From Methanoculleus caldifontis (GTDB taxonomy: Archaea; Halobacteriota; Methanomicrobia; Methanomicrobiales; Methanoculleaceae): a stretch of 64,000 nt of DNA. Location of the stretch: positions 124,001 through 188,000 of the forward strand of contig NZ_WBKO01000003.1 of assembly GCF_032842345.1 (NCBI RefSeq). Direction: 5' to 3'. How positions within the stretch are numbered: the first letter of the stretch is position 1; each line of letters opens with the position of its first letter. This document shows, piece after piece, positions 1 through 64,000 of this stretch. The notes under the pieces were generated by a model, which ran no database searches, was not told the origin of the DNA, and saw only the letters and a list, made by a program, of their open reading frames with translations. The translations under genes were made by a program, and so were the position numbers.

Positions 1-109
1 AGCATCTCCGGAGACAGAGTGAGGCCAGAAGAAGGCTCAACCGTGGGATGGGAGCAGGAGTGCGAGCAGCAGAGTACCCGGTGGGGCATGTTCCGCGGGA
101 GTCCGCTCG

Positions 110-1429
110 ATGATCGTCGAACCTGCCGTATTTGTCGTTGTTTTTGCAGGACTTCTCTTCGCCTTCAGCCTGCTCTCCCGCCGGATATCGGGGACCGTGC
201 TGACGGCCCAGATCTTCTTTGTCGCCATCGGGATTCTGCTCGGCCCGGCCGGTATCGATCTGCTTGGTATTCCCGCGACGAGCAGTTTTGTCCTCCTTTT
301 GGCCGAGGTGGCGCTGGTCATCACCCTGTTCACCGATGCCGCCCGGATCGATATCCGCTCGCTCGGCGAGAACCGGCAGCTCCCCGGCCGTCTGCTCCTC
401 TTCGGACTCCCCCTCACCATCGGTGCAGGAGTCGCTCTTGCGGCTCTCCTCTTCACGGATCTGACCCTTGCCGAAGCGGGTCTCATCGGCGCGATCCTGG
501 CGCCGACCGACGCCGGACTCGGCCAGGCGATCGTGAATAATCCAGGGGTTCCGGTCCGGGTCCGGCAGGCCCTGAACGTCGAGAGCGGGCTGAACGACGG
601 CGGTGCCATCCCCTTCTTCTTCCTCTTTCTCGCCCTGACGGAGGCCGAAGCGGAGGTGGCCCCGCTCTCTCTCCTGCTCTCTCTGGTCGTCGAACAGATC
701 GGGCTCGGGGTGATCGTCGGCCTCGCCATCGGATTCGCAGGCGGGTGGCTGGGGAGATGGTCCTTATCCCGCGGGTGGATATCCGGAATCTACTGGCGGA
801 TAGACATTCTGGCACTTGCTATCATCGCCTGGCTCGTGGCCGATGCCGTAGGGGGAAGCGGCTTTATCGCTGCTTTCATCGGAGGCCTTGCTACGGCTGC
901 GGCGTTCAAACGGGTCCGGGAAGAAGAGGTCAGTTTCGCGGAGGCCGAAGCGGATATCCTGAATCTTGCGGTATTCTTCATCTTCGGTCTCATTGCGGGA
1001 GGGCTGATCGGGAGTATCGACTGGACCGTCATCCTCTACGCGGTGCTGAGCCTGACCGTCATCCGCATGGTTCCCGTGGCGATCTCGCTTATCGGGGCAC
1101 ACCTGGGGCGCGATTCCGTCCTTTTCCTGGGGTGGTTCGGCCCGCGGGGACTCGCCTCGATCGTCCTTCTGCTCATCGCCGTCGATGAAGCGGGCGGCAT
1201 TGCCGGCATGCAGACGATAAGCCTGATCGTGATCACGACCGTCCTGGCCAGTGTCTTTGCCCACGGGATTACCGCAAACCCGGCGATCCGCTGGTATGCC
1301 CGGCGCCTGGCAGCACTGCACCCGGACGCACCGGAACGGAAAGGAGGAGAGGAACTGCCCACACGAGGCGGCATGTCCACGACCGGCCGTGCATCGGATG
1401 GCTATAGGGGGAGGAATCCGCCGTTGTAG
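110..1429 (+). CDS. NhaP-type (CPA1) cation:proton antiporter
   Basis: A 439-residue polytopic membrane protein with about a dozen hydrophobic segments, the usual size for CPA1 Na+/H+ antiporters. It should exchange cytoplasmic Na+ (or K+) for external H+. Visible family marks are APTDAGLG near residue 128 and ESGLNDGG near residue 160; the Asn-Asp pair is the ion-binding signature of CPA1 proteins. The start is an ATG with GGGAG about nine bases upstream. The last 40 residues are hydrophilic and low in complexity and may form a short cytoplasmic tail. It converges with the sulfatase gene and appears to stand alone. The ion specificity cannot be read from sequence. Confidence 0.85.
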   Translation: MIVEPAVFVVVFAGLLFAFSLLSRRISGTVLTAQIFFVAIGILLGPAGIDLLGIPATSSFVLLLAEVALVITLFTDAARIDIRSLGENRQLPGRLLLFGLPLTIGAGVALAALLFTDLTLAEAGLIGAILAPTDAGLGQAIVNNPGVPVRVRQALNVESGLNDGGAIPFFFLFLALTEAEAEVAPLSLLLSLVVEQIGLGVIVGLAIGFAGGWLGRWSLSRGWISGIYWRIDILALAIIAWLVADAVGGSGFIAAFIGGLATAAAFKRVREEEVSFAEAEADILNLAVFFIFGLIAGGLIGSIDWTVILYAVLSLTVIRMVPVAISLIGAHLGRDSVLFLGWFGPRGLASIVLLLIAVDEAGGIAGMQTISLIVITTVLASVFAHGITANPAIRWYARRLAALHPDAPERKGGEELPTRGGMSTTGRASDGYRGRNPPL

Positions 1430-1542
1430 CCATCCAGGTGCCAGGAGGAGAGATCGGGGCGGATGATCCCTCCTTCCTGCGACCCGTTCGAAAAAGATCC
1501 GCCCCCGGCCGTACTCTCCCCGTGAGGGCGGGAGCGGGGGTG

Positions 1543-3891
1543 TTAATCCCGCATGATCCAGGCGGCCACCTCCTTCTCGTGGTCGACATAATGCTCGCCG
1601 CTGACATCGATCACCACCCGGTCGATGGTCCCGCCCGTAAAGGCGAAGGGTGCGGAGTAGTCCGGCGATACCGGCGATCCGCTATCCCGGCCAACGCAGA
1701 GACCGTCGCCGGTGAGAGTGAAGAATCCGGGCTGGGTCCTGATCCGTCCCTCTCCCACCTTCTCCATGTCGACGTACAGGGTGAGGGTGCCCAGAGCACT
1801 CTTTGTCTCCGTGTCCTCCCCATCCATGGCGAATTCCGCAGTGAAGGCATGACGGCCGGTGGGCACGATGCTGCTCGAGGAGATCTTCTGGATCGCATCC
1901 CCGAGCCAGTTGTAGACATAGTGAAGCCGCCCGTCTGCGATGTAGAGGCTGTGACCGCCGCCGACACCCCCGTGGGCGAAGAGCACGCCTTGCGCCTCCG
2001 GTCCGTCGATAACGGCGCCGGCCGCGATTGTATACGATCGTCTCCTGATATTGACGGCTACCGACTCGGGAACCTCGGCAGTCCCCGGGTAGTAGACGTA
2101 GCGGTTCCTCGGCCGGGAGGGTTGAGGGCGCGGAGTCGAGATGAGTTCCAGCGCGCTACGGTCATCGAGCGGCATGCCGTTGTAGATGCCCGCGTAGTAG
2201 AACCAGAGTCCCTTGAGGAGCTCGAGCATGTCCCTGTTTTCGTCTGCAATGTTCTGCACCTGGGCCCGGTCCTCCTTCAGGTCGTAGAGCTCCCAGACGT
2301 CGTGTCCGTAGTTGCCCCAGCCCGAGAGAGGCGGGTGGATGGTGTTTGCCAGCCAGCCCTTATGGTAGACCGCTCTCTGGCCGAGCATCGCGTAGAACTG
2401 GGTCTCCCGTCCCGGCGCATCGGGCTCAGTAAAGCTGGCCCTGAAACTCTCCCCCTCAAGCGGGCTCTGGGTGTAGCCCTTCAGCACCTTCGGCGGCTCG
2501 ATTCCCAGCAGGTCGTAGAGCGTCGGGACGATGTCCACGGCGTGGACATACTGATGGCGCACCTCTCCGCGGGCACTGATGCCGCGTGGCCACGCGATCA
2601 GGCACATATCCGCGATCCCGCCCTCGTACCCGGCAAACCGCTTCCAGTAGGGGAACGGGGTGTCGAAGGCCCACGCCCATCCGGTACAGTAGTGGTTGTA
2701 CGATCCGGGGCCGCCGAGTTCGTCGATGTGCGGCAGGTTCGCCTCGACCGTATCGGGGATGTTGTTGAAGAACTTGTGTTCGTTGAAGGAACCGCTGGGA
2801 CCGCCCTCGGCGCTGGAGCCATTGTCGGATACAACGACGATGATGGTATTTTCGAGCTGCCCTGACTCTTCGAGATAGTCGAGGATCCGCCCGATCTGGG
2901 CATCGGTGTAGGTGACAAAGCCGGCAAACACCTCTGCCATGCGGATAAAAAGTCTCTTTTCGTCCTCGTTCAGCGAGTCCCAGGGAGGCACGAAGTCGAT
3001 AGGAGGCCAGGGCTGGCCGTCCGGTCCGGTCGTTGCCGGCTCGCCGTGGGGGTTGATGGGCGAGAGGCTGGTATCCTCCGGCAACAGTCCCATCTTCTTC
3101 TGGTTCCTGAGGATCCGCTCACGGATCTTCTCATATCCCTCATCGAACCGGCCCTTGTAGCGGTCGGCCCACTCCTTGAAGACATGGTGCGGGGCGTGGC
3201 CGCACCCGGGGCAGAAGTACATGAACCAGGGCTTTTCGGGGGCGATCATCTTCGAGTCGCGGACGAACTCGATCCCTCTGTCGGCGATATCCCTGGAGAA
3301 ATGGTAGCCTTCGTCCGGGCTGTAGGGCTGATCCAGGTGGTGGTTGTCGTAGGTGAGATCAGGGTACCACTGGTTGGTCTCCCCGCCGAGAAACCCGTAG
3401 TAGCGCTCGAATCCCCGGCCGAGCGGCCAGCGTCCCTTCCACGAGGACATGTCGGTCTCCTCCCCCGGCGTCAGGTGCCACTTGCCGATGGCGTAGGTGT
3501 TCCAGCCCCGATCGTTCAACACCTCCGAGATAAACCCGTTCTCAAACGGGATGCGGGCGGAAAGCCCCGGAAAACCGGCGGACGCCTCGGTGATGCAGGC
3601 CATGTTGTTGCTGGTTGCGTTGCGCCCGGTGAGCAGGCTCGAACGGGTGGGCGAACAGAGCGCCGTGGTATGGAAATTGCTGTAGCGTATGCCCATATCG
3701 GCGATGCGCTGCATTGTGGGTGTCTCGATGGGGCCGCCGAATACGTCCATGGCCCCGTAGCCGACGTCGTCCCAGACGATCATCAGGACGTTGGGGGCAT
3801 CCCCCGGTGCCTGCGGCTGCAGGTAAGGTTCCCAGTCGGGCACCGAATCCCGGATATCGAGATTGACCGTGCCCTTCCATCTCTCGGACAT
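1543..3891 (-). CDS. Type I arylsulfatase
   Basis: A 782-residue alkaline-phosphatase-superfamily sulfatase that should hydrolyse sulfate esters. The nucleophile motif CSPTR is at residues 79-83, where Cys79 would be oxidised to formylglycine; metal ligands appear as DD at 41-42 and in VVVSDNGSS near residue 355. The last 200 residues look like a beta-sandwich accessory domain typical of long bacterial arylsulfatases. No signal peptide or membrane segment is evident, so it is probably cytoplasmic unless exported unusually. The start has GGAGAG seven bases upstream. No formylglycine-generating enzyme or anaerobic maturase lies in this window, so maturation depends on a gene elsewhere. Sulfatases are unusual in methanogens and transfer from bacteria is plausible. 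Confidence 0.85.
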   Translation of the reverse strand: MSERWKGTVNLDIRDSVPDWEPYLQPQAPGDAPNVLMIVWDDVGYGAMDVFGGPIETPTMQRIADMGIRYSNFHTTALCSPTRSSLLTGRNATSNNMACITEASAGFPGLSARIPFENGFISEVLNDRGWNTYAIGKWHLTPGEETDMSSWKGRWPLGRGFERYYGFLGGETNQWYPDLTYDNHHLDQPYSPDEGYHFSRDIADRGIEFVRDSKMIAPEKPWFMYFCPGCGHAPHHVFKEWADRYKGRFDEGYEKIRERILRNQKKMGLLPEDTSLSPINPHGEPATTGPDGQPWPPIDFVPPWDSLNEDEKRLFIRMAEVFAGFVTYTDAQIGRILDYLEESGQLENTIIVVVSDNGSSAEGGPSGSFNEHKFFNNIPDTVEANLPHIDELGGPGSYNHYCTGWAWAFDTPFPYWKRFAGYEGGIADMCLIAWPRGISARGEVRHQYVHAVDIVPTLYDLLGIEPPKVLKGYTQSPLEGESFRASFTEPDAPGRETQFYAMLGQRAVYHKGWLANTIHPPLSGWGNYGHDVWELYDLKEDRAQVQNIADENRDMLELLKGLWFYYAGIYNGMPLDDRSALELISTPRPQPSRPRNRYVYYPGTAEVPESVAVNIRRRSYTIAAGAVIDGPEAQGVLFAHGGVGGGHSLYIADGRLHYVYNWLGDAIQKISSSSIVPTGRHAFTAEFAMDGEDTETKSALGTLTLYVDMEKVGEGRIRTQPGFFTLTGDGLCVGRDSGSPVSPDYSAPFAFTGGTIDRVVIDVSGEHYVDHEKEVAAWIMRD

Positions 3892-4072
3892 CTTGCACTC
3901 TCCATGCTGTGAGGCCCGTGTAGAGTGCCGTCATGGATTAATCCCTTTCGATGCCCGGACCCGACCTCTCTGTCCGGCGCCTGCTCCTGCCCCACTCCGT
4001 CGAGCGGGCGCTTCGTCCTCTCGATCTCCGTGGTCCGGCCCGGGGTCTTCGCCGTGACGGGCCGCATGCCCC

Positions 4073-4102
4073 AAAAAATATAATATATTGGCAATATTAT
4101 TG
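4073..4102. promoter_or_regulatory. AT-rich promoter region with a small palindrome
   Basis: In the 298-base gap between the divergent sulfatase and ion-channel genes there is one strongly AT-rich patch. It contains AAAAAATATAATATATT (4073-4089), a good archaeal TATA candidate, followed by the odd-length palindrome CAATATTATTG at 4092-4102. The patch is about 90 bases from the channel start. The rest of the gap shows no gene. Confidence 0.4.
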
Positions 4103-4189
4103 CAGTCCGCCGGAATCTGCGATCAGATCGGAAAAATATCGACATAAATTCATCGATGAGAGGATTGGACTGCTGATGGAGCGGAGCTG

Positions 4190-6094
4190 ATGTACGACGG
4201 GGCCGGCTGGCCGGTGCGGGGACGGGGAGACCGGAGCGTTCGGGCCCATACAGTATGGAGGGTGCTCTTCCTGGCTCTCCTGCTGGGGGCACTGGCAGGC
4301 ACGGTAGCCGCCCGGGACGATGCCGCAGTCCAGGAGCTCACCGGACGTATCGAGCCCGGCCAGGCAATCGTCTACGATCTTGACCTGCAGGCGGGCCAGA
4401 CCCTGTATGCCTATGCGGAGGGGACCTCAGGAAACCTGGACCCGTTCCTCGCCGTCGCCGGCCCGGATCTCAACGCGAGCCGGGTGCATACCGAGTTCGC
4501 AAACGACGTGAACCGCTCCCTTGCAGCGGGGCAGGACGCGCTCGGGGTGATCCCGGAGGTCGCCGGCAGATACTTCCTTGCCTGGAACGACGATACGAAC
4601 GGCACGTATGATTCCGCCCTGCAGTACCGGGCTCCCGCCGCCGGCGGCTATCGCCTGATCGTCATCGGTTCTCCGGCAAGACGCGGGCAGACCTTCGGGG
4701 ATTACCGCCTCCTGGTCGGGATCGACGCGCCGCAGGTGCTGACCGGCCAGGCCGAGCCGACCGGAGCCGCCGTCGCGGTCCTGAATACATCCGCTTCGAG
4801 GATGCGCGTCGGTGTCCGGGAGGTGACGGGAAACCTCTCCGCCAATAGATCCTCGACCTTCTACATCCTCGACCCGGTAGAGGCGAACGACACGTTCTAC
4901 GCCTCCATCGAAGCGGCATCCGGGAACCTGGTCCCGGCGATGATCCTCCGGGACTACGGCGGCAAGCCCCTCGCAGCAGTGGCTTCTACAACGGAGACGA
5001 CGGGCGCCACGCTCCAGTACACCTTCTCCGGCGCCAGCAGCAACAACCGGCTGGAGGTGCTCTCAAGCCCGCTGAACGGGGTCAACACGACAGGAGATTT
5101 CCGCCTGCTGACCGGCTTGAACGCCCCTGGCGTTCTGGCGGGCAACGAACCGCCCGGAGGCCGGCCCGTCCTGCAGGAGCCCATTCAGGTCAAAGTCGGC
5201 GTCGAACTGGAGCAGATCACCGATGTGGACCAGGTCAGCGAGAACTTCGCTGCCGTGGCCAACATCTGGATGGAGTGGAACGACCCCGCCCTGGCGTTCA
5301 GCCCGGACGAATGCAACTGCCGGGTCAAGATCTACCGGAGCATCGGCGACTTCGTCGATGCCGAGGGCTCGCGGTGGCCGGAGTTCACGCTCTACAACCA
5401 GCAGGCGCAGCGCTGGACGCAGAACCAGATCATCGTGGTGCAACAGAGCGGCACCGCCACCTACTTCGAACACTTCTGGACGACCCTGCAGGCGCCGGAC
5501 TTCAACTTCAGGGCTTACCCGTTCGATACCCAGGACTTCTTCATCCGCATCGACTCGCTCTATCCCGAAGAGCTGTACGTCTACGAACCCTGGCCGGAGA
5601 AGACCGCCGTAGGCACCCAGCTCGGGGAGGAGGAGTGGTACATCACCGCGAGCGACACCGGCATCAGCACGGTCGAGATCACGACCCGGAACTCCCGCTA
5701 CTCCTTCCACTTCGAGGCGGCCCGCCACCTGACCTACTACATCCTCCGTATCCTGGTACCGATCCTGATCATCATCCTGTTGACCTACGTCACGTTCCTC
5801 CTCAAAGACTACGGGAAACGTGCCGAGATAGCCAGCGCCAACCTGCTCCTCTTCATCGCGTTCAACTTCACCATCGCCGGAAGCCTGCCGCGTCTCGGCT
5901 ATCTGACATTCCTCGATGCCGTCCTGGTCGCCACCTTCGTGATCACCGGCGCCACGGTAGCCTACAACCTCTACCTGAGGTGGCTGGCGACGGAGAGACA
6001 GAAGGAGATTGCGGAACGTATCGACCGGTTGATGGTCTGGCTCTACCCGGCCGCATACGTCGCCGCGTTCGTTCTTGCCTCATTGTTTTTCTGA
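4190..6094 (+). CDS. Pentameric ligand-gated ion channel with extra N-terminal sandwich domains
   Basis: A 634-residue protein. Residues 24-40 form a hydrophobic export signal. Residues about 45-183 and 184-315 are two related beta-rich repeats, each closing with a similar phrase (GDYRLLVGIDAPQVL, GDFRLLTGLNAPGVL), like PPC-type domains. Residues 331-511 match the Cys-loop superfamily ligand-binding domain: an IT-DVDQ beginning, W-EW-DP, and YPFDTQDFFIRIDS, the equivalent of the family FPFDTQ loop. Residues 512-634 hold four membrane helices: M1 after RHLTYYILR, M2 in KRAEIASANLLLF, an M2-M3 turn LPRLGYLTFLD, and M4 at the C terminus. The loop cysteines of animal receptors are absent, as in prokaryotic members. 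Ligand and ion are unknown. The start is preceded by GGAGCGGAG. Confidence 0.8.
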   Translation: MYDGAGWPVRGRGDRSVRAHTVWRVLFLALLLGALAGTVAARDDAAVQELTGRIEPGQAIVYDLDLQAGQTLYAYAEGTSGNLDPFLAVAGPDLNASRVHTEFANDVNRSLAAGQDALGVIPEVAGRYFLAWNDDTNGTYDSALQYRAPAAGGYRLIVIGSPARRGQTFGDYRLLVGIDAPQVLTGQAEPTGAAVAVLNTSASRMRVGVREVTGNLSANRSSTFYILDPVEANDTFYASIEAASGNLVPAMILRDYGGKPLAAVASTTETTGATLQYTFSGASSNNRLEVLSSPLNGVNTTGDFRLLTGLNAPGVLAGNEPPGGRPVLQEPIQVKVGVELEQITDVDQVSENFAAVANIWMEWNDPALAFSPDECNCRVKIYRSIGDFVDAEGSRWPEFTLYNQQAQRWTQNQIIVVQQSGTATYFEHFWTTLQAPDFNFRAYPFDTQDFFIRIDSLYPEELYVYEPWPEKTAVGTQLGEEEWYITASDTGISTVEITTRNSRYSFHFEAARHLTYYILRILVPILIIILLTYVTFLLKDYGKRAEIASANLLLFIAFNFTIAGSLPRLGYLTFLDAVLVATFVITGATVAYNLYLRWLATERQKEIAERIDRLMVWLYPAAYVAAFVLASLFF

Positions 6095-6271
6095 GGAGAG
6101 CGGCGCCGCGGATCTTCGCCCCCGGCCGGGCCATGTCCCTCGTGCGGCAGGGCCGCGGTCTCGAAGAAGTGGTTCCAGGTCAGGGACGCCTGCGACGTGG
6201 AGGTGGAGCCGGGGTACGATGACGAGCCCGTCCTTGCCGTGACGGCGGCGATCGACCGGATGGCGCATTGA
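6095..6271 (+). pseudogene. Possible gene remnant downstream of the channel
   Basis: Directly after the channel stop the same frame stays open for 58 codons and ends in TGA. It reads CPSCGRAAVSKKWF and then DVEVEPGYDDEPVLAV, which looks protein-like and begins with a Cys-x2-Cys knuckle. It has no ATG and no ribosome binding site of its own. It may be the C-terminal scrap of a deleted gene. The family was not recognised and chance is possible in GC-rich DNA. Confidence 0.22.
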
Positions 6272-6342
6272 TCCGGGGCGGATAGGGGGGCGCTGGAACG
6301 GTGCTTATCCGGGGATCCGGAGATGCCAGATTTCCATTCACA

Positions 6343-6508
6343 TAATTTTATATCTTATCGCCCATCTGGTTCTGACCCGCCCCGGGTGTGCACACTTCCA
6401 GAGAGACGAGACGTTCGCAGGCAGAGTTGCCTGCATTTGTATCCCGGCACGGGGGCAATCACGGGTGCGGGCAGGCAATCTATGCATCTGTCATAGGAGG
6501 AATCGAAA
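6343..6508 (+). promoter_or_regulatory. Promoter, structured leader and ribosome site of the DUF6325-like gene
   Basis: The TATA candidate AATTTTATATC is at 6343-6353, far from the ATG at 6509, implying a leader of roughly 130 bases. The leader contains a perfect 7-bp hairpin, GCAGGCA-GAGT-TGCCTGC (6417-6434), and a second GCGGGCAGGCA run further on. GGAGGA lies at 6496-6501, eight bases before the start. Long leaders are uncommon here, so the hairpin may have a regulatory role. Confidence 0.4.
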
Positions 6509-7072
6509 ATGGCTGAAGTTATGTATGGGCCGATGCAGCTCCTGGTCATCGGATTCAAGAGCCCGGACTTCCACGGCCAGATCCGGCAGGCGTTCGGGTC
6601 GGCGATGGAAGCGGGTGTCGTCAGGCTGATCGACGTCCGGTTCGTCTGGAAGGATGCGAACGGGAACGTCGAGGGCATGGAGGCCACACAGCTCAGTGAT
6701 GAGGAGCGGCAGCGTTTCGGCTCCGTCGTCGGCGCGCTCATCGGCCTTGGCGCCGCCGGTGAGGAGGGGGCACGGGCAGGTGTGGAGGCCGGCGCCACGG
6801 CGGCCGCCCGGCGGACCTTCGGTATGACCGAGGACGATGTCCGCAGAATTGCGGATCTCATCCCCAACGACAGCGCCGCCGCGATCTTCCTCATCGAGCA
6901 CCTCTGGGCGAAGGAACTCAAGCAGGCGCTCCGCGATGCCAACGGCCACCTCATCGCCCAGGGCATGGTCACGCCGGAAGCCCTCGTGCTCGCCGGCGCG
7001 GCGCTTCATGAAGCGCTCGAGACTGCGGCATCGGGGGAGCAGAAGAGGTCGATGGCGGCACCGGCACGCTGA
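6509..7072 (+). CDS. DUF6325/DUF1269-like protein
   Basis: A 187-residue protein of unknown function. It begins with a ferredoxin-like stretch, LLVIGFKSPDFHGQI, then VVRLIDVRFVWKD, followed by an Ala/Gly-rich central helix pair (AARAGVEAGATAAARR) and a second half with AAIFLIEHLWAKELKQAL. This order matches the DUF1269/DUF6325 group, which is common in actinobacteria and usually single-gene. No membrane helix is long enough to be certain; the Gly/Ala-rich centre could associate with a membrane. A strong GGAGGA supports the start, and a hairpin follows the stop directly. Confidence 0.65.
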   Translation: MAEVMYGPMQLLVIGFKSPDFHGQIRQAFGSAMEAGVVRLIDVRFVWKDANGNVEGMEATQLSDEERQRFGSVVGALIGLGAAGEEGARAGVEAGATAAARRTFGMTEDDVRRIADLIPNDSAAAIFLIEHLWAKELKQALRDANGHLIAQGMVTPEALVLAGAALHEALETAASGEQKRSMAAPAR

Positions 7073-7104
7073 GAGAACGCCGGGCCGGCCCCGCTCTCAA
7101 TTTT
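7071..7104 (+). terminator. Hairpin and T-run after the DUF6325-like gene
   Basis: GAGAG at 7071-7075 pairs with CTCTC at 7094-7098, enclosing the self-complementary GGGCCGGCCC (7082-7091). AATTTTT follows at once. The hairpin overlaps the stop codon, a compact arrangement expected of an intrinsic-like archaeal terminator. Confidence 0.55.
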
Positions 7105-7129
7105 TATCAGGGTATCCTCCATCCCTGAC

Positions 7130-7357
7130 GTGCCTGACCGGCGGGATCACATCCTCTTCCATGAGTACTTCCACGGCGATGACGGCACCATCGCCCGGCT
7201 TATCCGGGGATACGCGCATCTGGTGCAGGAGATGATCCTGACACCGCCAGCAAGACCGCTCAGTTACAGGAAGAATGGAACGCCTCAGAAGGCTCCGGAG
7301 GGCCCGCCGCCGATCCCCGGTGAAGTGTGCCGGGACCTCATCCCTGCAATTATATGA
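7130..7357 (+). pseudogene. Remnant of a glucosidase C terminus (GH63/MGH1-like)
   Basis: The peptide RDHILFHEYFHGDDGT closely resembles the conserved FYEYFHGD-G segment near the C terminus of GH63-type glucosidases. In complete members this is followed by a GASHQTGWT motif with catalytic context. Here the sequence jumps instead to IARLIRGYAHLVQEM, which looks like the helix that normally follows. An internal deletion of about ten codons and loss of everything upstream would explain this. The remaining 25 residues are not conserved-looking. No start signal is associated. Confidence 0.45.
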
Positions 7358-7358
7358 A
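7348..7358 (+). promoter_or_regulatory. TATA box of the membrane-protein gene
   Basis: AATTATATGAA lies about 120 bases before the TTG start at 7478, in a short AT-rich patch between the glucosidase remnant and the membrane protein. It is the best promoter candidate in the gap. Confidence 0.35.
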
Positions 7359-7477
7359 TACTCCCGGAAATAGTGTTATTAACTCTGGCGTAATGTTTCG
7401 GTCAGTCCCGGAGAGACAACTCCGGCAGTACCGGTACATCCCGAGGAGAAGCCGGATCCGTTGAGGAGGGAGCAAGG

Positions 7478-8371
7478 TTGAGCACGCTTGAATCGTATCT
7501 CGATGCCCTGCACCAGGGGGTCTTTCAGGTCGTCGTCCCGAAGGCCGTGGTGACCGAGCCGCTCGGACCTGACTGGAAACGGTCGCCGATCAACGTGCCG
7601 AGTCCCGAGACCGTCGCGAGTTACCGGAAGGGCCAGTACCACGCCCACGAGACCGTCTCGGAGTACCGCGTCCACATGGACCGCTACGACCCGGAGAAGA
7701 ACCCCATCATGCACCTGGTCGACGACGCTCCCCTTCTCCTCATGATCCACGAGACGATGGAGACCATCTTCGTGACGGGCAGAGATGCGACGCGGCGAGG
7801 TCCCCGGCAGCGCCTTGCCGATCAGCAGATGAGCTGGAGACTCCGGATGGGCCTCGGCGCGGTCCTGCTCGCGATAGGCGCCGTCCTCCTCCTCCTGACA
7901 CTCTACGAGACTGTAGCCGTCTTCGCCGTACTGTTGCCCTCCTTTGTTCTCCTCTTCGGCCTCCTCACGATGATCAAGGGCGTCCGGCAGAGGGACCGCA
8001 AAGAGCATGCAGACGGCGACATCGTCCGGGGCGGTATGCTGGCCGGTGCAGGTATCGTTCTCTTCGTCCTCTGGGAGCTCTATCTCCTCCTTATTCTGCT
8101 GATTCTCGCGGTCTGGTTCTTCTCCAGCGCGGTCGTCACGCTGCTCCGGGTGTTCCGGAAGAGAGGTAGCTTAACGACGGGTTTCTGGTATACGTTCGGG
8201 CTGGGCGTAAGCTCGCTGGCTCTCGGTGTCCTCGCAGTAACCCTGCCCGAAGAGCTGGTTGAGCTCCTCCTCTCCCTGCTCGCCGGGATCGTGCTCATGA
8301 GTGGTGGCTTTCTGGTCCTCGATGCCTACGGGTTGAGGAACGCCGCCCGCCTGATGGGGGCGGGGGGATGA
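7478..8371 (+). CDS. Membrane protein with soluble N domain and HdeD/DUF308-like C domain
   Basis: A 297-residue protein. Residues 1-125 are soluble and show HMDRYDPEKNPIMHLVDDAP followed by a hydrophobic strand, not assigned to a family. Residues 126-290 contain about six closely spaced membrane helices arranged as paired segments, as in HdeD/DUF308 proteins of unknown or acid-stress function. The start is TTG at 7478, chosen because GGAGGG lies eight bases upstream and no ATG fits. It has its own TATA candidate and no obvious operon partner. Function is not established. Confidence 0.6.
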   Translation: MSTLESYLDALHQGVFQVVVPKAVVTEPLGPDWKRSPINVPSPETVASYRKGQYHAHETVSEYRVHMDRYDPEKNPIMHLVDDAPLLLMIHETMETIFVTGRDATRRGPRQRLADQQMSWRLRMGLGAVLLAIGAVLLLLTLYETVAVFAVLLPSFVLLFGLLTMIKGVRQRDRKEHADGDIVRGGMLAGAGIVLFVLWELYLLLILLILAVWFFSSAVVTLLRVFRKRGSLTTGFWYTFGLGVSSLALGVLAVTLPEELVELLLSLLAGIVLMSGGFLVLDAYGLRNAARLMGAGG

Positions 8372-8479
8372 CCCTCGCGGTCCTCCGACCGTCCTGCAGC
8401 GGGGTGTCGGCCCCTTTCCGGCGATGAACTCCCGGCTCCCTTTTCCGGATGAACATTTGAAGCGGTTCAAAAGAGGTGC

Positions 8480-8489
8480 ATTTATATTG
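8480..8489 (+). promoter_or_regulatory. TATA box of the GYD-domain gene
   Basis: ATTTATATTG sits 47-56 bases before the ATG at 8536, predicting a leader of about 25-30 bases, with GGTGA ten bases before the start codon. Confidence 0.45.
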
Positions 8490-8535
8490 CCCTCTCTCTC
8501 ATCTTCAACTACCTGAAATGGGACTCTGGTGAACC

Positions 8536-8817
8536 ATGCTTTTCATTGCACTGGCCAAAATGAAAGCCCCGATGAGCAAGGAAGTCATCGTTCAGAACCT
8601 GAAAGATATCGCGGCCGATACGAGAGGAGAGGTACGATACCTGGGCGTCTACTGGACGCTCGGGAGGTACGATACCGTGGCCATCTTTGAGGCCCCGAAC
8701 GAGAAAGTGGCGATGAACCTCTCCTTGAACCGGGCCGATCGGATGGAGATAGAGACTCTCGTGGCCGTCCCGAAGAAGGGGTTGCCGCTGGACTGGCCAG
8801 AAATGGTTGTTGAGTAG
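8536..8817 (+). CDS. GYD domain protein
   Basis: A 93-residue dimeric alpha-beta-barrel-type protein. The pattern LGVYWTLGRYDTVAIFEAPNE carries the GxYD element that names the GYD family; the usual length is 90-105 residues. It is cytoplasmic and of unknown biochemical role, possibly a small-ligand sensor or oxidoreductase-like fold. It has its own promoter and converges with the multi-PAS gene. The start is supported by GGTGA ten bases upstream. Confidence 0.75.
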   Translation: MLFIALAKMKAPMSKEVIVQNLKDIAADTRGEVRYLGVYWTLGRYDTVAIFEAPNEKVAMNLSLNRADRMEIETLVAVPKKGLPLDWPEMVVE

Positions 8818-8920
8818 GTTCTCCGCCCGATCCCTCTCCCGGAAGGAGGCAGATCCGCAACGGTTTTTCTCCTGCGACCGCCATGCCGGGAGAGGGCATG
8901 CCCCCACTTCAGGGGGGGAG

Positions 8921-11900
8921 TCATGTGTAGTGCTTCTTCAGGTACTCCTTCACTTTCCTTGAGACCAGCCATCCCTGGTCGAGCCGGTCGATGATCGCGT
9001 CGATGGCCCAGGCCTGCTCCATGATCTTTCTGTCGATCTCCGTATCCCCCATCTCCGCAAGGGCGACGATGACGGTGAGGGGGTTGCGGATGGAGTCGTT
9101 CAAGATCGCGAGCTGCTCGATGTTCTCCTCGATCTGGAGGAGCGCCCTCTTCTTGAGGTTTTCCAGCTGCTGCCGCTCGGAGGTGTCGCGGGCGCTTGTG
9201 AGCACCAGCTGCCGGCCGTCGATCGTCACCGGAAATGCCGTTATCTCTATGGTGAACCGGGTGCCGTCCCTGTCGACGGGGAAAAACTCAATCGGGCCGG
9301 CAGCGGTCCCGGCCGTGAGCCGACCGAGCATTATCTCTACCTTTGGCAGTTCCTCCCGCGGCACGAATCCGGCTTCGACAAGGCTCTTGCCGATGAACTC
9401 CTCCTTCAGGCTGCCCGCCAGTCTTTCGGCCGCCCGGTTCCCGTCGATCAGGATCCCGTTCATGTCGGTGAGGAAGAAGGCATCCGGGGCGCACTCGAAG
9501 AGGATCTTCAGCCGCTCCTCTGAATACCTCAGCGCCTCGTCCGCCTGTTTTCGGTCGGTCACGTCCACCAGGTTGCCGACGATCGCCGGCCGCCCCTCGA
9601 AGAGGAGGCGGGTAGCGAAGTTCTCAAGAAAGATAGCATGCCCGTCCCGATGCACCCCGCAGAATTCGTGGTGCTCCGACCCGGTCTTGCCGCGGAGCAG
9701 GGCCTGTAGCCGCCTGCGGAACTCCTCCTTCTCCTCCGGGTCGACCAGGGCGGCGTGTGTGCCGGGAGTCCGGAGCTCGTCACGTGTATAACCGAAGATC
9801 TCGGCGAACCGCGGGTTGACATACGCGAAACGGTCATCCTGATAGAGGTAGACCCCCACCGGCGAGTGCTCCACCGGGTTCCGGTAGACCTCCTCGTTCA
9901 TCGTGCGCAGGATGGCGGAGCCGATGATGCTTGCCGCCGCTTGGAGTGCGTCGAGCTCTGCCGGCGACCATATGCGCTCCCTCCGGTTCTCGTCGAACCC
10001 GATGAAACCCCACCACTGCTCGTTGACGAAGACCGGCACAACCGCGACGGACCGGATCAACCTCGGCTCGAAGTATTCCCGCTCGTAGTCGGGGAACGTC
10101 CGCACCGGCCCGGCGATCGATCCCCCGGCCGAGAGCGCCTCATGCCAGCGGGGCATCTCTCTGTAGGAAATATTCTGCGACTCCGGTTCATCGATCTCCG
10201 CAGCGACGCCCTCCGCCGTCCACTCCCATCGCTGGCTGCAGACGGGCTCGCCGGTCCCGGGGTCCTTACCGTTCTCAAAGACGTAGACCCTGCTGACGTC
10301 GGTGGCCCTGCCGAACCGCTCGAGAACCTCCGGCATCTGCCCCTTCCAGTCCGTCTCCTTGAGGAATTTGTCCGCCGCAAAGTTCACCGCGCCCATGATG
10401 GCATCGTGCCGGCGGAGAGCCTCGGACGCCTTCTTCCGCCCGGTGATATCCTCAAAGAGGTAGAGCCTCCCGAAATACCGGTTATCCTGATCGCGGATCT
10501 GTGTGGAGACCCGCCGGATATGCCGCCCGTCAATGAACTCGATCTCGTCTTCGACCACGGCGCGGTTCTCTTCATCCTGGAGCGGTGCGCTGGACGCATC
10601 GACCGCTGCCGGGTCACGGGTGAGCGGGATGCAGAGGGGGATGATATCGCTGTTCTTGAGGTCCCCAGCCCGCATCTCATCCTCCAGGTGCGAGAGCCCC
10701 CACATCTCGCAGAACCTGCTGTTGAAGTAGAGGATGGTGTCGGTCCGATTGTCGACGACGTAATAGGCGAGCGGGGAGGCCTGCGCCATCCGGGAGAGGA
10801 GGGCTTCGTTCCACCGGAGCCGCTCTTCCACCTGCCGCTCCCCGGTCACGTCGCGGCCGCATCCCACGGTCCCGATCGTCCGCCCGCTCTCGTCACGAAA
10901 CGGTGCCTTGCTGACGTCGAGGAAGAGGAACTCCCCCCTGACGTTCCCGAACTCGTCGAACCGCGCCGGCTCTCCGTTTTCCATGACGATCGTATCGGAG
11001 TCCCGGCAGATCTCGCCGAAAGTGTGCCAGGCCGGGTCGTCGGGCCGGGCCTGCTGCTCGCGTTCGGCAAAGAAGAGGTCCGTCCGGCCGAGCGGCTCAT
11101 CGGTGTCTGCCGCGTTGAGGAGTTTCTCGCAGATGGCCTTGTTCGCAAAGAGGTATCGCCCCTCCATGTCTTTTGCCCATATGAGGTCCGGCACGTTGTC
11201 GCACATCATCCGGACGAGGCGGTAGAGGTCGCGGTACCGCTGGTTGGTCCGGGCGAGTTCGCCCTCGACGCTCTTCCTCCCGGTGATGTCGCGGAGCGTG
11301 ACGAGGTTTGCTTCCCGCCCGTTGAACGGGACTCTCGTGCCGAGCCCCTCGACCCACTTCTCGTTCCCCTGAAGGTCCCGCATCAGGTAGTGGGCGAGGT
11401 AGCCGTCGTGCCCGGACAGGACGTTTGCCAGATCCCGGACGACGGCCTCGGCGTAGTCGGGATGGACGAACTCCATCGGGGTTCTGCCGAGCAGGTCGTC
11501 CGGGGAGGTGAGGCCGACAAGCGTTGCGGCGGCGCTGTTGGCAAAGAGGGCGGTGCCGTCCCGGTCGAGGATGAGGACGGCGTCGGGCATGGCCTTGCAG
11601 ATCTGCTGGATCTCTGCGGTTTGCGTCCGAGAAGAGACGATACAGACTATCTCCGTCTCCGGGAGGGAGGATGCGGCGATTGTCACGGGCAGGAGCGTAC
11701 CGTCCCGGCGGGCGAGAGTGGCGGGATAATCCGCGACCGCGTTCCGGTCGTTAAGTTTCCGGCAGAATTGTTCTCGTTGTGCTGCATCCGGCCATATGCT
11801 TGAGAGCGTGAGGGAGGCGAGGTCCTCCGGCAGGTAGCCGAGCATGCCGGCGAAAGCATCGGTGAGCCGGGAGATGCTGAGTGTTTGCGGGTTGAAGGTG

Positions 11901-11968
11901 AACGTGCCTGCCGATCTGTCCTTTTGCCGACATTCGGGCAGATCGGGTGTCCGGGTACCCTTGCTCAT
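8921..11968 (-). CDS. Multi-PAS/GAF signalling protein without a kinase ATPase domain
   Basis: A 1015-residue soluble sensor. Approximate order: PAS 15-110, PAS 120-235, PAS 250-385, PAS 390-515, GAF 530-690, PAS 695-810, PAS 812-930, then a short coiled helix to the end. Repeated D-TGRK or D-TERQ phrases mark PAS ends. The last segment, LAILNDSIRNPLTVIVALAE, resembles the histidine-kinase dimerisation helix of methanogen PAS kinases, but Ser replaces the phospho-accepting His and no N, G1 or G2 ATP-binding boxes follow. It therefore probably senses and interacts rather than phosphorylates. The ATG has a TATA candidate GAGTATAAGG about 30 bases upstream. Confidence 0.8.
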   Translation of the reverse strand: MSKGTRTPDLPECRQKDRSAGTFTFNPQTLSISRLTDAFAGMLGYLPEDLASLTLSSIWPDAAQREQFCRKLNDRNAVADYPATLARRDGTLLPVTIAASSLPETEIVCIVSSRTQTAEIQQICKAMPDAVLILDRDGTALFANSAAATLVGLTSPDDLLGRTPMEFVHPDYAEAVVRDLANVLSGHDGYLAHYLMRDLQGNEKWVEGLGTRVPFNGREANLVTLRDITGRKSVEGELARTNQRYRDLYRLVRMMCDNVPDLIWAKDMEGRYLFANKAICEKLLNAADTDEPLGRTDLFFAEREQQARPDDPAWHTFGEICRDSDTIVMENGEPARFDEFGNVRGEFLFLDVSKAPFRDESGRTIGTVGCGRDVTGERQVEERLRWNEALLSRMAQASPLAYYVVDNRTDTILYFNSRFCEMWGLSHLEDEMRAGDLKNSDIIPLCIPLTRDPAAVDASSAPLQDEENRAVVEDEIEFIDGRHIRRVSTQIRDQDNRYFGRLYLFEDITGRKKASEALRRHDAIMGAVNFAADKFLKETDWKGQMPEVLERFGRATDVSRVYVFENGKDPGTGEPVCSQRWEWTAEGVAAEIDEPESQNISYREMPRWHEALSAGGSIAGPVRTFPDYEREYFEPRLIRSVAVVPVFVNEQWWGFIGFDENRRERIWSPAELDALQAAASIIGSAILRTMNEEVYRNPVEHSPVGVYLYQDDRFAYVNPRFAEIFGYTRDELRTPGTHAALVDPEEKEEFRRRLQALLRGKTGSEHHEFCGVHRDGHAIFLENFATRLLFEGRPAIVGNLVDVTDRKQADEALRYSEERLKILFECAPDAFFLTDMNGILIDGNRAAERLAGSLKEEFIGKSLVEAGFVPREELPKVEIMLGRLTAGTAAGPIEFFPVDRDGTRFTIEITAFPVTIDGRQLVLTSARDTSERQQLENLKKRALLQIEENIEQLAILNDSIRNPLTVIVALAEMGDTEIDRKIMEQAWAIDAIIDRLDQGWLVSRKVKEYLKKHYT

Positions 11969-12205
11969 CGTAGTCAGAAATCTATTTGGCCTCCTTCCTT
12001 ATACTCGTGCCTATTTTTCAACCGATAGCCGATCGGAGTCTGGTCCGGACGTTGTGAGTTTCGGGCAGGGGGCTGCTATGGGGGTTCGCTCCTCTGGATT
12101 GTGCGGGCCTGCTGGAGGACGGCGTATCTGTGGGTGCCGGTGCATCCCCCTGCCGGGCTCCCGGTTGCCTTCGACAGGGGTTGTCGCCCCCTATCAAAGC
12201 AGTTT

Positions 12206-12859
12206 TTATGTCCGGACCGATCGGGGCTTTACCAACACGGCGTACTCGACTGGAGCACTCGACGCGACGGCAGAGTCCCGGACCACGTTGAGCTCTGCCG
12301 GCACAAGCCCCGTCCCTTCGACGAGGTCCCGGACGGAGCAGAAACTCACGGGGGGCAGGTGCCCCCGCCACGCGATTAGGGCCCGCAGGAGGAATTTCGC
12401 CTTGCCGATCCCCGGAAGAAGCAGGATGTTGGGATTTGCGACGATCAACCTGCCGCCGGGCTTTAAGATCCGGTGGCTCTCCCGCAGGGCCTGTACTTTG
12501 TCGTCCACGCAGGGAATGACGAACCCGGCGAAGATTGTATCGAACGATGCGTCCGCAAACGGGGTGTGCTGGCAATCGACGTTCTGGAACCGGACGTTGC
12601 TGCAGCCTTTCAGGTGCTCTTCGGCCATCCGGAGCATATCGTCGGAGAAGTCCGTCGCGACCACGCTCTCTGCTCTCTCCGCGAGCGTTCTGGTGAAGTA
12701 GCCGGTCCCGCACCCGAACTCGACGACTACACCGAGATCCTTCTCTTTCTTCAGCAGCTTGTTCACGAGCGGGCGGGTATTCCCCCCGAGCGAGGCATCT
12801 ACCGAGGTGTCGTAAGTGGGCGACGACCTCGACCAGTATTCCACCTTTGCTTTTGCCAT
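12206..12859 (-). CDS. Class I SAM-dependent methyltransferase
   Basis: A 217-residue UbiE/Methyltransf_11-type enzyme. The SAM-binding motif I is VVEFGCGTGYF (about residues 44-54), the acidic strand-2 end is VVATDFSDDM, and FDTIFAGFVIPC and LKPGGRLIVANP are motifs II and III. The substrate cannot be told; it could be a small molecule, lipid or quinone-like acceptor. GGGGGAG eight to thirteen bases upstream supports the start. It stands between the PAS protein and a broken transporter and is probably monocistronic. Confidence 0.8.
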   Translation of the reverse strand: MAKAKVEYWSRSSPTYDTSVDASLGGNTRPLVNKLLKKEKDLGVVVEFGCGTGYFTRTLAERAESVVATDFSDDMLRMAEEHLKGCSNVRFQNVDCQHTPFADASFDTIFAGFVIPCVDDKVQALRESHRILKPGGRLIVANPNILLLPGIGKAKFLLRALIAWRGHLPPVSFCSVRDLVEGTGLVPAELNVVRDSAVASSAPVEYAVLVKPRSVRT

Positions 12860-12961
12860 GCGGTTTCTCCCCCGTACTCCGACTGTTGCTCATGGGTTAT
12901 ATTCTCAGGGGCGGGGGTAGTGCGTTCGCCGTGGAGGGGGCCGGGCAGGGGCACAAAATTG

Positions 12962-13138
12962 ATGCTCGCTGTCGGGACCACCCGGTTCAACTTCGCGGTC
13001 GCGCTGGCGATGGCGGCCCTCAACTTCACCGACCCGGACGCTAGGACAATGATCCTGGTCATGGCACCTGCCGGTCTCCTGCTGCAGATGTTCGTTGCCG
13101 GGGAGCCCTGGAAGCGGGCGGAGGCACCGCTGGGGTGA
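12962..13138 (+). pseudogene. C-terminal fragment of a membrane transporter
   Basis: A 58-codon stretch reads TTRFNFAVALAMAALNFTDP, then two hydrophobic segments ending in GEPWKRAEAPLG. The style resembles the last helices of bile-acid:sodium symporter or ACR3-like carriers, but nothing upstream encodes the rest. The DNA at 13097-13195 is repeated imperfectly at 15981-16062, so both are scraps of related genes. The assignment to a transporter family is tentative. Confidence 0.4.
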
Positions 13139-13227
13139 GGAACAAAGAGGCGAGGGCGTATTTCTTGTTCTGCGCTTCCGGGGCGATCGATCGAGGGAGA
13201 ATGCCGGTAAAAGAAGATAGTAGTCTT

Positions 13228-14715
13228 TTATCTCCCTGATCGACGTCTTGCGAGAACGATTGCTGAGATACCGAGGGCGGCAATCAGTGACCACAGGGAA
13301 AGGGGGGCCGAGGGGCCGGGCGCCTGTGCGGATGCATCCGCCTGTCCGGGAAGGAGTCCGGCCTCCTCATCTCCGAGTGTGAAGAAACAGACATTCCCTT
13401 GCTGATCTAACCCGGTGATAGCGATCCCCCCGACGATGGGCCGGAGGTCGATGGTGCTGCTCACATTCTCAACGGTCATCTGCCACAGGGTCTGCCCGGC
13501 GTCATCGAGACGTACGAGCCGCTCGTCCTGGCCTGAATACGGACGCTCCGCAATAACGCATCCTCCGTCTCGCGTGGATGTCATGGCGTGGAATAGACCA
13601 GGGTTCTTCTCGCCGATGCTCTGTATCCAGTCGAGGTTCCCCGACGGCAGGAGTTTTGCGACCACGGAAGAGCCGCCTCCATTGCGCTGCGCTAGGTCGC
13701 CGTCTTTCGACAGTGTAACGCCGAGAATGATATATTCGCCGTCCGGCGTCCGGACGGCCCCTGTCGCTCTGTCTAAACTGCTTCCCCCGATCGCCTTCTG
13801 CCATTTCAGATTCCCGCCGGAGTCCACGTTGAGTATCCAGATGTCCCTCGATCCGTGGCTGCCGGACACGTCGCCATCCATCGACCGTGCGTCTCCAAGC
13901 ACGACGTAACCGCCGTCCCCATCCGGAATGATGGCATAGGCCAGTTCGCTGTCCGTCCCGCCATATGTCTTCTGCCATTCCACCTCGCCCTTTGAGTCCA
14001 GTTTCACGATCCAGATGTCAAGATAGGACGACATGGTTACTTCGGCAAATAGTTCATCCGGAATCGATGAAATCGGCAGTCCCTCCACCATCTCCTTTTT
14101 CTTATCGGCGCTCATGAGATGGTTCGTATAGTCGTCCCTGTTGAGGGCCTGCCCGACGAAAACGTAGCCGCCATCACGGGCAGGAATAATCTCGATCCCC
14201 ATCCCGTAGTCTGTGCCGCCGATGGCATCCTTGCGCCACTGAATCTCGCCTTTCGGACTCAACTTGACCAGCCATGTCGTGCTGCCGGTAGCGATGTCCG
14301 TACGATACTTCCCGTAGGACTCGTTGTAGCCGAGGACCAGGTATCCGCCGTCGGCGCTCTGGATCAGGGACCTCGCATAAACCGGCGTATCCCCGAGTGT
14401 CACCTGCCACAGCACCACACCGGCTTTGCTCATTTCGCCCGCCACGATGTCCCGTGCCGATTCGCCCTGATTGTCGATATAACTCCCTGTACACCCCAGG
14501 TACACGTATCCGCCGTCCGGCGTCTTAAGGAGGCTTTCCAGGTAGACTTCAGGCACGCCGGCGACGGTTATCCAGGACGTGACCTCGGGGGCATCCGATG
14601 AGTTTACCAGGGACTGCTCCGGTGCGGCAGATGCGGGCTGGACACATATTAAGAGGAGGATGGTCAAAATGCCGGCAATTCCATAACAGCGATCTCTCAA
14701 GCGAGATTTAATCAT
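13228..14715 (-). CDS. Secreted beta-propeller surface protein with C-terminal anchor
   Basis: A 495-residue protein. A signal peptide (residues 1-32, ending SASAAP) is followed by about six to seven repeats with D-GGY(V/L)-LG and W-K-GG words, the blade pattern of PQQ/Kelch-like propellers. The C terminus is SAPLSLWSLIAALGISAIVL followed by an Arg-rich tail, an archaeosortase-like or simple membrane anchor. The ATG at 14715 was preferred to upstream codons because the signal peptide begins there and GGTGG lies upstream. It is likely displayed on the outer face of the cell. The role is unknown; adhesion or carbohydrate binding are options. Confidence 0.75.
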   Translation of the reverse strand: MIKSRLRDRCYGIAGILTILLLICVQPASAAPEQSLVNSSDAPEVTSWITVAGVPEVYLESLLKTPDGGYVYLGCTGSYIDNQGESARDIVAGEMSKAGVVLWQVTLGDTPVYARSLIQSADGGYLVLGYNESYGKYRTDIATGSTTWLVKLSPKGEIQWRKDAIGGTDYGMGIEIIPARDGGYVFVGQALNRDDYTNHLMSADKKKEMVEGLPISSIPDELFAEVTMSSYLDIWIVKLDSKGEVEWQKTYGGTDSELAYAIIPDGDGGYVVLGDARSMDGDVSGSHGSRDIWILNVDSGGNLKWQKAIGGSSLDRATGAVRTPDGEYIILGVTLSKDGDLAQRNGGGSSVVAKLLPSGNLDWIQSIGEKNPGLFHAMTSTRDGGCVIAERPYSGQDERLVRLDDAGQTLWQMTVENVSSTIDLRPIVGGIAITGLDQQGNVCFFTLGDEEAGLLPGQADASAQAPGPSAPLSLWSLIAALGISAIVLARRRSGR

Positions 14716-14929
14716 GAGACATTTTATCCCACCTCGCGTGGCAAAAATCTTTCCAAATGAGGCGTGGTTTCCGGCTGCGGCACCCGTCTCCCGCGTCGGC
14801 ATTGTAGTTCTCCGTGAGGATCGTGTGCGTTCGGGAAAAACGTTCCAGATAAGTGAGAATTGGGAGGGGCTTCTCGGCCGAGACCGATTACTGCCTATGG
14901 TGGGCACAGGTGGCTATAAAACTGCTACG

Positions 14930-15712
14930 TTAACGTCGCCGGACCTCGAACTCGTCGCCGAGCTCTTTTTTCAGATCCTCATACAGTTCTGTCGCGGCTT
15001 TATCAAAGCGCTCGTTTTCTTCATCGGTCCAGGGGCTGGCGCCCCCAGGGTTGTCCCAATCAAGAGCGGTATCGTGCCACTGGATCATCGCTTCCACGCG
15101 TTCTTTCATCCGGGGCGCGAGGGGCAAATTATCGATGTTTATTGCATAGCCGTATTTTTCATGGGCCCTGATATTCTCTCCCCATAGGCATGGCCCTCTC
15201 CACTCAAACCAATAGTTAAGCACGTACTTATCGTAGTATTCCCATTCCACGCACCAGACTTCGATAAGTTCATCTGCATCGGGGTACTCTTTCCTGAACG
15301 CCTCTCTACTCGTACCGGACGCTATACTTTTCCTGGCAATGATATCTCCATCGCTAAAGACCAGGATTCTTCTGAAATCCCAGGAAGAAGGGTGGCGGAA
15401 CGGGGATTTTTTACACTGTTCCCACATCAGCGGTCCGGAGTAGTAGATCCCATTCGGACCTTCGGTCAGCACTTGCTCGTAATTGATACCATAAAAAGAT
15501 CTCAGTTCGGCACTCAGCGTGCAGATGTCCGGAACTGCCTCAAAATGAAAGAATACCCCGCCCGGAAGAATCGTTCGAGGAGCAGACGCAATGATGTTTC
15601 CATATTTCATCTGCTTAATTTTCTGATCCTGCAGATCAATATGCTCGTCCGAGTAGGTGAGGCTCTCGCGAAAGTCTCTATATGCCCCTTTATTTAGAAC
15701 AAGTATCTTCAT
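14930..15712 (-). CDS. Hypothetical protein, 260 residues
   Basis: A soluble acidic protein that was not recognised. It is rich in aromatic residues, with EVWCVEWEYYDKYVLNYWFE in the middle and GGASPWTDEENERFDKAA near the C terminus; the end is a charged helix. It has no membrane segment or signal. An AT-rich promoter (AGAATAAAAGTTATTG) lies about 35 bases upstream. Base composition is lower in GC than nearby housekeeping genes. It sits between the two duplicated transporter scraps, which hints at acquisition as a unit with, or next to, the beta-propeller gene. Confidence 0.6.
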   Translation of the reverse strand: MKILVLNKGAYRDFRESLTYSDEHIDLQDQKIKQMKYGNIIASAPRTILPGGVFFHFEAVPDICTLSAELRSFYGINYEQVLTEGPNGIYYSGPLMWEQCKKSPFRHPSSWDFRRILVFSDGDIIARKSIASGTSREAFRKEYPDADELIEVWCVEWEYYDKYVLNYWFEWRGPCLWGENIRAHEKYGYAINIDNLPLAPRMKERVEAMIQWHDTALDWDNPGGASPWTDEENERFDKAATELYEDLKKELGDEFEVRRR

Positions 15713-16140
15713 ACCAGCCGCAGTTGAGGTTCACTCAATAACTTTTATTCTTTGCGACTTGTAAATCGAATTCTTTGATTTTCATCCTTGAGCAATCGTG
15801 TTTTGACAATGCGAGGTGAAAACCCTATCCAAAGTCAACAGTTAATCAGGGCTTCAGCAGGCCAATCTTCACCTCTAAATTCGGCTTATGAGGTTCTGTC
15901 ACGAATCCGTTGATGAGGCCGGCGTCGTTGCAAGTGAGTTTGCGGTGCTTATCGGTCTCGTGCACTGATGCCGGTCACCGGGGAGCCCAAGGAGCGGGCG
16001 GAGGCACCGCAGAAATGGGGAGCGAAGAGAAGATCTGCGCCTCCGGGGGGAAGCGATCGAGACTAGACTGCTGGAAGGAGGGCGCACGTCGTCGGGAACA
16101 GCGCAACCGGCCTGCGAATCTCCTCGCCGGATGACTGCAG
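15713..16140. pseudogene. Gap with an inverted repeat and a second transporter scrap
   Basis: No intact gene is seen. GAGGTGAA at 15813-15820 and TTCACCTC at 15868-15875 form a perfect 8-bp inverted repeat with a 47-base loop. From 15909 a frame reads DEAGVVASEFAVLIGLVH before a stop, then the segment 15981-16062 repeats 13097-13195 with small changes (shared core GAGCGGGCGGAGGCACCG versus AAGCGGGCGGAGGCACCG). This is a degraded copy of the same gene end. Confidence 0.4.
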
Positions 16141-16150
16141 TTTATTTATA
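16141..16150 (+). promoter_or_regulatory. TATA box of the molybdoprotein operon
   Basis: TTTATTTATA lies 55 bases before the ATG at 16205 and predicts a leader near 30 bases. GGAGGA is placed seven bases before that ATG. Confidence 0.5.
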
Positions 16151-16204
16151 CGGGCCGGGTGCCACACACCAGCAGATCCTGGAATCATATATGGAGGAAC
16201 GTTC

Positions 16205-16879
16205 ATGCGCACGGCTCAGATCGTGGTCATACTGCTGATCGGCGTCATCGCCGTCCTCTACGCCCTCGACTTGGCGGGGGACGGACAGGGAGTGACGGAT
16301 CTTGCACCTGCGGAGGTGCGGGAGTACCAGGGGGAGCAGCTCTCCTCGATTACAGATTTTCGTGAGAACTCGATCCGCGGTCCGCAGTACGTGAATGCAA
16401 GCACGTATACGCTCACCGTCGACGGGCTGGTGGAGGACCGGGAGGAATACTCCTACGATGCGCTCATGGAACGGTTCCCCCGCTACCGCAAGGTCGTTAC
16501 CCTCTACTGCGTGGAAGGCTGGGACGTCACCATCCTCTGGGAGGGGATACGGGTGGAGGACCTCCTTTTGGAGGCAGGGGTAAAACCGGGGGCGAATACG
16601 GTCATCTTCTACGCTGCGGACGGCTACTCTTCCTCGCTTCCCCTCGCCTACATCGAGGACAGGGACATCCTGCTGGCCTATGCCATGAACAACGTCACCC
16701 TGCCGGCGGAGCGGGGGTTCCCCTTCCAGCTGGTGGCCGAGGACCGCTGGGGCTATAAGTGGGTGAAATGGGTGACCCGGATCGAGGTATCCGACGATGC
16801 GAACTACCGCGGCTACTGGGAGAGCCGGGGGTATTCGAACAACGGGAGCCTCGACCGGTCTTTCTTCGACCGGGGATAG
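16205..16879 (+). CDS. Membrane-anchored sulfite-oxidase-fold molybdopterin protein (MsrP-like)
   Basis: A 224-residue protein. Residues 5-22 form an N-terminal membrane anchor or signal; the rest is the oxidoreductase molybdopterin-binding domain. Cys102 in LYCVEGWD is the expected Mo ligand, and GFPFQLVAEDRWGYKWVKWV near residue 180 is the conserved end of the domain. It is shorter than YedY/MsrP (about 300) but close to archaeal members. It should face outward and reduce or oxidise an oxygenated small molecule or oxidised methionine. The next gene, 12 bases on, encodes a small membrane partner, suggesting a two-subunit electron transfer unit. Confidence 0.75.
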   Translation: MRTAQIVVILLIGVIAVLYALDLAGDGQGVTDLAPAEVREYQGEQLSSITDFRENSIRGPQYVNASTYTLTVDGLVEDREEYSYDALMERFPRYRKVVTLYCVEGWDVTILWEGIRVEDLLLEAGVKPGANTVIFYAADGYSSSLPLAYIEDRDILLAYAMNNVTLPAERGFPFQLVAEDRWGYKWVKWVTRIEVSDDANYRGYWESRGYSNNGSLDRSFFDRG

Positions 16880-16891
16880 GGAGGAAGAGGG

Positions 16892-17119
16892 ATGGTGCGG
16901 TTCGCCTACCGGAAACTGGTCTCCCGGACCCTCCTCGTATTAACGCTCCTCTTCGTGATCAGCGGCTTTGGGATCACGGAACCCTGGCTCGTCCGGTCCC
17001 TGACGTTCGGGCTTCTCGATAAGGCGCTCTCCCAGCAGATCCACTTCCTCCTCTGGGGCCCGTTCCTGATCGTGCTGGTGCTGCACCTGTACTACTCCTG
17101 CGGGATCTTCAGGAGGTGA
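16892..17119 (+). CDS. Small membrane protein, possible heme b partner of the molybdoprotein
   Basis: A 75-residue protein with two membrane helices (about 12-30 and 48-68). The second helix carries QQIHFLLWGPFLIVLVLHLY, placing His51 and His65 fourteen residues apart on one helix, a spacing used for axial heme ligands in cytochrome b-like proteins. MsrP partners (MsrQ) are much larger six-helix cytochromes, so this would be a minimal relative, perhaps working as an oligomer. GGGAGGAAGAGGG precedes the ATG. The heme assignment is inference. Confidence 0.55.
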   Translation: MVRFAYRKLVSRTLLVLTLLFVISGFGITEPWLVRSLTFGLLDKALSQQIHFLLWGPFLIVLVLHLYYSCGIFRR

Positions 17120-17239
17120 TGCCCGTTGCGATGATGCCTCCCCGGGAGCCGGAGGAGCGCGATGGGGTCCCGGGATACCGTTCACATCATCGAGATGTTC
17201 GGTTTTGCGAGCCATGTTCGTTCGGAGCCTGCCGGGGTG

Positions 17240-17920
17240 CTATGCCGTCTCGATCTCCCCGACCATCAGGGAGATCCCGCCGTCGATGCCCAAAAAGAAT
17301 GCAACGCCGTTCCTGCTGAACGAATCGTAGGGTAGATGGCCCGCCTGCACAAAGCCGCAGCGCTCAAACGCTCTTCTGGAGGCCGGGCCGGTGCAATCGG
17401 CAACCGCCCGGGAAAACCCACGCCTCCGGGCAGAGAGAAGCGCGTGCCGGATCATCGCCTGTGCCAGCCCGCGCCCGCGGTACGGCCGGGCCACGCCGAT
17501 CTGGAAGACATGCAGCACGGTGCCTGCGGCGATCCTGTCCCGCTCGATATACTGTTCTTCCAGTTCGTCGATCATCTCGACGGTTTCACGGAACTGCGCA
17601 AGAAACTCCGCCATCGTCGCCCCTTCGGCCGCGAGGTCGCCGGTGAGGTCGAGGCAGAAGATGAACCCGGCGATCTCGCCTGTCCGACTGTCGCGGGCGA
17701 TATGGCTGAGCTCTTTTCCCGCAAGAAATTCGGCGTACCGCCGTGCATACGGCAGAAAGATCTCCGGGTCCGGCGCATGACGGTGCGTTGTCGGCTCGTC
17801 GGCGATGAAGACGTCGGTGTAGAGCCGTGCCGCCTCTTCGACGTCGGCCGTTTTGAAGGGGAGATAGACGGGGGAGCAGGGGTGATCGGGGTGGGTGGCG
17901 TCCCCGGGGGGTCTTTCCAT
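17240..17920 (-). CDS. GNAT family N-acetyltransferase
   Basis: A 226-residue acetyl-CoA-dependent acetyltransferase. The acetyl-CoA loop is VARPYRGRGLAQAMIRHAL (about residues 137-155), with the Q/R-x2-G-x-G/A signature. The preceding strand VLHFQIGV-type segment and the following ADCTGPASRRAFERCGF match GNAT motifs A and B. The substrate is unknown. The TATA box at 17944-17953 lies so near the ATG that the transcript is predicted to be leaderless. Confidence 0.8.
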   Translation of the reverse strand: MERPPGDATHPDHPCSPVYLPFKTADVEEAARLYTDVFIADEPTTHRHAPDPEIFLPYARRYAEFLAGKELSHIARDSRTGEIAGFIFCLDLTGDLAAEGATMAEFLAQFRETVEMIDELEEQYIERDRIAAGTVLHVFQIGVARPYRGRGLAQAMIRHALLSARRRGFSRAVADCTGPASRRAFERCGFVQAGHLPYDSFSRNGVAFFLGIDGGISLMVGEIETA

Positions 17921-17943
17921 GGCTCAGTGTTTGGGCTGGCCGG

Positions 17944-17953
17944 ACTTATAAAT
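17944..17953 (-). promoter_or_regulatory. TATA box giving a leaderless GNAT transcript
   Basis: ACTTATAAAT (read as ATTTATAAGT on the coding strand) ends 24 bases before the ATG at 17920, the spacing that places transcription start on or next to the start codon. Confidence 0.55.
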
Positions 17954-18044
17954 CCCGGACGGCATCGGGGAGACTTTTTACAAAAAACGCCTGCATGCCT
18001 GCTATGGTGCCGTTTTGAAGCAACGTCCCGATCTCTTCCTGAAC

Positions 18045-18260
18045 TGGCCGGGGGCCGGACGTTCGAGGGATTCGTGGGCGACCGCATGTGCCTGCCGTCG
18101 TGCTCAGGCTCATCACCATCGGGGAGGCGACGAACCGGATCTCCCTGAGCGTCACCGCCCGCAGCCCGGAGGTCGAGTGGCGGAAGATTGCCGGACTACG
18201 GGAGATCAGCGTCCACTCTTACTATGCAGCGAAACCGACGCTCCTCCGGGATATCAGGAG
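18045..18260 (+). pseudogene. Frameshifted HepT-like (HEPN, DUF86) toxin remnant
   Basis: One frame reads GGRTFEGFVGDRM, the middle of a HepT protein. The next frame continues as VLRLITIGEATNRIS, then EVEWRKIAGLREISVHSYY, which is the canonical HepT C-terminal half: the IGEA-S helix and the catalytic R-x4-H region (R-EISVHSYY). The N-terminal third is missing and a frameshift near 18085 splits the rest. No MntA nucleotidyltransferase antitoxin is nearby. A related piece is found at 23.1 kb. Confidence 0.6.
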
Positions 18261-18265
18261 GGTGC

Positions 18266-19738
18266 CTATCTCCCCTGCGTGGAGGGTCCGGTATCTTTGG
18301 CTCCCGGACCTAAAACCTCCTCCGCACCGAAGATTACGAACGCTATCAGGATGAAGAGAGCCGCCGCGATAGAGAACGTGTACTGGAAGGCCTGGGCTGT
18401 GGGCAGGGTTTGCAGGGTCCCGTTGCTGGTAACGGTTACAGTGAACGTGGCGATAAGGGCTCCGGCAATCGGGGCCCCGATGCTGCGCCCGAGATTGCGG
18501 AAGACGGCATTCATGGATGTCGCAATGCCCATATCCTGGGGATCAACGGTCAGGACGAGCAGGTTGATCGTCGAGGCGTTCAGCATGGCGATTCCCGATC
18601 CGGTGACAAATATGGCGAAGATAAAAGATGTTGAACTTTCCGAGACTGAACTCAACAGAAAGCCAGAGGCACCCACGACCGCCCCGGCGAGAGCGACGGG
18701 TTTCACACCAAAGCGGGGAACAAGCCTCCCGGTCAACGGTGCGAAGATGGCGATGGCGACAGCGAAGGGGAGGAGAGAGAGCCCGGCCATGAAGATGTCA
18801 AACCCGAACCCGACGGGGGGCGGCAGTTCGAGCCTGTACGCGTACGCCTGGAACGCCAGGAACATCCCGAGACTTGCTATGGCAAAGGTGACATGCGTGC
18901 GTGCGACGTTGCGCATCGAGAGCAGCCGCAGGTTGAGGATGGGGTCACCGACATTCTTCTGGTAATACTGCTCGTATACTGCCAGAAGGGGGAGGAGGAG
19001 CAGTCCGGCGGCAAGCAGCCAGAGGGGGTTCACTCCAGACCCGGCCAGCGCAGGGGACAGGGAGATTGCCAGCACGATCAACACCAGCGAGCCGCCGAGA
19101 AGCGCTGCCCCGATATGATCGACTTTTGCGCCGGGACGGGTGTATGGGGATTCCCGCACCTGGCTGTACACGAGGTAGGTGAGCAGCAGCACAAAGGGGA
19201 TCGCCGTGTGGTAGGTGGTCTGCCAGCCGAACATGTTCGATACCAGGGCGCCGAGAGGCAGGCTTATCGCGGTTCCAATGCCGAACATCCCGCTGATGAT
19301 ACCCTGCGCCCGCGGGATCACTTCACGGGGGAACTCCTCCCGGAAGATACTCATGGCAAGCGGCATCACGGCGAGACCGACCCCCTGGACGGCTCTTGAG
19401 ACGAGCATGAAGGGGAAGGTGGGTGAGAACCCGGTCATGGTGATGGCAGCCGAGTAGACGAGGAGGACGTAGACGAGGATTCTTTTCTTCCCGTAGATGT
19501 CCCCCAGTTTCCCGACGATCGGGGCAAGGGCAATGCCGGACACGAAATAGAGGGCAAGGACGAGGCTGACTTCCGCGCTGCTGATGCCGAAACCGGCTGC
19601 AATCGACGGGAGCGACGGGGTCAGCATTCCTTCGATGTAGAGGATCATGAAGTTGAATCCTACGAGGATGAACATCGTCCGGTAGGCATACTCCACATCA
19701 AATTCGTTGACGTCTGCCGGCTGCGGGGGAAGATTCAT
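18266..19738 (-). CDS. MFS drug-efflux type transporter (DHA2-like)
   Basis: A 490-residue polytopic protein with about 14 membrane helices. Motif A appears as GKLGDIYGKKRILVYV after helix 2, and motif C-like Gly-rich helix 5 as GISGMFGIGTAISLPLGALV, both typical of H+-driven drug exporters. CAGGGAGATG precedes the ATG. A 12-bp palindrome lies upstream at 19825 and could be an operator. The substrate is unknown. It overlaps the end of the HepT remnant only by adjacency. Confidence 0.8.
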   Translation of the reverse strand: MNLPPQPADVNEFDVEYAYRTMFILVGFNFMILYIEGMLTPSLPSIAAGFGISSAEVSLVLALYFVSGIALAPIVGKLGDIYGKKRILVYVLLVYSAAITMTGFSPTFPFMLVSRAVQGVGLAVMPLAMSIFREEFPREVIPRAQGIISGMFGIGTAISLPLGALVSNMFGWQTTYHTAIPFVLLLTYLVYSQVRESPYTRPGAKVDHIGAALLGGSLVLIVLAISLSPALAGSGVNPLWLLAAGLLLLPLLAVYEQYYQKNVGDPILNLRLLSMRNVARTHVTFAIASLGMFLAFQAYAYRLELPPPVGFGFDIFMAGLSLLPFAVAIAIFAPLTGRLVPRFGVKPVALAGAVVGASGFLLSSVSESSTSFIFAIFVTGSGIAMLNASTINLLVLTVDPQDMGIATSMNAVFRNLGRSIGAPIAGALIATFTVTVTSNGTLQTLPTAQAFQYTFSIAAALFILIAFVIFGAEEVLGPGAKDTGPSTQGR

Positions 19739-20137
19739 ATTATGTACATCTCCCTGACTCCTGGATTGCGTCGCAGGAAATACGGATGAGCATGATCGCG
19801 AAGCTGAATGCGAGGAAAGTCAATTTTGAATTCAAATACCTTTCGATTCCTCTATGCGGCCGGGCAGTTCCGGCGGGCCGGGGATCCGGTGGGTTTCAGG
19901 CACATGCCGTCCTCGCAGTCGCTGAGCGGGAGTACGATGCGGTGGCCGGTGAGAGCGAGCGGGAGGGGATGTCTCCCGCCGGCCAGAAGAGAAAGTGTTG
20001 TATCAAAACGAACCACCATACATCCTCTCTACTGTGCGGCAGCAGTAAAACAGTCCGCCATACAGCTGCCGTCACCTCTTTTACGGGAGTTGTCGGCTCG
20101 TAGAACCGTTGTTACAAACGAGTTCTCTTTTCCCAGG
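19739..20137. promoter_or_regulatory. Gap with perfect palindrome TTTGAATTCAAA
   Basis: No gene is supported in this 399-base gap. The 12-bp perfect palindrome TTTGAATTCAAA is at 19825-19836, about 90 bases upstream of the MFS start, where a repressor of an efflux pump might bind. The remainder includes GC-rich sequence with short frames that lack family resemblance. Confidence 0.3.
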
Positions 20138-20743
20138 TTAATTTTCCATGTATTCTCTTCTCCTCTTCTCCCAGTAATCCCTATCTTCAACCGTTATCGG
20201 ACGCAGGACCCTGCACGGATTGCCGGCGGCGATCACGTTATCCGGTATATCTTTCGTCACGACGGAGCCGGAACCTATTACCACGTTGTTCCCGACTGTT
20301 ACTCCCGGATTGATGACAACATCCGCCCCAACCCAGACGCTGTTGCCTATCGTTATCGGTCTTCCATACTCGAGAATCGCATTTCTCACCCCTGCGTCGA
20401 TCGGGTGTGCGGCGGTATAGACGCCGACCCGGGGGCCGAAGAAGACGTGATCGCCTATGGTCACGTCGCAGACATCAAGGATGATGCAGTCATAGTTCGC
20501 GTAAAAATTGTCGCCGATACGGATGTGACTGCCGTAATCGCAGCGAAACGGCGGTTCGATAAAGATCTGCTCGCCTGTGGATTGGAAGAGTTCCTTGAGC
20601 AACTCTGTCCGATATGCCAGTTCCTCTTCAGTCGTCCCATTGAATAGTCGTGTCAATCTTCTGGCTCTCTGGCGGTCCCGCTTCAGTTCTTCGTCGTATG
20701 CGAAATAGAGTTCTCCGCATACCATCCTCTCTTTCTCTGTCAT
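20138..20743 (-). CDS. Maltose/galactoside O-acetyltransferase family protein
   Basis: A 201-residue left-handed beta-helix acetyltransferase. The N-terminal helical cap has ERMVCGELYFAYDEEL, the Mac (maltose acetyltransferase) domain pattern. The hexapeptide region runs from FRCDYGSHIRIGDNFYANYD through GSGSVVTKDIPDNVIAAGNP. The catalytic His is in YTAAHPID. The ATG at 20743 was chosen because GATGAGG is ten bases upstream and the Mac domain begins there. It acetylates a sugar hydroxyl with acetyl-CoA; the acceptor is not known. Confidence 0.8.
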   Translation of the reverse strand: MTEKERMVCGELYFAYDEELKRDRQRARRLTRLFNGTTEEELAYRTELLKELFQSTGEQIFIEPPFRCDYGSHIRIGDNFYANYDCIILDVCDVTIGDHVFFGPRVGVYTAAHPIDAGVRNAILEYGRPITIGNSVWVGADVVINPGVTVGNNVVIGSGSVVTKDIPDNVIAAGNPCRVLRPITVEDRDYWEKRRREYMEN

Positions 20744-20932
20744 AGCCGGTCGCCTCATCCGGGTATAGTTGAGGCACTGGAGAAAAGGTTGATCATGAAC
20801 CGTGACCGGCCCGGTGTGATCGTCCTTAGATGGTCGGGGAGGGCGGCCGGCGCTCCGGCCATGCACCCAATAGAATGGCCGGGGGCGCTCGACGGCTTAC
20901 GTTCTGGCAGAGAGAAAATGAGAAGCGAATCG

Positions 20933-21046
20933 TCAGATAATCGTCAGGTGCGTCACCGGTAACGTCAGGACACTGATGGCGGCCACGACCGCCACGAGGA
21001 GCACGATGATGGAGGTGAGAGGGGAGGAGAAATTTCTGTCATTTTA
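20933..21046 (-). pseudogene. Possible remnant of a membrane protein
   Basis: On the minus strand a frame without an ATG reads NDRNFSSPLTSIIVLLVAVV and on to a further hydrophobic run before its stop. It looks like one membrane helix of a lost protein. Nothing else is recognisable in the 512-base gap 20744-21255. Confidence 0.2.
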
Positions 21047-21255
21047 AGCGGGGACGGGGCGGCATAACCTCGAGCGATGGCATCTCTCGTTTTCGGTTGA
21101 ATCCTGGCCGGGTAAGCCTCCCGATATTCGACCGGACGCTTTAGCGAAATGACTTTCCGATACAGTCTGCTCCCGGTGCGACTATGGGACGATCTGTTGC
21201 TGGAAGGCGCGGTAGGGCATCTGATCGAGAGCCCGGGCCAGGCTCTCGCTACAGT

Positions 21256-21834
21256 TCATCGGTTCCACTGTTTTTCAACACATCGATAACAGAAGTTGAT
21301 CGTGGGTTTAATGGCGGTGTCGATGTGCGTATAGTATTCAATCTCCCAATCAGACTCTTTTTCGGCGATCAGCCCCTTGCACACATTTCCAGCACTTCCT
21401 GCGATGCAGTCGGTGAGCCCGTCCTGGACAAGGAGCATGACGTCCTGCCGGCTTTTCAGTCCGTACTCCATGAGCGTGGTGAGTCGTTCCAGTTCCATCG
21501 AGACCGATTGTATCAGGTTGGCCGGTTCGTCGCTCTTCGGCATTGCGAGGACAAAGACATGGGCCACACTCCGGTCGATCAGTTGTTTGCTTAAGAGACG
21601 ATCGTATTGCGGGTCTGAGCGATATTGCAATTCGTGAGATCTATCGTCTAAGTCTTCTGATATGCATGCGTTGAGGTAGTCGTGCCTCCTCATGGCATCT
21701 CTCAATCTGAGCAGGTCATTCTTTCTCTCCTGATAGAACGAGCCGTAAATGCCGATGGGAAGCTCTCGTTTCAACCTCTCGAAGCGGCTGCGATCCGCAT
21801 TCTGTCTGGTCGAGCGTTCCCATGGAGATACCAT
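21256..21834 (-). CDS. Hypothetical protein with nucleoside-deoxyribosyltransferase/TIR-like layout
   Basis: A 192-residue soluble protein. It opens with LPIGIYGSFYQERKNDLLRL, a strand-loop-helix like the first unit of nucleoside 2-deoxyribosyltransferase or TIR/SLOG-type folds. Next come a D-rich segment and SVAHVFVLAMPKSDEPANLI, where a small molecule would be recognised, and SMELERLTTLMEYG, which positions an Glu as in catalytic helices of that fold. A C-terminal CYRCVEKQ may bind metal. It is transcribed divergently from the winged-helix gene, and an operator lies just upstream of its TATA box (21857-21868). The enzymatic role is a guess. Confidence 0.5.
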   Translation of the reverse strand: MVSPWERSTRQNADRSRFERLKRELPIGIYGSFYQERKNDLLRLRDAMRRHDYLNACISEDLDDRSHELQYRSDPQYDRLLSKQLIDRSVAHVFVLAMPKSDEPANLIQSVSMELERLTTLMEYGLKSRQDVMLLVQDGLTDCIAGSAGNVCKGLIAEKESDWEIEYYTHIDTAIKPTINFCYRCVEKQWNR

Positions 21835-21872
21835 ATCTGGAAAGTATTATCATTCGGGTATTATAACTATTA

Positions 21873-21888
21873 GTTAGCATGTGCTAAC
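21873..21888. promoter_or_regulatory. Operator 1: GTTAGCA-TG-TGCTAAC
   Basis: A perfect inverted repeat with 7-bp arms and a 2-base centre, just upstream of the leftward TATA box (21857-21868). It matches operator 2 in sequence and is likely bound by the adjacent winged-helix protein. Confidence 0.6.
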
Positions 21889-21914
21889 TGATTTCAGGGT
21901 GGGAACTAATATTA

Positions 21915-21930
21915 GTTAGCACACTATAAC
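21915..21930. promoter_or_regulatory. Operator 2: GTTAGCA-CA-CTATAAC
   Basis: The left arm is identical to operator 1 and the right arm differs at two positions. Its centre is 42 bases from that of operator 1, four helical turns. It lies between a rightward TATA candidate (21904-21915) and the ATG at 21953, so binding here should block transcription of the regulator itself. Confidence 0.55.
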
Positions 21931-21952
21931 TTACATTCGTGTTGGGTGAGAT

Positions 21953-22498
21953 ATGGAGCCGGCGGTTGTCGAGAAATACCTGAGTGAAGTCCCCTGTGAA
22001 GCCCGGGCTGCTATTATGGGACTGAATAATGACCTGCGGTGGGCTGTGTATACCGCCCTGGTGCTTGGGGGCCGGAAGTACTTCAACGAGATCAAAGGCG
22101 AGTTCAAGGCGAACCCAAACACCATCGGTCCGGTCCTGAAGGATCTCGTTGACAGCGGGCTGGTTGCCAGAAAGATCGCGAAGTTCGAGGACTTTACTGA
22201 TAAGCGGAAGGTATTTTACGAGCCGACCGGTCTGGGGCTTCGGCTGTTTGAGGTATTGAGCGATGTCGCCATTCCGGGGGGGCGGACGTCTCGGGAGCCG
22301 CGGGCAGGGGTTACGCCGGCATCAGCCTCGGGCGCAGACGCAGGAAGGGACACAGGAACCGAGGACAGATACGCGAGGCGACCAGATACGCCGGCCTTGA
22401 GATATGCTGCAGACGTGTGCAGGCGGTGGAAACCGGCGAGAGAGATCCGGAACAGATCCGCCCGGAAGAGGGCGGCAAAACAACCCGGGCTGGTCTGA
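21953..22498 (+). CDS. Winged-helix transcriptional regulator with an abnormal tail
   Basis: Residues 1-105 form a winged-helix domain: NDLRWAVYTALVLGGRKYFN (helices 1-2), FKANPNTIGPVLKDLVDSGL (recognition helix) and RKVFYEPTGLGLRLFEVL (wing and helix 4), like HxlR/ArsR-type archaeal regulators. From about residue 106 the sequence turns into low-complexity Arg/Ala/Gly-rich text up to residue 181, which looks like a frameshifted or out-of-frame extension. The functional protein may end sooner. Two palindromic operators lie upstream, consistent with autorepression and control of the divergent gene. A second partial copy occurs at 23.2 kb. Confidence 0.65.
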   Translation: MEPAVVEKYLSEVPCEARAAIMGLNNDLRWAVYTALVLGGRKYFNEIKGEFKANPNTIGPVLKDLVDSGLVARKIAKFEDFTDKRKVFYEPTGLGLRLFEVLSDVAIPGGRTSREPRAGVTPASASGADAGRDTGTEDRYARRPDTPALRYAADVCRRWKPAREIRNRSARKRAAKQPGLV

Positions 22499-22506
22499 TC
22501 GGGTGG

Positions 22507-22673
22507 TTACAGGCCCCCTTCTTTCTCTCGGGCAAGGACACGCCCCTGGAGGGCGTCATGGGTCTGGAAATCCCCCTGTTCCTGTAGCCGGTTCGTCTCC
22601 TTCGCACGCGAGGAGACCTGTCTTTTATCCTTCGCCTGGATCAGCAGTCCGATAATGTCGGGGAAGGCTGCAC
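22507..22673 (-). other. Probable decayed coding sequence
   Basis: A minus-strand frame reads FPDIIGLLIQAKDKRQVSSR and continues with hydrophilic sequence to GRVLAREKEGGL. It overlaps the regulator tail region only at its border and lacks a credible start. The family is not recognised; it follows the next gene closely. Confidence 0.25.
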
Positions 22674-22739
22674 TTAGTACCCGAACCGGCGATCGTAGCC
22701 GGTATGGTCTGGCCACTCGATGATGACCGCTCGCGGCCT

Positions 22740-23012
22740 TCATCTGATCCGCAGATCCTCACGGGCCTGGTACCACCGGACAAGGTCGGGATCATGGATC
22801 CAGCAGACCTTCCCCTGTGCGTCGATAGCGATTTTATTTGATTCCTGGAGGTATTCAACGATTGTCTTGAACGTCTGGTACATGACCTTCCGCGGCAGGC
22901 GTTCCCAGAGTGCCCGGCGGCGGTATTCGCCGCTGTGCTCCCGGAGGAAGTCCTCGACCATTCGGATCGTGTCGAGTGTGGGGGAATGGGCGGATCCGGC
23001 GCTTGCAGACAT
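22740..23012 (-). CDS. Small winged-helix-like protein, possibly cut short by an in-frame TGA
   Basis: A 90-residue hypothetical protein with SPTLDTIRMVEDFLREHSGE and RKVMYQTFKTIVEYLQESNK, then a wing-like KVCWIHDPDLV, a compact winged-helix pattern. The ATG at 23012 was preferred because upstream codons are not conserved in style. After TGA at 22740-22742 the same frame remains open for 21 codons reading RPRAVIIEWPDHTGYDRRFGY, which looks like genuine protein and ends at 22674. A CGA-to-TGA change would explain the break. Confidence 0.5.
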   Translation of the reverse strand: MSASAGSAHSPTLDTIRMVEDFLREHSGEYRRRALWERLPRKVMYQTFKTIVEYLQESNKIAIDAQGKVCWIHDPDLVRWYQAREDLRIR

Positions 23013-23103
23013 GATCTCAGGGTTGTTGTATGAAGATATATGACAAACGGATCCGGCCGCGGCCATGGTTCTCTTGCGGGTCGTCACCCTCCTGGTGCTG
23101 CTT

Positions 23104-23345
23104 TCGGGTTCATGGGCGATCGGATGTGCCTGTCGCCGTGCTCAGGTTTATACCCATCGGGGAGGCGACGAAACAGGTTTCCGCGACCGTCACCGCCTGC
23201 CACCTTCGAAGATTTAGCCGATAAGCGGAAGTTGTTTTACGAGCCGACCGGCTTGGGGTTGAGGCAATTCGAGGTGCTGAATAACGTTGTCACTCTGCAA
23301 GACCGACCCATCAGGAACCTCGCGCCAAGGATGCGGCGATGTTAG
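23104..23345 (+). pseudogene. Chimeric remnant: HepT piece joined to winged-helix piece
   Basis: The left part (about 23104-23205) encodes GFMGDRM in one frame and AVLRFIPIGEATKQVSATVT in another, a HepT core like that at 18.05-18.16 kb. The right part (about 23206-23345) encodes EDLADKRKLFYEPTGLGLRQ then FEVLNNVV, nearly the same as the wing of the regulator at 21953. The junction falls at ATTTAGCC near 23215. Neither half can be functional. Confidence 0.6.
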
Positions 23346-23385
23346 CAGCACCGGCACTTGGCACAGAGATAAGTACAGACACACG

Positions 23386-23512
23386 AACTGGCGGGAAGTG
23401 TGTGAGGCAATCGAAGACAAAGACTTCGAGAAATGCTGTAAATCTGTTCAGACCTTGGAAAAGATCGAGATCTATGCGAGACAGGGTGCCTGCAGGAAGA
23501 ATGCACACTGAC
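23386..23512 (+). other. Protein-like fragment of unknown family
   Basis: The frame ending at the TGA near 23509 reads NWREVCEAIEDKDFEKCCKS and VQTLEKIEIYARQGACRK. The helical, Cys-containing text looks like real protein, but no start signal is present and the first residues are out of character. It may be the end of a lost gene. Confidence 0.25.
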
Positions 23513-23764
23513 GAAAAGCGGCGGATGTGGTCGGTGCGGCTGACCAGCGAGAGGTGAATCAGCAGTGAGGAATTACTGACCACAAGTGAGTTAAGTGATA
23601 TCTTGGTCGGATTTCATTGGCACATTACTGGGGAGTTTTCCGTATCCTGAGCAGTTCTTCGCACCATCATGTCCTTGAATGGAGTCAAAACATCCGGGAT
23701 GCCTGAGTCACACTAGATGAACATGCGGATACTCTTGTGGTGAAGAAACCCCATTAGCCCGCCT

Positions 23765-23809
23765 ACATTTATACTGAGCCGAGGAGGTTCCATGAAGAAA
23801 TGTAACTGA
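23765..23809 (+). pseudogene. Gene start without a body: TATA, ribosome site and five codons
   Basis: TTTATACTG (about 23768-23776) and GAGGAGG (23781-23787) precede ATG at 23792. The frame stops after MKKCN. Such complete expression signals suggest that a gene was truncated here by the arrival of the AT-rich segment that starts about this point. An attenuator leader peptide is less likely, as nothing follows on this strand. Confidence 0.4.
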
Positions 23810-23843
23810 TACTTCCAAACCAAAGAATGATTGGTCTGGGGAA

Positions 23844-26800
23844 CTACCTCTTTTCACCGGTTAAAAGTCCCCATATTGTCATATAATCCTCTCCAGATAA
23901 GTATGAGTCCCTTGGACGAACCCGCTCCCAGTCGTTAATGGCTAATCCTCGCAAGTATTCTCGTGCCCGCTGTACCTGATTGCGATTTGTATTTACTCCG
24001 CGCTTTGTCCTGAAATCCGTTGCTAGATTTTCTGCTACACTTCTTGGGACAAAATTCATTCGCATCAGAACTGCTTCTTCAGTCATTACTCCATGGTAGA
24101 TCATTGCGGGTAGCGTGTTAATTTTCCGCCGTTCATCTTCTGAGAGTGAATCGAAGTTAATTCCAGACATTTTACTCAGAGCAGACATGCCCCAAGATCC
24201 ATTATTTACAAGAGTTTTGTATACCGCCTTGCATGTATTTGTTATAGCATCAGTATCATCGCCTCTGAAGTAAGCAGTCGCAATGTCATGAACGCTCTTT
24301 CCAGAAACCCAATCCATTGTTATTTCTGCGATATGCTTCTTCTCCAACCCTTCCCCTGCGATTTCTGAAAAAGATCTTGACAACTGGGGAACTCTCATCA
24401 TCACTCCAAATAAACTGGATAAGCCACTGTTACTGTTCTTAAAAAGACTTTCTGGAGTCCAGTCGAGGGGTGTCAATTTCTTCTCTAGTTTATTTAGTCC
24501 AGTTAAGGCTCTAACAACTCCTTCTGGAGAAAAACCTGTTGTATCAGCTAGTTCTGCATAGTTCGGGTTGTTCGATAACTTCTTTGCATATTGTTTTGTG
24601 GCGTCTAGAAGGGCACGTGCTTTTCTCTCACCGTTCTGAGTTGTGCGCAGTAGTCCATATCCATAAGTACTTCGTAGCAGCACTTCTGTGTTGGAGAGAA
24701 CGTCTTGGAGGTTCTTTTTCTCGTTCCATAGGTGAGCTACATAACAGCGGAAATCTTCCCATTGTTCCTCATCCATCACCGTCGCTAGATCCTGAAGACG
24801 TCCTGCCTCCTCAAGTTCATCAAGCATCTGTACTAATCGAGAAGCCAGCTCCCCTGTTGCACGTTGGACATACTCAATAATGTCTTTTTCATTTTCTCCT
24901 GCTGCAATGCCAATAACGCCCACACTGTCATGATCTATACGCCCAGCACGACCCGCAAGGTTCCAAAAGTCTCTAATCGGCATCTCTTTAGAGACTCTAT
25001 TATGCTGCGGTAGAAAGCGGGTTTGCAAGAACACAGATGAGACTGGAAAGTTAATCCCTTGGGCAATTGTAGTTGTTGCACAGAGCACACGCAGTTGATT
25101 TCTTTCTGCTAACCATTCAACCAATGCTCTTACCTCATCTGAAAGTCCAGCATGGTGAACTCCAACACCGCAGGAAAGCATCTGAATTAACTCAAAGTTA
25201 GGGCTAATTTCTGTCTGCAAAAATCTATTAACTAGTGAAATCTCCTCAGGGATTGGAGAGAGCGGCTCTAGCGATTCTGAAATTGTTCTAGCCATATTCC
25301 AGACTGAATCGATTCTAGATGCCACAGCTATGCTGGTACCTCGCTCTGAGAAAACTTTTGCCATTGCCGCTGTTTGAAGACTTAATGATAACTTGCTTCT
25401 TGCCACTTTTAGTGGTTTTACACTACCCACCTCATGCACGCCATCCAAATGCATAGTCTTAGGCGTCGTAGTGAGTGTGTGGTATTTTAGTTTCCAACCT
25501 GCCTTAACAGTATTATCCGGTTCCGCGGAAAAAAGTCCAATAATTCTCTCGTTAGGCTTCCAAGGTGTGCTTCCTATGCTTATTGTCCTGCCACCACTTA
25601 CATCTTGAGCCAGCCATCGAGCAAGTGTTTGAGCGTTTTCAACATATGGCATTAATAGCAAGAAATTTGCGTTTCTATATTCTTGTTTTATTGTTGCTAA
25701 AAGGAGCTCAATACGAAGTCCACGGGACTCATCCTCTATGTTTTGAGCTTCGTCCATTACCACAAGAGCCAGTGGACGCTGATGTTTCTTATTTCGAATG
25801 ACAAACTGTAGTTTTTCTGGAGTTGTCACAAGAATGTCAAAATTGTGGCTATTGCTCGATTCGTCCAGTAGATCTTCTTCAAACGTATCTAGTTCGACTG
25901 CACCAGTTAAGTGTTCAACTTTTATCCCGATTGGTTCGAAATCTCTTCGTAATCTACGTGTGATTTGAGCAACGAGAGCCTTTGTAGGCGCAATATATGC
26001 TATCCAACCGCTGTCAACATCGAACTGATTCAGTGCCTGAAGAATGCGGAATTGAGCTAAAAGTGTTTTCCCGCCCGATGTAGGTAACTCAACGATAACC
26101 GCAGTGGTCCCCGGATCCAGTAATCCCTGTTCTCGTAAAGCTGCTCGCTGAGGTGGTAATAACTCAAACAGGCTTTGTTGCTTAGTAATATTGTTTATAA
26201 ATCTAGTAGATCGCGGGTTAATTGTCTGTGCAACCCACCATACTGACCCTGTCACCATCTGACGCGATGCAGCGTGCAACCATTTGATTAGAATTTCCAA
26301 CTGTACATCACGCGCTGCTATTGCGGCGTCGATGCTCGATTCGAAGTGTTTATCCAACTGGATCGTAATATCGGTGGGTTCCCCTTGCAGCATGTATGTG
26401 GCAAGGATCTCACTACCTTTAGCCCAGTGGTAGAACGAAATTAAACGCAGAGCCATCGCACGATCTGCGGCATTTGAACCGTTATTTAATACTTTGGGTT
26501 CATATTCGATCTGATCTTGTCTTAACCCCGCAATTATTTTTGGGACCTGGTTAAGATCTTCCCACTGTCTCTTCCGGAACAGTCTCAGCCAGCAATCAAA
26601 GAGGTGATATAATAATCGTCGATCCCATGGCGCATCGACAACAGGGGGAATATTAATAGCATCTGCATGCTCGTCTAACCAACGACGTAGATCAGACCAG
26701 CGGTCTCCACAATAGGCAAGTGCAGATAGATGGAGAATATGGTAAATCTTATCTTCAGTTGCTTCTGGTAAGTCCATGAGCCTTTCGATCTCGAAAGATC

Positions 26801-27086
26801 GAAAGGCACCCGCAATAGCCTGGTTACGTAGAGCATCGTCTCCATCTGCAGGGTTTATTATTGTATTAAGTCCTTCTATCGCGGCCATTTCATATGCTAG
26901 AGCGAGATCTCTCAATATCTCTAAGTCACCTTCTTGCTCTTCAAAGTTGACCCGCATTGCCTGTTTTAGGGCGTTTTTAACCAAGCGATAGTTGGCAACT
27001 TTTATAGCCCTGTTACGCTTTTCTTCGTCTATAGAGAAAACAGCCCAATGCTCATCAACTGCCCGAAGAGCAGCATCAGTGATCAT
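23844..27086 (-). CDS. hamB: Ski2-like helicase of a Hachiman-like defence pair (HamB-like)
   Basis: A 1080-residue SF2 helicase. After a 320-residue N-terminal region comes Walker A VELPTSGGKTLLAQ (about 335-348), then APTKALVAQ, TTPEKL, the Walker B box VVMDEAQNIED (about 445) and motif VI NLAGRAGRID (about 713), as in Ski2/Brr2-type enzymes. The C-terminal 300 residues are helical. The start overlaps the HamA-like stop as TAATG, so the two are translationally coupled. In Hachiman, HamB loads on damaged or phage DNA and releases the HamA nuclease. The segment is AT-rich compared with both flanks, indicating transfer. The system name rests on gene order and motifs and could be a related nuclease-helicase system. 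Confidence 0.7.
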   Translation of the reverse strand: MITDAALRAVDEHWAVFSIDEEKRNRAIKVANYRLVKNALKQAMRVNFEEQEGDLEILRDLALAYEMAAIEGLNTIINPADGDDALRNQAIAGAFRSFEIERLMDLPEATEDKIYHILHLSALAYCGDRWSDLRRWLDEHADAINIPPVVDAPWDRRLLYHLFDCWLRLFRKRQWEDLNQVPKIIAGLRQDQIEYEPKVLNNGSNAADRAMALRLISFYHWAKGSEILATYMLQGEPTDITIQLDKHFESSIDAAIAARDVQLEILIKWLHAASRQMVTGSVWWVAQTINPRSTRFINNITKQQSLFELLPPQRAALREQGLLDPGTTAVIVELPTSGGKTLLAQFRILQALNQFDVDSGWIAYIAPTKALVAQITRRLRRDFEPIGIKVEHLTGAVELDTFEEDLLDESSNSHNFDILVTTPEKLQFVIRNKKHQRPLALVVMDEAQNIEDESRGLRIELLLATIKQEYRNANFLLLMPYVENAQTLARWLAQDVSGGRTISIGSTPWKPNERIIGLFSAEPDNTVKAGWKLKYHTLTTTPKTMHLDGVHEVGSVKPLKVARSKLSLSLQTAAMAKVFSERGTSIAVASRIDSVWNMARTISESLEPLSPIPEEISLVNRFLQTEISPNFELIQMLSCGVGVHHAGLSDEVRALVEWLAERNQLRVLCATTTIAQGINFPVSSVFLQTRFLPQHNRVSKEMPIRDFWNLAGRAGRIDHDSVGVIGIAAGENEKDIIEYVQRATGELASRLVQMLDELEEAGRLQDLATVMDEEQWEDFRCYVAHLWNEKKNLQDVLSNTEVLLRSTYGYGLLRTTQNGERKARALLDATKQYAKKLSNNPNYAELADTTGFSPEGVVRALTGLNKLEKKLTPLDWTPESLFKNSNSGLSSLFGVMMRVPQLSRSFSEIAGEGLEKKHIAEITMDWVSGKSVHDIATAYFRGDDTDAITNTCKAVYKTLVNNGSWGMSALSKMSGINFDSLSEDERRKINTLPAMIYHGVMTEEAVLMRMNFVPRSVAENLATDFRTKRGVNTNRNQVQRAREYLRGLAINDWERVRPRDSYLSGEDYMTIWGLLTGEKR

Positions 27087-27889
27087 TATGTCTCACACTC
27101 TCTAGCAAGACATATTGGACATTTTTCTTCCCATGATCCGATTACTTTTTGAGGTAGATAGATAGCTAACAACTCAATGGTCAATGGGGTCGAGCAATCT
27201 ACACCCAGTTTATCTACTCTTGTGCGGAGATCGTCTATATGGGCTGTAACATCACGTACTAAAACTCCAAAAATTGAAAAATCAAACTTATCTGAGGTCA
27301 TATAACGCGTAAAAGCCTGCTGAAATTCGCTCTTCCACGATGAATTAACTGCTCGATGCGTAAGATATCTTATAAGAGCAGATTTTACCTCAATATCATT
27401 TTTTAAATCCTCAATTTGTCCCTTTAGGCCTGAACGACCATACATTATACCTGGTGGATACTCTTCCTCACCCGATGTTTTTACTTCACCAAACGCAAAA
27501 CGGCACCCATTATTATCCACTTGAAATCCTACCAAGTCTGCTCCCGGTAGACTGGAACCCCATTTTCGTTCATCTCTTCCATCCGGCCAGGGGAAAAAGC
27601 AATCTCTGTGCTCAACCAAGTAGCATTCCGCTAATGCCTCTCCTATGCGCCAAGGTTCGGGCTCACCGGTTCTCTCAAGAGTCCGCAGTGCTTCTTGTCT
27701 GTCAAAACCCGTCTCATCGATGCTTGTTATTAGTTCAGCAATATCAGCATATCCTTCATCATCCCGCAATAATGCAGCAACGGGGCCGTTGATGGCCAGT
27801 TCAAGCTCGCCATTATTTAGTGATAGACCGCATCCTGTAACCCTTGAGCAAACGAGACTATAAACAGTATTACCAGCAGCCAAGGCCAT
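27086..27889 (-). CDS. hamA: HamA-like DUF1837 nuclease of a Hachiman-like pair
   Basis: A 267-residue protein with a PD-(D/E)xK-type core: GEALAECYLVEH (about residue 90), SLPGADLVGFQ (about 116) and RFAFGEVKTSGEE (about 133), the spacing seen in DUF1837/HamA effectors. A C-terminal CPICLARECE is a likely zinc knuckle. The ATG at 27889 was chosen over one seven codons earlier because GAGGAG lies seven bases before it. The stop overlaps the helicase start. It is expected to degrade DNA when the helicase is engaged by invading DNA. Confidence 0.65.
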   Translation of the reverse strand: MALAAGNTVYSLVCSRVTGCGLSLNNGELELAINGPVAALLRDDEGYADIAELITSIDETGFDRQEALRTLERTGEPEPWRIGEALAECYLVEHRDCFFPWPDGRDERKWGSSLPGADLVGFQVDNNGCRFAFGEVKTSGEEEYPPGIMYGRSGLKGQIEDLKNDIEVKSALIRYLTHRAVNSSWKSEFQQAFTRYMTSDKFDFSIFGVLVRDVTAHIDDLRTRVDKLGVDCSTPLTIELLAIYLPQKVIGSWEEKCPICLARECET

Positions 27890-28396
27890 GTCTAATCTCC
27901 TCTTTCGCATCTGGTAGCCGATATCACGTTGAATACGCTTGCGAAGATACTACTGACATTGAGCACTTGGTTTCCAGAATGCAATAACAGTTATATCTGG
28001 AAAGGGTAAAATAATAAACCTTATTATTCAATCCTCGTGATTATATCTGCTGAAACTTGAAATTGCTTCTGGGTTTTATTTCTAATGTGAGGTGTCTAGA
28101 TCACCCTAATGATCATGTATAATCTTGTCCACTAGGAGTTTCTATCGCCCTTTTTCTGTCCCTTGATCGATAATCAGCCGTATAGATTTACCGCTCTCTC
28201 ATCTAGATCCAAACTGATCTGATTCAGGTCAGTCCTAGTCTTCCTCAGATTTCTGCGTCACGTAGAGACCATAGGCTGTTTCACAACATGACACGATAAT
28301 TTCAAATTTTGAATTGGTCGAATTGTGGGACTTGATCTAGAAAACTCTAGTGTCTTGTTAAATAACCCTATATAATCCCCGTTTTCAAAAACAAGA
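27890..28396. other. AT-rich gap between the defence pair and tRNA-Glu
   Basis: About 500 bases with no supported gene on either strand and many stops in all frames. It is the right-hand part of the AT-rich insert. No copy of the tRNA 3' end was found by eye at the other end of the insert, so an attachment-site pair could not be shown. Confidence 0.4.
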
Positions 28397-28469
28397 TGCT
28401 GCTAAGGGGATTTGAACCCCTGTCGTCGGCGTGAAAGGCCGACATGATTGGCCCCTACACTATAGCAGC
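28397..28469 (-). tRNA. tRNA-Glu (anticodon TTC)
   Basis: The minus strand folds into a cloverleaf: acceptor GCTGCTA (28469-28463) with TAGCAGC (28404-28398), discriminator A at 28397, anticodon stem TCGGC/GCCGA around loop CTTTCAC with TTC, and T arm AGGGG-TTCAAAT-CCCCT. CCA is not encoded. A TATA candidate TTTTTTATCT lies about 35 bases upstream and a T-rich run (TTGTTTTTG) follows the 3' end. tRNA genes are common integration sites, in keeping with the adjacent AT-rich insert. Confidence 0.95.
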
Positions 28470-28582
28470 GCGCACAACGTGCCATACAACTTCGATGCCT
28501 GAAGATAAAAAAGTTGCGCCGGGAGACCCCCGGCCGGCCGCCCGGGGACCGGGACTTCCCCGCCCCGGAGACCAGGCCCCGC

Positions 28583-29452
28583 TCACCTGTCGATCGGGGT
28601 TCCTTCCTTCTGGGTGGCTGCCTTGAAGGCCGCCATCAGCTGCCGGGTGATGGGGCCGGGCTTGCCGTTCCCGATGACGCGGCCGTCGATCTCGCGGATC
28701 GGCCCGACTTCCGCCGCCGTTCCCGTGACGAAGACCTCGTCGGCTGCATAGAGGTCGTAGTAGCCCAGGTTCCGCTCGAGGAGGGTGATCCCCATCGACT
28801 GCGCGAGTTCCAGCACGACCTGGCGCGTGATGCCGCGCAGGTTGTTTAAGGTCGGCGGGGTGATGATCGCGCCGTTCTTGACGACGAAGATGTTGTCTCC
28901 CGAGCCCTCCGAGATGTTGCCGTGGATGTCGAAGAAGATCGCCTCGTCGACGCCGCGGTAGTTCGCCTCGATCTTCGCGAGGATGTTGTTCAAGTAGTTG
29001 AGGCTCTTGACGTTCGGCGGCATCGCTTCCGGCGGGGTCCGCCTGACCGAGACGCAGACCGCCCGGAGGCCCTTCTCGTAGAGGTCGCCGTACATCGCGC
29101 CCCAGGTGACGGCGATGACGATGACGGTCGGCTTGGGGCACTTCCGGGGGTCGAGGCCGAGGTCGCCCTTGCCGCGGGTGACGATCGGGCGGATGTAGGC
29201 GTCCCGCAGGTTGTTCTTCCGGAGCGTCTCCTTGATCGCCTCCGCCATCTCCTCCTTCGTGATCGGGACGGCGAGGTCGATCGTCTTCGCCGAGTCGTAG
29301 AGCCGTGCGAGATGCTCGTCGAGACGGAAGACCCTTCCGTTGTAGGCGCGTATCCCCTCGAAAACGCCGTCGCCGTAGAGGAGGCCGTGGTCGAAGACCG
29401 AGACCTTCGCCTCCTCCTCCGGGACATATCTGCCGTCAAGGTAGATGATCAT
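28583..29452 (-). CDS. ilvE: Branched-chain amino acid aminotransferase
   Basis: A 290-residue PLP class IV aminotransferase that interconverts Val, Leu and Ile with their 2-oxo acids using glutamate. It begins [20 protein letters not shown] and has [19 protein letters not shown], the class IV signature; [14 protein letters not shown] carries the PLP lysine, and GSGDNIFVV and FVTGTAAEV follow. The ATG at 29452 gives the usual family length and begins at the conserved strand, so upstream codons were rejected. It appears monocistronic, next to the tRNA-Glu gene. Confidence 0.92.
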
Positions 29453-29615
29453 ATGAACAGTATGAGACCGGGGCGTTTGTATGCTTTGCGCTTCACGCTC
29501 CCCCGGGGCGGTGCGGCGGCCGGTCCACGGCTGGAGAAGCCGGGTGCCTCTCACGGCGGCCAGCGTGATCGGCCTCGCCCGGTGGAGGAGTATTGCAGGA
29601 TACCGGTGACTCTCA

Positions 29616-29696
29616 TTCGCGGCTTCGCGGCTTCGCGTGAGATCCTATCACCATCTCTATACTTAGCCTCACGCGAAGGCGCGAAGAACGCGAAGA
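29616..29696. repeat. CGCGAAG inverted repeat, copy 1
   Basis: Left arm TTCGCGGCTTCGCGTGAG (ending 29641) and right arm CTCACGCGAAGGCGCGAAGA (from 29668) form a long imperfect hairpin with a 26-base loop. The same words recur at 39.2, 41.3-41.7 and 51.7 kb. Confidence 0.7.
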
Positions 29697-29730
29697 AAAG
29701 GATGGGTTGCCGATGACTTCGTGAAGTCGC

Positions 29731-29768
29731 AGCCTCGCGGTGCTCAAACTCCGCTCCTGTGGAGATCG
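29731..29768. repeat. GGTGCTCAAACTC module, copy 1
   Basis: The stretch carries CGCGGTGCTCAAACTCCGCT followed by an inverted CTCCTGTGGAG. It resembles the modules at 39.14-39.18 and 51.58-51.70 kb and also lies beside a CGCGAAG hairpin. Confidence 0.5.
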
Positions 29769-29844
29769 TTCCCCGAAGCCTGAACAACCTATGGAGCCGG
29801 GAGTTGGGACCCGCAGCACGGGAGGAGGGGTCGCTTCGAGCCTC

Positions 29845-31212
29845 TCAGCCCCGGCAGCAGTCCGTGAAGTGGGCGAGCATCCCCCGGCTCGTCACCGGGT
29901 GGAGGTGCGTGTAACTCCCGAGCGTCTTATCCCGGACCGCACCGTCGTATCCTCCCCGGATCCCGCTCCCCCGGCTCAGCCGGTAGGCAAACCGGGTCTC
30001 CGGCGCGAGATCGACGCTGCTGTAGTGGAACTCGTGCCCCTTGAACGCCGCCTCGCCGACGGGACTTTCGGCCGCGCTGGTCCCGACGACGTAGCCGAGC
30101 ATCCGTCGGGCCGGCATCCTCGTCTGACCTGCAAAGACCCCGGCGAGGTCGTAGGACTTCTCCTCGTCCGCGTCCATGAAACCGCGGGCAAGCACCATCC
30201 GCTCGGTGAGGTAGATCAGCCCCCCGCACTCCGCGTAGATCGGGGTGCCGTTCCGCGAGGCCTCAAAGAGCCCCTCCCGCATCGCGGTGTTCGCCTCGAG
30301 TTCCGCCCCGAAGAGCTCCGGGTAGCCGCCGCCGAGGATGTAGCCGTCGGCCTCCGGCAGCCGGTCGTGGATCGGGGAGAACGGGACCACCTTCGCGCCG
30401 CACGACGCGAGGACGTCGAAGAGGTCGGCGTAGTAGAAGTTGAAGGCCTCGTCGAGCGCGACGCCTACCCGGACGTCCGGCTCGACCGCCGGATACAGGG
30501 AACGCTCCTCCGCCGGCGACCCGGCCTCTTTTGCGAGTCCAAGCAGCGCCTCAAGGTCGACGTGATCCCCGATCATCCGCTTCACGACCTCGATCCGGCC
30601 AAGGAACTCCCCGTGCTCCTGCCCCTCCCGGTAGGGGACGAGGCCCAGGTGGCGCATGGCAAGTTCCATCTCCGCCGTCCGGGGGATGGCGCCGACGACC
30701 GGAATACCGCAGTAGTGCTCGATCGCCCTGACCGCTTTCTCCTGGTGGCGGGTCCCGGTGATGTTGTTTAAGATTACCCCCCGGATATCGACGTCCGGGT
30801 CGAAGGCCTGAAAGCCCTTCACGATCGCCGCCGCGCTCCGGGTGATGCTCCGGGCGTTGATGACTAAAACGACCGGCAGGTCGAGCTGCTTGGCGATAGC
30901 GGCGGTGCTCCCGAGGTCGGTGAGGGCTTCCGCGCCCTCAAAGAGCCCCCGCACTCCCTCGACGACGGCGATATCCGCTCCCCGGCAGCCGTGTGCATAG
31001 ACCCCCCTGACCTCGGCCGGGCTCATCACGTAGCCGTCCAGGTTCCGGCAGGGCCGGCCCGTCACCCCCGCAAGGTAGGAAGGGTCGATGTAGTCCATCC
31101 CGACCTTGAAGGTCTGGACGGTCCGGGTTGCCGAGAGGAGGGCCGAGAGCGCGAGCGTGATGCTCGTCTTCCCGCTCCCGGAGCGGTCGCCGGCGACGAG
31201 GAAGGACTTCAT
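29845..31212 (-). CDS. cfbB: Ni-sirohydrochlorin a,c-diamide synthase
   Basis: A 455-residue CobB/CbiA-type amidotransferase. It converts Ni-sirohydrochlorin to the a,c-diamide with glutamine and ATP, the second committed step of coenzyme F430 synthesis. The P-loop is DRSGSGKTSITLAL near the N terminus. The C-terminal glutaminase has Cys in YAECGGLIYL and His in SYTHLHP. The start ATG overlaps the cfbD stop as ATGA, which fixes it. The neighbours cfbD, cfbE and cfbA make the F430 role far likelier than cobyrinate amidation. Confidence 0.92.
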   Translation of the reverse strand: MKSFLVAGDRSGSGKTSITLALSALLSATRTVQTFKVGMDYIDPSYLAGVTGRPCRNLDGYVMSPAEVRGVYAHGCRGADIAVVEGVRGLFEGAEALTDLGSTAAIAKQLDLPVVLVINARSITRSAAAIVKGFQAFDPDVDIRGVILNNITGTRHQEKAVRAIEHYCGIPVVGAIPRTAEMELAMRHLGLVPYREGQEHGEFLGRIEVVKRMIGDHVDLEALLGLAKEAGSPAEERSLYPAVEPDVRVGVALDEAFNFYYADLFDVLASCGAKVVPFSPIHDRLPEADGYILGGGYPELFGAELEANTAMREGLFEASRNGTPIYAECGGLIYLTERMVLARGFMDADEEKSYDLAGVFAGQTRMPARRMLGYVVGTSAAESPVGEAAFKGHEFHYSSVDLAPETRFAYRLSRGSGIRGGYDGAVRDKTLGSYTHLHPVTSRGMLAHFTDCCRG

Positions 31213-32276
31213 CGCCGCATGCTCCGCAGGACTTCCCCGAACTCGCTTGCGACGATCTCGCGGACGCCGAGGGTCTTGGGGTGCAGGTCGATCTCGACCA
31301 TGACGTGCCGGTGCCCCATCTCCCGCAGAGGCTCCACCTGTCGGGGGCCGTTCGTGATCGAGAAGACCTCGATGCCTTCGGTATACTCCGGCGGGACGGC
31401 GTGCGGCACCCCGACCATCAGGGCGAAGTCGGGGCTCTCGTCCCGGATCCGTTCCCCGATCGCGGTCCCGTTCGCTCCGTACTCGTCGAGCGCCCCGAGG
31501 AGGACGGGGTCGACCCCGCGCTGGCGCATACCGGCGAGGATCCGCCCGGCGTCGTCCCGCACCTTCGGGAGGCCGCGGTCCTCGAGGTTCGCGATATACG
31601 TGACGGCAGCGTCCGGGCAGGCATCGTGGAGGGCGACGAGCTCGTCGGCGAACATGTAGGCGGTCTCCTTCTTCGCGTTCATGACCGCGACCCCCTTCGC
31701 GCCGGAGTCGGCGAGTTCCACCAGCCGCTCTGCCGCGACGTGCTTCAGGTCGCCGCGGGAGGGCTCGATGTAGGTCCGGGATGCCGCCCCCCGGAGCCTC
31801 TCGACCTCGTTTGCCTGTTTGAGAAGGTAGCGCTGCCGCTCCAGTTCGTCGGCGCCGATCCAGCCTGCCGCTGCGGCGGGTTCGAGCGTCGCGAGCACCC
31901 CGTCGATGTTCTCGCGGAACCCGGCGTGGATGTCCACGGCGATCGCGGGCGTCGAGACCCCCGCGTCCTGGATCGCCGACTGGAGGTCCTCGCCGATGAT
32001 CATCGAGACGCACGTCCCGACGACCGCGATCCGCTGCGGCGAGAACGTCTCCTCCGCGTAGCGGAGGACCCGCATCAGGGGGTCGTGCCCGCCGAAGATG
32101 AACTCGTTGTCGGCGAGCGACGTCGTCAACACCCGCATGCCGTCCTCCTCGAGGAGCCGGGCGTGCTTGAACGAACAGCCCGACGGGCCGTGGAGGATCG
32201 CCACGTCCACCCCCAGGTCGCGGGCGGTATACAGCGCCGCGACGATTGAACTCGGTCTTGGTTGAATGTAGTCCAT
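31209..32276 (-). CDS. cfbD: Ni-sirohydrochlorin a,c-diamide reductive cyclase, catalytic subunit
   Basis: A 355-residue nitrogenase NifD-like protein. With the NifH-like CfbC it reduces Ni-sirohydrochlorin a,c-diamide by six electrons and forms the lactam ring, giving 15,17(3)-seco-F430-17(3)-acid. Cluster-binding cysteines are visible in LHGPSGCSFKHARLL and VVGTCVSMIIGEDL. The ATG at 32276 was chosen over one four codons earlier because GGAGAT lies four bases before it. It begins just inside the cfbE end and is coupled to cfbB. CfbC is not in this window. Confidence 0.92.
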   Translation of the reverse strand: MDYIQPRPSSIVAALYTARDLGVDVAILHGPSGCSFKHARLLEEDGMRVLTTSLADNEFIFGGHDPLMRVLRYAEETFSPQRIAVVGTCVSMIIGEDLQSAIQDAGVSTPAIAVDIHAGFRENIDGVLATLEPAAAAGWIGADELERQRYLLKQANEVERLRGAASRTYIEPSRGDLKHVAAERLVELADSGAKGVAVMNAKKETAYMFADELVALHDACPDAAVTYIANLEDRGLPKVRDDAGRILAGMRQRGVDPVLLGALDEYGANGTAIGERIRDESPDFALMVGVPHAVPPEYTEGIEVFSITNGPRQVEPLREMGHRHVMVEIDLHPKTLGVREIVASEFGEVLRSMRR

Positions 32277-32278
32277 AG

Positions 32279-33433
32279 TTATCTCCACGTCTTGACTGCG
32301 AGGACGACCGCGCCTGCCGGGGTCATCTTCCGGGCGAGGGCGAGCCCCGCCTCGAGTGTCGGGGCCTCGTGCCCCTCCCCGACGTAGACGGTCGCCGCCG
32401 GGTTGACTGCCGCCACCGTCCGCCGGATGTTCTCGGCCGAGAACCCCTCGCAGACCGCATGTGCCTCCTCGCCGATGACGAGCGTCAGGGGACAGCCGCC
32501 GGAAAGTTCCCGCGCGTAGCGGGCGGCCTCAACGGTGGTCGCCATGTTCGTCCCGCTGTTGGCGTTGTCGAGGATGAGGAGGTCTCCCTCCCGCCGTGCC
32601 GCCATCCGGCCGGGCAGGGCGGCGAATGCCGCGAGCGGGGAGGGATCGATCCCGAGGACGCAGGCGGTCGCCGCCGCGAGCGCGAGCGGTGTCCGGTAGC
32701 CGGCCAGCGTGCAGAGCGGGTTTTTGAACGTGCCGGCAACCCCGAACCCGGCATACCGGCACCTCCCTCCCTCGAAGGTGACGATTGAATCGGCCCTGAC
32801 CCCTCCCGGGAGCTCGATCCCCGGCGAAAGGACGGCCTTCGCCGCCCGGCCGACCAGCCGGCACTTCTCGGCGATCGCGCTCTTCTTCCCCGCCGCGACC
32901 GGGTAGTCGTCGGGAGACGTCAGGACCGCCACGTCCCCGGCGCCGGAAACACCGAGCGACTCCTCGGCGACCAGCCAGCCGCCTACCCGCTCCGCTTCGC
33001 GGACTGCGGGGATCAGGGAGGCGGGCGTGATGCTCTTCTTCCAGAGCAGTTCCCGCTCCGGGTAGCGGTAGGTCCCGGTCGAGGTGTGCAGGATCCCCGG
33101 TCCCGGCAGAAGCGAGGCGAGGGCGTGGGCGGTGGTGGTCTTCCCCCGTGCCCCGGTGATCTCGATGAACGGGTGCGGCAACCGTTCGCCGAGGACCCGC
33201 TGCACCATCTCGTGGTGGGAGATTGCGGGCCCGTGTTCGGCGAGGAGCGGGTGGTCCGGGTCGAGATGGACCGGCGCGGTGACGAGATCGTAGGTGCGGA
33301 CGAGCGCCTCCTCGATGGGGGTGCCGGCCCGCCCGCGGTAGACGTCCACCTCGTCCACCTCGTGGCCGGCACCGCGGAGTGCCGCGGCGAGTTCCGCCCC
33401 GCCGTGGATGGTGTCCAGCACCAGGATTCGCAT
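32279..33433 (-). CDS. cfbE: Coenzyme F430 synthetase (Mur ligase-like)
   Basis: A 384-residue ATP-dependent ligase of the Mur fold that closes the six-membered carbocycle of F430, the last step. The ATP loop is ITGARGKTTTAHALAS (about 95-110), followed by the Mur-like AEESLGVSGAGDVAVLTS and DNANSGTNMATTVEAARY. The order with cfbA before and cfbD after is the usual cfb cluster. GAGGCGC in the end of cfbA gives the ribosome site, and only five bases separate the genes. Confidence 0.92.
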   Translation of the reverse strand: MRILVLDTIHGGAELAAALRGAGHEVDEVDVYRGRAGTPIEEALVRTYDLVTAPVHLDPDHPLLAEHGPAISHHEMVQRVLGERLPHPFIEITGARGKTTTAHALASLLPGPGILHTSTGTYRYPERELLWKKSITPASLIPAVREAERVGGWLVAEESLGVSGAGDVAVLTSPDDYPVAAGKKSAIAEKCRLVGRAAKAVLSPGIELPGGVRADSIVTFEGGRCRYAGFGVAGTFKNPLCTLAGYRTPLALAAATACVLGIDPSPLAAFAALPGRMAARREGDLLILDNANSGTNMATTVEAARYARELSGGCPLTLVIGEEAHAVCEGFSAENIRRTVAAVNPAATVYVGEGHEAPTLEAGLALARKMTPAGAVVLAVKTWR

Positions 33434-33438
33434 GCGCC

Positions 33439-33846
33439 TCAGGGCTTCAGTTCGGCGACCGCGTCGGACGCGTTCTTCAGCATCAGTTCGGCAAGGAGCG
33501 GGTCGCTGCCGATCGGGTTCGCGTAGACGAGCGGCACGGTCTTCCCGTTCAGCCGGAACTCGCCCTTCCGGGCGCCGGCAGGGAGGCCGATGATCTCGGG
33601 AATGTCCTGTTCGATGTGGACGCCGCGTGCGAGGAAGAGCGGGACGACGACGAGCATATCGATATCCTCGCCTCTGAACGCCTCGAGCTGCTCCTCCACC
33701 GTCGGGGTGTTGAGGCTCATGAATCCGGGCCGGACGATGTATTCGCCGGACTTCCTGGCGATGAGATCGGCGGTGGTCTCGATCAGTTCCTTGTTGTAGG
33801 GGAGTTTGCTTCCGTGGCCAACCAGTAACATTCCTTTTTTGCTCAT
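33439..33846 (-). CDS. cfbA: Sirohydrochlorin nickelochelatase
   Basis: A 135-residue small CbiX-type chelatase that inserts Ni2+ into sirohydrochlorin to start F430 synthesis. As in other small archaeal CbiX proteins it is half the length of bacterial forms and works as a homodimer. The metal-site histidines are His11 in LVGHGSKLPYN and His77 in LFLARGVHIEQD. It is the first gene of the operon, with a TATA candidate about 30 bases upstream and hardly any leader. Confidence 0.93.
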   Translation of the reverse strand: MSKKGMLLVGHGSKLPYNKELIETTADLIARKSGEYIVRPGFMSLNTPTVEEQLEAFRGEDIDMLVVVPLFLARGVHIEQDIPEIIGLPAGARKGEFRLNGKTVPLVYANPIGSDPLLAELMLKNASDAVAELKP

Positions 33847-33872
33847 ACGTTACAAGGTACTACGAGATCACC

Positions 33873-33900
33873 TTAAAATAATTACCGATTGTTTTTATGG
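33873..33900. promoter_or_regulatory. Divergent promoter between the cfb operon and the marker-9 operon
   Basis: Leftward, TTATTTTAAG (33873-33884 on the complementary strand) lies about 30 bases from the cfbA start. Rightward, TTTTTATGG (33892-33900) lies about 27 bases from the ATG at 33924. Both predict very short or absent leaders. Confidence 0.5.
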
Positions 33901-33923
33901 GCCCGACCCCCAACCTCTATTGA

Positions 33924-34421
33924 ATGGCAAATTTCGAACGGGATATCACCTACTGCCTCAACCGGTTCTTTTCGCACCGACAGGTCCACGGGTTTGCCTA
34001 CCGGCTCAAGCAGAGCATGTTCAATACCCAGTACGTCGATGTCCTGGTCGATTCCCTCGACCCCCGCTACTACCTGGCCATCGAGTGCAAATCGATCTCC
34101 GGTAAAAAGATCTACTTCTCCCAGCACTTCCACTCCGATAAGAACAACGTCCACCAGATCGACTCGATCACCGACTTCATCAGGAAGACCGGCCGGCGGG
34201 GCTTCCTCGCCGTCGAGTTCCGGTTCGGTGCGGGGAGGGCGAAGGAGGCCTACCTGATGCCCTGGGAGAAGGTGCTCGAGTACTACGGAAACGTCCCCGG
34301 TATCCCGCTTGACGATTTCCGGCTCTGCTGCACGCTCGACCGTGCCGGGGAGGAGTACGACCTGCCGGGGCTCGACACAAATCAATATCCTCTCGCACCG
34401 CCAACAGATGGAGAATCATGA
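33924..34421 (+). CDS. Archaeal PD-(D/E)xK nuclease-like protein
   Basis: A 165-residue protein. YVDVLVDSLDPRYYLAIECK (about residues 37-56) fits the D-(x)n-E-x-K core of the restriction-nuclease/Hjc superfamily, with a basic helix-rich N terminus. KNNVHQIDSITDFIRKTGRR may contact DNA. It is an archaeal family of unknown cleavage specificity. Its stop overlaps the marker-9 start, so it heads a four-gene operon. Catalysis is inferred from motif only. Confidence 0.6.
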   Translation: MANFERDITYCLNRFFSHRQVHGFAYRLKQSMFNTQYVDVLVDSLDPRYYLAIECKSISGKKIYFSQHFHSDKNNVHQIDSITDFIRKTGRRGFLAVEFRFGAGRAKEAYLMPWEKVLEYYGNVPGIPLDDFRLCCTLDRAGEEYDLPGLDTNQYPLAPPTDGES

Positions 34422-35557
34422 TGGAAGCATATGATCGTTTTGAGCTCCTCATAAACGATCGGGTCGTAAAAACACCGGTGGCAATCGCGTCCATGGCCGG
34501 GATCGTGGACGCGGCCTACGTTCTTGAACGGGCGGCCCACATAGGCGCCGCCTTCATCGGCGGCTACTCCATCGACGCTCCCACCCTTGACGCGAGCCGG
34601 CGGATGGCGGCGGAGGGCCGAAAAGAGTTCGTATATGATGATCCCATCGAGGCGCTCGCACAGGAGATCGACGCCCTGAAACAGAGCGACGTCGTTACGG
34701 GTATCAACCTCCGCGGGAGCACGCCCGCCGCCTACGCAGAGATCGCCCGTGCGTTCGAAGATGCTGTGGTCTACGAGATCGACGCTCACTGCCGTCAGCC
34801 CGCGATGGTCGAGGCCGGGTGCGGCGAGCACCTCCTCCACCACCCGGCAAAACTCGTCGAGACCGTCCGTGCCCTGAAAGCCGAGGGCGTGACCGTTTCG
34901 GTCAAGATGCGTGCCGGCGTCGCCGCGAACGACGGCGATCTCGCCCGCGCCGTCTGGAAGGCGGGGGCGGACATCCTCCACGTCGACCTGATGGACTTCG
35001 GGCACGCGAGGCTCCGCCAGATCCGCAACGCCTCGCCCCTGATGCTCATCGCAAATAACTCCATCACCTCCTTTGACAAGGCGATGGACGCCTTCTCGCA
35101 CGGGGCCGACCTCGTCTCGCTCGCCCGGCAGTCCGACCCCTGGACGCTCGCTGGCCTCGATGCCGCCATCACGCGGTTCGCCGAGGAGGGCGGCTGGTAC
35201 AACGCCCCGAAACAGCTCTGCCGCGGCGGGGATATCCGGGCGCTTACCTTCTGCTGCATGCCGGTGAAGGCCTGCCCGCTCATCCCGACCCTCGATAAGA
35301 TCGGTCTCTCCCGGAACGAGTACTTAAAGATCAAGCAGGACGCGGTGAAGGGGACGGAACTCGACGACGGGAAGAGCACCTGTTTCGGGAGTCTCGCCTG
35401 GTGCTGCAAGAGCAGTACGCCCTGCATGTTCCGGAACATGACGCTCGAGAAGAAAGGCCTCTCGCCGCGGGAGTACATGCGCTGCAAGCACCGCCTGGCA
35501 GACAAGATCGTGCACAGGATCTTCGATGAGAGCAAGACCGCCGATGAGTCGGGCTGA
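34418..35557 (+). CDS. Methanogenesis marker protein 9
   Basis: A 379-residue protein. Residues 1-250 are a TIM barrel like dihydrouridine synthase or dihydroorotate dehydrogenase (ASMAGIVDAAYV, VTVSVKMRAGV, ILHVDLMDFGH). The C-terminal region is the Cys-rich marker-9 domain: LCRGGDIRALTFCCMPVKAC and SLAWCCKSSTPCMFRN, ending SPREYMRCKHRLADKI, which probably binds an iron-sulfur cluster. The family is nearly restricted to methanogens; the reaction is unknown. GGAGAATC precedes two adjacent ATGs, of which either may be used. It overlaps both neighbours. Confidence 0.85.
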   Translation: MMEAYDRFELLINDRVVKTPVAIASMAGIVDAAYVLERAAHIGAAFIGGYSIDAPTLDASRRMAAEGRKEFVYDDPIEALAQEIDALKQSDVVTGINLRGSTPAAYAEIARAFEDAVVYEIDAHCRQPAMVEAGCGEHLLHHPAKLVETVRALKAEGVTVSVKMRAGVAANDGDLARAVWKAGADILHVDLMDFGHARLRQIRNASPLMLIANNSITSFDKAMDAFSHGADLVSLARQSDPWTLAGLDAAITRFAEEGGWYNAPKQLCRGGDIRALTFCCMPVKACPLIPTLDKIGLSRNEYLKIKQDAVKGTELDDGKSTCFGSLAWCCKSSTPCMFRNMTLEKKGLSPREYMRCKHRLADKIVHRIFDESKTADESG

Positions 35558-36350
35558 GAAGGCGCAGCTTGCGATGATGCTCGAGGTCTGCGCATACCCG
35601 AAACCGGGGAACGTGGACCGGTGCCACGACTATAGCGATACCCGCCTCGAGCACTTCCTCGCCTCGACGATCCTCTCCCGGCCCGCCTTCGATGCGGCCG
35701 AGAAGGCCGGCGGCCGGGTCGGGAGCCTGATCCGGGAGGCGGTTCTCGCGACGAACACCCATTCGGGGGGCAACACCCACTTCGGGGCGTTCATCCTTCT
35801 TTTCCCGCTCGTCATCGGGGGGGATATCGAGGGTGCCCGGCGGGTCGTCGCCGGGACCGATGTTACGGACGCAATCGAGTTCTACGCGGCGTTCGGCCTC
35901 ACGCAGGTCCGGATGGGGAAGAGCGACGACCTCGACGTGAACGACCCGGCCTCGGTCGCCGCGATCCGGGAGCGGGGGATGACCCTCGCCGACATCATGG
36001 CCTACTCGGCGCCGCGGGATATGGTTGCGCGGGAGTGGACGAACGGGTTTGCCCTGACCCGCCGGTGCGCGGACCTCCTCCATGCGCACGGGTGCGGCCG
36101 GCAGGCGATCGTCGCGGCGTTCCTCGACCTCCTCGCGACGGAGCCGGACACCTTCATCGCAAAGAAGCACGGGGCCGAGGTCGCTGAGCGGACGATGCGC
36201 TGCGCGGCTGAGGTGCGCGACGGCAAACAGGACCTTGCGGCATTCGACGCCGAGTGCGTCGCCGACGGCATCAACCCGGGCTCAATAGCCGATATCACCA
36301 TCGCGGGGATTTACGTGGCGCTCGGGGAGGGGTGGCAGTGGGACTGCTGA
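35544..36350 (+). CDS. Triphosphoribosyl-dephospho-CoA synthase family (CitG-like) protein
   Basis: A 268-residue all-helical protein of the CitG/MdcB family, which in bacteria makes the 2'-(5''-triphosphoribosyl)-3'-dephospho-CoA prosthetic group precursor. CAYPKPGNVDRCHDYSDTR and NTHSGGNTHFGAFILLFPL match the active-site helices, and HGAEVAERTM and INPGSIADITIAGIYVAL the C-terminal ones. No citrate or malonate lyase is present, so a different substrate is likely. Related genes occur in the tetrahydromethanopterin-linked C1 clusters of methylotrophs. It starts within the end of the marker-9 gene and overlaps the DUF447 gene. Confidence 0.8.
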   Translation: MSRAEKAQLAMMLEVCAYPKPGNVDRCHDYSDTRLEHFLASTILSRPAFDAAEKAGGRVGSLIREAVLATNTHSGGNTHFGAFILLFPLVIGGDIEGARRVVAGTDVTDAIEFYAAFGLTQVRMGKSDDLDVNDPASVAAIRERGMTLADIMAYSAPRDMVAREWTNGFALTRRCADLLHAHGCGRQAIVAAFLDLLATEPDTFIAKKHGAEVAERTMRCAAEVRDGKQDLAAFDAECVADGINPGSIADITIAGIYVALGEGWQWDC

Positions 36351-36907
36351 CCGAGGGGATCAACGAGGTCATCGCGACCACCGATAACAACGCCGCCCCG
36401 ATGGGGATCATCAACCGCGGGGGCTCCCTGCACATGGTCCTCTTCCGGGGGAGCCACACGGCGAGGAACGTCGCCCGCGACCGCTGGGTGGTGGCGAACT
36501 TCGTCTTCGATCCGGTCCTCTACGTCAGGACGGCGTTTGAGGATCTGCCTGAGGATGCCTTCGTAGAGGAGGCGATCGACGGGATGGTCGTCTCCCGTCT
36601 CCGCGACGCGGAGGCCTGGGCTGCGTTCGCCGCGGACGTCGAGCGGTCGAGCGACGAGGCGATCACTGTCCGGCTCGTCCCCGTCCACGAGGAGGTGCTC
36701 GATCTGCGGCTGCACCCGGTGAACAGGGGGTTTGCGAGCATCGTCGACGCGACGGTCCACGCCACCCGCTATGTCCGGACCCGCGACCCCTGGCTCGGGC
36801 AACTGATCGAGCACCACGCCGGTCTCGCCCGGAAGTGCGGCGGTCCCCGGGAGTGGGAGGCGCTCGACCTCCTCCGGGGGTATATCGCAGGTCTTACCGG
36901 GGAGTGA
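36338..36907 (+). CDS. DUF447 family protein
   Basis: A 189-residue protein starting with GTG at 36338, preceded by GGGGAGGGG. VGLLTEGINEVIATTDNNAA and APMGIINRGGSLHMVLFRGS fit the FMN-binding split-barrel start of DUF447, and LDLRLHPVNRGFASIVDATV and TRYVRTRDPWLGQLIEHH its second half. It may bind a flavin. Together with the CitG-like gene it forms a pair that recurs in archaea and in methylotrophic bacteria with tetrahydromethanopterin. Its reaction is not known. It closes the operon. Confidence 0.75.
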   Translation: MGLLTEGINEVIATTDNNAAPMGIINRGGSLHMVLFRGSHTARNVARDRWVVANFVFDPVLYVRTAFEDLPEDAFVEEAIDGMVVSRLRDAEAWAAFAADVERSSDEAITVRLVPVHEEVLDLRLHPVNRGFASIVDATVHATRYVRTRDPWLGQLIEHHAGLARKCGGPREWEALDLLRGYIAGLTGE

Positions 36908-37039
36908 GAGGGCTGCTTTCGGGCAGGAGACTTCACGCTCCGGGATAGGCGTGTATCCATTTTCTCATATTTTCTGTAATATAATAATCAATATATACAA
37001 TAATGCCTCACGAGGGCCTCCTAAAGGGAGGTATCCGAT

Positions 37040-37480
37040 ATGGCGAAGATCTTTGATACATTGAAGAACGATGGAAGGTTCACGCGGCTCGCTGAGATCA
37101 TCCAGACCCTCGGCAAGGACGAGAGGTTCCAGGGCGACGGACCGATGACGTTCTTTGCCCCGGTCGACTCGGCCTGGGACGCGATCCCCGAACCGAACCG
37201 GGCGATGATCTTAAACGACAAACAGATGCTCTCGCATCTTATCGACTTCTTCACGATCAGCGGGCACAAATGCACGCTCGACGCGTTGCTCTCAAAGAAT
37301 GTTGTGAAGACTGTCGAAGGGAACCCCATCATGGTCCGGAAGACCGAGCGGGGGACCCAGGTGGACGAGGCCGTCGTCATCGAGGGGAACATGGAGACGG
37401 AGAACGGCATCGTCCACGCCCTCGACGGGATCCCGTTCGTGACGCTCTCGCAGGCCTTCGAGGCCTACGCAGCAAAGTAG
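37040..37480 (+). CDS. Single-domain fasciclin protein, array member 1
   Basis: A 146-residue FAS1 (BIgH3) domain with no signal peptide. It starts MAKIFDTLKNDGRFTRLAEI, has DGPMTFFAPVDSAWDAI (the conserved box 1), LSHLIDFFTISG in place of the usual YH box, and NGIVHALDGI near the end. It is more diverged than members 2 to 4 and lacks their CTNGI Cys. An AT-rich promoter (TGTAATATAATAATC and ATATATAC) lies 40-70 bases upstream, with GGGAGGT before the ATG. FAS1 domains mediate adhesion when exported; here the protein appears cytoplasmic. Confidence 0.85.
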   Translation: MAKIFDTLKNDGRFTRLAEIIQTLGKDERFQGDGPMTFFAPVDSAWDAIPEPNRAMILNDKQMLSHLIDFFTISGHKCTLDALLSKNVVKTVEGNPIMVRKTERGTQVDEAVVIEGNMETENGIVHALDGIPFVTLSQAFEAYAAK

Positions 37481-37657
37481 AGCGGTGCAGCCGGCCGGGG
37501 CGCGGCGGGCGGCGGCACTCCCGCTCCGGCGGGAGCCTGCACGTTCCCGGAGCGCCCCGTCCTTCCGGAACACGACGTGCGCCTCGAAATCCTCGATAAA
37601 CGTAATTTTATATACCATATGAGGTGATCTGGGCGGCATCTGTCAGGAGGTTCATGC

Positions 37658-38089
37658 ATGAAGGATATCGTTGAGACTGCCCGGGAGGACGGCCGGTTGA
37701 GCATCTCTGTTCGGATGCTGGAGGCCGGGGGTCTGACGGAGACCCTTCGGGGAGGCGGACCGTATACGGCATTTTTCCCGACGGACGAGGCGTTCTCCAG
37801 GTTTCCGGACGAGGCACTGGATGCCATCGCAAACGACCGGGGGAGGCTTAATGGCATGATCCTGTATCACGTGGTCAGGGGCAAGCTCACCATACGGGAT
37901 CTCTCAGGGATGGAGGCCATCACGACCCTGCAGGGTGATTACCTTGAGATCGAGGCCGGGGAAGGGATGCGGGTGAACAACGCTGCCGTCGTCCAGCCCG
38001 ACGTCGAGTGTACGAACGGCATATACCACGTCATCGACAGGGTGCTCCTGCCGCGGGCGGTCGAGGCACGGATGCAGAAGGCGCCCTGA
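37658..38089 (+). CDS. Single-domain fasciclin protein, array member 2
   Basis: A 143-residue FAS1 domain. GGPYTAFFPTDEAFSRFPDE is box 1, MILYHVVRGKLTIRDL the YH box, and VVQPDVECTNGIYHVIDRVL box 2. No signal peptide or anchor is present. TTTTATATACC lies about 50 bases before the start and CAGGAGG directly upstream, so this gene has its own promoter. It is closest to members 3 and 4, showing local duplication. Confidence 0.88.
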   Translation: MKDIVETAREDGRLSISVRMLEAGGLTETLRGGGPYTAFFPTDEAFSRFPDEALDAIANDRGRLNGMILYHVVRGKLTIRDLSGMEAITTLQGDYLEIEAGEGMRVNNAAVVQPDVECTNGIYHVIDRVLLPRAVEARMQKAP

Positions 38090-38153
38090 GGGCGGTCTTA
38101 CCCCAACCATTATATATCCCCGCCCCTCCATCTCCCCGGCGGAGCAGGTTCAC

Positions 38154-38609
38154 ATGAAGAGTATCCTCGTGACGTTGCGGGATTCGGGGTCGTTTGGGAC
38201 GTTTCTCGATCTCGTGCGGGAGGCCGGCATGGAAGAGATGCTCGGCAGGGAAGGCCCTTACACGCTCTTTGTCCCGGACGACGACGCTTTCCGCGCGGCC
38301 TCCGGTGAGAGGCTCGCCGCCGTCCGCAAGGACCCCGGCCGGCTCGCCGATATTCTGAGGTACCATATGGTTGCCGGAGTCCATTCTACGGTCGATCTCA
38401 TCGGTATCCGGACCCTGCGATCGCTTCAGGGCGAGGACCTGGCCGTGGAGGTCGCGCCGGAGGGGGTGCTGGTCAACAACGTGCCGGTCATGGAGTCGGA
38501 CGCGTGGTGCACCAACGGGATCTGCCACGCGATCTCCGCGCTGCTCCTGCCCCGCGGTGCCGGGGTGGTTGCCGTGCCGGCCGGGACGGGTGCCCGTGAG
38601 AACGTATAA
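38154..38609 (+). CDS. Single-domain fasciclin protein, array member 3
   Basis: A 151-residue FAS1 domain beginning MKSILVTLRDSGSFGTFLDL, with GPYTLFVPDDDAFRAASGER, ILRYHMVAGVHSTVDLIG and DAWCTNGICHAISALLLP. It lacks a signal peptide. TTATATATCC at about 38110 and CGGAGCAGG before the ATG give it an independent promoter and ribosome site. The spacing of two Cys in CTNGIC is shared with member 4 only. Confidence 0.88.
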   Translation: MKSILVTLRDSGSFGTFLDLVREAGMEEMLGREGPYTLFVPDDDAFRAASGERLAAVRKDPGRLADILRYHMVAGVHSTVDLIGIRTLRSLQGEDLAVEVAPEGVLVNNVPVMESDAWCTNGICHAISALLLPRGAGVVAVPAGTGARENV

Positions 38610-38648
38610 ATAATCCGGCGCCTGACTGGGGCGGTTGGAGAGAGCAGT

Positions 38649-39074
38649 ATGAAGAACATCATCGAAACCCTGGAGGACTCCGAGGGCCTCAGCGTCTTCC
38701 TCGACCTGATCCGGATAGCGGGCATGGAGCAGGCTCTCCGTGAGCAGGGACCGTTCACGGTCTTTGTCCCGACGAACGAGGCATTCTCGCGGGTCCCCGA
38801 AGAGCGGATGAACGAACTCCGGCAGGACCCGGACAAACTTCTCCTGATCCTGAGTTACCATGTCGTGCCGGGGCAGCTCACCTCAGAAGACCTCCGGAGC
38901 ATCGCCGCCGTCAGGTCGAGCCTCGGGACGGACCTCATCCTCCGGTCGTCGGATCGGGGCATCACCGTCAACAGCGTCCCGCTCGTCGAGACCGACGCGT
39001 TCTGCACGAACGGCATCTGCCACGCGATAGCGTCGGCGCTCGTCCCGCCGACGATCGAGATCGTCGCGCCCTGA
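38649..39074 (+). CDS. Single-domain fasciclin protein, array member 4
   Basis: A 141-residue FAS1 domain with MKNIIETLEDSEGLSVFLDL, GPFTVFVPTNEAFSRVPEER, ILSYHVVPGQLTSEDLRS and DAFCTNGICHAIASALVP. It has no export signal. GTATAAATAATCC spans the end of member 3, and GGAGAGAGC precedes the ATG. It is followed by a T-rich stretch and then by the CGCGAAG repeat region. Confidence 0.88.
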   Translation: MKNIIETLEDSEGLSVFLDLIRIAGMEQALREQGPFTVFVPTNEAFSRVPEERMNELRQDPDKLLLILSYHVVPGQLTSEDLRSIAAVRSSLGTDLILRSSDRGITVNSVPLVETDAFCTNGICHAIASALVPPTIEIVAP

Positions 39075-39138
39075 GCTGACCCGTTGGACAATTTCACCTT
39101 CTTTTGTTGGTCCTGATACGTGATGGTTTGGCGTCTCA

Positions 39139-39299
39139 CGCGGAGTGCGAGCGAAGTGAGTTCGAGCACCGCAGGTGCGAGCCGCAAAGAGGATTAAAAC
39201 ACCCACCTACCCTCCTTCGCGTCCTTCGCTGCTTCGCGTGAGATGACGATTTATGAGCGATGATACAGCCTCACGCGAAGCTGCGAAGGACGCGAAAGG
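39139..39299. repeat. GGTGCTC module and CGCGAAG inverted repeat, copy 2
   Basis: At 39139-39180 the module reads, on the complementary strand, GCGGTGCTCGAACTCACTTC and GCTCGC. At 39214-39242 and 39270-39299 two arms of about 29 bases (left CCTTCGCGTCCTTCGCTGCT..., right complementary) form a nearly perfect hairpin with a 27-base loop. A further CTTCGCG-rich half element follows to 39355. The gap 39075-39371 holds no gene. Confidence 0.75.
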
Positions 39300-39371
39300 A
39301 AGATTGGGGTAGCACCCAATACTCTTCGCGGCTTCGCGATCTTCGCGTGAGGTTTCGGATGCAGGTGTCAA

Positions 39372-40277
39372 CTAATGCTCCTGCTGCAGACGGAACCGCC
39401 CGTCACGGCGGGCGATCCCGACGGCCAACAGGGCGCTCTTCTCTTTATCCTTGATCTCGAGCATGATGTCCATATCCGTCGGTGCGGTCAGGTTGAGGAA
39501 CTCCGCAAAATCGGCGGGATCAAGGCTCTCCGCGTGCCGCCCCCGCCGCCCGCCGGGCATCGCGGTGCTGTAGTCGGTCATCAGGATGCCGTCGTGCGGC
39601 TCCCAGGTCGTGGCGGCCTCTCTCACCGCTTCGGCCACCCCCTCGCCTGAGGAGTTGAGGTGGTGGTGGAAGGCGTCGAAGAGGACGGGAATACCGGTCT
39701 CCTCATGGATGCGGAGGCAGTCGGCAAGGGTGTAGCGCGAGTCGTCGTTCTCGACGACCAGCCGGCGGAGGATGCTCTCGTCGAGGTGGGAGTACTCGCG
39801 GCAGAACCGCTCCATCGCGGCCTCTTTATCGCCGTAGACGCCGCCGACGTGGATCTGGATCTTTGCCGTCCGATCGAGGTGGAGGGCGTCGAGAACTCTG
39901 GCGTGGTAGCGGAGCTCCGCGACGCTCCGGCCGATGATGTCGGGGTCTTTTGCGTTGATGACGACGAACTGGTCGGGGTGCATCGAGATCCGCATCCCGT
40001 GGTCGTCGATGAACCGGCCGAGCGCCGCAAACTCCTCGGCGAAGGTCTCCTCCCAGGGTGCGGCAGCGATCGGGTGCGACCCGAACGGGACGAGGTCGGA
40101 GGTGATCCGGAAGAAGAGGAGGTCCGATGCGAGGTTGAAGCGGAGGATCGTATCGAGGCAGCGGAGGTTCTCGCGGACGGTCGCTATCAGCCGCTCATCG
40201 GAGTAGGAGGCGAGCCGGAACGTGCGGCCGCTTGAGCAGCCGACGCTCCGGTTGATGCACGGGTAGCCGATCTTCAT
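39372..40277 (-). CDS. uvsE: UV DNA damage endonuclease (UvsE/UVDE)
   Basis: A 301-residue TIM-barrel endonuclease that nicks DNA 5' of UV photoproducts and some abasic sites. MKIGYPCINRSVGC begins the family signature; metal-site residues are visible in FRITSDLVPFGSHP, SMHPDQFVVINA, IQIHVGGVYGDKE, LVVENDDSRYTLADC, LFDAFHHHLN and DIMLEIKDKE. Length agrees with bacterial UvsE. It converges towards the repeat region and is followed upstream by the MutY-like gene, making a small repair cluster. The start lies beyond GGGATG. Confidence 0.93.
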   Translation of the reverse strand: MKIGYPCINRSVGCSSGRTFRLASYSDERLIATVRENLRCLDTILRFNLASDLLFFRITSDLVPFGSHPIAAAPWEETFAEEFAALGRFIDDHGMRISMHPDQFVVINAKDPDIIGRSVAELRYHARVLDALHLDRTAKIQIHVGGVYGDKEAAMERFCREYSHLDESILRRLVVENDDSRYTLADCLRIHEETGIPVLFDAFHHHLNSSGEGVAEAVREAATTWEPHDGILMTDYSTAMPGGRRGRHAESLDPADFAEFLNLTAPTDMDIMLEIKDKEKSALLAVGIARRDGRFRLQQEH

Positions 40278-40310
40278 CCCATCAGGGGTGGCGCCCGCCC
40301 GGCATCAACC

Positions 40311-41201
40311 TTACCGGCAGGTGTAGGTGCCCTCGCTCTCGGCGACGAACCCCTCACGGGCGAGGTCGGCGAGGATCCGCCGCACACGGCCGGGCTCTTC
40401 CCCGGTCCGGGCGGCCGCCTCCGCCTCCGTGACCGACCCCTCCTCGAGGACGAGGGCGAGCAGCCTTCCCCTCACCTGCCGGTCGGAGCCCTCGAACCTG
40501 CTCTGCCGGGAGTACGACGCGCTCCGCCGGTTGGGGTTCGCCGTCCGCTTCTTCAGGATCGTGCCGTAGTCCATCAGGGCGCTATACCACTCCCGCGGGT
40601 TCTCGCGGTGAAGGGCCCGCTCGACGAGCGGGAGGATCTCGTCGTCCCTGACCCCCTCGCGGTCCTGGAAGAAGAAGTGGATGAAGACCCGGCGGATGTT
40701 CGTCTCGATGTAGACAACCGGCGTGTTGAAGGCATACGCGGCAATGGCCGCCGCGGTCGCCTTCCCGATGCCGGGGAAGGTCGCGAGTGTCTCGACGTCG
40801 GCGGGGAGCCGGCCGCCGTACTCCTCGACGACCCGCTGCGCGGTCCTCTGGAGCGCGAGCGCCCGGCGGTTGTAGCCCATGCCCTGCCAGGCGAGGAGGA
40901 CCTCGCTCTGCGGGGCGGCGGCGAGGCTCGCGAAGTCCGGAAACCTCTCGAGAAACTCACGATACCTTACGGCGACCCGCTCGACCTGCGTCTGCTGGAG
41001 CATGATCTCGGAGACGAGGATCCGGTAGGGGTCGGCGGTCTGCCGCCAGGGGAGGTCGCGGCCGTGGGCGCGGAAGTGCGAGAGGATGAGGTCGGAAAAG
41101 AGGCCGACGGCCTCCGGGGTGGCCCCGTGCTCGCGGGTCTCTTCGAGGATCCGCCGTTCGAGGTCGTTCTGGTCGGGGTCGAGGCTGCCGATCACACCCA
41201 T
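40311..41201 (-). CDS. mutY: MutY-like adenine DNA glycosylase lacking the iron-sulfur cluster
   Basis: A 296-residue HhH-GPD glycosylase. It has WRQTADPYRILVSEIMLQQT, the MutY start, with Glu before IMLQQTQV, the HhH FPGIGKATAAAIAAYAF, and IETNIRRVF in place of the usual DGNVxRV, where Glu stands at the catalytic Asp position. The four cluster cysteines that should follow are absent: the text is KRTANPNRRSASYSRQSRFE. The C-terminal 70 residues form a winged-helix-like module (EEGSVTEAEAAARTGEEPGR) rather than a MutT-like domain. It likely removes A from A:8-oxoG or a related mismatch. Confidence 0.82.
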   Translation of the reverse strand: MGVIGSLDPDQNDLERRILEETREHGATPEAVGLFSDLILSHFRAHGRDLPWRQTADPYRILVSEIMLQQTQVERVAVRYREFLERFPDFASLAAAPQSEVLLAWQGMGYNRRALALQRTAQRVVEEYGGRLPADVETLATFPGIGKATAAAIAAYAFNTPVVYIETNIRRVFIHFFFQDREGVRDDEILPLVERALHRENPREWYSALMDYGTILKKRTANPNRRSASYSRQSRFEGSDRQVRGRLLALVLEEGSVTEAEAAARTGEEPGRVRRILADLAREGFVAESEGTYTCR

Positions 41202-41296
41202 GATTCGGCCGGGCGGGGGATATAGGTTGGGAGCGGGGTTTCCTCACCCCTGATCTCACGCGATGGTGTGAGGTCATAGGCAGTGTCCAGGCCCTC

Positions 41297-41675
41297 TCTT
41301 CGCGGCTTCGCGTTCTCGCTCTTCGCGTGAGGCCATACGGCTACCTGTACCCGTTATCTCACGCGAAGCCGCGAAGAACGCGAAAGGGGCTGCCAGTAAC
41401 CATCCGGACTTCGCGTCTTCGCGCCTTCGTGTCTTCGCGTGAGGATACTGCTACCTGTACCCGTTATCGCACGCGAAGCCGCGAAGCCGCGAAGAACGCG
41501 AAAGGGGCTGCCAGTAACCATCCGGCCTTCGTGTCTTCGCGCCTTCGTGCCTTCGCGTGAGGCCATACTATTCCTGTACCCGTTATCGCACGCGAAGCCG
41601 CGAAGAACGCGAAAGGGGCTGCCAGTAACTATCCGGACTTCGTGTCTTCGCGCCTTCGCGCGAGGCTGCGAGACG
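41297..41675. repeat. Tandem array of CGCGAAG repeat units
   Basis: Three consecutive units of about 110-120 bases start at 41341, 41451 and 41571. Each runs CTACCTGTACCCGTTATC, then CACGCGAAGCCGCGAAGAAC, GGGGCTGCCAGTAAC, and CTTCGCGCCTTCG, ending in GCGTGAGG. Unit 2 has an additional CCGCGAAG step. A partial element precedes at 41297-41333. The whole array occupies the 498-base gap between the MutY-like and Dna2-like genes, with no gene. Confidence 0.75.
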
Positions 41676-41699
41676 GGATCTCCCTTCCCTGCACCATCT

Positions 41700-44600
41700 T
41701 CACCCCTCCCGCGCCCGCATCACCGTGAGCCGGACCCCTTCCGCCTCCCCGCCGGGGGAGAACGTCCGCGCCTCCCCGTGGGTCCGGCAGAACTCCTGGA
41801 GGTCGAGCATCTGCTCGAGCCCCGCCGCCGCCGTCTCGTCCCCGACAAGGTCGAGCGGGGGCTCGAGCAGCGGCCGGGGGAGGAAGACGACGCATTTCGC
41901 CCGGCTCCGGGTCAGCGAGACGTTCAGGCGGTTCCTGCTGTAGATGAACTCCGCCTCCGCGAGGGCGGTCTCGACGTCGCTCACGCCGTAGCTGACGATG
42001 ACCGCCTCCGCCTCCTGGCCCTGCATCTTGTCGACGGTATCGACGAACGGCCGCGACTCCCAGGCCCGCTCGCGGGCGAGACAGTCCTGAACGGCACCGA
42101 TCTGGGCGTGGTGCGGGCTGACGATGAAGAGCCCGTGCTGCCAGAAGCGGGCGTCGCCGTCGCCCCCCGCAGGGTAGGGTCGGCCCGTCTCGGGGTCGAT
42201 GAGCCGCTCGCGGAGCGTGGAGGCGAGCCGGGCGGCGAGCGCCGCCTCGATGCGGTTCTCGACCGTCGTCCGGACGTTCTCGAGGACGCAGAGGACGAGG
42301 GGATAGGCGGGGTCGAGGACCCACTCTATGTACTCCTCCGTTTCTCCCTCTGCGAGAGCGATACGCCGGCTCCCGACCAGATCGGTCGCGGGGGCGTATC
42401 CGGGCCCGTAGAGGGTCTCGGCCGCGAACCGCGAGAGGGTCCGGTTCATACGCCAGTTCTCCTGGAGCTGGCAGGTGTAGACCGGGCGGGCGGGGTCGTC
42501 GCGGTGCCGGAGGTAGGCGAAGATCGAGTCCTCGAGGCCCGGGAGGCCGTCTTCCGGCGCCGGATAGGCGCCCTGGACGACCGGGGGGAGCTGCAGGTCG
42601 TCCCCGGCAAGGACGAGCCTCCCCTCCCGGCCGAGCACCGAGAGGGCCATCGCGAGTTCGGCCGGCCGCATCTGCGAGGCCTCGTCGACTATCAGGAGGT
42701 CGAGGGCGGGGAGGGACTTCTCGAGTTTGCCGAAGCTGTGGACCGTCCCCCCAAGGAGGAGCGACGGGCACCCGGCGACGGTATCGGCCCGGTCGTGGGG
42801 GAGAGCCTCGAGGCTCCGCTCGCCCCTCGCGGTCCGTGTGGCGTTGAGCTTGTAGATCGCAAGATCCGCGTCCAGCCCGAACCCGCCCACGGACTCCTGG
42901 ATCTTGACGAGCAGGTTCTCGATGGCGGCGTGGGTGAACGCCGTCACCCCGATCCGGACCCGCTCGTTCTGCACCCGCCGGGCCTTGACGAGCGAGAGGA
43001 GGGCGTTCGCGAGGAAGTGCGTCTTCCCGGTCCCCGGCGGCCCCCAGACCAGCGTGAGCCGGTTCGTCAGCACCTGCCGGAACGCCCGCTCCTGGCTCTT
43101 CGTGAACCCGGAATCACGGGCGAGCCGTTCTGCATCACAGATGACCTCCTCCCGCTCTCTGACGGGTCCGGCGAACCCCTGCGGGTCGCGGAGAAGGCGG
43201 ATGAACGGGTTTTCCGGCTGGCCGTCGAGGTCGAGGAGCCGTTCGACGGCGCGCTGGACGGTAAAGTCGGTGAACCGGGGGTGCAGCACCGCGAGATCGC
43301 CCTCCGCAAAGGCCGGGCAGCCCTGGCCGGTCGTCACCTCAAGCACGAGCCCCCTGACCAGCCCGGCCTTCCGGTCGACGATGCTGTCGCGGACCTTCGC
43401 AAAGCAGGCCCCGCTCCTGCCGGGGTTCATGCTCGCCCGGTAGCGGGTGTCGTCAAAGGAGAGCTGCGCCTCCCTCCCCGCGTCGTCGTCTCTGACGAGG
43501 AGGTAACTGAAGACCTGCGACTGCTCGAAGAGCGCGAGGTCGAGGGGGGCGAGGACCTTCCAGAAGTTCCCCTCGCTCTTTTTGAGGGGGATGCTGATCC
43601 CGTCGCGGAGCCGGGCGTCCCACGGCCTGCTCCGCAGCTCCTGGACCTTCTGCGCACCCATGGCCGACTCGTACTCCGCGATGAAGAGGAGACGGGAGAT
43701 CTCCGGCGTCGCGGCATCCCACGGCCGCGGGAACCGGAACCTCTCCGCCCAGCGGACGAGATCGCCCTTCACCCGCTCGCGGAGCCCGTCGAGGACGCTC
43801 CCCGCCGCAATCAGCCGGCGCGAGACCTCCTGTTCGATCCAGTCCGCGGCCTCCGGCCGGGACCCGCTCCAGGCCATGATGACGGCGTCGCTCCTCATCG
43901 CGTTGCTCTGCTCGTTCCAGAAGAGGTCGCCTGCGTTGAGCCGGTAGGCGAAGCGGGAGGACGGGATGGCCGCGAGGACCTCCGGCATCCGGAGGGTGAA
44001 CGGGACCGGGAGGGCGAGGAGCCGCCGGATCTCGCGGGTCAGGACGACGAGCGGAAACGGGACCGATCCCGACGGGTGGGCGGACCCCGTAGCGATGCCG
44101 GGGTCCTGGTAGTAGAACCGGAGCCGGAGGGCGTCTTCTGCCGTCGCGGGGTCCTCTATCGCCTCGACGATCAGCCGCGTGAAGAGGTCCTCCTCGTAGG
44201 TGTCGTAGACGTAGGTCTGGACGGACTTCTGGTCGGTCCACTCCCGGCCCTTGTTGTACTCGTCGACGGCGCTGAGTTCCGCGGCGAGCGCACGGACGAA
44301 CTCCCGCCGGATCCGGTCGCAGTCGTCCTCGCCCGCCGCAACGAAGACGGCCTCGCGGGAAGGGGTCTTAAAGACCGCTTCGCCCTTGAACCGCCGGAAG
44401 CCGAGAGCGTAGACCCGGCCGGAGACGGGGTCCTTCTGGAGCGTGAGGACGATCCCGACGTCCTCGAAGATCGGGAGGGCGAGCGACGTCGCGGCGAGGG
44501 GGACGACCTCGCCTCCCCGGAGTGCCCGGACCGTCGCCCGCAGGCGGTCGCCCCGGTCTGCAAGCGACCCGCAGCCGTCGAGGCGGCGGTCGCTCGCGGG

Positions 44601-45491
44601 GTCCGAGAGGAACCGTTCAAGGTCGCCGAGCGTCTCGATGGGAGCACCGCCCTCCCACGCGGCCTCGCGGAGGTATCGCCGCCCGACCGAGGAGAGGCCG
44701 GGGATCTGCGAGACCGAACCGGTCGCCTCCGCCTCGCGCCGGCAGTGGGGGTAGAACTCGCAGGCCTCGCACCGCGACGTGATGTGCCAGGGGACGTCTG
44801 CCGCCGGGCCGGCGAGAATGTCCGGGAGACGGTGACGGAAGAAGTCCTCGATCACCCGGATGTTCAGGTGCAGCCGGAACGTCTCCGGCTCGTCCTCGCC
44901 GTAGAGCCAGATCCCCGCCCGGTCGAGGTCGACCGGGAGATCGATCCCGACGAGATCGAGCGCGTGGTCGAGGATGAGGGCATAGAGCGTCGCCTGGACC
45001 CGGTGGCTGACGCTGAGGTCCTCGCTCGCCTTGATATCGATGACCGAGAGGACCGGCTTTCCGTCCTTCCCCCCGTCGAGCCGGACGAGGTCGGGGCGGC
45101 AGGGGGAGAAGCGGTGCAGGTCCGGGTCGAGGCCGTAGTTGCGGAGGAAGTGGACCGAGACCGGGATGGTCGGCTGGTAGACCGCCTCGCCCGGTGAGAG
45201 GCGGGCGAGGACCTCGAAACTCTCCTCGATCGAGAACGACCGGCCGGTGAGGGGTCCCGTCCCGTCCGGGATGCGCACCTGCCCCGCAAGCCTCGTCCGG
45301 ACGACCTCTTCCTCCCACCGGACCCCTGCCTCGAGGAGGGCCTTCGTCACCGGGCTCCTGTCCGGCGGGACCGCCGGGATCCCGGCCGCCTCGCGCTCCT
45401 GCTCGGGGGTCGCGTGGTATCGGAGGTAGCGTTCGCAGTCGTGGTAGAAGTAGCGGCCGATGAGTGACGGGCTGAGGTTGAAGCGGGGCAT
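41700..45491 (-). CDS. Dna2-like nuclease-helicase fusion
   Basis: About 1263 residues from the proposed ATG. The N-terminal half is a Cas4/RecB-type nuclease with iron-sulfur cysteines: Cys19 in HDCERYLRYH and CEACEFYPHC near 236, bracketing RPDLVRLDGG (about 132), SVIDIKASED (about 149) and HRVQATLYALILD. The C-terminal half is an SF1B helicase: GPPGTGKTHFLANALLS (about 815), VDEASQMRPAEL (about 930), TVDKMQGQEAEAVIVS and NVSLTRSRAKCVVFLPR. Such proteins act in end resection or flap processing. Upstream in-frame starts exist at 45539 and 45578 without ribosome sites; the first residues after 45491 match the family start. Confidence 0.88.
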   Translation of the reverse strand: MPRFNLSPSLIGRYFYHDCERYLRYHATPEQEREAAGIPAVPPDRSPVTKALLEAGVRWEEEVVRTRLAGQVRIPDGTGPLTGRSFSIEESFEVLARLSPGEAVYQPTIPVSVHFLRNYGLDPDLHRFSPCRPDLVRLDGGKDGKPVLSVIDIKASEDLSVSHRVQATLYALILDHALDLVGIDLPVDLDRAGIWLYGEDEPETFRLHLNIRVIEDFFRHRLPDILAGPAADVPWHITSRCEACEFYPHCRREAEATGSVSQIPGLSSVGRRYLREAAWEGGAPIETLGDLERFLSDPASDRRLDGCGSLADRGDRLRATVRALRGGEVVPLAATSLALPIFEDVGIVLTLQKDPVSGRVYALGFRRFKGEAVFKTPSREAVFVAAGEDDCDRIRREFVRALAAELSAVDEYNKGREWTDQKSVQTYVYDTYEEDLFTRLIVEAIEDPATAEDALRLRFYYQDPGIATGSAHPSGSVPFPLVVLTREIRRLLALPVPFTLRMPEVLAAIPSSRFAYRLNAGDLFWNEQSNAMRSDAVIMAWSGSRPEAADWIEQEVSRRLIAAGSVLDGLRERVKGDLVRWAERFRFPRPWDAATPEISRLLFIAEYESAMGAQKVQELRSRPWDARLRDGISIPLKKSEGNFWKVLAPLDLALFEQSQVFSYLLVRDDDAGREAQLSFDDTRYRASMNPGRSGACFAKVRDSIVDRKAGLVRGLVLEVTTGQGCPAFAEGDLAVLHPRFTDFTVQRAVERLLDLDGQPENPFIRLLRDPQGFAGPVREREEVICDAERLARDSGFTKSQERAFRQVLTNRLTLVWGPPGTGKTHFLANALLSLVKARRVQNERVRIGVTAFTHAAIENLLVKIQESVGGFGLDADLAIYKLNATRTARGERSLEALPHDRADTVAGCPSLLLGGTVHSFGKLEKSLPALDLLIVDEASQMRPAELAMALSVLGREGRLVLAGDDLQLPPVVQGAYPAPEDGLPGLEDSIFAYLRHRDDPARPVYTCQLQENWRMNRTLSRFAAETLYGPGYAPATDLVGSRRIALAEGETEEYIEWVLDPAYPLVLCVLENVRTTVENRIEAALAARLASTLRERLIDPETGRPYPAGGDGDARFWQHGLFIVSPHHAQIGAVQDCLARERAWESRPFVDTVDKMQGQEAEAVIVSYGVSDVETALAEAEFIYSRNRLNVSLTRSRAKCVVFLPRPLLEPPLDLVGDETAAAGLEQMLDLQEFCRTHGEARTFSPGGEAEGVRLTVMRAREG

Positions 45492-45608
45492 GGAGGGATA
45501 CCATCGGGTCCGGGAGGTTCCCCCGGGTTTGTCACTCATGGTGTGCGGGATCGCAAGAAAATCCTTGCCTTTCGGCATCCGGCAGAAAAGAGTGGCGGGT
45601 GCCGTCCC

Positions 45609-46181
45609 TCATCCGGTGCCGTTCTCTTCGGGCTCCGGCGGCAGCGTCACGTCCGGCGGGATCATGACCGCATCGATGACGTGGATGACCCCGTTTGCGG
45701 CCGGGATATCGGTCCTGACCACTGCCGCACCGCCTACCGTCACTTCGTCGCCATCGGCCTCGACAGGGGCCCGGTTGCCCTGGACGGTCGCGATCGTCCG
45801 GTTGGCGGCGATCTCGGAGGCCGTGTGCCTGCCCGGCACCATATGGTAGAGGGCGATCTCGGCGAGGGCACCCTTCGGGTCGTTGAAGAGCCCCTCCATC
45901 ACGGCATCCGGAAACTGCTCAAAGGCCTCATCGGTGGGGGCAAAGACCGTGTACGGGCCCGGCCCTTCGATCGTCCCCACAAGCCCGGCCGCCTCGAATG
46001 CCTGGAGGAACGTCGTGAAGTTGCCTTCACGGTCGAGCACCCCGGCGATCGGGAGGCTCTCGACGGTCAGGGTCTCGTTCGTCTGGTTTGCGGTCGGATC
46101 CACCACCGGGCTCGTGCAGCCGCAGGCGAGGACCGTCGCCGCGACGGCCAGAGCGAGTATGAGTGCGTGCGTTGCCTGCAT
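45609..46181 (-). CDS. Fasciclin-domain lipoprotein
   Basis: A 190-residue exported FAS1 protein. The signal peptide ends in a lipobox LACGCTS, so a Cys near residue 20-22 would be lipid-modified. After a Thr/Asn-rich linker comes one FAS1 domain: GPGPYTVFAPTDEAFEQFPD, ALYHMVPGRHTASEIAAN and ANGVIHVIDAVMIPP. It is anchored outside the cell, in contrast to the four cytoplasmic-looking relatives at 37-39 kb. It lies downstream of the thioredoxin/NHL gene with a 52-base gap that contains a TATA candidate CTTTATCTAGG. Confidence 0.88.
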   Translation of the reverse strand: MQATHALILALAVAATVLACGCTSPVVDPTANQTNETLTVESLPIAGVLDREGNFTTFLQAFEAAGLVGTIEGPGPYTVFAPTDEAFEQFPDAVMEGLFNDPKGALAEIALYHMVPGRHTASEIAANRTIATVQGNRAPVEADGDEVTVGGAAVVRTDIPAANGVIHVIDAVMIPPDVTLPPEPEENGTG

Positions 46182-46233
46182 GGTCTTAAGGAGACCTATA
46201 CCGCCCTGCGCCTAGATAAAGTACCGGTTCTTC

Positions 46234-47688
46234 TCACCTCCAGAGGTTCAGGGTCGAGACCGCGTGGCGGGTCGGGTCGTAGACCCTGACGACGTGGTTG
46301 CCGGTATCGGCGATGTACCAGAGCCCTCCCATCCGGACGAGACCGTGCGGCTCGTTCAGCCTTGCGTCCCCCGACAGCCCGTCACGGTAGCCGCGGTTGC
46401 CGTTCCCGACGCGGGTGAGGACCCAGCCCGTCGCGGGGTCGAACTCTTTGATCTTGTGGTTCCCGGTATCGGCGAGATAGATGAGGCCCTGGTGGTAGGC
46501 CAGCCCCGCCGCGTGGTGGATGCGGGCCATCCCGGCGATGGTGTCGAGGTCGCCGAAGTCGTCGGGCGAGTGCCCGATGAAGGTCTCGACCATCCCCCGC
46601 TTGATCCGCCGGATGGCCGACGCCCCGCGGTCGGCCACGAAGAGCGCCTCGCCGTCGGTGACGAGCCCCGACGGTCCGGCGAAGGCCGCCGCTTCGAGCG
46701 GACCGTCGGCGAGGGCTTCCCGGCCCGAACCGGCGTAGGGCTCCACCTCGTGAGTGGCAAGGTCCATCCGCCAGATCTGGTGTGACCCCGCCATCGCGAT
46801 GTAGAGGTGGCCGCCCATCAGGGCGAGGTCCCGCGGCGCGCTCAGCGCCACACCTGTCCCCGGACCGGCAATGCCTGCCGCGGGCGCCTCAAGCCCCGTC
46901 CCGGCAACCGTCACGACCCTCCGGTCGGGCCACGAGATCTGCCGGATGGTATGGTTCCCGGTGTCCGCGACGTAGAGGATGCCTGCTTCTTCGTCGAAGG
47001 CGAGCCCCTCCGGCCGGTAGAACGCGGCTTTTGTAAACGGTCCGTCGGCATTCCCGGCAGTCCCGGAACCGATCGTCTCGAGGATCCGGCCGCCGGCATC
47101 GGCGACGACGATCCGGTGGTGGCCGGTATCGCTGACAAAGAGGCGCATCCCGGCGGTGTCGGCGGCGATCTTTCCCGGGCGGTAGAGGCTTCCTGCCTCC
47201 GTCGCGGCCGCGGGCTGCAGGGGTTGCCGCGAGAGCTCGCCGCGCCGCTCGAACTCCGCTTCAATCCGGGCGATCTTCGGGTTGAGTCTCCCGTAGAGGC
47301 CTTCCCCGGTGGTCCTTCCGACGACGTTCCCCGCCGGGTCGATCAGGACGAACGTCGGCCAGTCCCGCACCCCGAAGGCCTGCCAGACCCGGCGGTCGCG
47401 GTCGACGGCGACGGGGTGGTCGACTCCCGCCCGGCGGACCGCCTCGCGGACGTTTTCGGTGACCGGTTCCGCCTCAAGGCCGGGGGAGTGGATCTCGATG
47501 ACCACGAGTTCCGGGTGCTCCTCCTTGAGGCGCCGGATCTCCGGCACGAGCCGCATACAGCTTGAACAGGCGAACGTCCCGAACGAGAGCAGCACCACCC
47601 TGCCTGCCAGGTCGCGGACGGCGAGGGGGCGATCGGTGTTGAGCCACTCGAGATCCGCGGGGAGATCCGGGGCTGCCGTCAGTTGCAT
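46234..47688 (-). CDS. Thioredoxin-like protein fused to an NHL-repeat propeller (NHLRC2-like)
   Basis: A 484-residue protein. Residues 1-150 are a TlpA/thioredoxin-like domain with CSSC in GTFACSSCMRLVPE and FVLIDPAGNVVGR. Residues 165-480 hold NHL repeats, each with a YIADTGNH-type phrase (LFVSDTGHHRI, LYVADTGNHTI, YLADTGNHKI, YIADTGNHVV), forming a six-bladed propeller. The arrangement matches NHLRC2 and bacterial homologues. Without a signal peptide it is predicted cytoplasmic. GAGGGGG before the ATG. It lies after the TIM-barrel gene and before the fasciclin lipoprotein in one direction. Confidence 0.88.
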   Translation of the reverse strand: MQLTAAPDLPADLEWLNTDRPLAVRDLAGRVVLLSFGTFACSSCMRLVPEIRRLKEEHPELVVIEIHSPGLEAEPVTENVREAVRRAGVDHPVAVDRDRRVWQAFGVRDWPTFVLIDPAGNVVGRTTGEGLYGRLNPKIARIEAEFERRGELSRQPLQPAAATEAGSLYRPGKIAADTAGMRLFVSDTGHHRIVVADAGGRILETIGSGTAGNADGPFTKAAFYRPEGLAFDEEAGILYVADTGNHTIRQISWPDRRVVTVAGTGLEAPAAGIAGPGTGVALSAPRDLALMGGHLYIAMAGSHQIWRMDLATHEVEPYAGSGREALADGPLEAAAFAGPSGLVTDGEALFVADRGASAIRRIKRGMVETFIGHSPDDFGDLDTIAGMARIHHAAGLAYHQGLIYLADTGNHKIKEFDPATGWVLTRVGNGNRGYRDGLSGDARLNEPHGLVRMGGLWYIADTGNHVVRVYDPTRHAVSTLNLWR

Positions 47689-47729
47689 GCGGCCCCCTCT
47701 GGAACTTCAGAGTTATCAACCTTGGCCCG

Positions 47730-48635
47730 TCATGCCGGCGGCGCTGCATACGCCGCCCGGGGCGCTGCGAGCATCTCCTCGCAGAAGGCGATCGCCTCCG
47801 CCACCCGGCTCTTCTGGTAGACCACGGGTTTGATGCAGGCCCTCCCCGGAAGACCGCGGACGGCCGAGAAGACCTCCTGCCAGGGGATCGTGTCGTCCGC
47901 CGCCGGAGGCATCAGGTTGTTGTGGATGTGGAAGGCCCGCAGGGCGTCGGCCGGGATCTCCCCGATCGCGCCGGGGAACTCCTCCTTCGCGGCGGCGCGG
48001 AGGTGCCAGGGGTCGAGGGCTATCCCGGCAAGCCCGGCGATCTCCGGGTGGAGGTCCTTGAGCGTCGTCCAGAACGCCCGTATCCTCCCCGCCGTCGCGA
48101 CGCTCTGGTCGCTGTGGTTCTCGAGCAGCACCAGGGGCTCCACCCCGAAAGCGTTCCATTGGGCGGCGATCAGGGTGTGCATCGCCTCGACAATGTCGGC
48201 ATGGGTGTTCTTCCGGTCGCCGGGGTGGATCTCGATGATCTCCGGGGGGACGCCGAGGTAGTCCTCGATCTCAAGGAGCATGTCCCCGAAGGCCGCGAGC
48301 CATTCCGGGTCGCGCCACCGCAGTTCCGCCCTGACCTGCCTGCCGTGCTGGTCCCTGCGGGGGACCGCCGGTTCGGTGTGCAGGACGTAGGCGAGGGTGC
48401 CGGGGAGGTCCGTGTCCTGCTCGTAGAGGTGCTCGACGGACGACCGGCTGAGCATGGAGCCGATCTCCTGCCCGGTCCGCTCCACCTCCGTCCGGTTCTT
48501 GATGAAGTCGGCCGGGACCTCGACGTACGTGCAGCCGAGGGGTTCGGCGAGGCCCCAGCGTTCGAGGAGCCCGCTCCGCCGGGCAATCTCGGTGACGTTC
48601 GGGTAGATGTAGTCCGCACCTGGCATGGCGATCAT
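47730..48635 (-). CDS. Sugar-phosphate-isomerase/endonuclease-IV-like TIM-barrel protein
   Basis: A 301-residue AP-endonuclease-2/xylose-isomerase-like barrel. Metal-binding elements seen: EIIEIHPGDRKN, VLLENHSDQS, IALDPWHLRAA and AFHIHNNLMPP. The substrate is not defined; a sugar or DNA role is possible. MIAMPGADYIYP is the likely start (ATG at 48635); a further in-frame start lies nine codons upstream and one three codons on, and none has a strong ribosome site. The gene precedes the NHL gene with 41 bases between them. Confidence 0.72.
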   Translation of the reverse strand: MIAMPGADYIYPNVTEIARRSGLLERWGLAEPLGCTYVEVPADFIKNRTEVERTGQEIGSMLSRSSVEHLYEQDTDLPGTLAYVLHTEPAVPRRDQHGRQVRAELRWRDPEWLAAFGDMLLEIEDYLGVPPEIIEIHPGDRKNTHADIVEAMHTLIAAQWNAFGVEPLVLLENHSDQSVATAGRIRAFWTTLKDLHPEIAGLAGIALDPWHLRAAAKEEFPGAIGEIPADALRAFHIHNNLMPPAADDTIPWQEVFSAVRGLPGRACIKPVVYQKSRVAEAIAFCEEMLAAPRAAYAAPPA

Positions 48636-48732
48636 CAGGTTACGCCATGACGGGGGTGGCACAAAAAGATTGGGGCGGGAACCGTATCGGTGTGCTCGGG
48701 TGCCTGACTGTGGCGGCGCCGGGAGGACCGGG

Positions 48733-49005
48733 TCACCTGCGGTGATCGAGGACCTGCGGGCAGGCGAAGAGGATCGCTACGGGTGTATGAATGTAAGTGC
48801 AGTATGCGCACCCGGGGTCGTAGCAACTGCACGAGGCGCACCCCCACCGCTCGGCCTTCGTCCTGTCCTGCTGCATCGCCGCCACCGGGTCTCCGGACCG
48901 TTCCGGCGCTATCGGGGGGCAGGCGGGGCCGTCCTTCTCCAGCAGGCCGGTGTTCCTCTGTATGCTCATGGCGATGCGTAAGGATCTGCCCTGGCTGGTA
49001 GACAT
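48733..49005 (-). CDS. Small cysteine-rich protein
   Basis: A 90-residue protein. The first 60 residues are polar; then comes WGCASCSCYDPGCAYCTYIH with five cysteines (Cys-x2-Cys-x-Cys-x4-Cys-x2-Cys) and one more in FACP. The pattern could bind zinc or an iron-sulfur cluster. The second ATG, twelve codons later, may be the true start. No family was recognised. It lies between the TIM-barrel gene and the FilR1 regulator on the same strand. Being in a GC-rich region its reality rests on the Cys pattern and the ATG/stop frame. Confidence 0.45.
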   Translation of the reverse strand: MSTSQGRSLRIAMSIQRNTGLLEKDGPACPPIAPERSGDPVAAMQQDRTKAERWGCASCSCYDPGCAYCTYIHTPVAILFACPQVLDHRR

Positions 49006-49123
49006 TAATTGCGTCCATGAATATTCATCGATCCGATGAATCCCGAAGGCCGGGATGCTCCGGGGCGGGGGCCGCTCCTTGCACTGAACGGGCTGGAAAC
49101 CTGGTTTGCAGCCCGTAAAAAGG

Positions 49124-50005
49124 TTATTTGTCCGGCGGTATCGAGAGCGGGCTTGCGATGGCCCTGTAGTGTCGGAAGACCCGTTCCCCCCAGGCGACCG
49201 CAGCCGGGTCGCTGCTGACGAGGTCCGATGCGGTGTCGTAGGTGCCCGTATCGCGCCGGTACAGGCCGAGCGAGAGGCAACTCTCGGTCACTGCCATCCC
49301 CAGGCGAAACGGCGCGGGGGAGACGTAGATGACCGCGCGGCTGTACTCTTTCAGGGACTCAAGAGTGGCTCGGTACGGTTCTTTCGCCAGTTTCCCGGCA
49401 ATTTCAGGGGAGACGACGAGTTCGACCGGTTTGTTCTCGATAATGACCTGCTCGATCAGGTTGGCCTGGACGGGGCTCATGATCGAGGATACGCCGTGGA
49501 CCCACGATGCCTTCCTGATGATCTCTGCAAACATCGCGTGTACGGCGTAGATGTCTTCTTCGACATCCCGGATCACCATCGCGTTATAGAGGTGTCGCAG
49601 TTCGCCGAGGGATTCGGGGGGTATGCTATCGAGTTCGTGTTCGACCCAGAACTCCCGGTGGCGGCCGAGCACCCCCATGAGCGTCACCAGCCGCTCGATC
49701 TCCGGTTCGACGAGCCTCCCTATCGGGGTGAGCACGTAATCGCCCCGCACCTGCTCGACGTATTGCAGGGCCTCCAGTTGCCGGATCTTCGGGATGAGCG
49801 CCTGGGACGAACTTCCCGTGGCGTCACGGAGGGCCGGGAGCGATCGGCTCCCGCTCCCGAGAGCGATCAGCACCTGCGTCAGGAGCCTCGACCGGAAGAT
49901 CGCCTGGATCTCGTCATGGTACGCGTCGTAGATCTCAAGAGGGGGAACTCCTGTCATCGGCCTTACAATTAAGGAATCCCGGCCGGCGCATATCATCCTT
50001 TCCAT
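49124..50005 (-). CDS. FilR1/DUF1724-type winged-helix regulator
   Basis: A 293-residue archaeal regulator. An N-terminal winged helix (RSRLLTQVLIALGSGSRSLP, then SSQALIPKIRQLEALQYVEQ) is followed by the DUF1724 domain, as in the methanogenesis and filament regulator FilR1 group. The effector domain includes HGVSSIMSPVQANLIEQVII and KPVELVVSPEIAGKLA. The ATG at 50005 was selected because GGAGGG lies seven bases before it; an internal ATG at 49957 also has a weak site. It is divergent from the secreted hydrolase gene at 50083 and may control it. Confidence 0.8.
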   Translation of the reverse strand: MERMICAGRDSLIVRPMTGVPPLEIYDAYHDEIQAIFRSRLLTQVLIALGSGSRSLPALRDATGSSSQALIPKIRQLEALQYVEQVRGDYVLTPIGRLVEPEIERLVTLMGVLGRHREFWVEHELDSIPPESLGELRHLYNAMVIRDVEEDIYAVHAMFAEIIRKASWVHGVSSIMSPVQANLIEQVIIENKPVELVVSPEIAGKLAKEPYRATLESLKEYSRAVIYVSPAPFRLGMAVTESCLSLGLYRRDTGTYDTASDLVSSDPAAVAWGERVFRHYRAIASPLSIPPDK

Positions 50006-50082
50006 TCTCTCCCTCCAATTCCCGCTCCCCTTCCATACCCCAGTGCACTTATAGCCGAAAGCCCGATACCTCTTGAGACAGC

Positions 50083-51330
50083 ATGTCGTCCGTACCCAGA
50101 TACCTGCTCTGCATCGCACTCTGTGCCTGCATCATAACCTGCTTGATCACCGCCGGCTGCTCGGCCACCACGGAGCAGCCGGAGATCGTCTCCGGACTAT
50201 CCGGAGACCTCGTCGTCCACTTCATCGACGTCGGGCAGGGCGACTCGACCCTTCTCGAGTTCCGCGGGAAGACGATGCTCATCGATGCCGGCGAGCGCGG
50301 CATGGGGGAGCGCGTCGTCGCGTATCTCGAGGATAGGAATATCGAACGGCTTGACGTGGTGGTCGCGACCCATCCGCACTCCGACCATATCGGCGGCCTT
50401 GCCACCGTCGTCTCCGCCTTCCCCGTCGGCCGGTTCGTCGACGCCGGGCAGGCACACCCGACGGCGACCTACGAGAGACTCCTCGCCCTGGTCGAGGAGC
50501 AGGGAATACCGTATACTGTCGCGGAGCGCGGGCAGACGATCGCCCTCGATCCCAGCCTTGAGATCCTGATCCTGAACCCGGCCGCGGAGCCGCTCGGCGA
50601 CATCAACGAAGACTCGGTCGTCCTGAAGGCGACCTACGGGAATATCTCCTACCTCTTCATGGCCGACGCCGGGGTGCCTGCCGAGGAGAGCATGATGGAG
50701 GCCGGCCTCGACCTCGACGCCGACGTCCTGAAGGTCGGCCACCACGCGAGCCGGCACGCATCCTCGGCGCCGTTCCTCGCCGCGGTCAGCCCCGCGATCA
50801 GCATCATCACGGTCGGGGAGGGGAACGACTACGGCCACCCGCACGAGGAGGCGGTCGAACGGATCGAGGCGACGGGCTCGAGGATCTACCGGACCGACCT
50901 TGATAGGACCGTCATCGTCGCCACCGACGGCCAGACGCTCTCCGTCACGGCCGGCGGGGCCCCGGCCGCCACCCTGACGCCCGCGGCGGCGACGCCGACT
51001 GCGACCGCGACGCCGACTGCGACCCCTGTCACCGGCGTCTCCATCACGGCCCTCGACCTCCGTGACGAATGGGTCACCGTCACGAACGCCGACCCCGCCC
51101 CGGTCAACCTCACGGACTGGACGATCAGCGACGAAGGGGAGCGGAACACCTACACCTTCCCGGTCTATGTCCTCGAGCCGGGGGCAAACGTCACCGTCCA
51201 CACCGGGCCTGGCAACGAGACCGCGACCGACCTCTACTGGGGCCGGGAAACGCCTGTCTGGAACAACGACGGCGATACTGCCACGCTCGCCGACGCGAAC
51301 GGCACCGTCGTCAGCACCCTGGAGGGGTGA
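50083..51330 (+). CDS. Lipoprotein ComEC/Rec2-like metallo-hydrolase with lamin-tail domain
   Basis: A 415-residue surface protein. The signal ends in ITAGC, placing lipid on Cys26. Residues 40-285 are the metallo-beta-lactamase domain of the ComEC type: LVVHFIDVGQGDSTLLEF, THPHSDHIGG (HxHxDH) and KVGHHASRHASSAPFL. A Thr/Pro/Ala-rich linker (about 290-315) leads to a lamin-tail domain, 318-410 (LDLRDEWVTVTNADPAPVNL, TVHTGPGNET). It may hydrolyse nucleic acid or a phosphoester outside the cell; ComEC-type hydrolases process DNA. TATA ACTTATAGCC is 35 bases upstream. DUF3006 follows after three bases. Confidence 0.88.
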   Translation: MSSVPRYLLCIALCACIITCLITAGCSATTEQPEIVSGLSGDLVVHFIDVGQGDSTLLEFRGKTMLIDAGERGMGERVVAYLEDRNIERLDVVVATHPHSDHIGGLATVVSAFPVGRFVDAGQAHPTATYERLLALVEEQGIPYTVAERGQTIALDPSLEILILNPAAEPLGDINEDSVVLKATYGNISYLFMADAGVPAEESMMEAGLDLDADVLKVGHHASRHASSAPFLAAVSPAISIITVGEGNDYGHPHEEAVERIEATGSRIYRTDLDRTVIVATDGQTLSVTAGGAPAATLTPAAATPTATATPTATPVTGVSITALDLRDEWVTVTNADPAPVNLTDWTISDEGERNTYTFPVYVLEPGANVTVHTGPGNETATDLYWGRETPVWNNDGDTATLADANGTVVSTLEG

Positions 51331-51333
51331 GCC

Positions 51334-51573
51334 GTGGGTGACGAGTCGGTGTTCAGGGTGAGCCTCGACCGCATCGAGGAAGACCTCGCCGTCCTCCTCG
51401 TCCGCGAGGACGAGTCGATCCGCTTCACCCTCCCCCGCTCCCTCCTCCCGGAGGACGCCCGCGAGGGGGATATCCTCACGGTAGCGGTCCGCCGCGAGGT
51501 CGCGGCGACGGAGGAGGCGAGGCAGCGGGTGGCGGAGCGGATCGCGCGGCTGCGGGCGAAGGGCAGGGACTGA
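51334..51573 (+). CDS. DUF3006 protein
   Basis: A 79-residue protein starting with GTG; GGAGGGG in the end of the previous gene is the ribosome site. FRVSLDRIEEDLAVLLVRED then RFTLPRSLLPEDAREGDIL match DUF3006, a small beta-barrel found next to ComEC-like metallo-hydrolases in many bacteria. It is cytoplasmic by sequence, and its role in the pair is not known. Confidence 0.85.
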   Translation: MGDESVFRVSLDRIEEDLAVLLVREDESIRFTLPRSLLPEDAREGDILTVAVRREVAATEEARQRVAERIARLRAKGRD

Positions 51574-51579
51574 CTCCCC

Positions 51580-51860
51580 TCGCACCTGAGGGTGCTCAAA
51601 CTCCTGCCCTGCAGGCAGTCGCACTTCACACCTGAGGGTGCTCAAACTCCCTCCCCTTCGGGGAGGTCGTCCTTCGCATCTGGCGGTGCTCAAGCTCGCT
51701 TCGCTCGCTCTTCGCGGCTTCGCGCCTTCGCGTGAGGTAACGGCATATGCATACTGACTCAGTCTCGCGCGAAGCCGCGAAGAACGCGAAGAGGACGGCT
51801 AAGGTTCACACCGCCTTCATGTCTTCGCGTGAGGCAGCGATCCTTCATCGTTGACGCGGG
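51580..51860. repeat. Three GGTGCTC modules and a CGCGAAG inverted repeat, copy 4
   Basis: GGTGCTCAAACTCCTGCCCT, GGTGCTCAAACTCCCTCCCC and GGTGCTCAAGCTCGCTTCGC lie in tandem at 51590-51700, about 45 bases apart. They run into a CGCGAAG hairpin: left arm CTTCGCGGCTTCGCGCCTTC (to 51737) and right arm CTCGCGCGAAGCCGCGAAGA (from 51763). One more CTTCGCGTGAGG follows. No gene is seen in this 353-base gap. Confidence 0.75.
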
Positions 51861-51893
51861 CTCCCGCGAAGTAACCCCGCCACCGCCCGCTCT

Positions 51894-51901
51894 TTTTATA
51901 C
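51894..51901 (+). promoter_or_regulatory. TATA box giving a leaderless lipid-reductase transcript
   Basis: TTTTTATA ends 26 bases before the ATG at 51927, so transcription should begin at or near the start codon. No ribosome site precedes that ATG, in agreement. Confidence 0.55.
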
Positions 51902-51926
51902 CCTATCCCTGCCTACGGAAGCATCG

Positions 51927-53009
51927 ATGAAGAACCGGTGCGACGTGCTCGTCGTCGGGGCCGGCCCTGCCGGGAGCACCACCGCCCGCTACGCGGCGGA
52001 GGCGGGGCTCGATGTCCTCCTGATCGATAAGCGGAAGGAGATCGGCCTGCCCGTCTGCTGCGGGGAGTTCAACGCGACTACGGAGGTCCTCGCGGAGGCG
52101 CTCCCCCATGCGCCGGGGTTCGACGACCTCTTTCCACTTGATCCCGCGCTCATCCGGCGGGAGATCCGGGGCGCCGTCGCCGTCTCCCCGAAAGGCCGGG
52201 AGTACGAGTTCGATCTTCCTGGCTATACCCTCGACCGCGACGCGCTCGACCGGCACCTCGCGGAAGAGGCCGTCCGTGCGGGCGCCGCCCTCTCGCTCGA
52301 GACGACCTTCCTCTCCTGCGACGGCCATCGGGTCCGGACCCGCCGGGGCGACGTCGAGGTCCGTGTCGTCGTCGCCGCGGACGGCCCGCTCTCCCCCGTC
52401 TGCCGGTCGGCCGGGATGGAACGCAACGCCCTCCTCGCCCCCGCCGTCACCTGCAGGGTCGACGGAGAGTTCGGCGACAGGATAAGGCTTTATTTCGGGA
52501 ACAGGATCGCCCCCGGCGGGTACGCCTGGGTCTTCCCGAAAGAGGGGTGCGCCAACGTCGGACTCGGCGTCCAGGACCGGAAGACACCGGTCCCGGTTCT
52601 GCTGGACGCGTTCCTGGCGCGGATGGGGTATAGCGGCCGGGACGTCATGGCCGGGTTCGTGCCCGTATCGGGGCCGATCCCGGAGACGGTTCGCGGGAAC
52701 GTCATCGCGGTCGGGGACGCCGCCGGCCACGTCGTCGCCTCCAACGGCGGGGGGATCGCGCCCGCGATGATCTGCGGGAGGATCGCGGGGCTTGCCGTGG
52801 CCCGCCACCTCCTCCACGGCGAGCCCCTCGCCGCCTACGAGCGGGAGTGGCGCTCGGCGCTCGGCCGGGAACTCGAGACCGCCGCGAAGACGAAGAGGAT
52901 GGCCGACCGGTTCCTCGGCTCCGACTTCCTGCTCGAGCGGACGATTGCGGCGATCGGGGGCCGGGGCATCCGGAACCTCATCGTCTTCGGCGGCCTTGCG
53001 GGGCGCTGA
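51927..53009 (+). CDS. Geranylgeranyl reductase family flavoprotein
   Basis: A 360-residue FAD enzyme of the archaeal digeranylgeranylglycerophospholipid reductase group, which saturates the isoprenoid chains of membrane lipids. The dinucleotide-binding site is DVLVVGAGPAGSTTARYAAE. LPVCCGEFNATTEVL corresponds to the Cys-containing loop of the family, and GNVIAVGDAAGHVVASNGGG is the second FAD motif. The C terminus is a helical membrane-proximal region. Several paralogues normally exist and the exact substrate is unclear. The transcript is probably leaderless. Confidence 0.85.
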   Translation: MKNRCDVLVVGAGPAGSTTARYAAEAGLDVLLIDKRKEIGLPVCCGEFNATTEVLAEALPHAPGFDDLFPLDPALIRREIRGAVAVSPKGREYEFDLPGYTLDRDALDRHLAEEAVRAGAALSLETTFLSCDGHRVRTRRGDVEVRVVVAADGPLSPVCRSAGMERNALLAPAVTCRVDGEFGDRIRLYFGNRIAPGGYAWVFPKEGCANVGLGVQDRKTPVPVLLDAFLARMGYSGRDVMAGFVPVSGPIPETVRGNVIAVGDAAGHVVASNGGGIAPAMICGRIAGLAVARHLLHGEPLAAYEREWRSALGRELETAAKTKRMADRFLGSDFLLERTIAAIGGRGIRNLIVFGGLAGR

Positions 53010-53055
53010 CGGATCGGGGAAAGGCTCATCTCCTGCGGGAGCAAGGAAGGCCGGG

Positions 53056-53730
53056 ATGCACCGTTCGCTCGAGTGGAACCTGCCGGGGATCGAAGGAAGG
53101 CTTGCCGCGCTCAGAGACGACCTCGCGCGGGAGCAGGGCAGAGGCGCGAAGCTCCGGCGCTGGACCCGGAATATCGATACCGTCCTCGCGAAGGCGGCCG
53201 GGGCGTCGGCAGAGGTCCGGCCGGCAATCGAGGCGGACCTCGGCTACTCCCTCGGCGGCCGCGAGCAGTTCATCGTCGCGATGTTCCAGTCGAGCACGCG
53301 GAACCTCTTTGACGAGATCGCGGAGCACGCCCGGAGCGGCGGCTGGTGCAGCCTGGCCGATGCGGAACTGCGGGAACTTGCGGGACTCCACGAGGCGGCC
53401 GGGGCGCTCGCCTGGATCGGCGATGCCGCCCTGAAAGTCGGGATTTTGCCGGCGATCTGGGACCCCGACGTTGCCAGGGCCGGATCCCTGACCGAGAACC
53501 GGAAGGCCTACGACCGGAACTCGAACCTCGCCCGGCTCTGCGACCGCTGGAACCTCTACGAGCACCGGATCCACTTCGACCCGGACGCATCGAGGAGCAA
53601 GCGGAAGATCGACCACGTCAAGGGGACGCTGGTCGAATCGGTCTTCGGGATCCTCTTCCTCAGGGAGGGGCTCAGGGGGGTTGCGTCGGCGGCGCACCTC
53701 CTCGAACCGCCCGCCGTGCGGAACCATTAA
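53056..53730 (+). CDS. Divergent RNase III-like protein
   Basis: A 224-residue protein. Residues 115-205 resemble the RNase III endonuclease domain: ALAWIGDAALKVGILP replaces LEFLGDAVL, GSLTENRKAYDRNSNLARL matches the LT-xR-N-LA helix, and KGTLVESVFGILFLREGL the second signature. The first Glu of the catalytic quartet is Ala here; the Asp of IGDA and Glu of LVES remain. There is no double-stranded-RNA-binding domain; the N-terminal 110 residues are helical and unassigned. GGAAGG precedes the ATG. It follows the lipid reductase by 46 bases. RNase III is rare in archaea. Confidence 0.6.
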   Translation: MHRSLEWNLPGIEGRLAALRDDLAREQGRGAKLRRWTRNIDTVLAKAAGASAEVRPAIEADLGYSLGGREQFIVAMFQSSTRNLFDEIAEHARSGGWCSLADAELRELAGLHEAAGALAWIGDAALKVGILPAIWDPDVARAGSLTENRKAYDRNSNLARLCDRWNLYEHRIHFDPDASRSKRKIDHVKGTLVESVFGILFLREGLRGVASAAHLLEPPAVRNH

Positions 53731-53762
53731 GGTGCCCCGTCGCCTCCGGCCCCCCGGAGGCG

Positions 53763-54050
53763 ATTGAACTGGTCCATGTTGTCAAGTCCGACGGCAGAAG
53801 AGAGCCGTTCGTTCGGGAAAAAGTGACCGTGAGCGCGTTGAAGGCGGGCGCCCCGCCGGAAGAGGCCCGGGCGATCAGCGAGGCCGTAGAACGGGTCGCC
53901 TACGACGGCATCCCTGCCGCCGAGATCCGGCGGCGGGTGCTCGAGCAGCTCCATGACCGAAACCCCGAGTGGGAGGAGAACTGGCTCGTCTACGACCGGG
54001 CCGTGAAGAGGCGGGGAGCCGCGGCGGTCGCTATGCCGCCCGCCCGCTGA
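53763..54050 (+). CDS. ATP-cone domain protein with no canonical start codon
   Basis: A polypeptide of about 95 residues: IELVHVVKSDGRREPFVREK followed by VTVSALKAGAPPEEARAISE is a clear ATP-cone, the nucleotide sensor of ribonucleotide reductases and NrdR, and here it stands alone. No ATG, GTG or TTG is in frame near the domain start. GGAGG at 53756-53760 is two bases before ATT (53763) and eight before CTG (53769), so ATT or CTG initiation is possible. Alternatively a base error hides the start. It is likely cotranscribed with the RNase III-like gene. Confidence 0.6.
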   Translation: MELVHVVKSDGRREPFVREKVTVSALKAGAPPEEARAISEAVERVAYDGIPAAEIRRRVLEQLHDRNPEWEENWLVYDRAVKRRGAAAVAMPPAR

Positions 54051-54375
54051 TCCCCGCGGTCTTCTCCCGTCGGGCAGGGTCGGGGCAGGGGAGCGGCGTT
54101 CCCCCTTCCGATCCTTTAAGGATTGCCCTTTTCACCCTCTCACAGCGGAAGCAATATCTACTGATCCGCGCCCATATTTGTCCTGGATACTCCTATGCCG
54201 CCCGGAGGGGCGAGATCGGGGACGGCTGCCGAGAGGCCGCTTTCCGTTCGGTCGCGTATACCGGGTACATGCGGCAATCAGCATCCACAGAACGGCACGA
54301 TGTCCCATAAAGCCACTGAAACCTCCCTGATTTCGACGGGGGGCGGCGGCGTGGGCGCGCCAGCAGGCGATATGT
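54051..54375. other. Intergenic region upstream of the MATE gene
   Basis: No gene is supported in these 325 bases. A TTTAAGGA patch (54115) and CATATTTG (54172) are weak promoter candidates, both well upstream of the MATE start at 54376. Confidence 0.3.
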
Positions 54376-55812
54376 ATGCCAATCAGCGAGTCTGAAGACA
54401 ACACACCTATACCCAGTAACCAGACAGATACAGAAGGAACAAAGATACTCCTCGCCGATCCGAAGACCGCGATCCTCCGGCTCTCATTGCCGATGATGGT
54501 CGCGATGACCCTGATGACCCTCTACAGCGTCGTCGACGCGTTCTGGGTTGCGGGTCTCGGTGCAGATGCTCTTGCCGCCGTCGGGTTCTCATTCCCGCTC
54601 TTCATCATCACCATCGGCTTAGCGAGCGGTCTCGGCACCGGGGGAGAAGCGGCGCTCGCCCGGATGATCGGCGCCCGCAACCGGGCCGGTGCAAGCAGCG
54701 TTGCGATGCACACCATCCTCCTGATGACCGTCCTCGCCGTCGTCGTCACCATCCCGCTCTCCCTCTTTGCCGAAGAGATCTTCGTCCTGATGGGAGCGGG
54801 CAACGCCGTCGGCCTCGCCACGGAGTACGCACGGATCCTCTTTATGGGGACGTTCGCCCTCCTCTTCGGCGAGGTGGCCTACGCCCTCCTGCACGGGGAA
54901 GGCGACGCGAAGCGGACGATGTACGCGATGGCGGCAGGAGCGGTGGCGAACATCGTCCTCGACCCCATCCTGATCTACACGTTCGACATGGGGATCGCGG
55001 GAGCGGCCTTTGCAACCATCATCGCGGAGATCATCTCTGCGGTCCCGATGGCCTACTGGCTCTTCGTCAAGAGGGATACCTATGTCTCTCTCCATCTCCG
55101 CGAGTTTATTCCGGATCCGGCCATCACGCGGGAGATCCTGCAGGTCGGGATTCCGGCCGCCGCCGAGCAGTTCTCCCTCGCCGCGATGACCCTGGTCCTG
55201 AACGGGATCATCGTCCTGATCTCAAGCACCGACGGCGTCGCCGTCTACTCGACCGGGTGGCGGATCGTGAGCATCGGACTGACGCCGATCCTCGCCATCG
55301 CCACGGCGGTGGTCGCGGTCACCGGCGCCTCCCACGGGGCGCGGGCATACGCCCGGATGGAGTCGACCCTCCGCTTCGCCATCAGGCTCGGGACCGGTAT
55401 CGGTATCGGGATCGCGGTGACGACGTTCGTCTTCGCCCCCCAGATCGCCGCGCTCTTCGCGGCACCGGGTGACTCCGCCGGGATCGCCCCGGAGCTGACG
55501 GCGTTCCTCCGGGTCACGAGCCTCGTCTACCCGATGGTCGGGTTCGGCCTCTTCTCGGCCTCGTTCTTCCAGGGAACCGGGCTCGGAGCACGGTCGCTCA
55601 CGATCACGGTCCTGCAGAACGTCGTCCTCTCGACCCTGCTCGCCTGGGTCTTCGCGATAGAACTCGGCTACGGCCTATCGGGCGTCTGGTGGGGCGTTGC
55701 CGCAGGGAACGCGATCGGCGCGATCCTCGGCTACGTCTGGGCACGCCGGTACACCGCGGGACTCAGGCTCCGCCAGACCGTGGCGGCGGCACCGGCGGCA
55801 GCAGCAGCGTAA
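54376..55812 (+). CDS. MATE family efflux transporter
   Basis: A 478-residue protein with about 12 membrane helices, the size of MATE cation:drug antiporters. LYSVVDAFWVAGLGADALAA and GLGTGGEAALARMIGARNRA are the helix 1-2 signatures; FVFAPQIAALFAAPGD and SLVYPMVGFGLFSASFFQGT are the matching elements in the second half. It exports organic cations or metabolites using H+ or Na+. The N terminus has an uncharged polar lead of 30 residues, and AGGCGAT precedes the ATG. The gene seems to be alone. Confidence 0.88.
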   Translation: MPISESEDNTPIPSNQTDTEGTKILLADPKTAILRLSLPMMVAMTLMTLYSVVDAFWVAGLGADALAAVGFSFPLFIITIGLASGLGTGGEAALARMIGARNRAGASSVAMHTILLMTVLAVVVTIPLSLFAEEIFVLMGAGNAVGLATEYARILFMGTFALLFGEVAYALLHGEGDAKRTMYAMAAGAVANIVLDPILIYTFDMGIAGAAFATIIAEIISAVPMAYWLFVKRDTYVSLHLREFIPDPAITREILQVGIPAAAEQFSLAAMTLVLNGIIVLISSTDGVAVYSTGWRIVSIGLTPILAIATAVVAVTGASHGARAYARMESTLRFAIRLGTGIGIGIAVTTFVFAPQIAALFAAPGDSAGIAPELTAFLRVTSLVYPMVGFGLFSASFFQGTGLGARSLTITVLQNVVLSTLLAWVFAIELGYGLSGVWWGVAAGNAIGAILGYVWARRYTAGLRLRQTVAAAPAAAAA

Positions 55813-55835
55813 AAAAAGAGGGGCCTATGCCCCTT

Positions 55836-58163
55836 TCACTCCATCTCTTCGTCGTCGGTTCCCTGGTGGACCACTTCGCGCAGCAGGAAACGGAACGACG
55901 CGCCTTCCTCCGGGAAGCCCGGCACGCGGTCCTCGACCCAGATCCGGCCGCCGTAGCGGGAAACGAGCATCCCGACGATATAGAGGCCGAGCCCTTCCCC
56001 GCACCCCCGGCTCCGGTCGAAGATCGCCTCTTTCATCCCATCCGGGATGCCGGGGCCGGTATCCTCCACGCTCACCACCACGGTATGCTCCTCTTCGGGG
56101 TAGTCCTCCACCCTGACCGCGACCCGGACGTCCGGCCCGCCGTGCGTGACGGCGTTGCCGATCAGGTTCGCGAAGACCTCGACCAGCAGGTCGTCCGCCC
56201 GGACCTCGGCTGCGGTGCCCTCGAACGAGACGGCAGCCTCCGGGATCCGCTCAAGCTCCGCACGGATCACGCCGCTGAGATGGACCGGTGCGAGCTCGGG
56301 GGAGGTCTGGTGGATCCGGCGGATCGTCGAGACGTTCTGGAGGATGCCGGCGCTCTTCCTGACGCATCCCCTGAGTTTCTTCGCGTACTCCGCGCCCTCT
56401 CCCTCCAGCGTATCGAGCAGGAGGTCGCAGTAGAGGCTCGCGACGTTCTCGGCGTTCTTGATGTCGTGGGTCATGATGTCGAGGTAGAGGTTCGTCTCGC
56501 GGTGGGCCGCCTCCAGCCGTTTGTGGAGCATGCTCCGGAGGACGCCTGAGCCGATCTCCCGCCCGATCGCTTCGAGAAGGTGCCGCTCGTCGTCCCCGAT
56601 CTCGTCCCTCCCGCGGCTCCCGAGGAAGAGTGCCCCGACCACGACCGACTCCGCGAGGATCGGGATGCAGGCGAGGGACGCGACTCCGAGCGACGAGAGG
56701 ATCTCCTCCCCGGCCGTGCCCGGTTCGCTCTGCAGGTCGAGATACCGCGGCTGTCCGGCGACGAGGACGAAGTTCCAGGGCCAGTGGTGGACTTTGATCG
56801 TCCGATTGCGCGCGAGGAACTCCTCCGGAACCTCGTGGTTGTAGCGCGTCTGCGCCGCCGTCCGTTCCGGGTTGAGGAGGTAAGTCAGCCCCACGTCGAA
56901 GTCGAGCAGGTCAAGGGTCTTTGCGAGCGACGCCTCGAGCAGTTCGTCGAGCGAGAGGGAGGATGCGGATACCCCCATGATCTGGTTGAGGACCAGGAGC
57001 TGCCGGTTCGAAGAGACCAGCCGTTCGCCCGCGGACCGCTGTTCGGTGACGTCGTGGACGGTCCCCTGGATCAGGACGGGTGTGCCGTCGTCGCTGCAGA
57101 CGTTCTGGACGAACTCCCTGACCCACCGGAGGGTGCCGTCCCTGTGCAGGATCCGGTATACCCGCTCGGTGGAGAACCCCGCCACCGTCTGTAGCCTATC
57201 AGCGCTCTCCTGGAGGCGGGAACGGTCGTCGGGATGCACGATCGCATCCCAGCAGACGGTCCCGGCGAGGAACTCGTCCCCGGTGTAGCCGGTGATCGTC
57301 TCCACCGCACCGTGAAGGAAGAGAGGTTCGGAGCCGACGGTCTTGCGGTATGCGATGCCCTGGAAGTCGCGGACGAACGAGCGGTATCGCTCCTCCTCGT
57401 TCTGCCTCCCGAGGGCCCGGCCGAGCATATCCGCCGTCGCCTCAATGAGGTACTCCTCGTCGCCGGAGAACGCGGTATCGCCCGCAAGATAGACCACCTC
57501 CAGGCTCCCGGCCCGCTTTCTCTCCACCCGTATCCTGGCGGCGAGCCTGCAGGGCGTTTCCCGGTAGCGGTGGGCGTACACTGCGTCGCCGTGGGTGATC
57601 CGGACGCCTATCCGCTGGGGACGGCGAAACCCGGACGGGAGGATCCGGGCGATCTCGCGGAAGAGGTCGTCTCCGGGGAGAGCGCCGGCATCGATCAACC
57701 TCGATATTCTGTGCAGCGTGCGCAGGCCTCGGACCCGTTCCGTCTCCGCCTGCGCGGCGCCGCCCGCATGCCTGCCGGTGCCGGCCCGCAGGCGGAGCAC
57801 CCACATTCCCGTAAATGGTTCGTGGTGCATCTTCCGGCTCGAGTAGACGACCTGCCGCTCCTCCCCCCGGCTTTCGGGGACGGAGAGATCGAGGCCGGGG
57901 ACCTCCTCGCCGGCGCTCATCGCAGCGAGGAGTCTCCGTGCGTCCTCGTCTTCGCGGACACGCGGTATGAGGTGCTCCTCAAGAACCCGGCGGGCATCGC
58001 GCCCCAGGATCTCCTCCTCGCGGGCGGAGAGGATCTCCATGGTATGGGCGTTCGTCCAGGCCACCTTTCTGTCGCGGTCGAGCACGAGGATCCCCACCCC
58101 GGGCTCGTCGAGGATCTGGAATGTCTGTTTTGGTTGGGTAAATAGAGAATCTGCTGTGCTCAT
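55836..58163 (-). CDS. Soluble PAS/GAF sensor histidine kinase
   Basis: A 775-residue kinase: PAS (about 18-75), a GAF-like region (about 135-265), PAS with a PAC (about 275-395; DFQGIAYRKTVGSEPLFLHG), GAF (about 415-560), then the kinase core. The phospho-accepting His is in DIMTHDIKNAENVASLYCDL. The ATPase boxes are NLIGNAVTHGG, VEDTGPGIPD and GCGEGLGLYIVGML. No membrane segment is present, so it senses cytoplasmic cues. AAGGGGGCG precedes the ATG and ATATAATTTT is a TATA candidate at about 58204. No response regulator is adjacent. Confidence 0.88.
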   Translation of the reverse strand: MSTADSLFTQPKQTFQILDEPGVGILVLDRDRKVAWTNAHTMEILSAREEEILGRDARRVLEEHLIPRVREDEDARRLLAAMSAGEEVPGLDLSVPESRGEERQVVYSSRKMHHEPFTGMWVLRLRAGTGRHAGGAAQAETERVRGLRTLHRISRLIDAGALPGDDLFREIARILPSGFRRPQRIGVRITHGDAVYAHRYRETPCRLAARIRVERKRAGSLEVVYLAGDTAFSGDEEYLIEATADMLGRALGRQNEEERYRSFVRDFQGIAYRKTVGSEPLFLHGAVETITGYTGDEFLAGTVCWDAIVHPDDRSRLQESADRLQTVAGFSTERVYRILHRDGTLRWVREFVQNVCSDDGTPVLIQGTVHDVTEQRSAGERLVSSNRQLLVLNQIMGVSASSLSLDELLEASLAKTLDLLDFDVGLTYLLNPERTAAQTRYNHEVPEEFLARNRTIKVHHWPWNFVLVAGQPRYLDLQSEPGTAGEEILSSLGVASLACIPILAESVVVGALFLGSRGRDEIGDDERHLLEAIGREIGSGVLRSMLHKRLEAAHRETNLYLDIMTHDIKNAENVASLYCDLLLDTLEGEGAEYAKKLRGCVRKSAGILQNVSTIRRIHQTSPELAPVHLSGVIRAELERIPEAAVSFEGTAAEVRADDLLVEVFANLIGNAVTHGGPDVRVAVRVEDYPEEEHTVVVSVEDTGPGIPDGMKEAIFDRSRGCGEGLGLYIVGMLVSRYGGRIWVEDRVPGFPEEGASFRFLLREVVHQGTDDEEME

Positions 58164-58322
58164 GTGAAGGTTTCGCCCCCTTGTGGCCGATATTCTGTAA
58201 AAATTATATGAGTACAGTCATATTTCTGGTGATAAGAGATTTGCGGTCGCCGGCCGCTTGAGGTCGGATATTTTCCCGTTTCCCTGGTCGCCGTTGTTCT
58301 CCCCGGTGCGACCGGATTCCAC

Positions 58323-58350
58323 GGGGGCGGCCTCCTCCCCGGCCGCCCCC
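58323..58350 (-). terminator. GC-rich perfect hairpin downstream of the HdrCB-like gene
   Basis: GGGGGCGGCC (58323-58332) and GGCCGCCCCC (58341-58350) pair without mismatch around an 8-base loop. It lies 24 bases beyond the HdrCB-like stop in the direction of transcription. No T-run follows, so its role as a terminator is uncertain. Confidence 0.4.
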
Positions 58351-58373
58351 GGGCTCCCGGCCCGGAGAACCCC

Positions 58374-59819
58374 CTAGAGGACCCCGATCCGCGCAAGCGC
58401 CGGAGAGAGCGATGTCAGGTGACCCTGGATATAGACCGTCGAGTGGGGATCGGCGCCCATAGCGAGCGCGAGGAGTTCGGTGATGTGAAGCACCGGGATG
58501 CCCATGTGGTCGTATACGAGTTCGCACCCCGGGCAGTCGACGACCATCACGTCGAGACGGTTGTCCACGAAATCCCGGCAAACAAGCCGGTTCAGCCGGG
58601 GAACCTCGTCGGCATCGCCGTTCAGGTGCCGGTCAAAGAGGTTCTTGACACCGCCGCAGCAGTAGTGCTCCATCCTGCTCCTGACGACCTGCGCCCCGGT
58701 GATCGTCGTGAGGTCGTGCAATTTCCGCGGGACGGCAAGGCTGCCGTTCATCTTCCGGTAGTGGCAACTGACGTGAACCCCGACCCGGAGCCCCGAGAGC
58801 CGCGTCTCGACGAGCCTCTGGAGCTCGCCGAGGTAGAGCGGGTAGAGGTCGAGGATGTTCGCCACGGAGAACCCCCCCGGTTCGCTCACCTCCCGCCCGA
58901 TCCTGCCCAGTGCCTCGTTCACCACCGCCCGGTTGGCGCTCCCGGCGAGGAGTTCCAGCGCAGCGACATACGAGTCGCTGCAGGTCGGGCAGATCCCGGT
59001 GACGGCGATATCGTCCTCTCCGCACGCGTCGCGGATGACGCTGAGGTTCCGGGCGGTGAGGAGGAGCCGGTCGGCAAACCCGGCGCCGCCCATGTAATGC
59101 GGAGCGCCTCCGCAGCAGGTCTGCGAACTCGAGGTCACGCACCGGACGCCGAGCGCAGAAAGGATCCTGCGTTGCGAGAGATCGGCGCCGGGGTAGTTGA
59201 AGGCGCAGCAGGACCGGAGGTGGAAGACCTGGTCCGGGGGAGTGAGCGGGCGTTTCGGCGCCGCGTGTCCGTTCAGGGAGAAGGCCGACGCGTCGACCGG
59301 ACGGAGGAGGAGGCTCCCGACCTCGGCGACGGCCCGCTCGTCGACCCGGTAGGGGTGCCGGACGGCCTTCGCGACGAAGTTCCCGAGTCTCCTCCTGCTC
59401 GCGTAGACAGGAAGAAAGGCGTAAGGCGGGAGCCCTCCCCGGTCAAGGAGCATCCGGCGGAAGACCGGCTGGACATGCTCCGTCTCGTAGACGGCGTTGA
59501 TGATCCCGCCGATGCTGACGGACCGCGGGCAGATCGTCTCGCAGGAGTAGCACTGGACGCAGTCGGCAAGGTTGATCTCCGGGCGCCGTCCTGCCTGGAG
59601 GGCTGCGGTCACCCCCCGTGCGAGGTAGCCGGAGTCCCCGTTCGCTCCGGGATCGTTTATCCGCGCAGGGCAGTAGGGCGTGCAGGAGCCGCAGGCGTTG
59701 CAGAGCAGGAAGTTCCGGAGCCGGGGGTCCCTCTCGTCGAGCAGGCGGCGGATGGCCCCCTCCGTGATGGCGTCCAGGACGATCTTCCTGTCCGGCCACG
59801 GGAGAGCTCTACCGAGCAT
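58374..59819 (-). CDS. HdrC-HdrB-like fusion iron-sulfur protein
   Basis: A 481-residue protein. The HdrC-like N terminus binds two [4Fe-4S] clusters: LCNACGSCTPYCPARIN (about 41) and DCVQCYSCETICPRSV (about 86). Two CCG domains follow: HLRSCCAFNYPGAD, TCCGGAPHYMGG and GICPTCSDSY, then HVSCHYRKMNG, HYCCGGVKN and VDCPGCELVY. The second has the full HdrB-type set that ligates the noncubane clusters where disulfides are reduced. Normal HdrB is separate, so this is the HdrCB fused form like TfrB. It may reduce a disulfide or fumarate-linked thiol. The ATG at 59819 was preferred to an upstream TTG. Confidence 0.85.
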   Translation of the reverse strand: MLGRALPWPDRKIVLDAITEGAIRRLLDERDPRLRNFLLCNACGSCTPYCPARINDPGANGDSGYLARGVTAALQAGRRPEINLADCVQCYSCETICPRSVSIGGIINAVYETEHVQPVFRRMLLDRGGLPPYAFLPVYASRRRLGNFVAKAVRHPYRVDERAVAEVGSLLLRPVDASAFSLNGHAAPKRPLTPPDQVFHLRSCCAFNYPGADLSQRRILSALGVRCVTSSSQTCCGGAPHYMGGAGFADRLLLTARNLSVIRDACGEDDIAVTGICPTCSDSYVAALELLAGSANRAVVNEALGRIGREVSEPGGFSVANILDLYPLYLGELQRLVETRLSGLRVGVHVSCHYRKMNGSLAVPRKLHDLTTITGAQVVRSRMEHYCCGGVKNLFDRHLNGDADEVPRLNRLVCRDFVDNRLDVMVVDCPGCELVYDHMGIPVLHITELLALAMGADPHSTVYIQGHLTSLSPALARIGVL

Positions 59820-60120
59820 GCTCAAACCGGAAGACCGTTGTCCCGGCCTCTGCTCCGTGCATCCTAAAACAGGTCGTCCGTCCTTCTCCCGGAGAACGTC
59901 CAGGGCCGGCGACCGGCCTGCACCGCTTCCAGTATCGATTCATCGCTCCCCCCGTGTTCATAACGTCGTCGGTTACAATCCTGCGAGGACTACTTAATTG
60001 TTTGGATCAGGATCCGCCGGGACTCGCCGATGAGGGAGCCGCCGGAGCAACAGTCGCCGGCACGGTCCTGCGGGGCCGTCTGAGGGGCGGCGAGCGCCGG
60101 TTCGGGCTGGAAAAAGAGGG
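59820..60120. other. Gap between the HdrCB-like and SOD genes
   Basis: No gene is supported in these 301 bases. TGTTTTAGG near 59865 on the minus strand is a weak promoter candidate for the fusion gene. Just after the SOD stop the coding strand has CTCTTTTTCC, a pyrimidine-rich archaeal terminator type. Confidence 0.35.
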
Positions 60121-60750
<630 letters not shown>

Positions 60751-60781
60751 GGGTATCAACTGTCCCTATGGAGAGCGAGGT

Positions 60782-60840
60782 ATTTATGATGTTGGTGGGC
60801 CCGGGCCGGAGCGGCACCCAACACCTTTAAATATCCCGGA
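60782..60840. promoter_or_regulatory. Divergent promoters of the SOD and glycosyltransferase genes
   Basis: Leftward CATAAATACC (about 60782-60791 on the minus strand) serves SOD. Rightward CTTTAAATATCC (about 60828-60839) lies about 80 bases before the glycosyltransferase start. The two boxes are about 40 bases apart. Confidence 0.45.
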
Positions 60841-60917
60841 GCGATGGGTGGTATCCTGACCGTCCTGCACGTTCCGGTGCGCGAGCACGAGGCCCTCAGG
60901 CCGGCGGTGGCCACTTC

Positions 60918-62465
60918 ATGAAGACGGCAGCACGCATATCGCTCTTTACCGTCACGCTCGTGATACTGGTGGCGCTCGTGCTTCTCCACGACCTCCACCT
61001 CATACTCGCCGGAGCAGGCTGGGACCTCTCTGCGAGAGCGGTCACCCTCGTCCTCGTCGGCGTCACGGCGTTCGGGGCTGTCCAGTTCCTCAGTTACGCC
61101 GATCACCTCCTGCGATCGCTTTACGCCTACCCCGTGAGCCATCCTGCGCCGCCCGTGAGCGACGGTCCTCTCCCTCCTGCCGCGGTCTTCATCCCCGCCT
61201 ACAACGAGGACCCTTCCGTGGTCGAGTCCTGCGTCAGCGCGTGTGCGGCGATCGCCTATCCCGGCGTCAGCATTTACCTCCTCGACGACTCTACGGACCC
61301 GGAGAAGAGGGCGGCGCTAAAAGAGGTCGCACGGAAGTTCGGCATCCGGTACATCCACCGGGACCACAGGAAAGGGTTCAAGGCCGGGGCGATCAACCAT
61401 GCCCTCTCCCTCCTCGACGACGGGACGCCCTACCTCCTCGTGCTCGACGCCGACCAGAGGGTGAAACCGACGATCCTCGCCGACCTGGTCCCGGTCCTCG
61501 AGGCCGACCCCGCCGCGTCCTTCGTCCAGACCCCGCAGTTCTTCCGGTCGGAGAAGAACGACCCGATAAGCGTCACCTTCTCCTACCAGCAGCACATCTA
61601 CAACAAGCACGTCTGCAGGGGCCTCTCCGTCAACCGCACCGCCATGCTGACCGGCTCGAACTGCGTCTTCCGGACGAGCCATCTCGCCGCCGTCGGGGGG
61701 ATGGACGAGACCTGCATCGCCGAGGATATCGCCACCTGCTTTGCGTTCCACCTCAGGGGACACCGCGGGATCTTCCTTGACGCCGTATACGCCGAAGGGC
61801 TCGCGCCGCCGAACCTCGCCGCCTACTTCACGCAGCAGCTCCGCTGGGCATACGGGAACACCCGGCTTCTGCTGACCATCTTCCGGCACCTTGCGGCACA
61901 CCCCCGGAGCATGCCCCTGCTCCATTGGATCGAGTTCGTCGTGATCGTCTCCATGTACCTGCTCGGGGGGGTGAACGTAGCGTTCTTCCTCCTTCCCGTC
62001 GCCACGCTCCTCTTCGCCGTCCCTATCCTGCCGGTATGGCTCCCGTCGGTCTTTGCCGTGGTGCTCGTGGTGGTGATCGCCATTCAGGTCGCCATCAGCA
62101 TCCGCGAGCGGCAGTACTCCCTCCGCGACCTCGCGCTCTCGCAGGCGATCTTCAACACGCTCGCGTTCGTCTACGCCCGGGCGATCCTGTACGCCGTCTC
62201 CGGCAAGGATCTCCCGTTCGTCGTGACACCCAAGGTGGCGGCGGGACCGGCCGGCCGGACGCCCCGCGTCAGGATCGCGCCGGTCCTCCTCGTGATCGCC
62301 GCCATCCTGGTCTCGATGGCCGCCGCCATCCTCCGGCTCGCCGCCGGGGAGCCGGGAGCCGCATCGGTGATCCCGTTCTTCTGGGCCGGGTACACGCTCC
62401 TCGTCCTCTCGTCGTTCCTGGTCGTCTGGCGGCGGGACGGGAGACGGGTGCCGGAGAGCGGGTGA
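60918..62465 (+). CDS. Membrane family 2 glycosyltransferase (cellulose-synthase-like)
   Basis: A 515-residue processive GT2. Two N-terminal helices (about 8-30, 40-62) precede the catalytic domain, which has VFIPAYNEDPSVVESCVSAC, LLDDSTDPEK, VLDADQRVKP (the D-x-D), TCIAEDIATCFAF (the catalytic Asp) and TQQLRWAYGNTR (the QxxRW motif). Four to six helices follow to the C terminus. It should polymerise a sugar across the membrane into an extracellular polysaccharide. It is longer at the C end than simple NodC forms but lacks a PilZ domain. The context gives no substrate. Confidence 0.9.
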   Translation: MKTAARISLFTVTLVILVALVLLHDLHLILAGAGWDLSARAVTLVLVGVTAFGAVQFLSYADHLLRSLYAYPVSHPAPPVSDGPLPPAAVFIPAYNEDPSVVESCVSACAAIAYPGVSIYLLDDSTDPEKRAALKEVARKFGIRYIHRDHRKGFKAGAINHALSLLDDGTPYLLVLDADQRVKPTILADLVPVLEADPAASFVQTPQFFRSEKNDPISVTFSYQQHIYNKHVCRGLSVNRTAMLTGSNCVFRTSHLAAVGGMDETCIAEDIATCFAFHLRGHRGIFLDAVYAEGLAPPNLAAYFTQQLRWAYGNTRLLLTIFRHLAAHPRSMPLLHWIEFVVIVSMYLLGGVNVAFFLLPVATLLFAVPILPVWLPSVFAVVLVVVIAIQVAISIRERQYSLRDLALSQAIFNTLAFVYARAILYAVSGKDLPFVVTPKVAAGPAGRTPRVRIAPVLLVIAAILVSMAAAILRLAAGEPGAASVIPFFWAGYTLLVLSSFLVVWRRDGRRVPESG

Positions 62466-62502
62466 AGATCTGACGGGGCGTTGCCGGCGAAAAAAAGATG
62501 GA

Positions 62503-64000
62503 TTATCTGAATCGCTGCCAGAGGATCCGGCCCATCACGCGGAAGGTGAAGTCGAGTTCCTCGAAGCTCGGGATCCCGTTCTCCTTGAGGACCTTGCGGC
62601 CCCGTTCCATCGAGTCGCCGCCGAGCAGCGTCCCGACGATCATGTTCTCGGTCTTCTCCGAGAACCGGGTGATCTGGTTTGCGAGCTGCTCGGAGCCGAT
62701 GACGAGGTTCGGGAACCCGACGACGAACGCGATGTCCCAGCAGTCCTGGTGCCTGGCGAGGATGCTGAACGTCTGCTCGAACCGCTTCTCGTTAGCGTCG
62801 CCGAGGAGGTCGATCGGGTTGCCTTTGTTCCAGAACTCGGGCAGGAGTTCGTTGAGTTCTTTCAAGACATCCGGCGGCAGGGTGATGATGTCGATCCCGT
62901 AGCGCTCGGCGTAGTCGGAGGAGAGCACCGCAAACCCGCCGGCGTTCGTGATCACGACCGCGCGCTTGCCCCGCGGGTAGCCCTTCGGGAGCGCGAGCAT
63001 CTCCGCGACCTGGAACGCTCCGGTCAGGGTGTGGACGGGGATCACGCCGGCCTCGCGGAAGGCTTCCATGTAGACGTCGTACGACCCGGAGAGGGAACCC
63101 GTATGGGACGAGGCTGCTGCCTGGCCTTTGGCGGAGGAGCCGGACTTGATCGCCACGACGGGCTTGGTCTTCGCGACCTCGCTGACCACCTTCATGAAGG
63201 TCTTGCCGTCCTGGACCTCCTCGATGTAGAGGATGATGCCCTTGGTCTTGGGGTCGCGCTCCACGAACCTGAGGTAGTCGATGAAGTTGAGGTCCGCCTG
63301 GTTACCCACCGAGACGACCGCCGAAAAGCCGATGTCCTGCTTGATGCTCCAGTCGACCACCGTGTTGACGATGGCGCCGCTCTGGGAGATGAAGGCGATG
63401 CTACCGGGTTTCGGGGACTCGTGGACGTAGGTGGTGTCGATGCCCTTGGGGGGGACGATCAGGCCGAGGCAGTTCGGACCTATGATCCGCGTGCCGTAAC
63501 CCTTTGCGATCTGGAGGACCCGGTCCTCGAGCGCCTTGCCTCCTTCGCCCATCTCCTTGAAACCGGCGGTGATGACGATCGCCATTGAGACGCCTTTCTG
63601 GCCGCACTCCTCGATGACGCTCGGCACGTGCTTTGCGGGGACGGTGATGACCGCCATGTCAACGGGGTTCGGGATATCGAGGATGGAGGGGTAGGCTTTG
63701 AGTCCCTGGACCTCGCCACGCTTGTTGTTGACGGGGTAGAGCTGTCCGGGGAAGTGGAGGAGGTTGTGCATCACGGCGTAACCCATCTTCTTGGGCTCCG
63801 ACGAGGCCCCGATGACCGCGATCGACCGGGGGGTGAAGTACTCGATCGGGACGAACGGCCGCTCTTTCACCGTCCGCTCGACCGCTTCGTCGTCGACGAA
63901 GATACGGGCGTCGACGATGCAGGCCCCCGACTCGTACAGCCTGACAGGGTTGATGTCGAACTCGACGACGTTGGTGTTCTCGGCGAAGAAGCAGTTGACC
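62503..64000 (-). CDS. ADP-forming acyl/acetyl-CoA synthetase, partial, beta-alpha order
   Basis: The gene continues past the right edge of the window; its 5' end is missing. What is seen starts with VVEFDINPVRLYESGACIVD, the end of an ATP-grasp (beta) domain, then an alpha unit: PRSIAVIGASSEPKKMGYAV (CoA-binding), AFISQSGAIVNTVVD, and ASSHTGSLSGSYDVY, whose His is the phosphorylated residue. Thus beta precedes alpha, unlike the alpha-beta order of many fused enzymes. It links acyl-CoA cleavage to ATP formation, or activates acetate in the reverse. The C terminus is complete; the GTG near 63870 is internal. Confidence 0.88.
   Translation of the reverse strand, partial: VNCFFAENTNVVEFDINPVRLYESGACIVDARIFVDDEAVERTVKERPFVPIEYFTPRSIAVIGASSEPKKMGYAVMHNLLHFPGQLYPVNNKRGEVQGLKAYPSILDIPNPVDMAVITVPAKHVPSVIEECGQKGVSMAIVITAGFKEMGEGGKALEDRVLQIAKGYGTRIIGPNCLGLIVPPKGIDTTYVHESPKPGSIAFISQSGAIVNTVVDWSIKQDIGFSAVVSVGNQADLNFIDYLRFVERDPKTKGIILYIEEVQDGKTFMKVVSEVAKTKPVVAIKSGSSAKGQAAASSHTGSLSGSYDVYMEAFREAGVIPVHTLTGAFQVAEMLALPKGYPRGKRAVVITNAGGFAVLSSDYAERYGIDIITLPPDVLKELNELLPEFWNKGNPIDLLGDANEKRFEQTFSILARHQDCWDIAFVVGFPNLVIGSEQLANQITRFSEKTENMIVGTLLGGDSMERGRKVLKENGIPSFEELDFTFRVMGRILWQRFR

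Follow-up and report, generated by a model that had tools for sequence, protein, structure and literature searches.

The window, a 64,000-nucleotide stretch of the Methanoculleus caldifontis genome (contig NZ_WBKO01000003.1, positions 124,001 to 188,000), carries a gene for a DeCLIC-type subunit of a pentameric ligand-gated ion channel (pLGIC) of the Cys-loop (Pro-loop) superfamily; the gene is present in a single copy in its genome. An arylsulfatase gene lies next to it in divergent orientation, and a gene for a DUF308 membrane protein, which we used as a control accessory gene, is found two genes downstream (Table 1).

Table 1. Features of the channel locus, with positions in the window
Feature	Position	Strand	Basis and remarks
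AtsA-type arylsulfatase, 782 aa	1543..3891	-	Divergent next gene; Pfam Sulfatase, E 5.7e-61
DeCLIC-type pLGIC subunit	4190..6094	+	Intact ORF, 634 aa; phmmer, Pfam
Predicted hydrophobic N-terminal helix, signal peptide or anchor	4235..4306	+	Residues ~16-39; model helix
NTD1 jelly-roll lobe	4322..4759	+	Residues ~45-190; matches DeCLIC NTD1 (6v4b); putative Ca Site 1
NTD2 jelly-roll lobe	4760..5164	+	Residues ~191-325; NTD1-like repeat; strands in model
Ligand-binding beta-sandwich (ECD)	5165..5725	+	Residues 326-512; Pro-loop YPFDTQ; PF02931; model
Transmembrane domain, M1-M4	5726..6091	+	Four model helices; 47% identity to DeCLIC
DUF308 membrane protein	7478-8371	+	Control accessory gene; two genes downstream of channel

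The original prediction recognized an archaeal pLGIC from three motifs, and this assignment is borne out. YPFDTQ (residues 443 to 448), YYILR (around residues 517 to 520), and LPRLGYLTFLD (residues 566 to 576) are all found in the ORF, and the protein matches the Pfam profile Neur_chan_LBD (PF02931) above the cut-off over residues 325 to 499 (E 6.9e-12). A single-chain AlphaFold2 model of the full protein (mean pLDDT 81.8) contains the ligand-binding sandwich and a C-terminal bundle of four helices (residues 514 to 535, 541 to 563, 574 to 600, and 605 to 633). Of the two profiles proposed as a check, only the first gave a match: Neur_chan_memb (PF02932) does not reach an E value of 1 in the window protein. 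We aligned the window protein with 26 archaeal and bacterial relatives, which align over the full length at 40 to 89% identity to it; Neur_chan_LBD is matched by all 27 aligned sequences and Neur_chan_memb by 5 of them, and P444, D446, and Q448 of the Pro-loop are invariant. Because the 26 relatives are conserved and the gene sits within a near-complete genome, a lone contaminant or a spurious ORF was ruled out.

The channel part is preceded by a hydrophobic N-terminus, present in the relatives as well, and by the two beta-rich repeats that had been noticed from the sequence. These repeats are real: NTD1 and NTD2 align with a score of 117, compared with 30 ± 4.8 for shuffled sequences (z ~18). 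The Asp of calcium Site 1 (see below) is absent from NTD2, which reads SGNLVP where NTD1 has SGNLDP. Folded alone, the N-terminal module is modeled with a pLDDT of 88.5. As had also been predicted, the module is absent from GLIC and ELIC; structural matches to these channels span only residues 326 to 634.

Structures of DeCLIC with two NTD lobes have been available since 2020 (PDB 6v4a, 6v4s, and 6v4b). The window protein is homologous to this channel over its full length, by sequence and by fold. In a phmmer search of PDB sequences, DeCLIC (6v4a) matched residues 22 to 628, N-terminal module included, with an E value of 3.6e-120, and the isolated DeCLIC NTD1 construct 6v4b also matched, over residues 22 to 198. 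DeCLIC was likewise the best structural match of the AlphaFold2 model in Foldseek and VIA-align (VIA-align Z 30.6 over 567 residues). The rmsd of ~13 Å over the whole chain probably reflects a different placing of flexible lobes in the model; with the best-matching chain, from an asymmetric state of DeCLIC, NTD2 onwards (model residues 206 to 634) superposes at 4.1 Å over 427 residues. When the N-terminal module alone was used for the structure search, DeCLIC again came first (E 1.5e-24), with 6v4b matched at an E value of 1.4e-12, a target TM-score of 0.82, and 3.5 Å. Outside DeCLIC, the module matched first the calcium-binding collagen-binding domain of ColG. This agrees with a published study that likened the NTD lobes of DeCLIC to regulatory domains of prokaryotes that bind calcium (PMC12664993), and a weak Pfam PPC match in NTD1 points the same way.

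DeCLIC, from a Desulfofustis deltaproteobacterium (PDB 6v4a, 6v4s, 6v4b, 9ev8, and 9eva), thus has the same domain order and fold as the window protein, with identities of 35% in NTD1, 26% in NTD2, 44% in the ECD, and 47% in the transmembrane domain. Both have an acidic pore residue at position 2'; by our own alignment to GLIC, M2 of the window protein carries E546 at 2' and L553 at 9', and all 27 aligned sequences have Asp or Glu at position 546. Unlike DeCLIC, the window protein belongs to an archaeal host, with no outer membrane. The next family, both in the phmmer search (E 5e-80, residues 329 to 634 only) and in the structure comparison (residues 328 to 634 only), is sTeLIC, the channel of a Tevnia symbiont (PDB 6fl9 and 9ewa). 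Its channel part is about as close to the window protein as that of DeCLIC (275 versus 273 bits), and its loop F (QLGEEEW) and M2 sequence are nearly identical, but it lacks the N-terminal module. GLIC and ELIC share the pLGIC fold (Z ~24) and are far more distant, at 20 to 25% identity. The absence of the module from GLIC, ELIC, and sTeLIC might suggest a new channel architecture with a sensor found in no known pLGIC, as the original prediction proposed, but the homologous NTD1/NTD2 module that DeCLIC already has, matched by sequence and by fold in the full model and in the module alone, refutes this and leaves it next to no probability. The window protein adds a new archaeal member to the DeCLIC kind, which is already known, and does not represent a new design.

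Archaeal pLGICs as such have been described before. Tasneem et al. (2004) reported them in Methanosarcina, where some forms carry MCP-N and Cache domains at the N-terminal end (PMC549065), and Jaiteh et al. (2016) found pLGICs in ten further archaeal genera (PMC4795631). The Methanosarcina proteins resemble the window protein in being archaeal and in having extra N-terminal sensor domains, but by their published description these sensors are of another type than the DeCLIC-like jelly rolls. In the open-access literature that we searched, we found no paper describing DeCLIC-type channels in Methanoculleus.

We then mapped the calcium sites of DeCLIC onto the window protein through the phmmer alignment. 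In DeCLIC, Site 1 is formed by D76, P77, D123, D124, and Y129, and Site 2, also in NTD1, by the backbone of D124, G126, and G128; Site 3 (E347, P434, F436, and L477) and Site 4 (Q476, G478, and E480) lie at the ECD interface (PMC12664993). Every Ca2+-binding side-chain residue of Sites 1, 3, and 4 is identical in the window protein: D84, P85, D134, D135, and Y140 for Site 1, and E351, P436, F438, Q477, L478, G479, and E481 for Sites 3 and 4. Within the 27 sequences, D84, P85, and D134 never vary, and D135 is kept in 26. At Site 2, D135 is kept and the DeCLIC residues G126 and G128 are replaced by N137 and T139, which are backbone-only positions that side chains cannot judge. These conserved residues therefore lend support to the suggested sensor role of the module, but for calcium as the extracellular ligand only.

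Since the calcium-site residues are conserved relative to DeCLIC, we propose that the protein most likely functions as a Ca2+-inhibited cation channel, judging from sequence. Very probably, the gene encodes a DeCLIC-type homopentameric ligand-gated cation channel, inhibited by Ca2+, in the membrane of a Methanoculleus-like methanogen; pentameric assembly, Ca2+ inhibition, cation selectivity, and gating are properties that we infer by analogy. The gene product would be the subunit of a homopentamer in the cell membrane, with an extracellular NTD1 and NTD2 on top of the ligand-binding sandwich and the four membrane helices below, M2 lining the pore. As in DeCLIC, the closed state would be stabilized by extracellular Ca2+ bound both in NTD1 (D84, P85, D134, D135, and Y140) and in the sandwich where subunits meet (E351, P436, F438, and loop F, Q477 to E481). 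Loss of Ca2+ together with some agonist would favor channel opening and the entry of cations.

A first, weak hint at the ligand is given by the recurrent arylsulfatase neighbor. The window sulfatase matches the Pseudomonas-type arylsulfatase 1hdh (E 2.9e-57), and orthologues with 88 to 91% identity lie near the channel gene in three other genomes (G021, G043, and G096), with a remnant in a fourth (G097) and a different sulfatase upstream of the channel in G059. Other sulfatase subtypes adjoin channel genes on Desulfofustis (L052), Desulfobulbaceae (L055), and Chloroflexota (L056) contigs. Across archaea, Desulfobacterota, and Chloroflexota, arylsulfatases adjoin genes for channels of the DeCLIC or sTeLIC type (loci L044, L052, L055, L056, L099 to L102, and L104). 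DeCLIC-type channels, archaeal and bacterial, could thus form a functional pair with the neighboring arylsulfatase, a sulfate ester or a product of the enzyme being the natural agonist or modulator. Such a coupling would explain why 8 of 44 genomes have a sulfatase within ~5 kb of the channel gene, compared with 0.38 expected (kinship and post hoc choice ignored), including the separate-looking cases L052, L055, and L056, and why the 782-aa sulfatase type tracks the channel across the class, occurring in 21/27 channel-bearing genomes and 11/205 others (kinship ignored). We nevertheless regard it as improbable. The pairing was picked after looking at the loci, and related genomes are not independent; orientation and distance vary between loci, most channel-bearing genomes carry the sulfatase elsewhere, and the window sulfatase has no obvious signal sequence at its start. 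The control DUF308 gene is likewise tied to the channel within the genus, being present in 10/10 channel-bearing genomes and 11/25 others, and is also near the channel at L021, L101, and L103. Because this control shows a similar association, we did not take the sulfatase linkage as proof of function. Our literature search for a link between sulfatases and pLGICs turned up nothing relevant, and the adjacency, confounded by shared ancestry, is suggestive as a lead only.

It is less probable still, and in our view very unlikely, that the channel part is nonfunctional or that the protein is a receptor devoid of a conducting pore. We found no electrophysiology for archaeal members of the DeCLIC type in the literature, which leaves room for this idea, but the intact ORF is conserved in the 26 relatives and M2 residues 551 to 562 (NLLLFIAFNFTI) are invariant in the archaeal and bacterial sequences of the alignment, which implies strong selection on the pore. 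A cation channel of the DeCLIC type remains the reading that we favor.

By our count, DeCLIC-type genes are present in 27 of the 232 genomes of the class, with full-length orthologues scattered patchily across Methanomicrobiales. Named archaeal genomes with full-length relatives belong to Methanoculleus (the nearest), other Methanomicrobiales, and one Methanotrichaceae metagenome-assembled genome (MAG), and the bacterial ones to Chloroflexota, Nitrospiraceae (Nitrospirota), Desulfobacca, and one Proteobacteria MAG; the orthologues of Methanotrichaceae, Chloroflexota, Nitrospirota, and Desulfobacca are more distant than those of Methanomicrobiales. Other genomes of the same order, belonging to family f5, encode distant pLGICs that match the channel part only, at 19 to 27% identity. 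A tree built by maximum likelihood places the 19 archaeal sequences in a single group (support 100/100) nested among the proteins that have the NTD. Chloroflexota are nearest to this group (support 93/89, on a short branch), and the long branch that carries DeCLIC lies with Nitrospirota and Desulfobacca. The complete DeCLIC architecture, calcium-site residues included, is thus no bacterial curiosity: it occurs patchily in methanogenic archaea, where it forms one clade.

Several loci deserve separate mention. One genome (G016; L010 and L018/L038) has a pair of DeCLIC-type channel genes, whose products share 82% and 67% identity with the window protein. On a Chloroflexota contig (contig 66 of G881; L085 and L095 to L098), a 993-residue open frame contains several tandem repeats that resemble the NTD lobes, with no match to the channel part among the matches listed. 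In another genome (L039/G107), the NTD and the channel part are found in two frames that overlap at a run of seven G (~6783 to 6795 of L039); we rejected a split gene coding for separate NTD and channel proteins, and because the frames overlap at this run, a frameshift or an assembly error is likelier. Finally, the window has an AT-rich conserved stretch, AAAAAATATAATATATTGGCAATATTATTGCAG (~4072 to 4105), in the intergenic region that separates the divergently oriented genes for the sulfatase and the channel; much of it recurs in L021 and L044, and it may be an archaeal TATA-type promoter.
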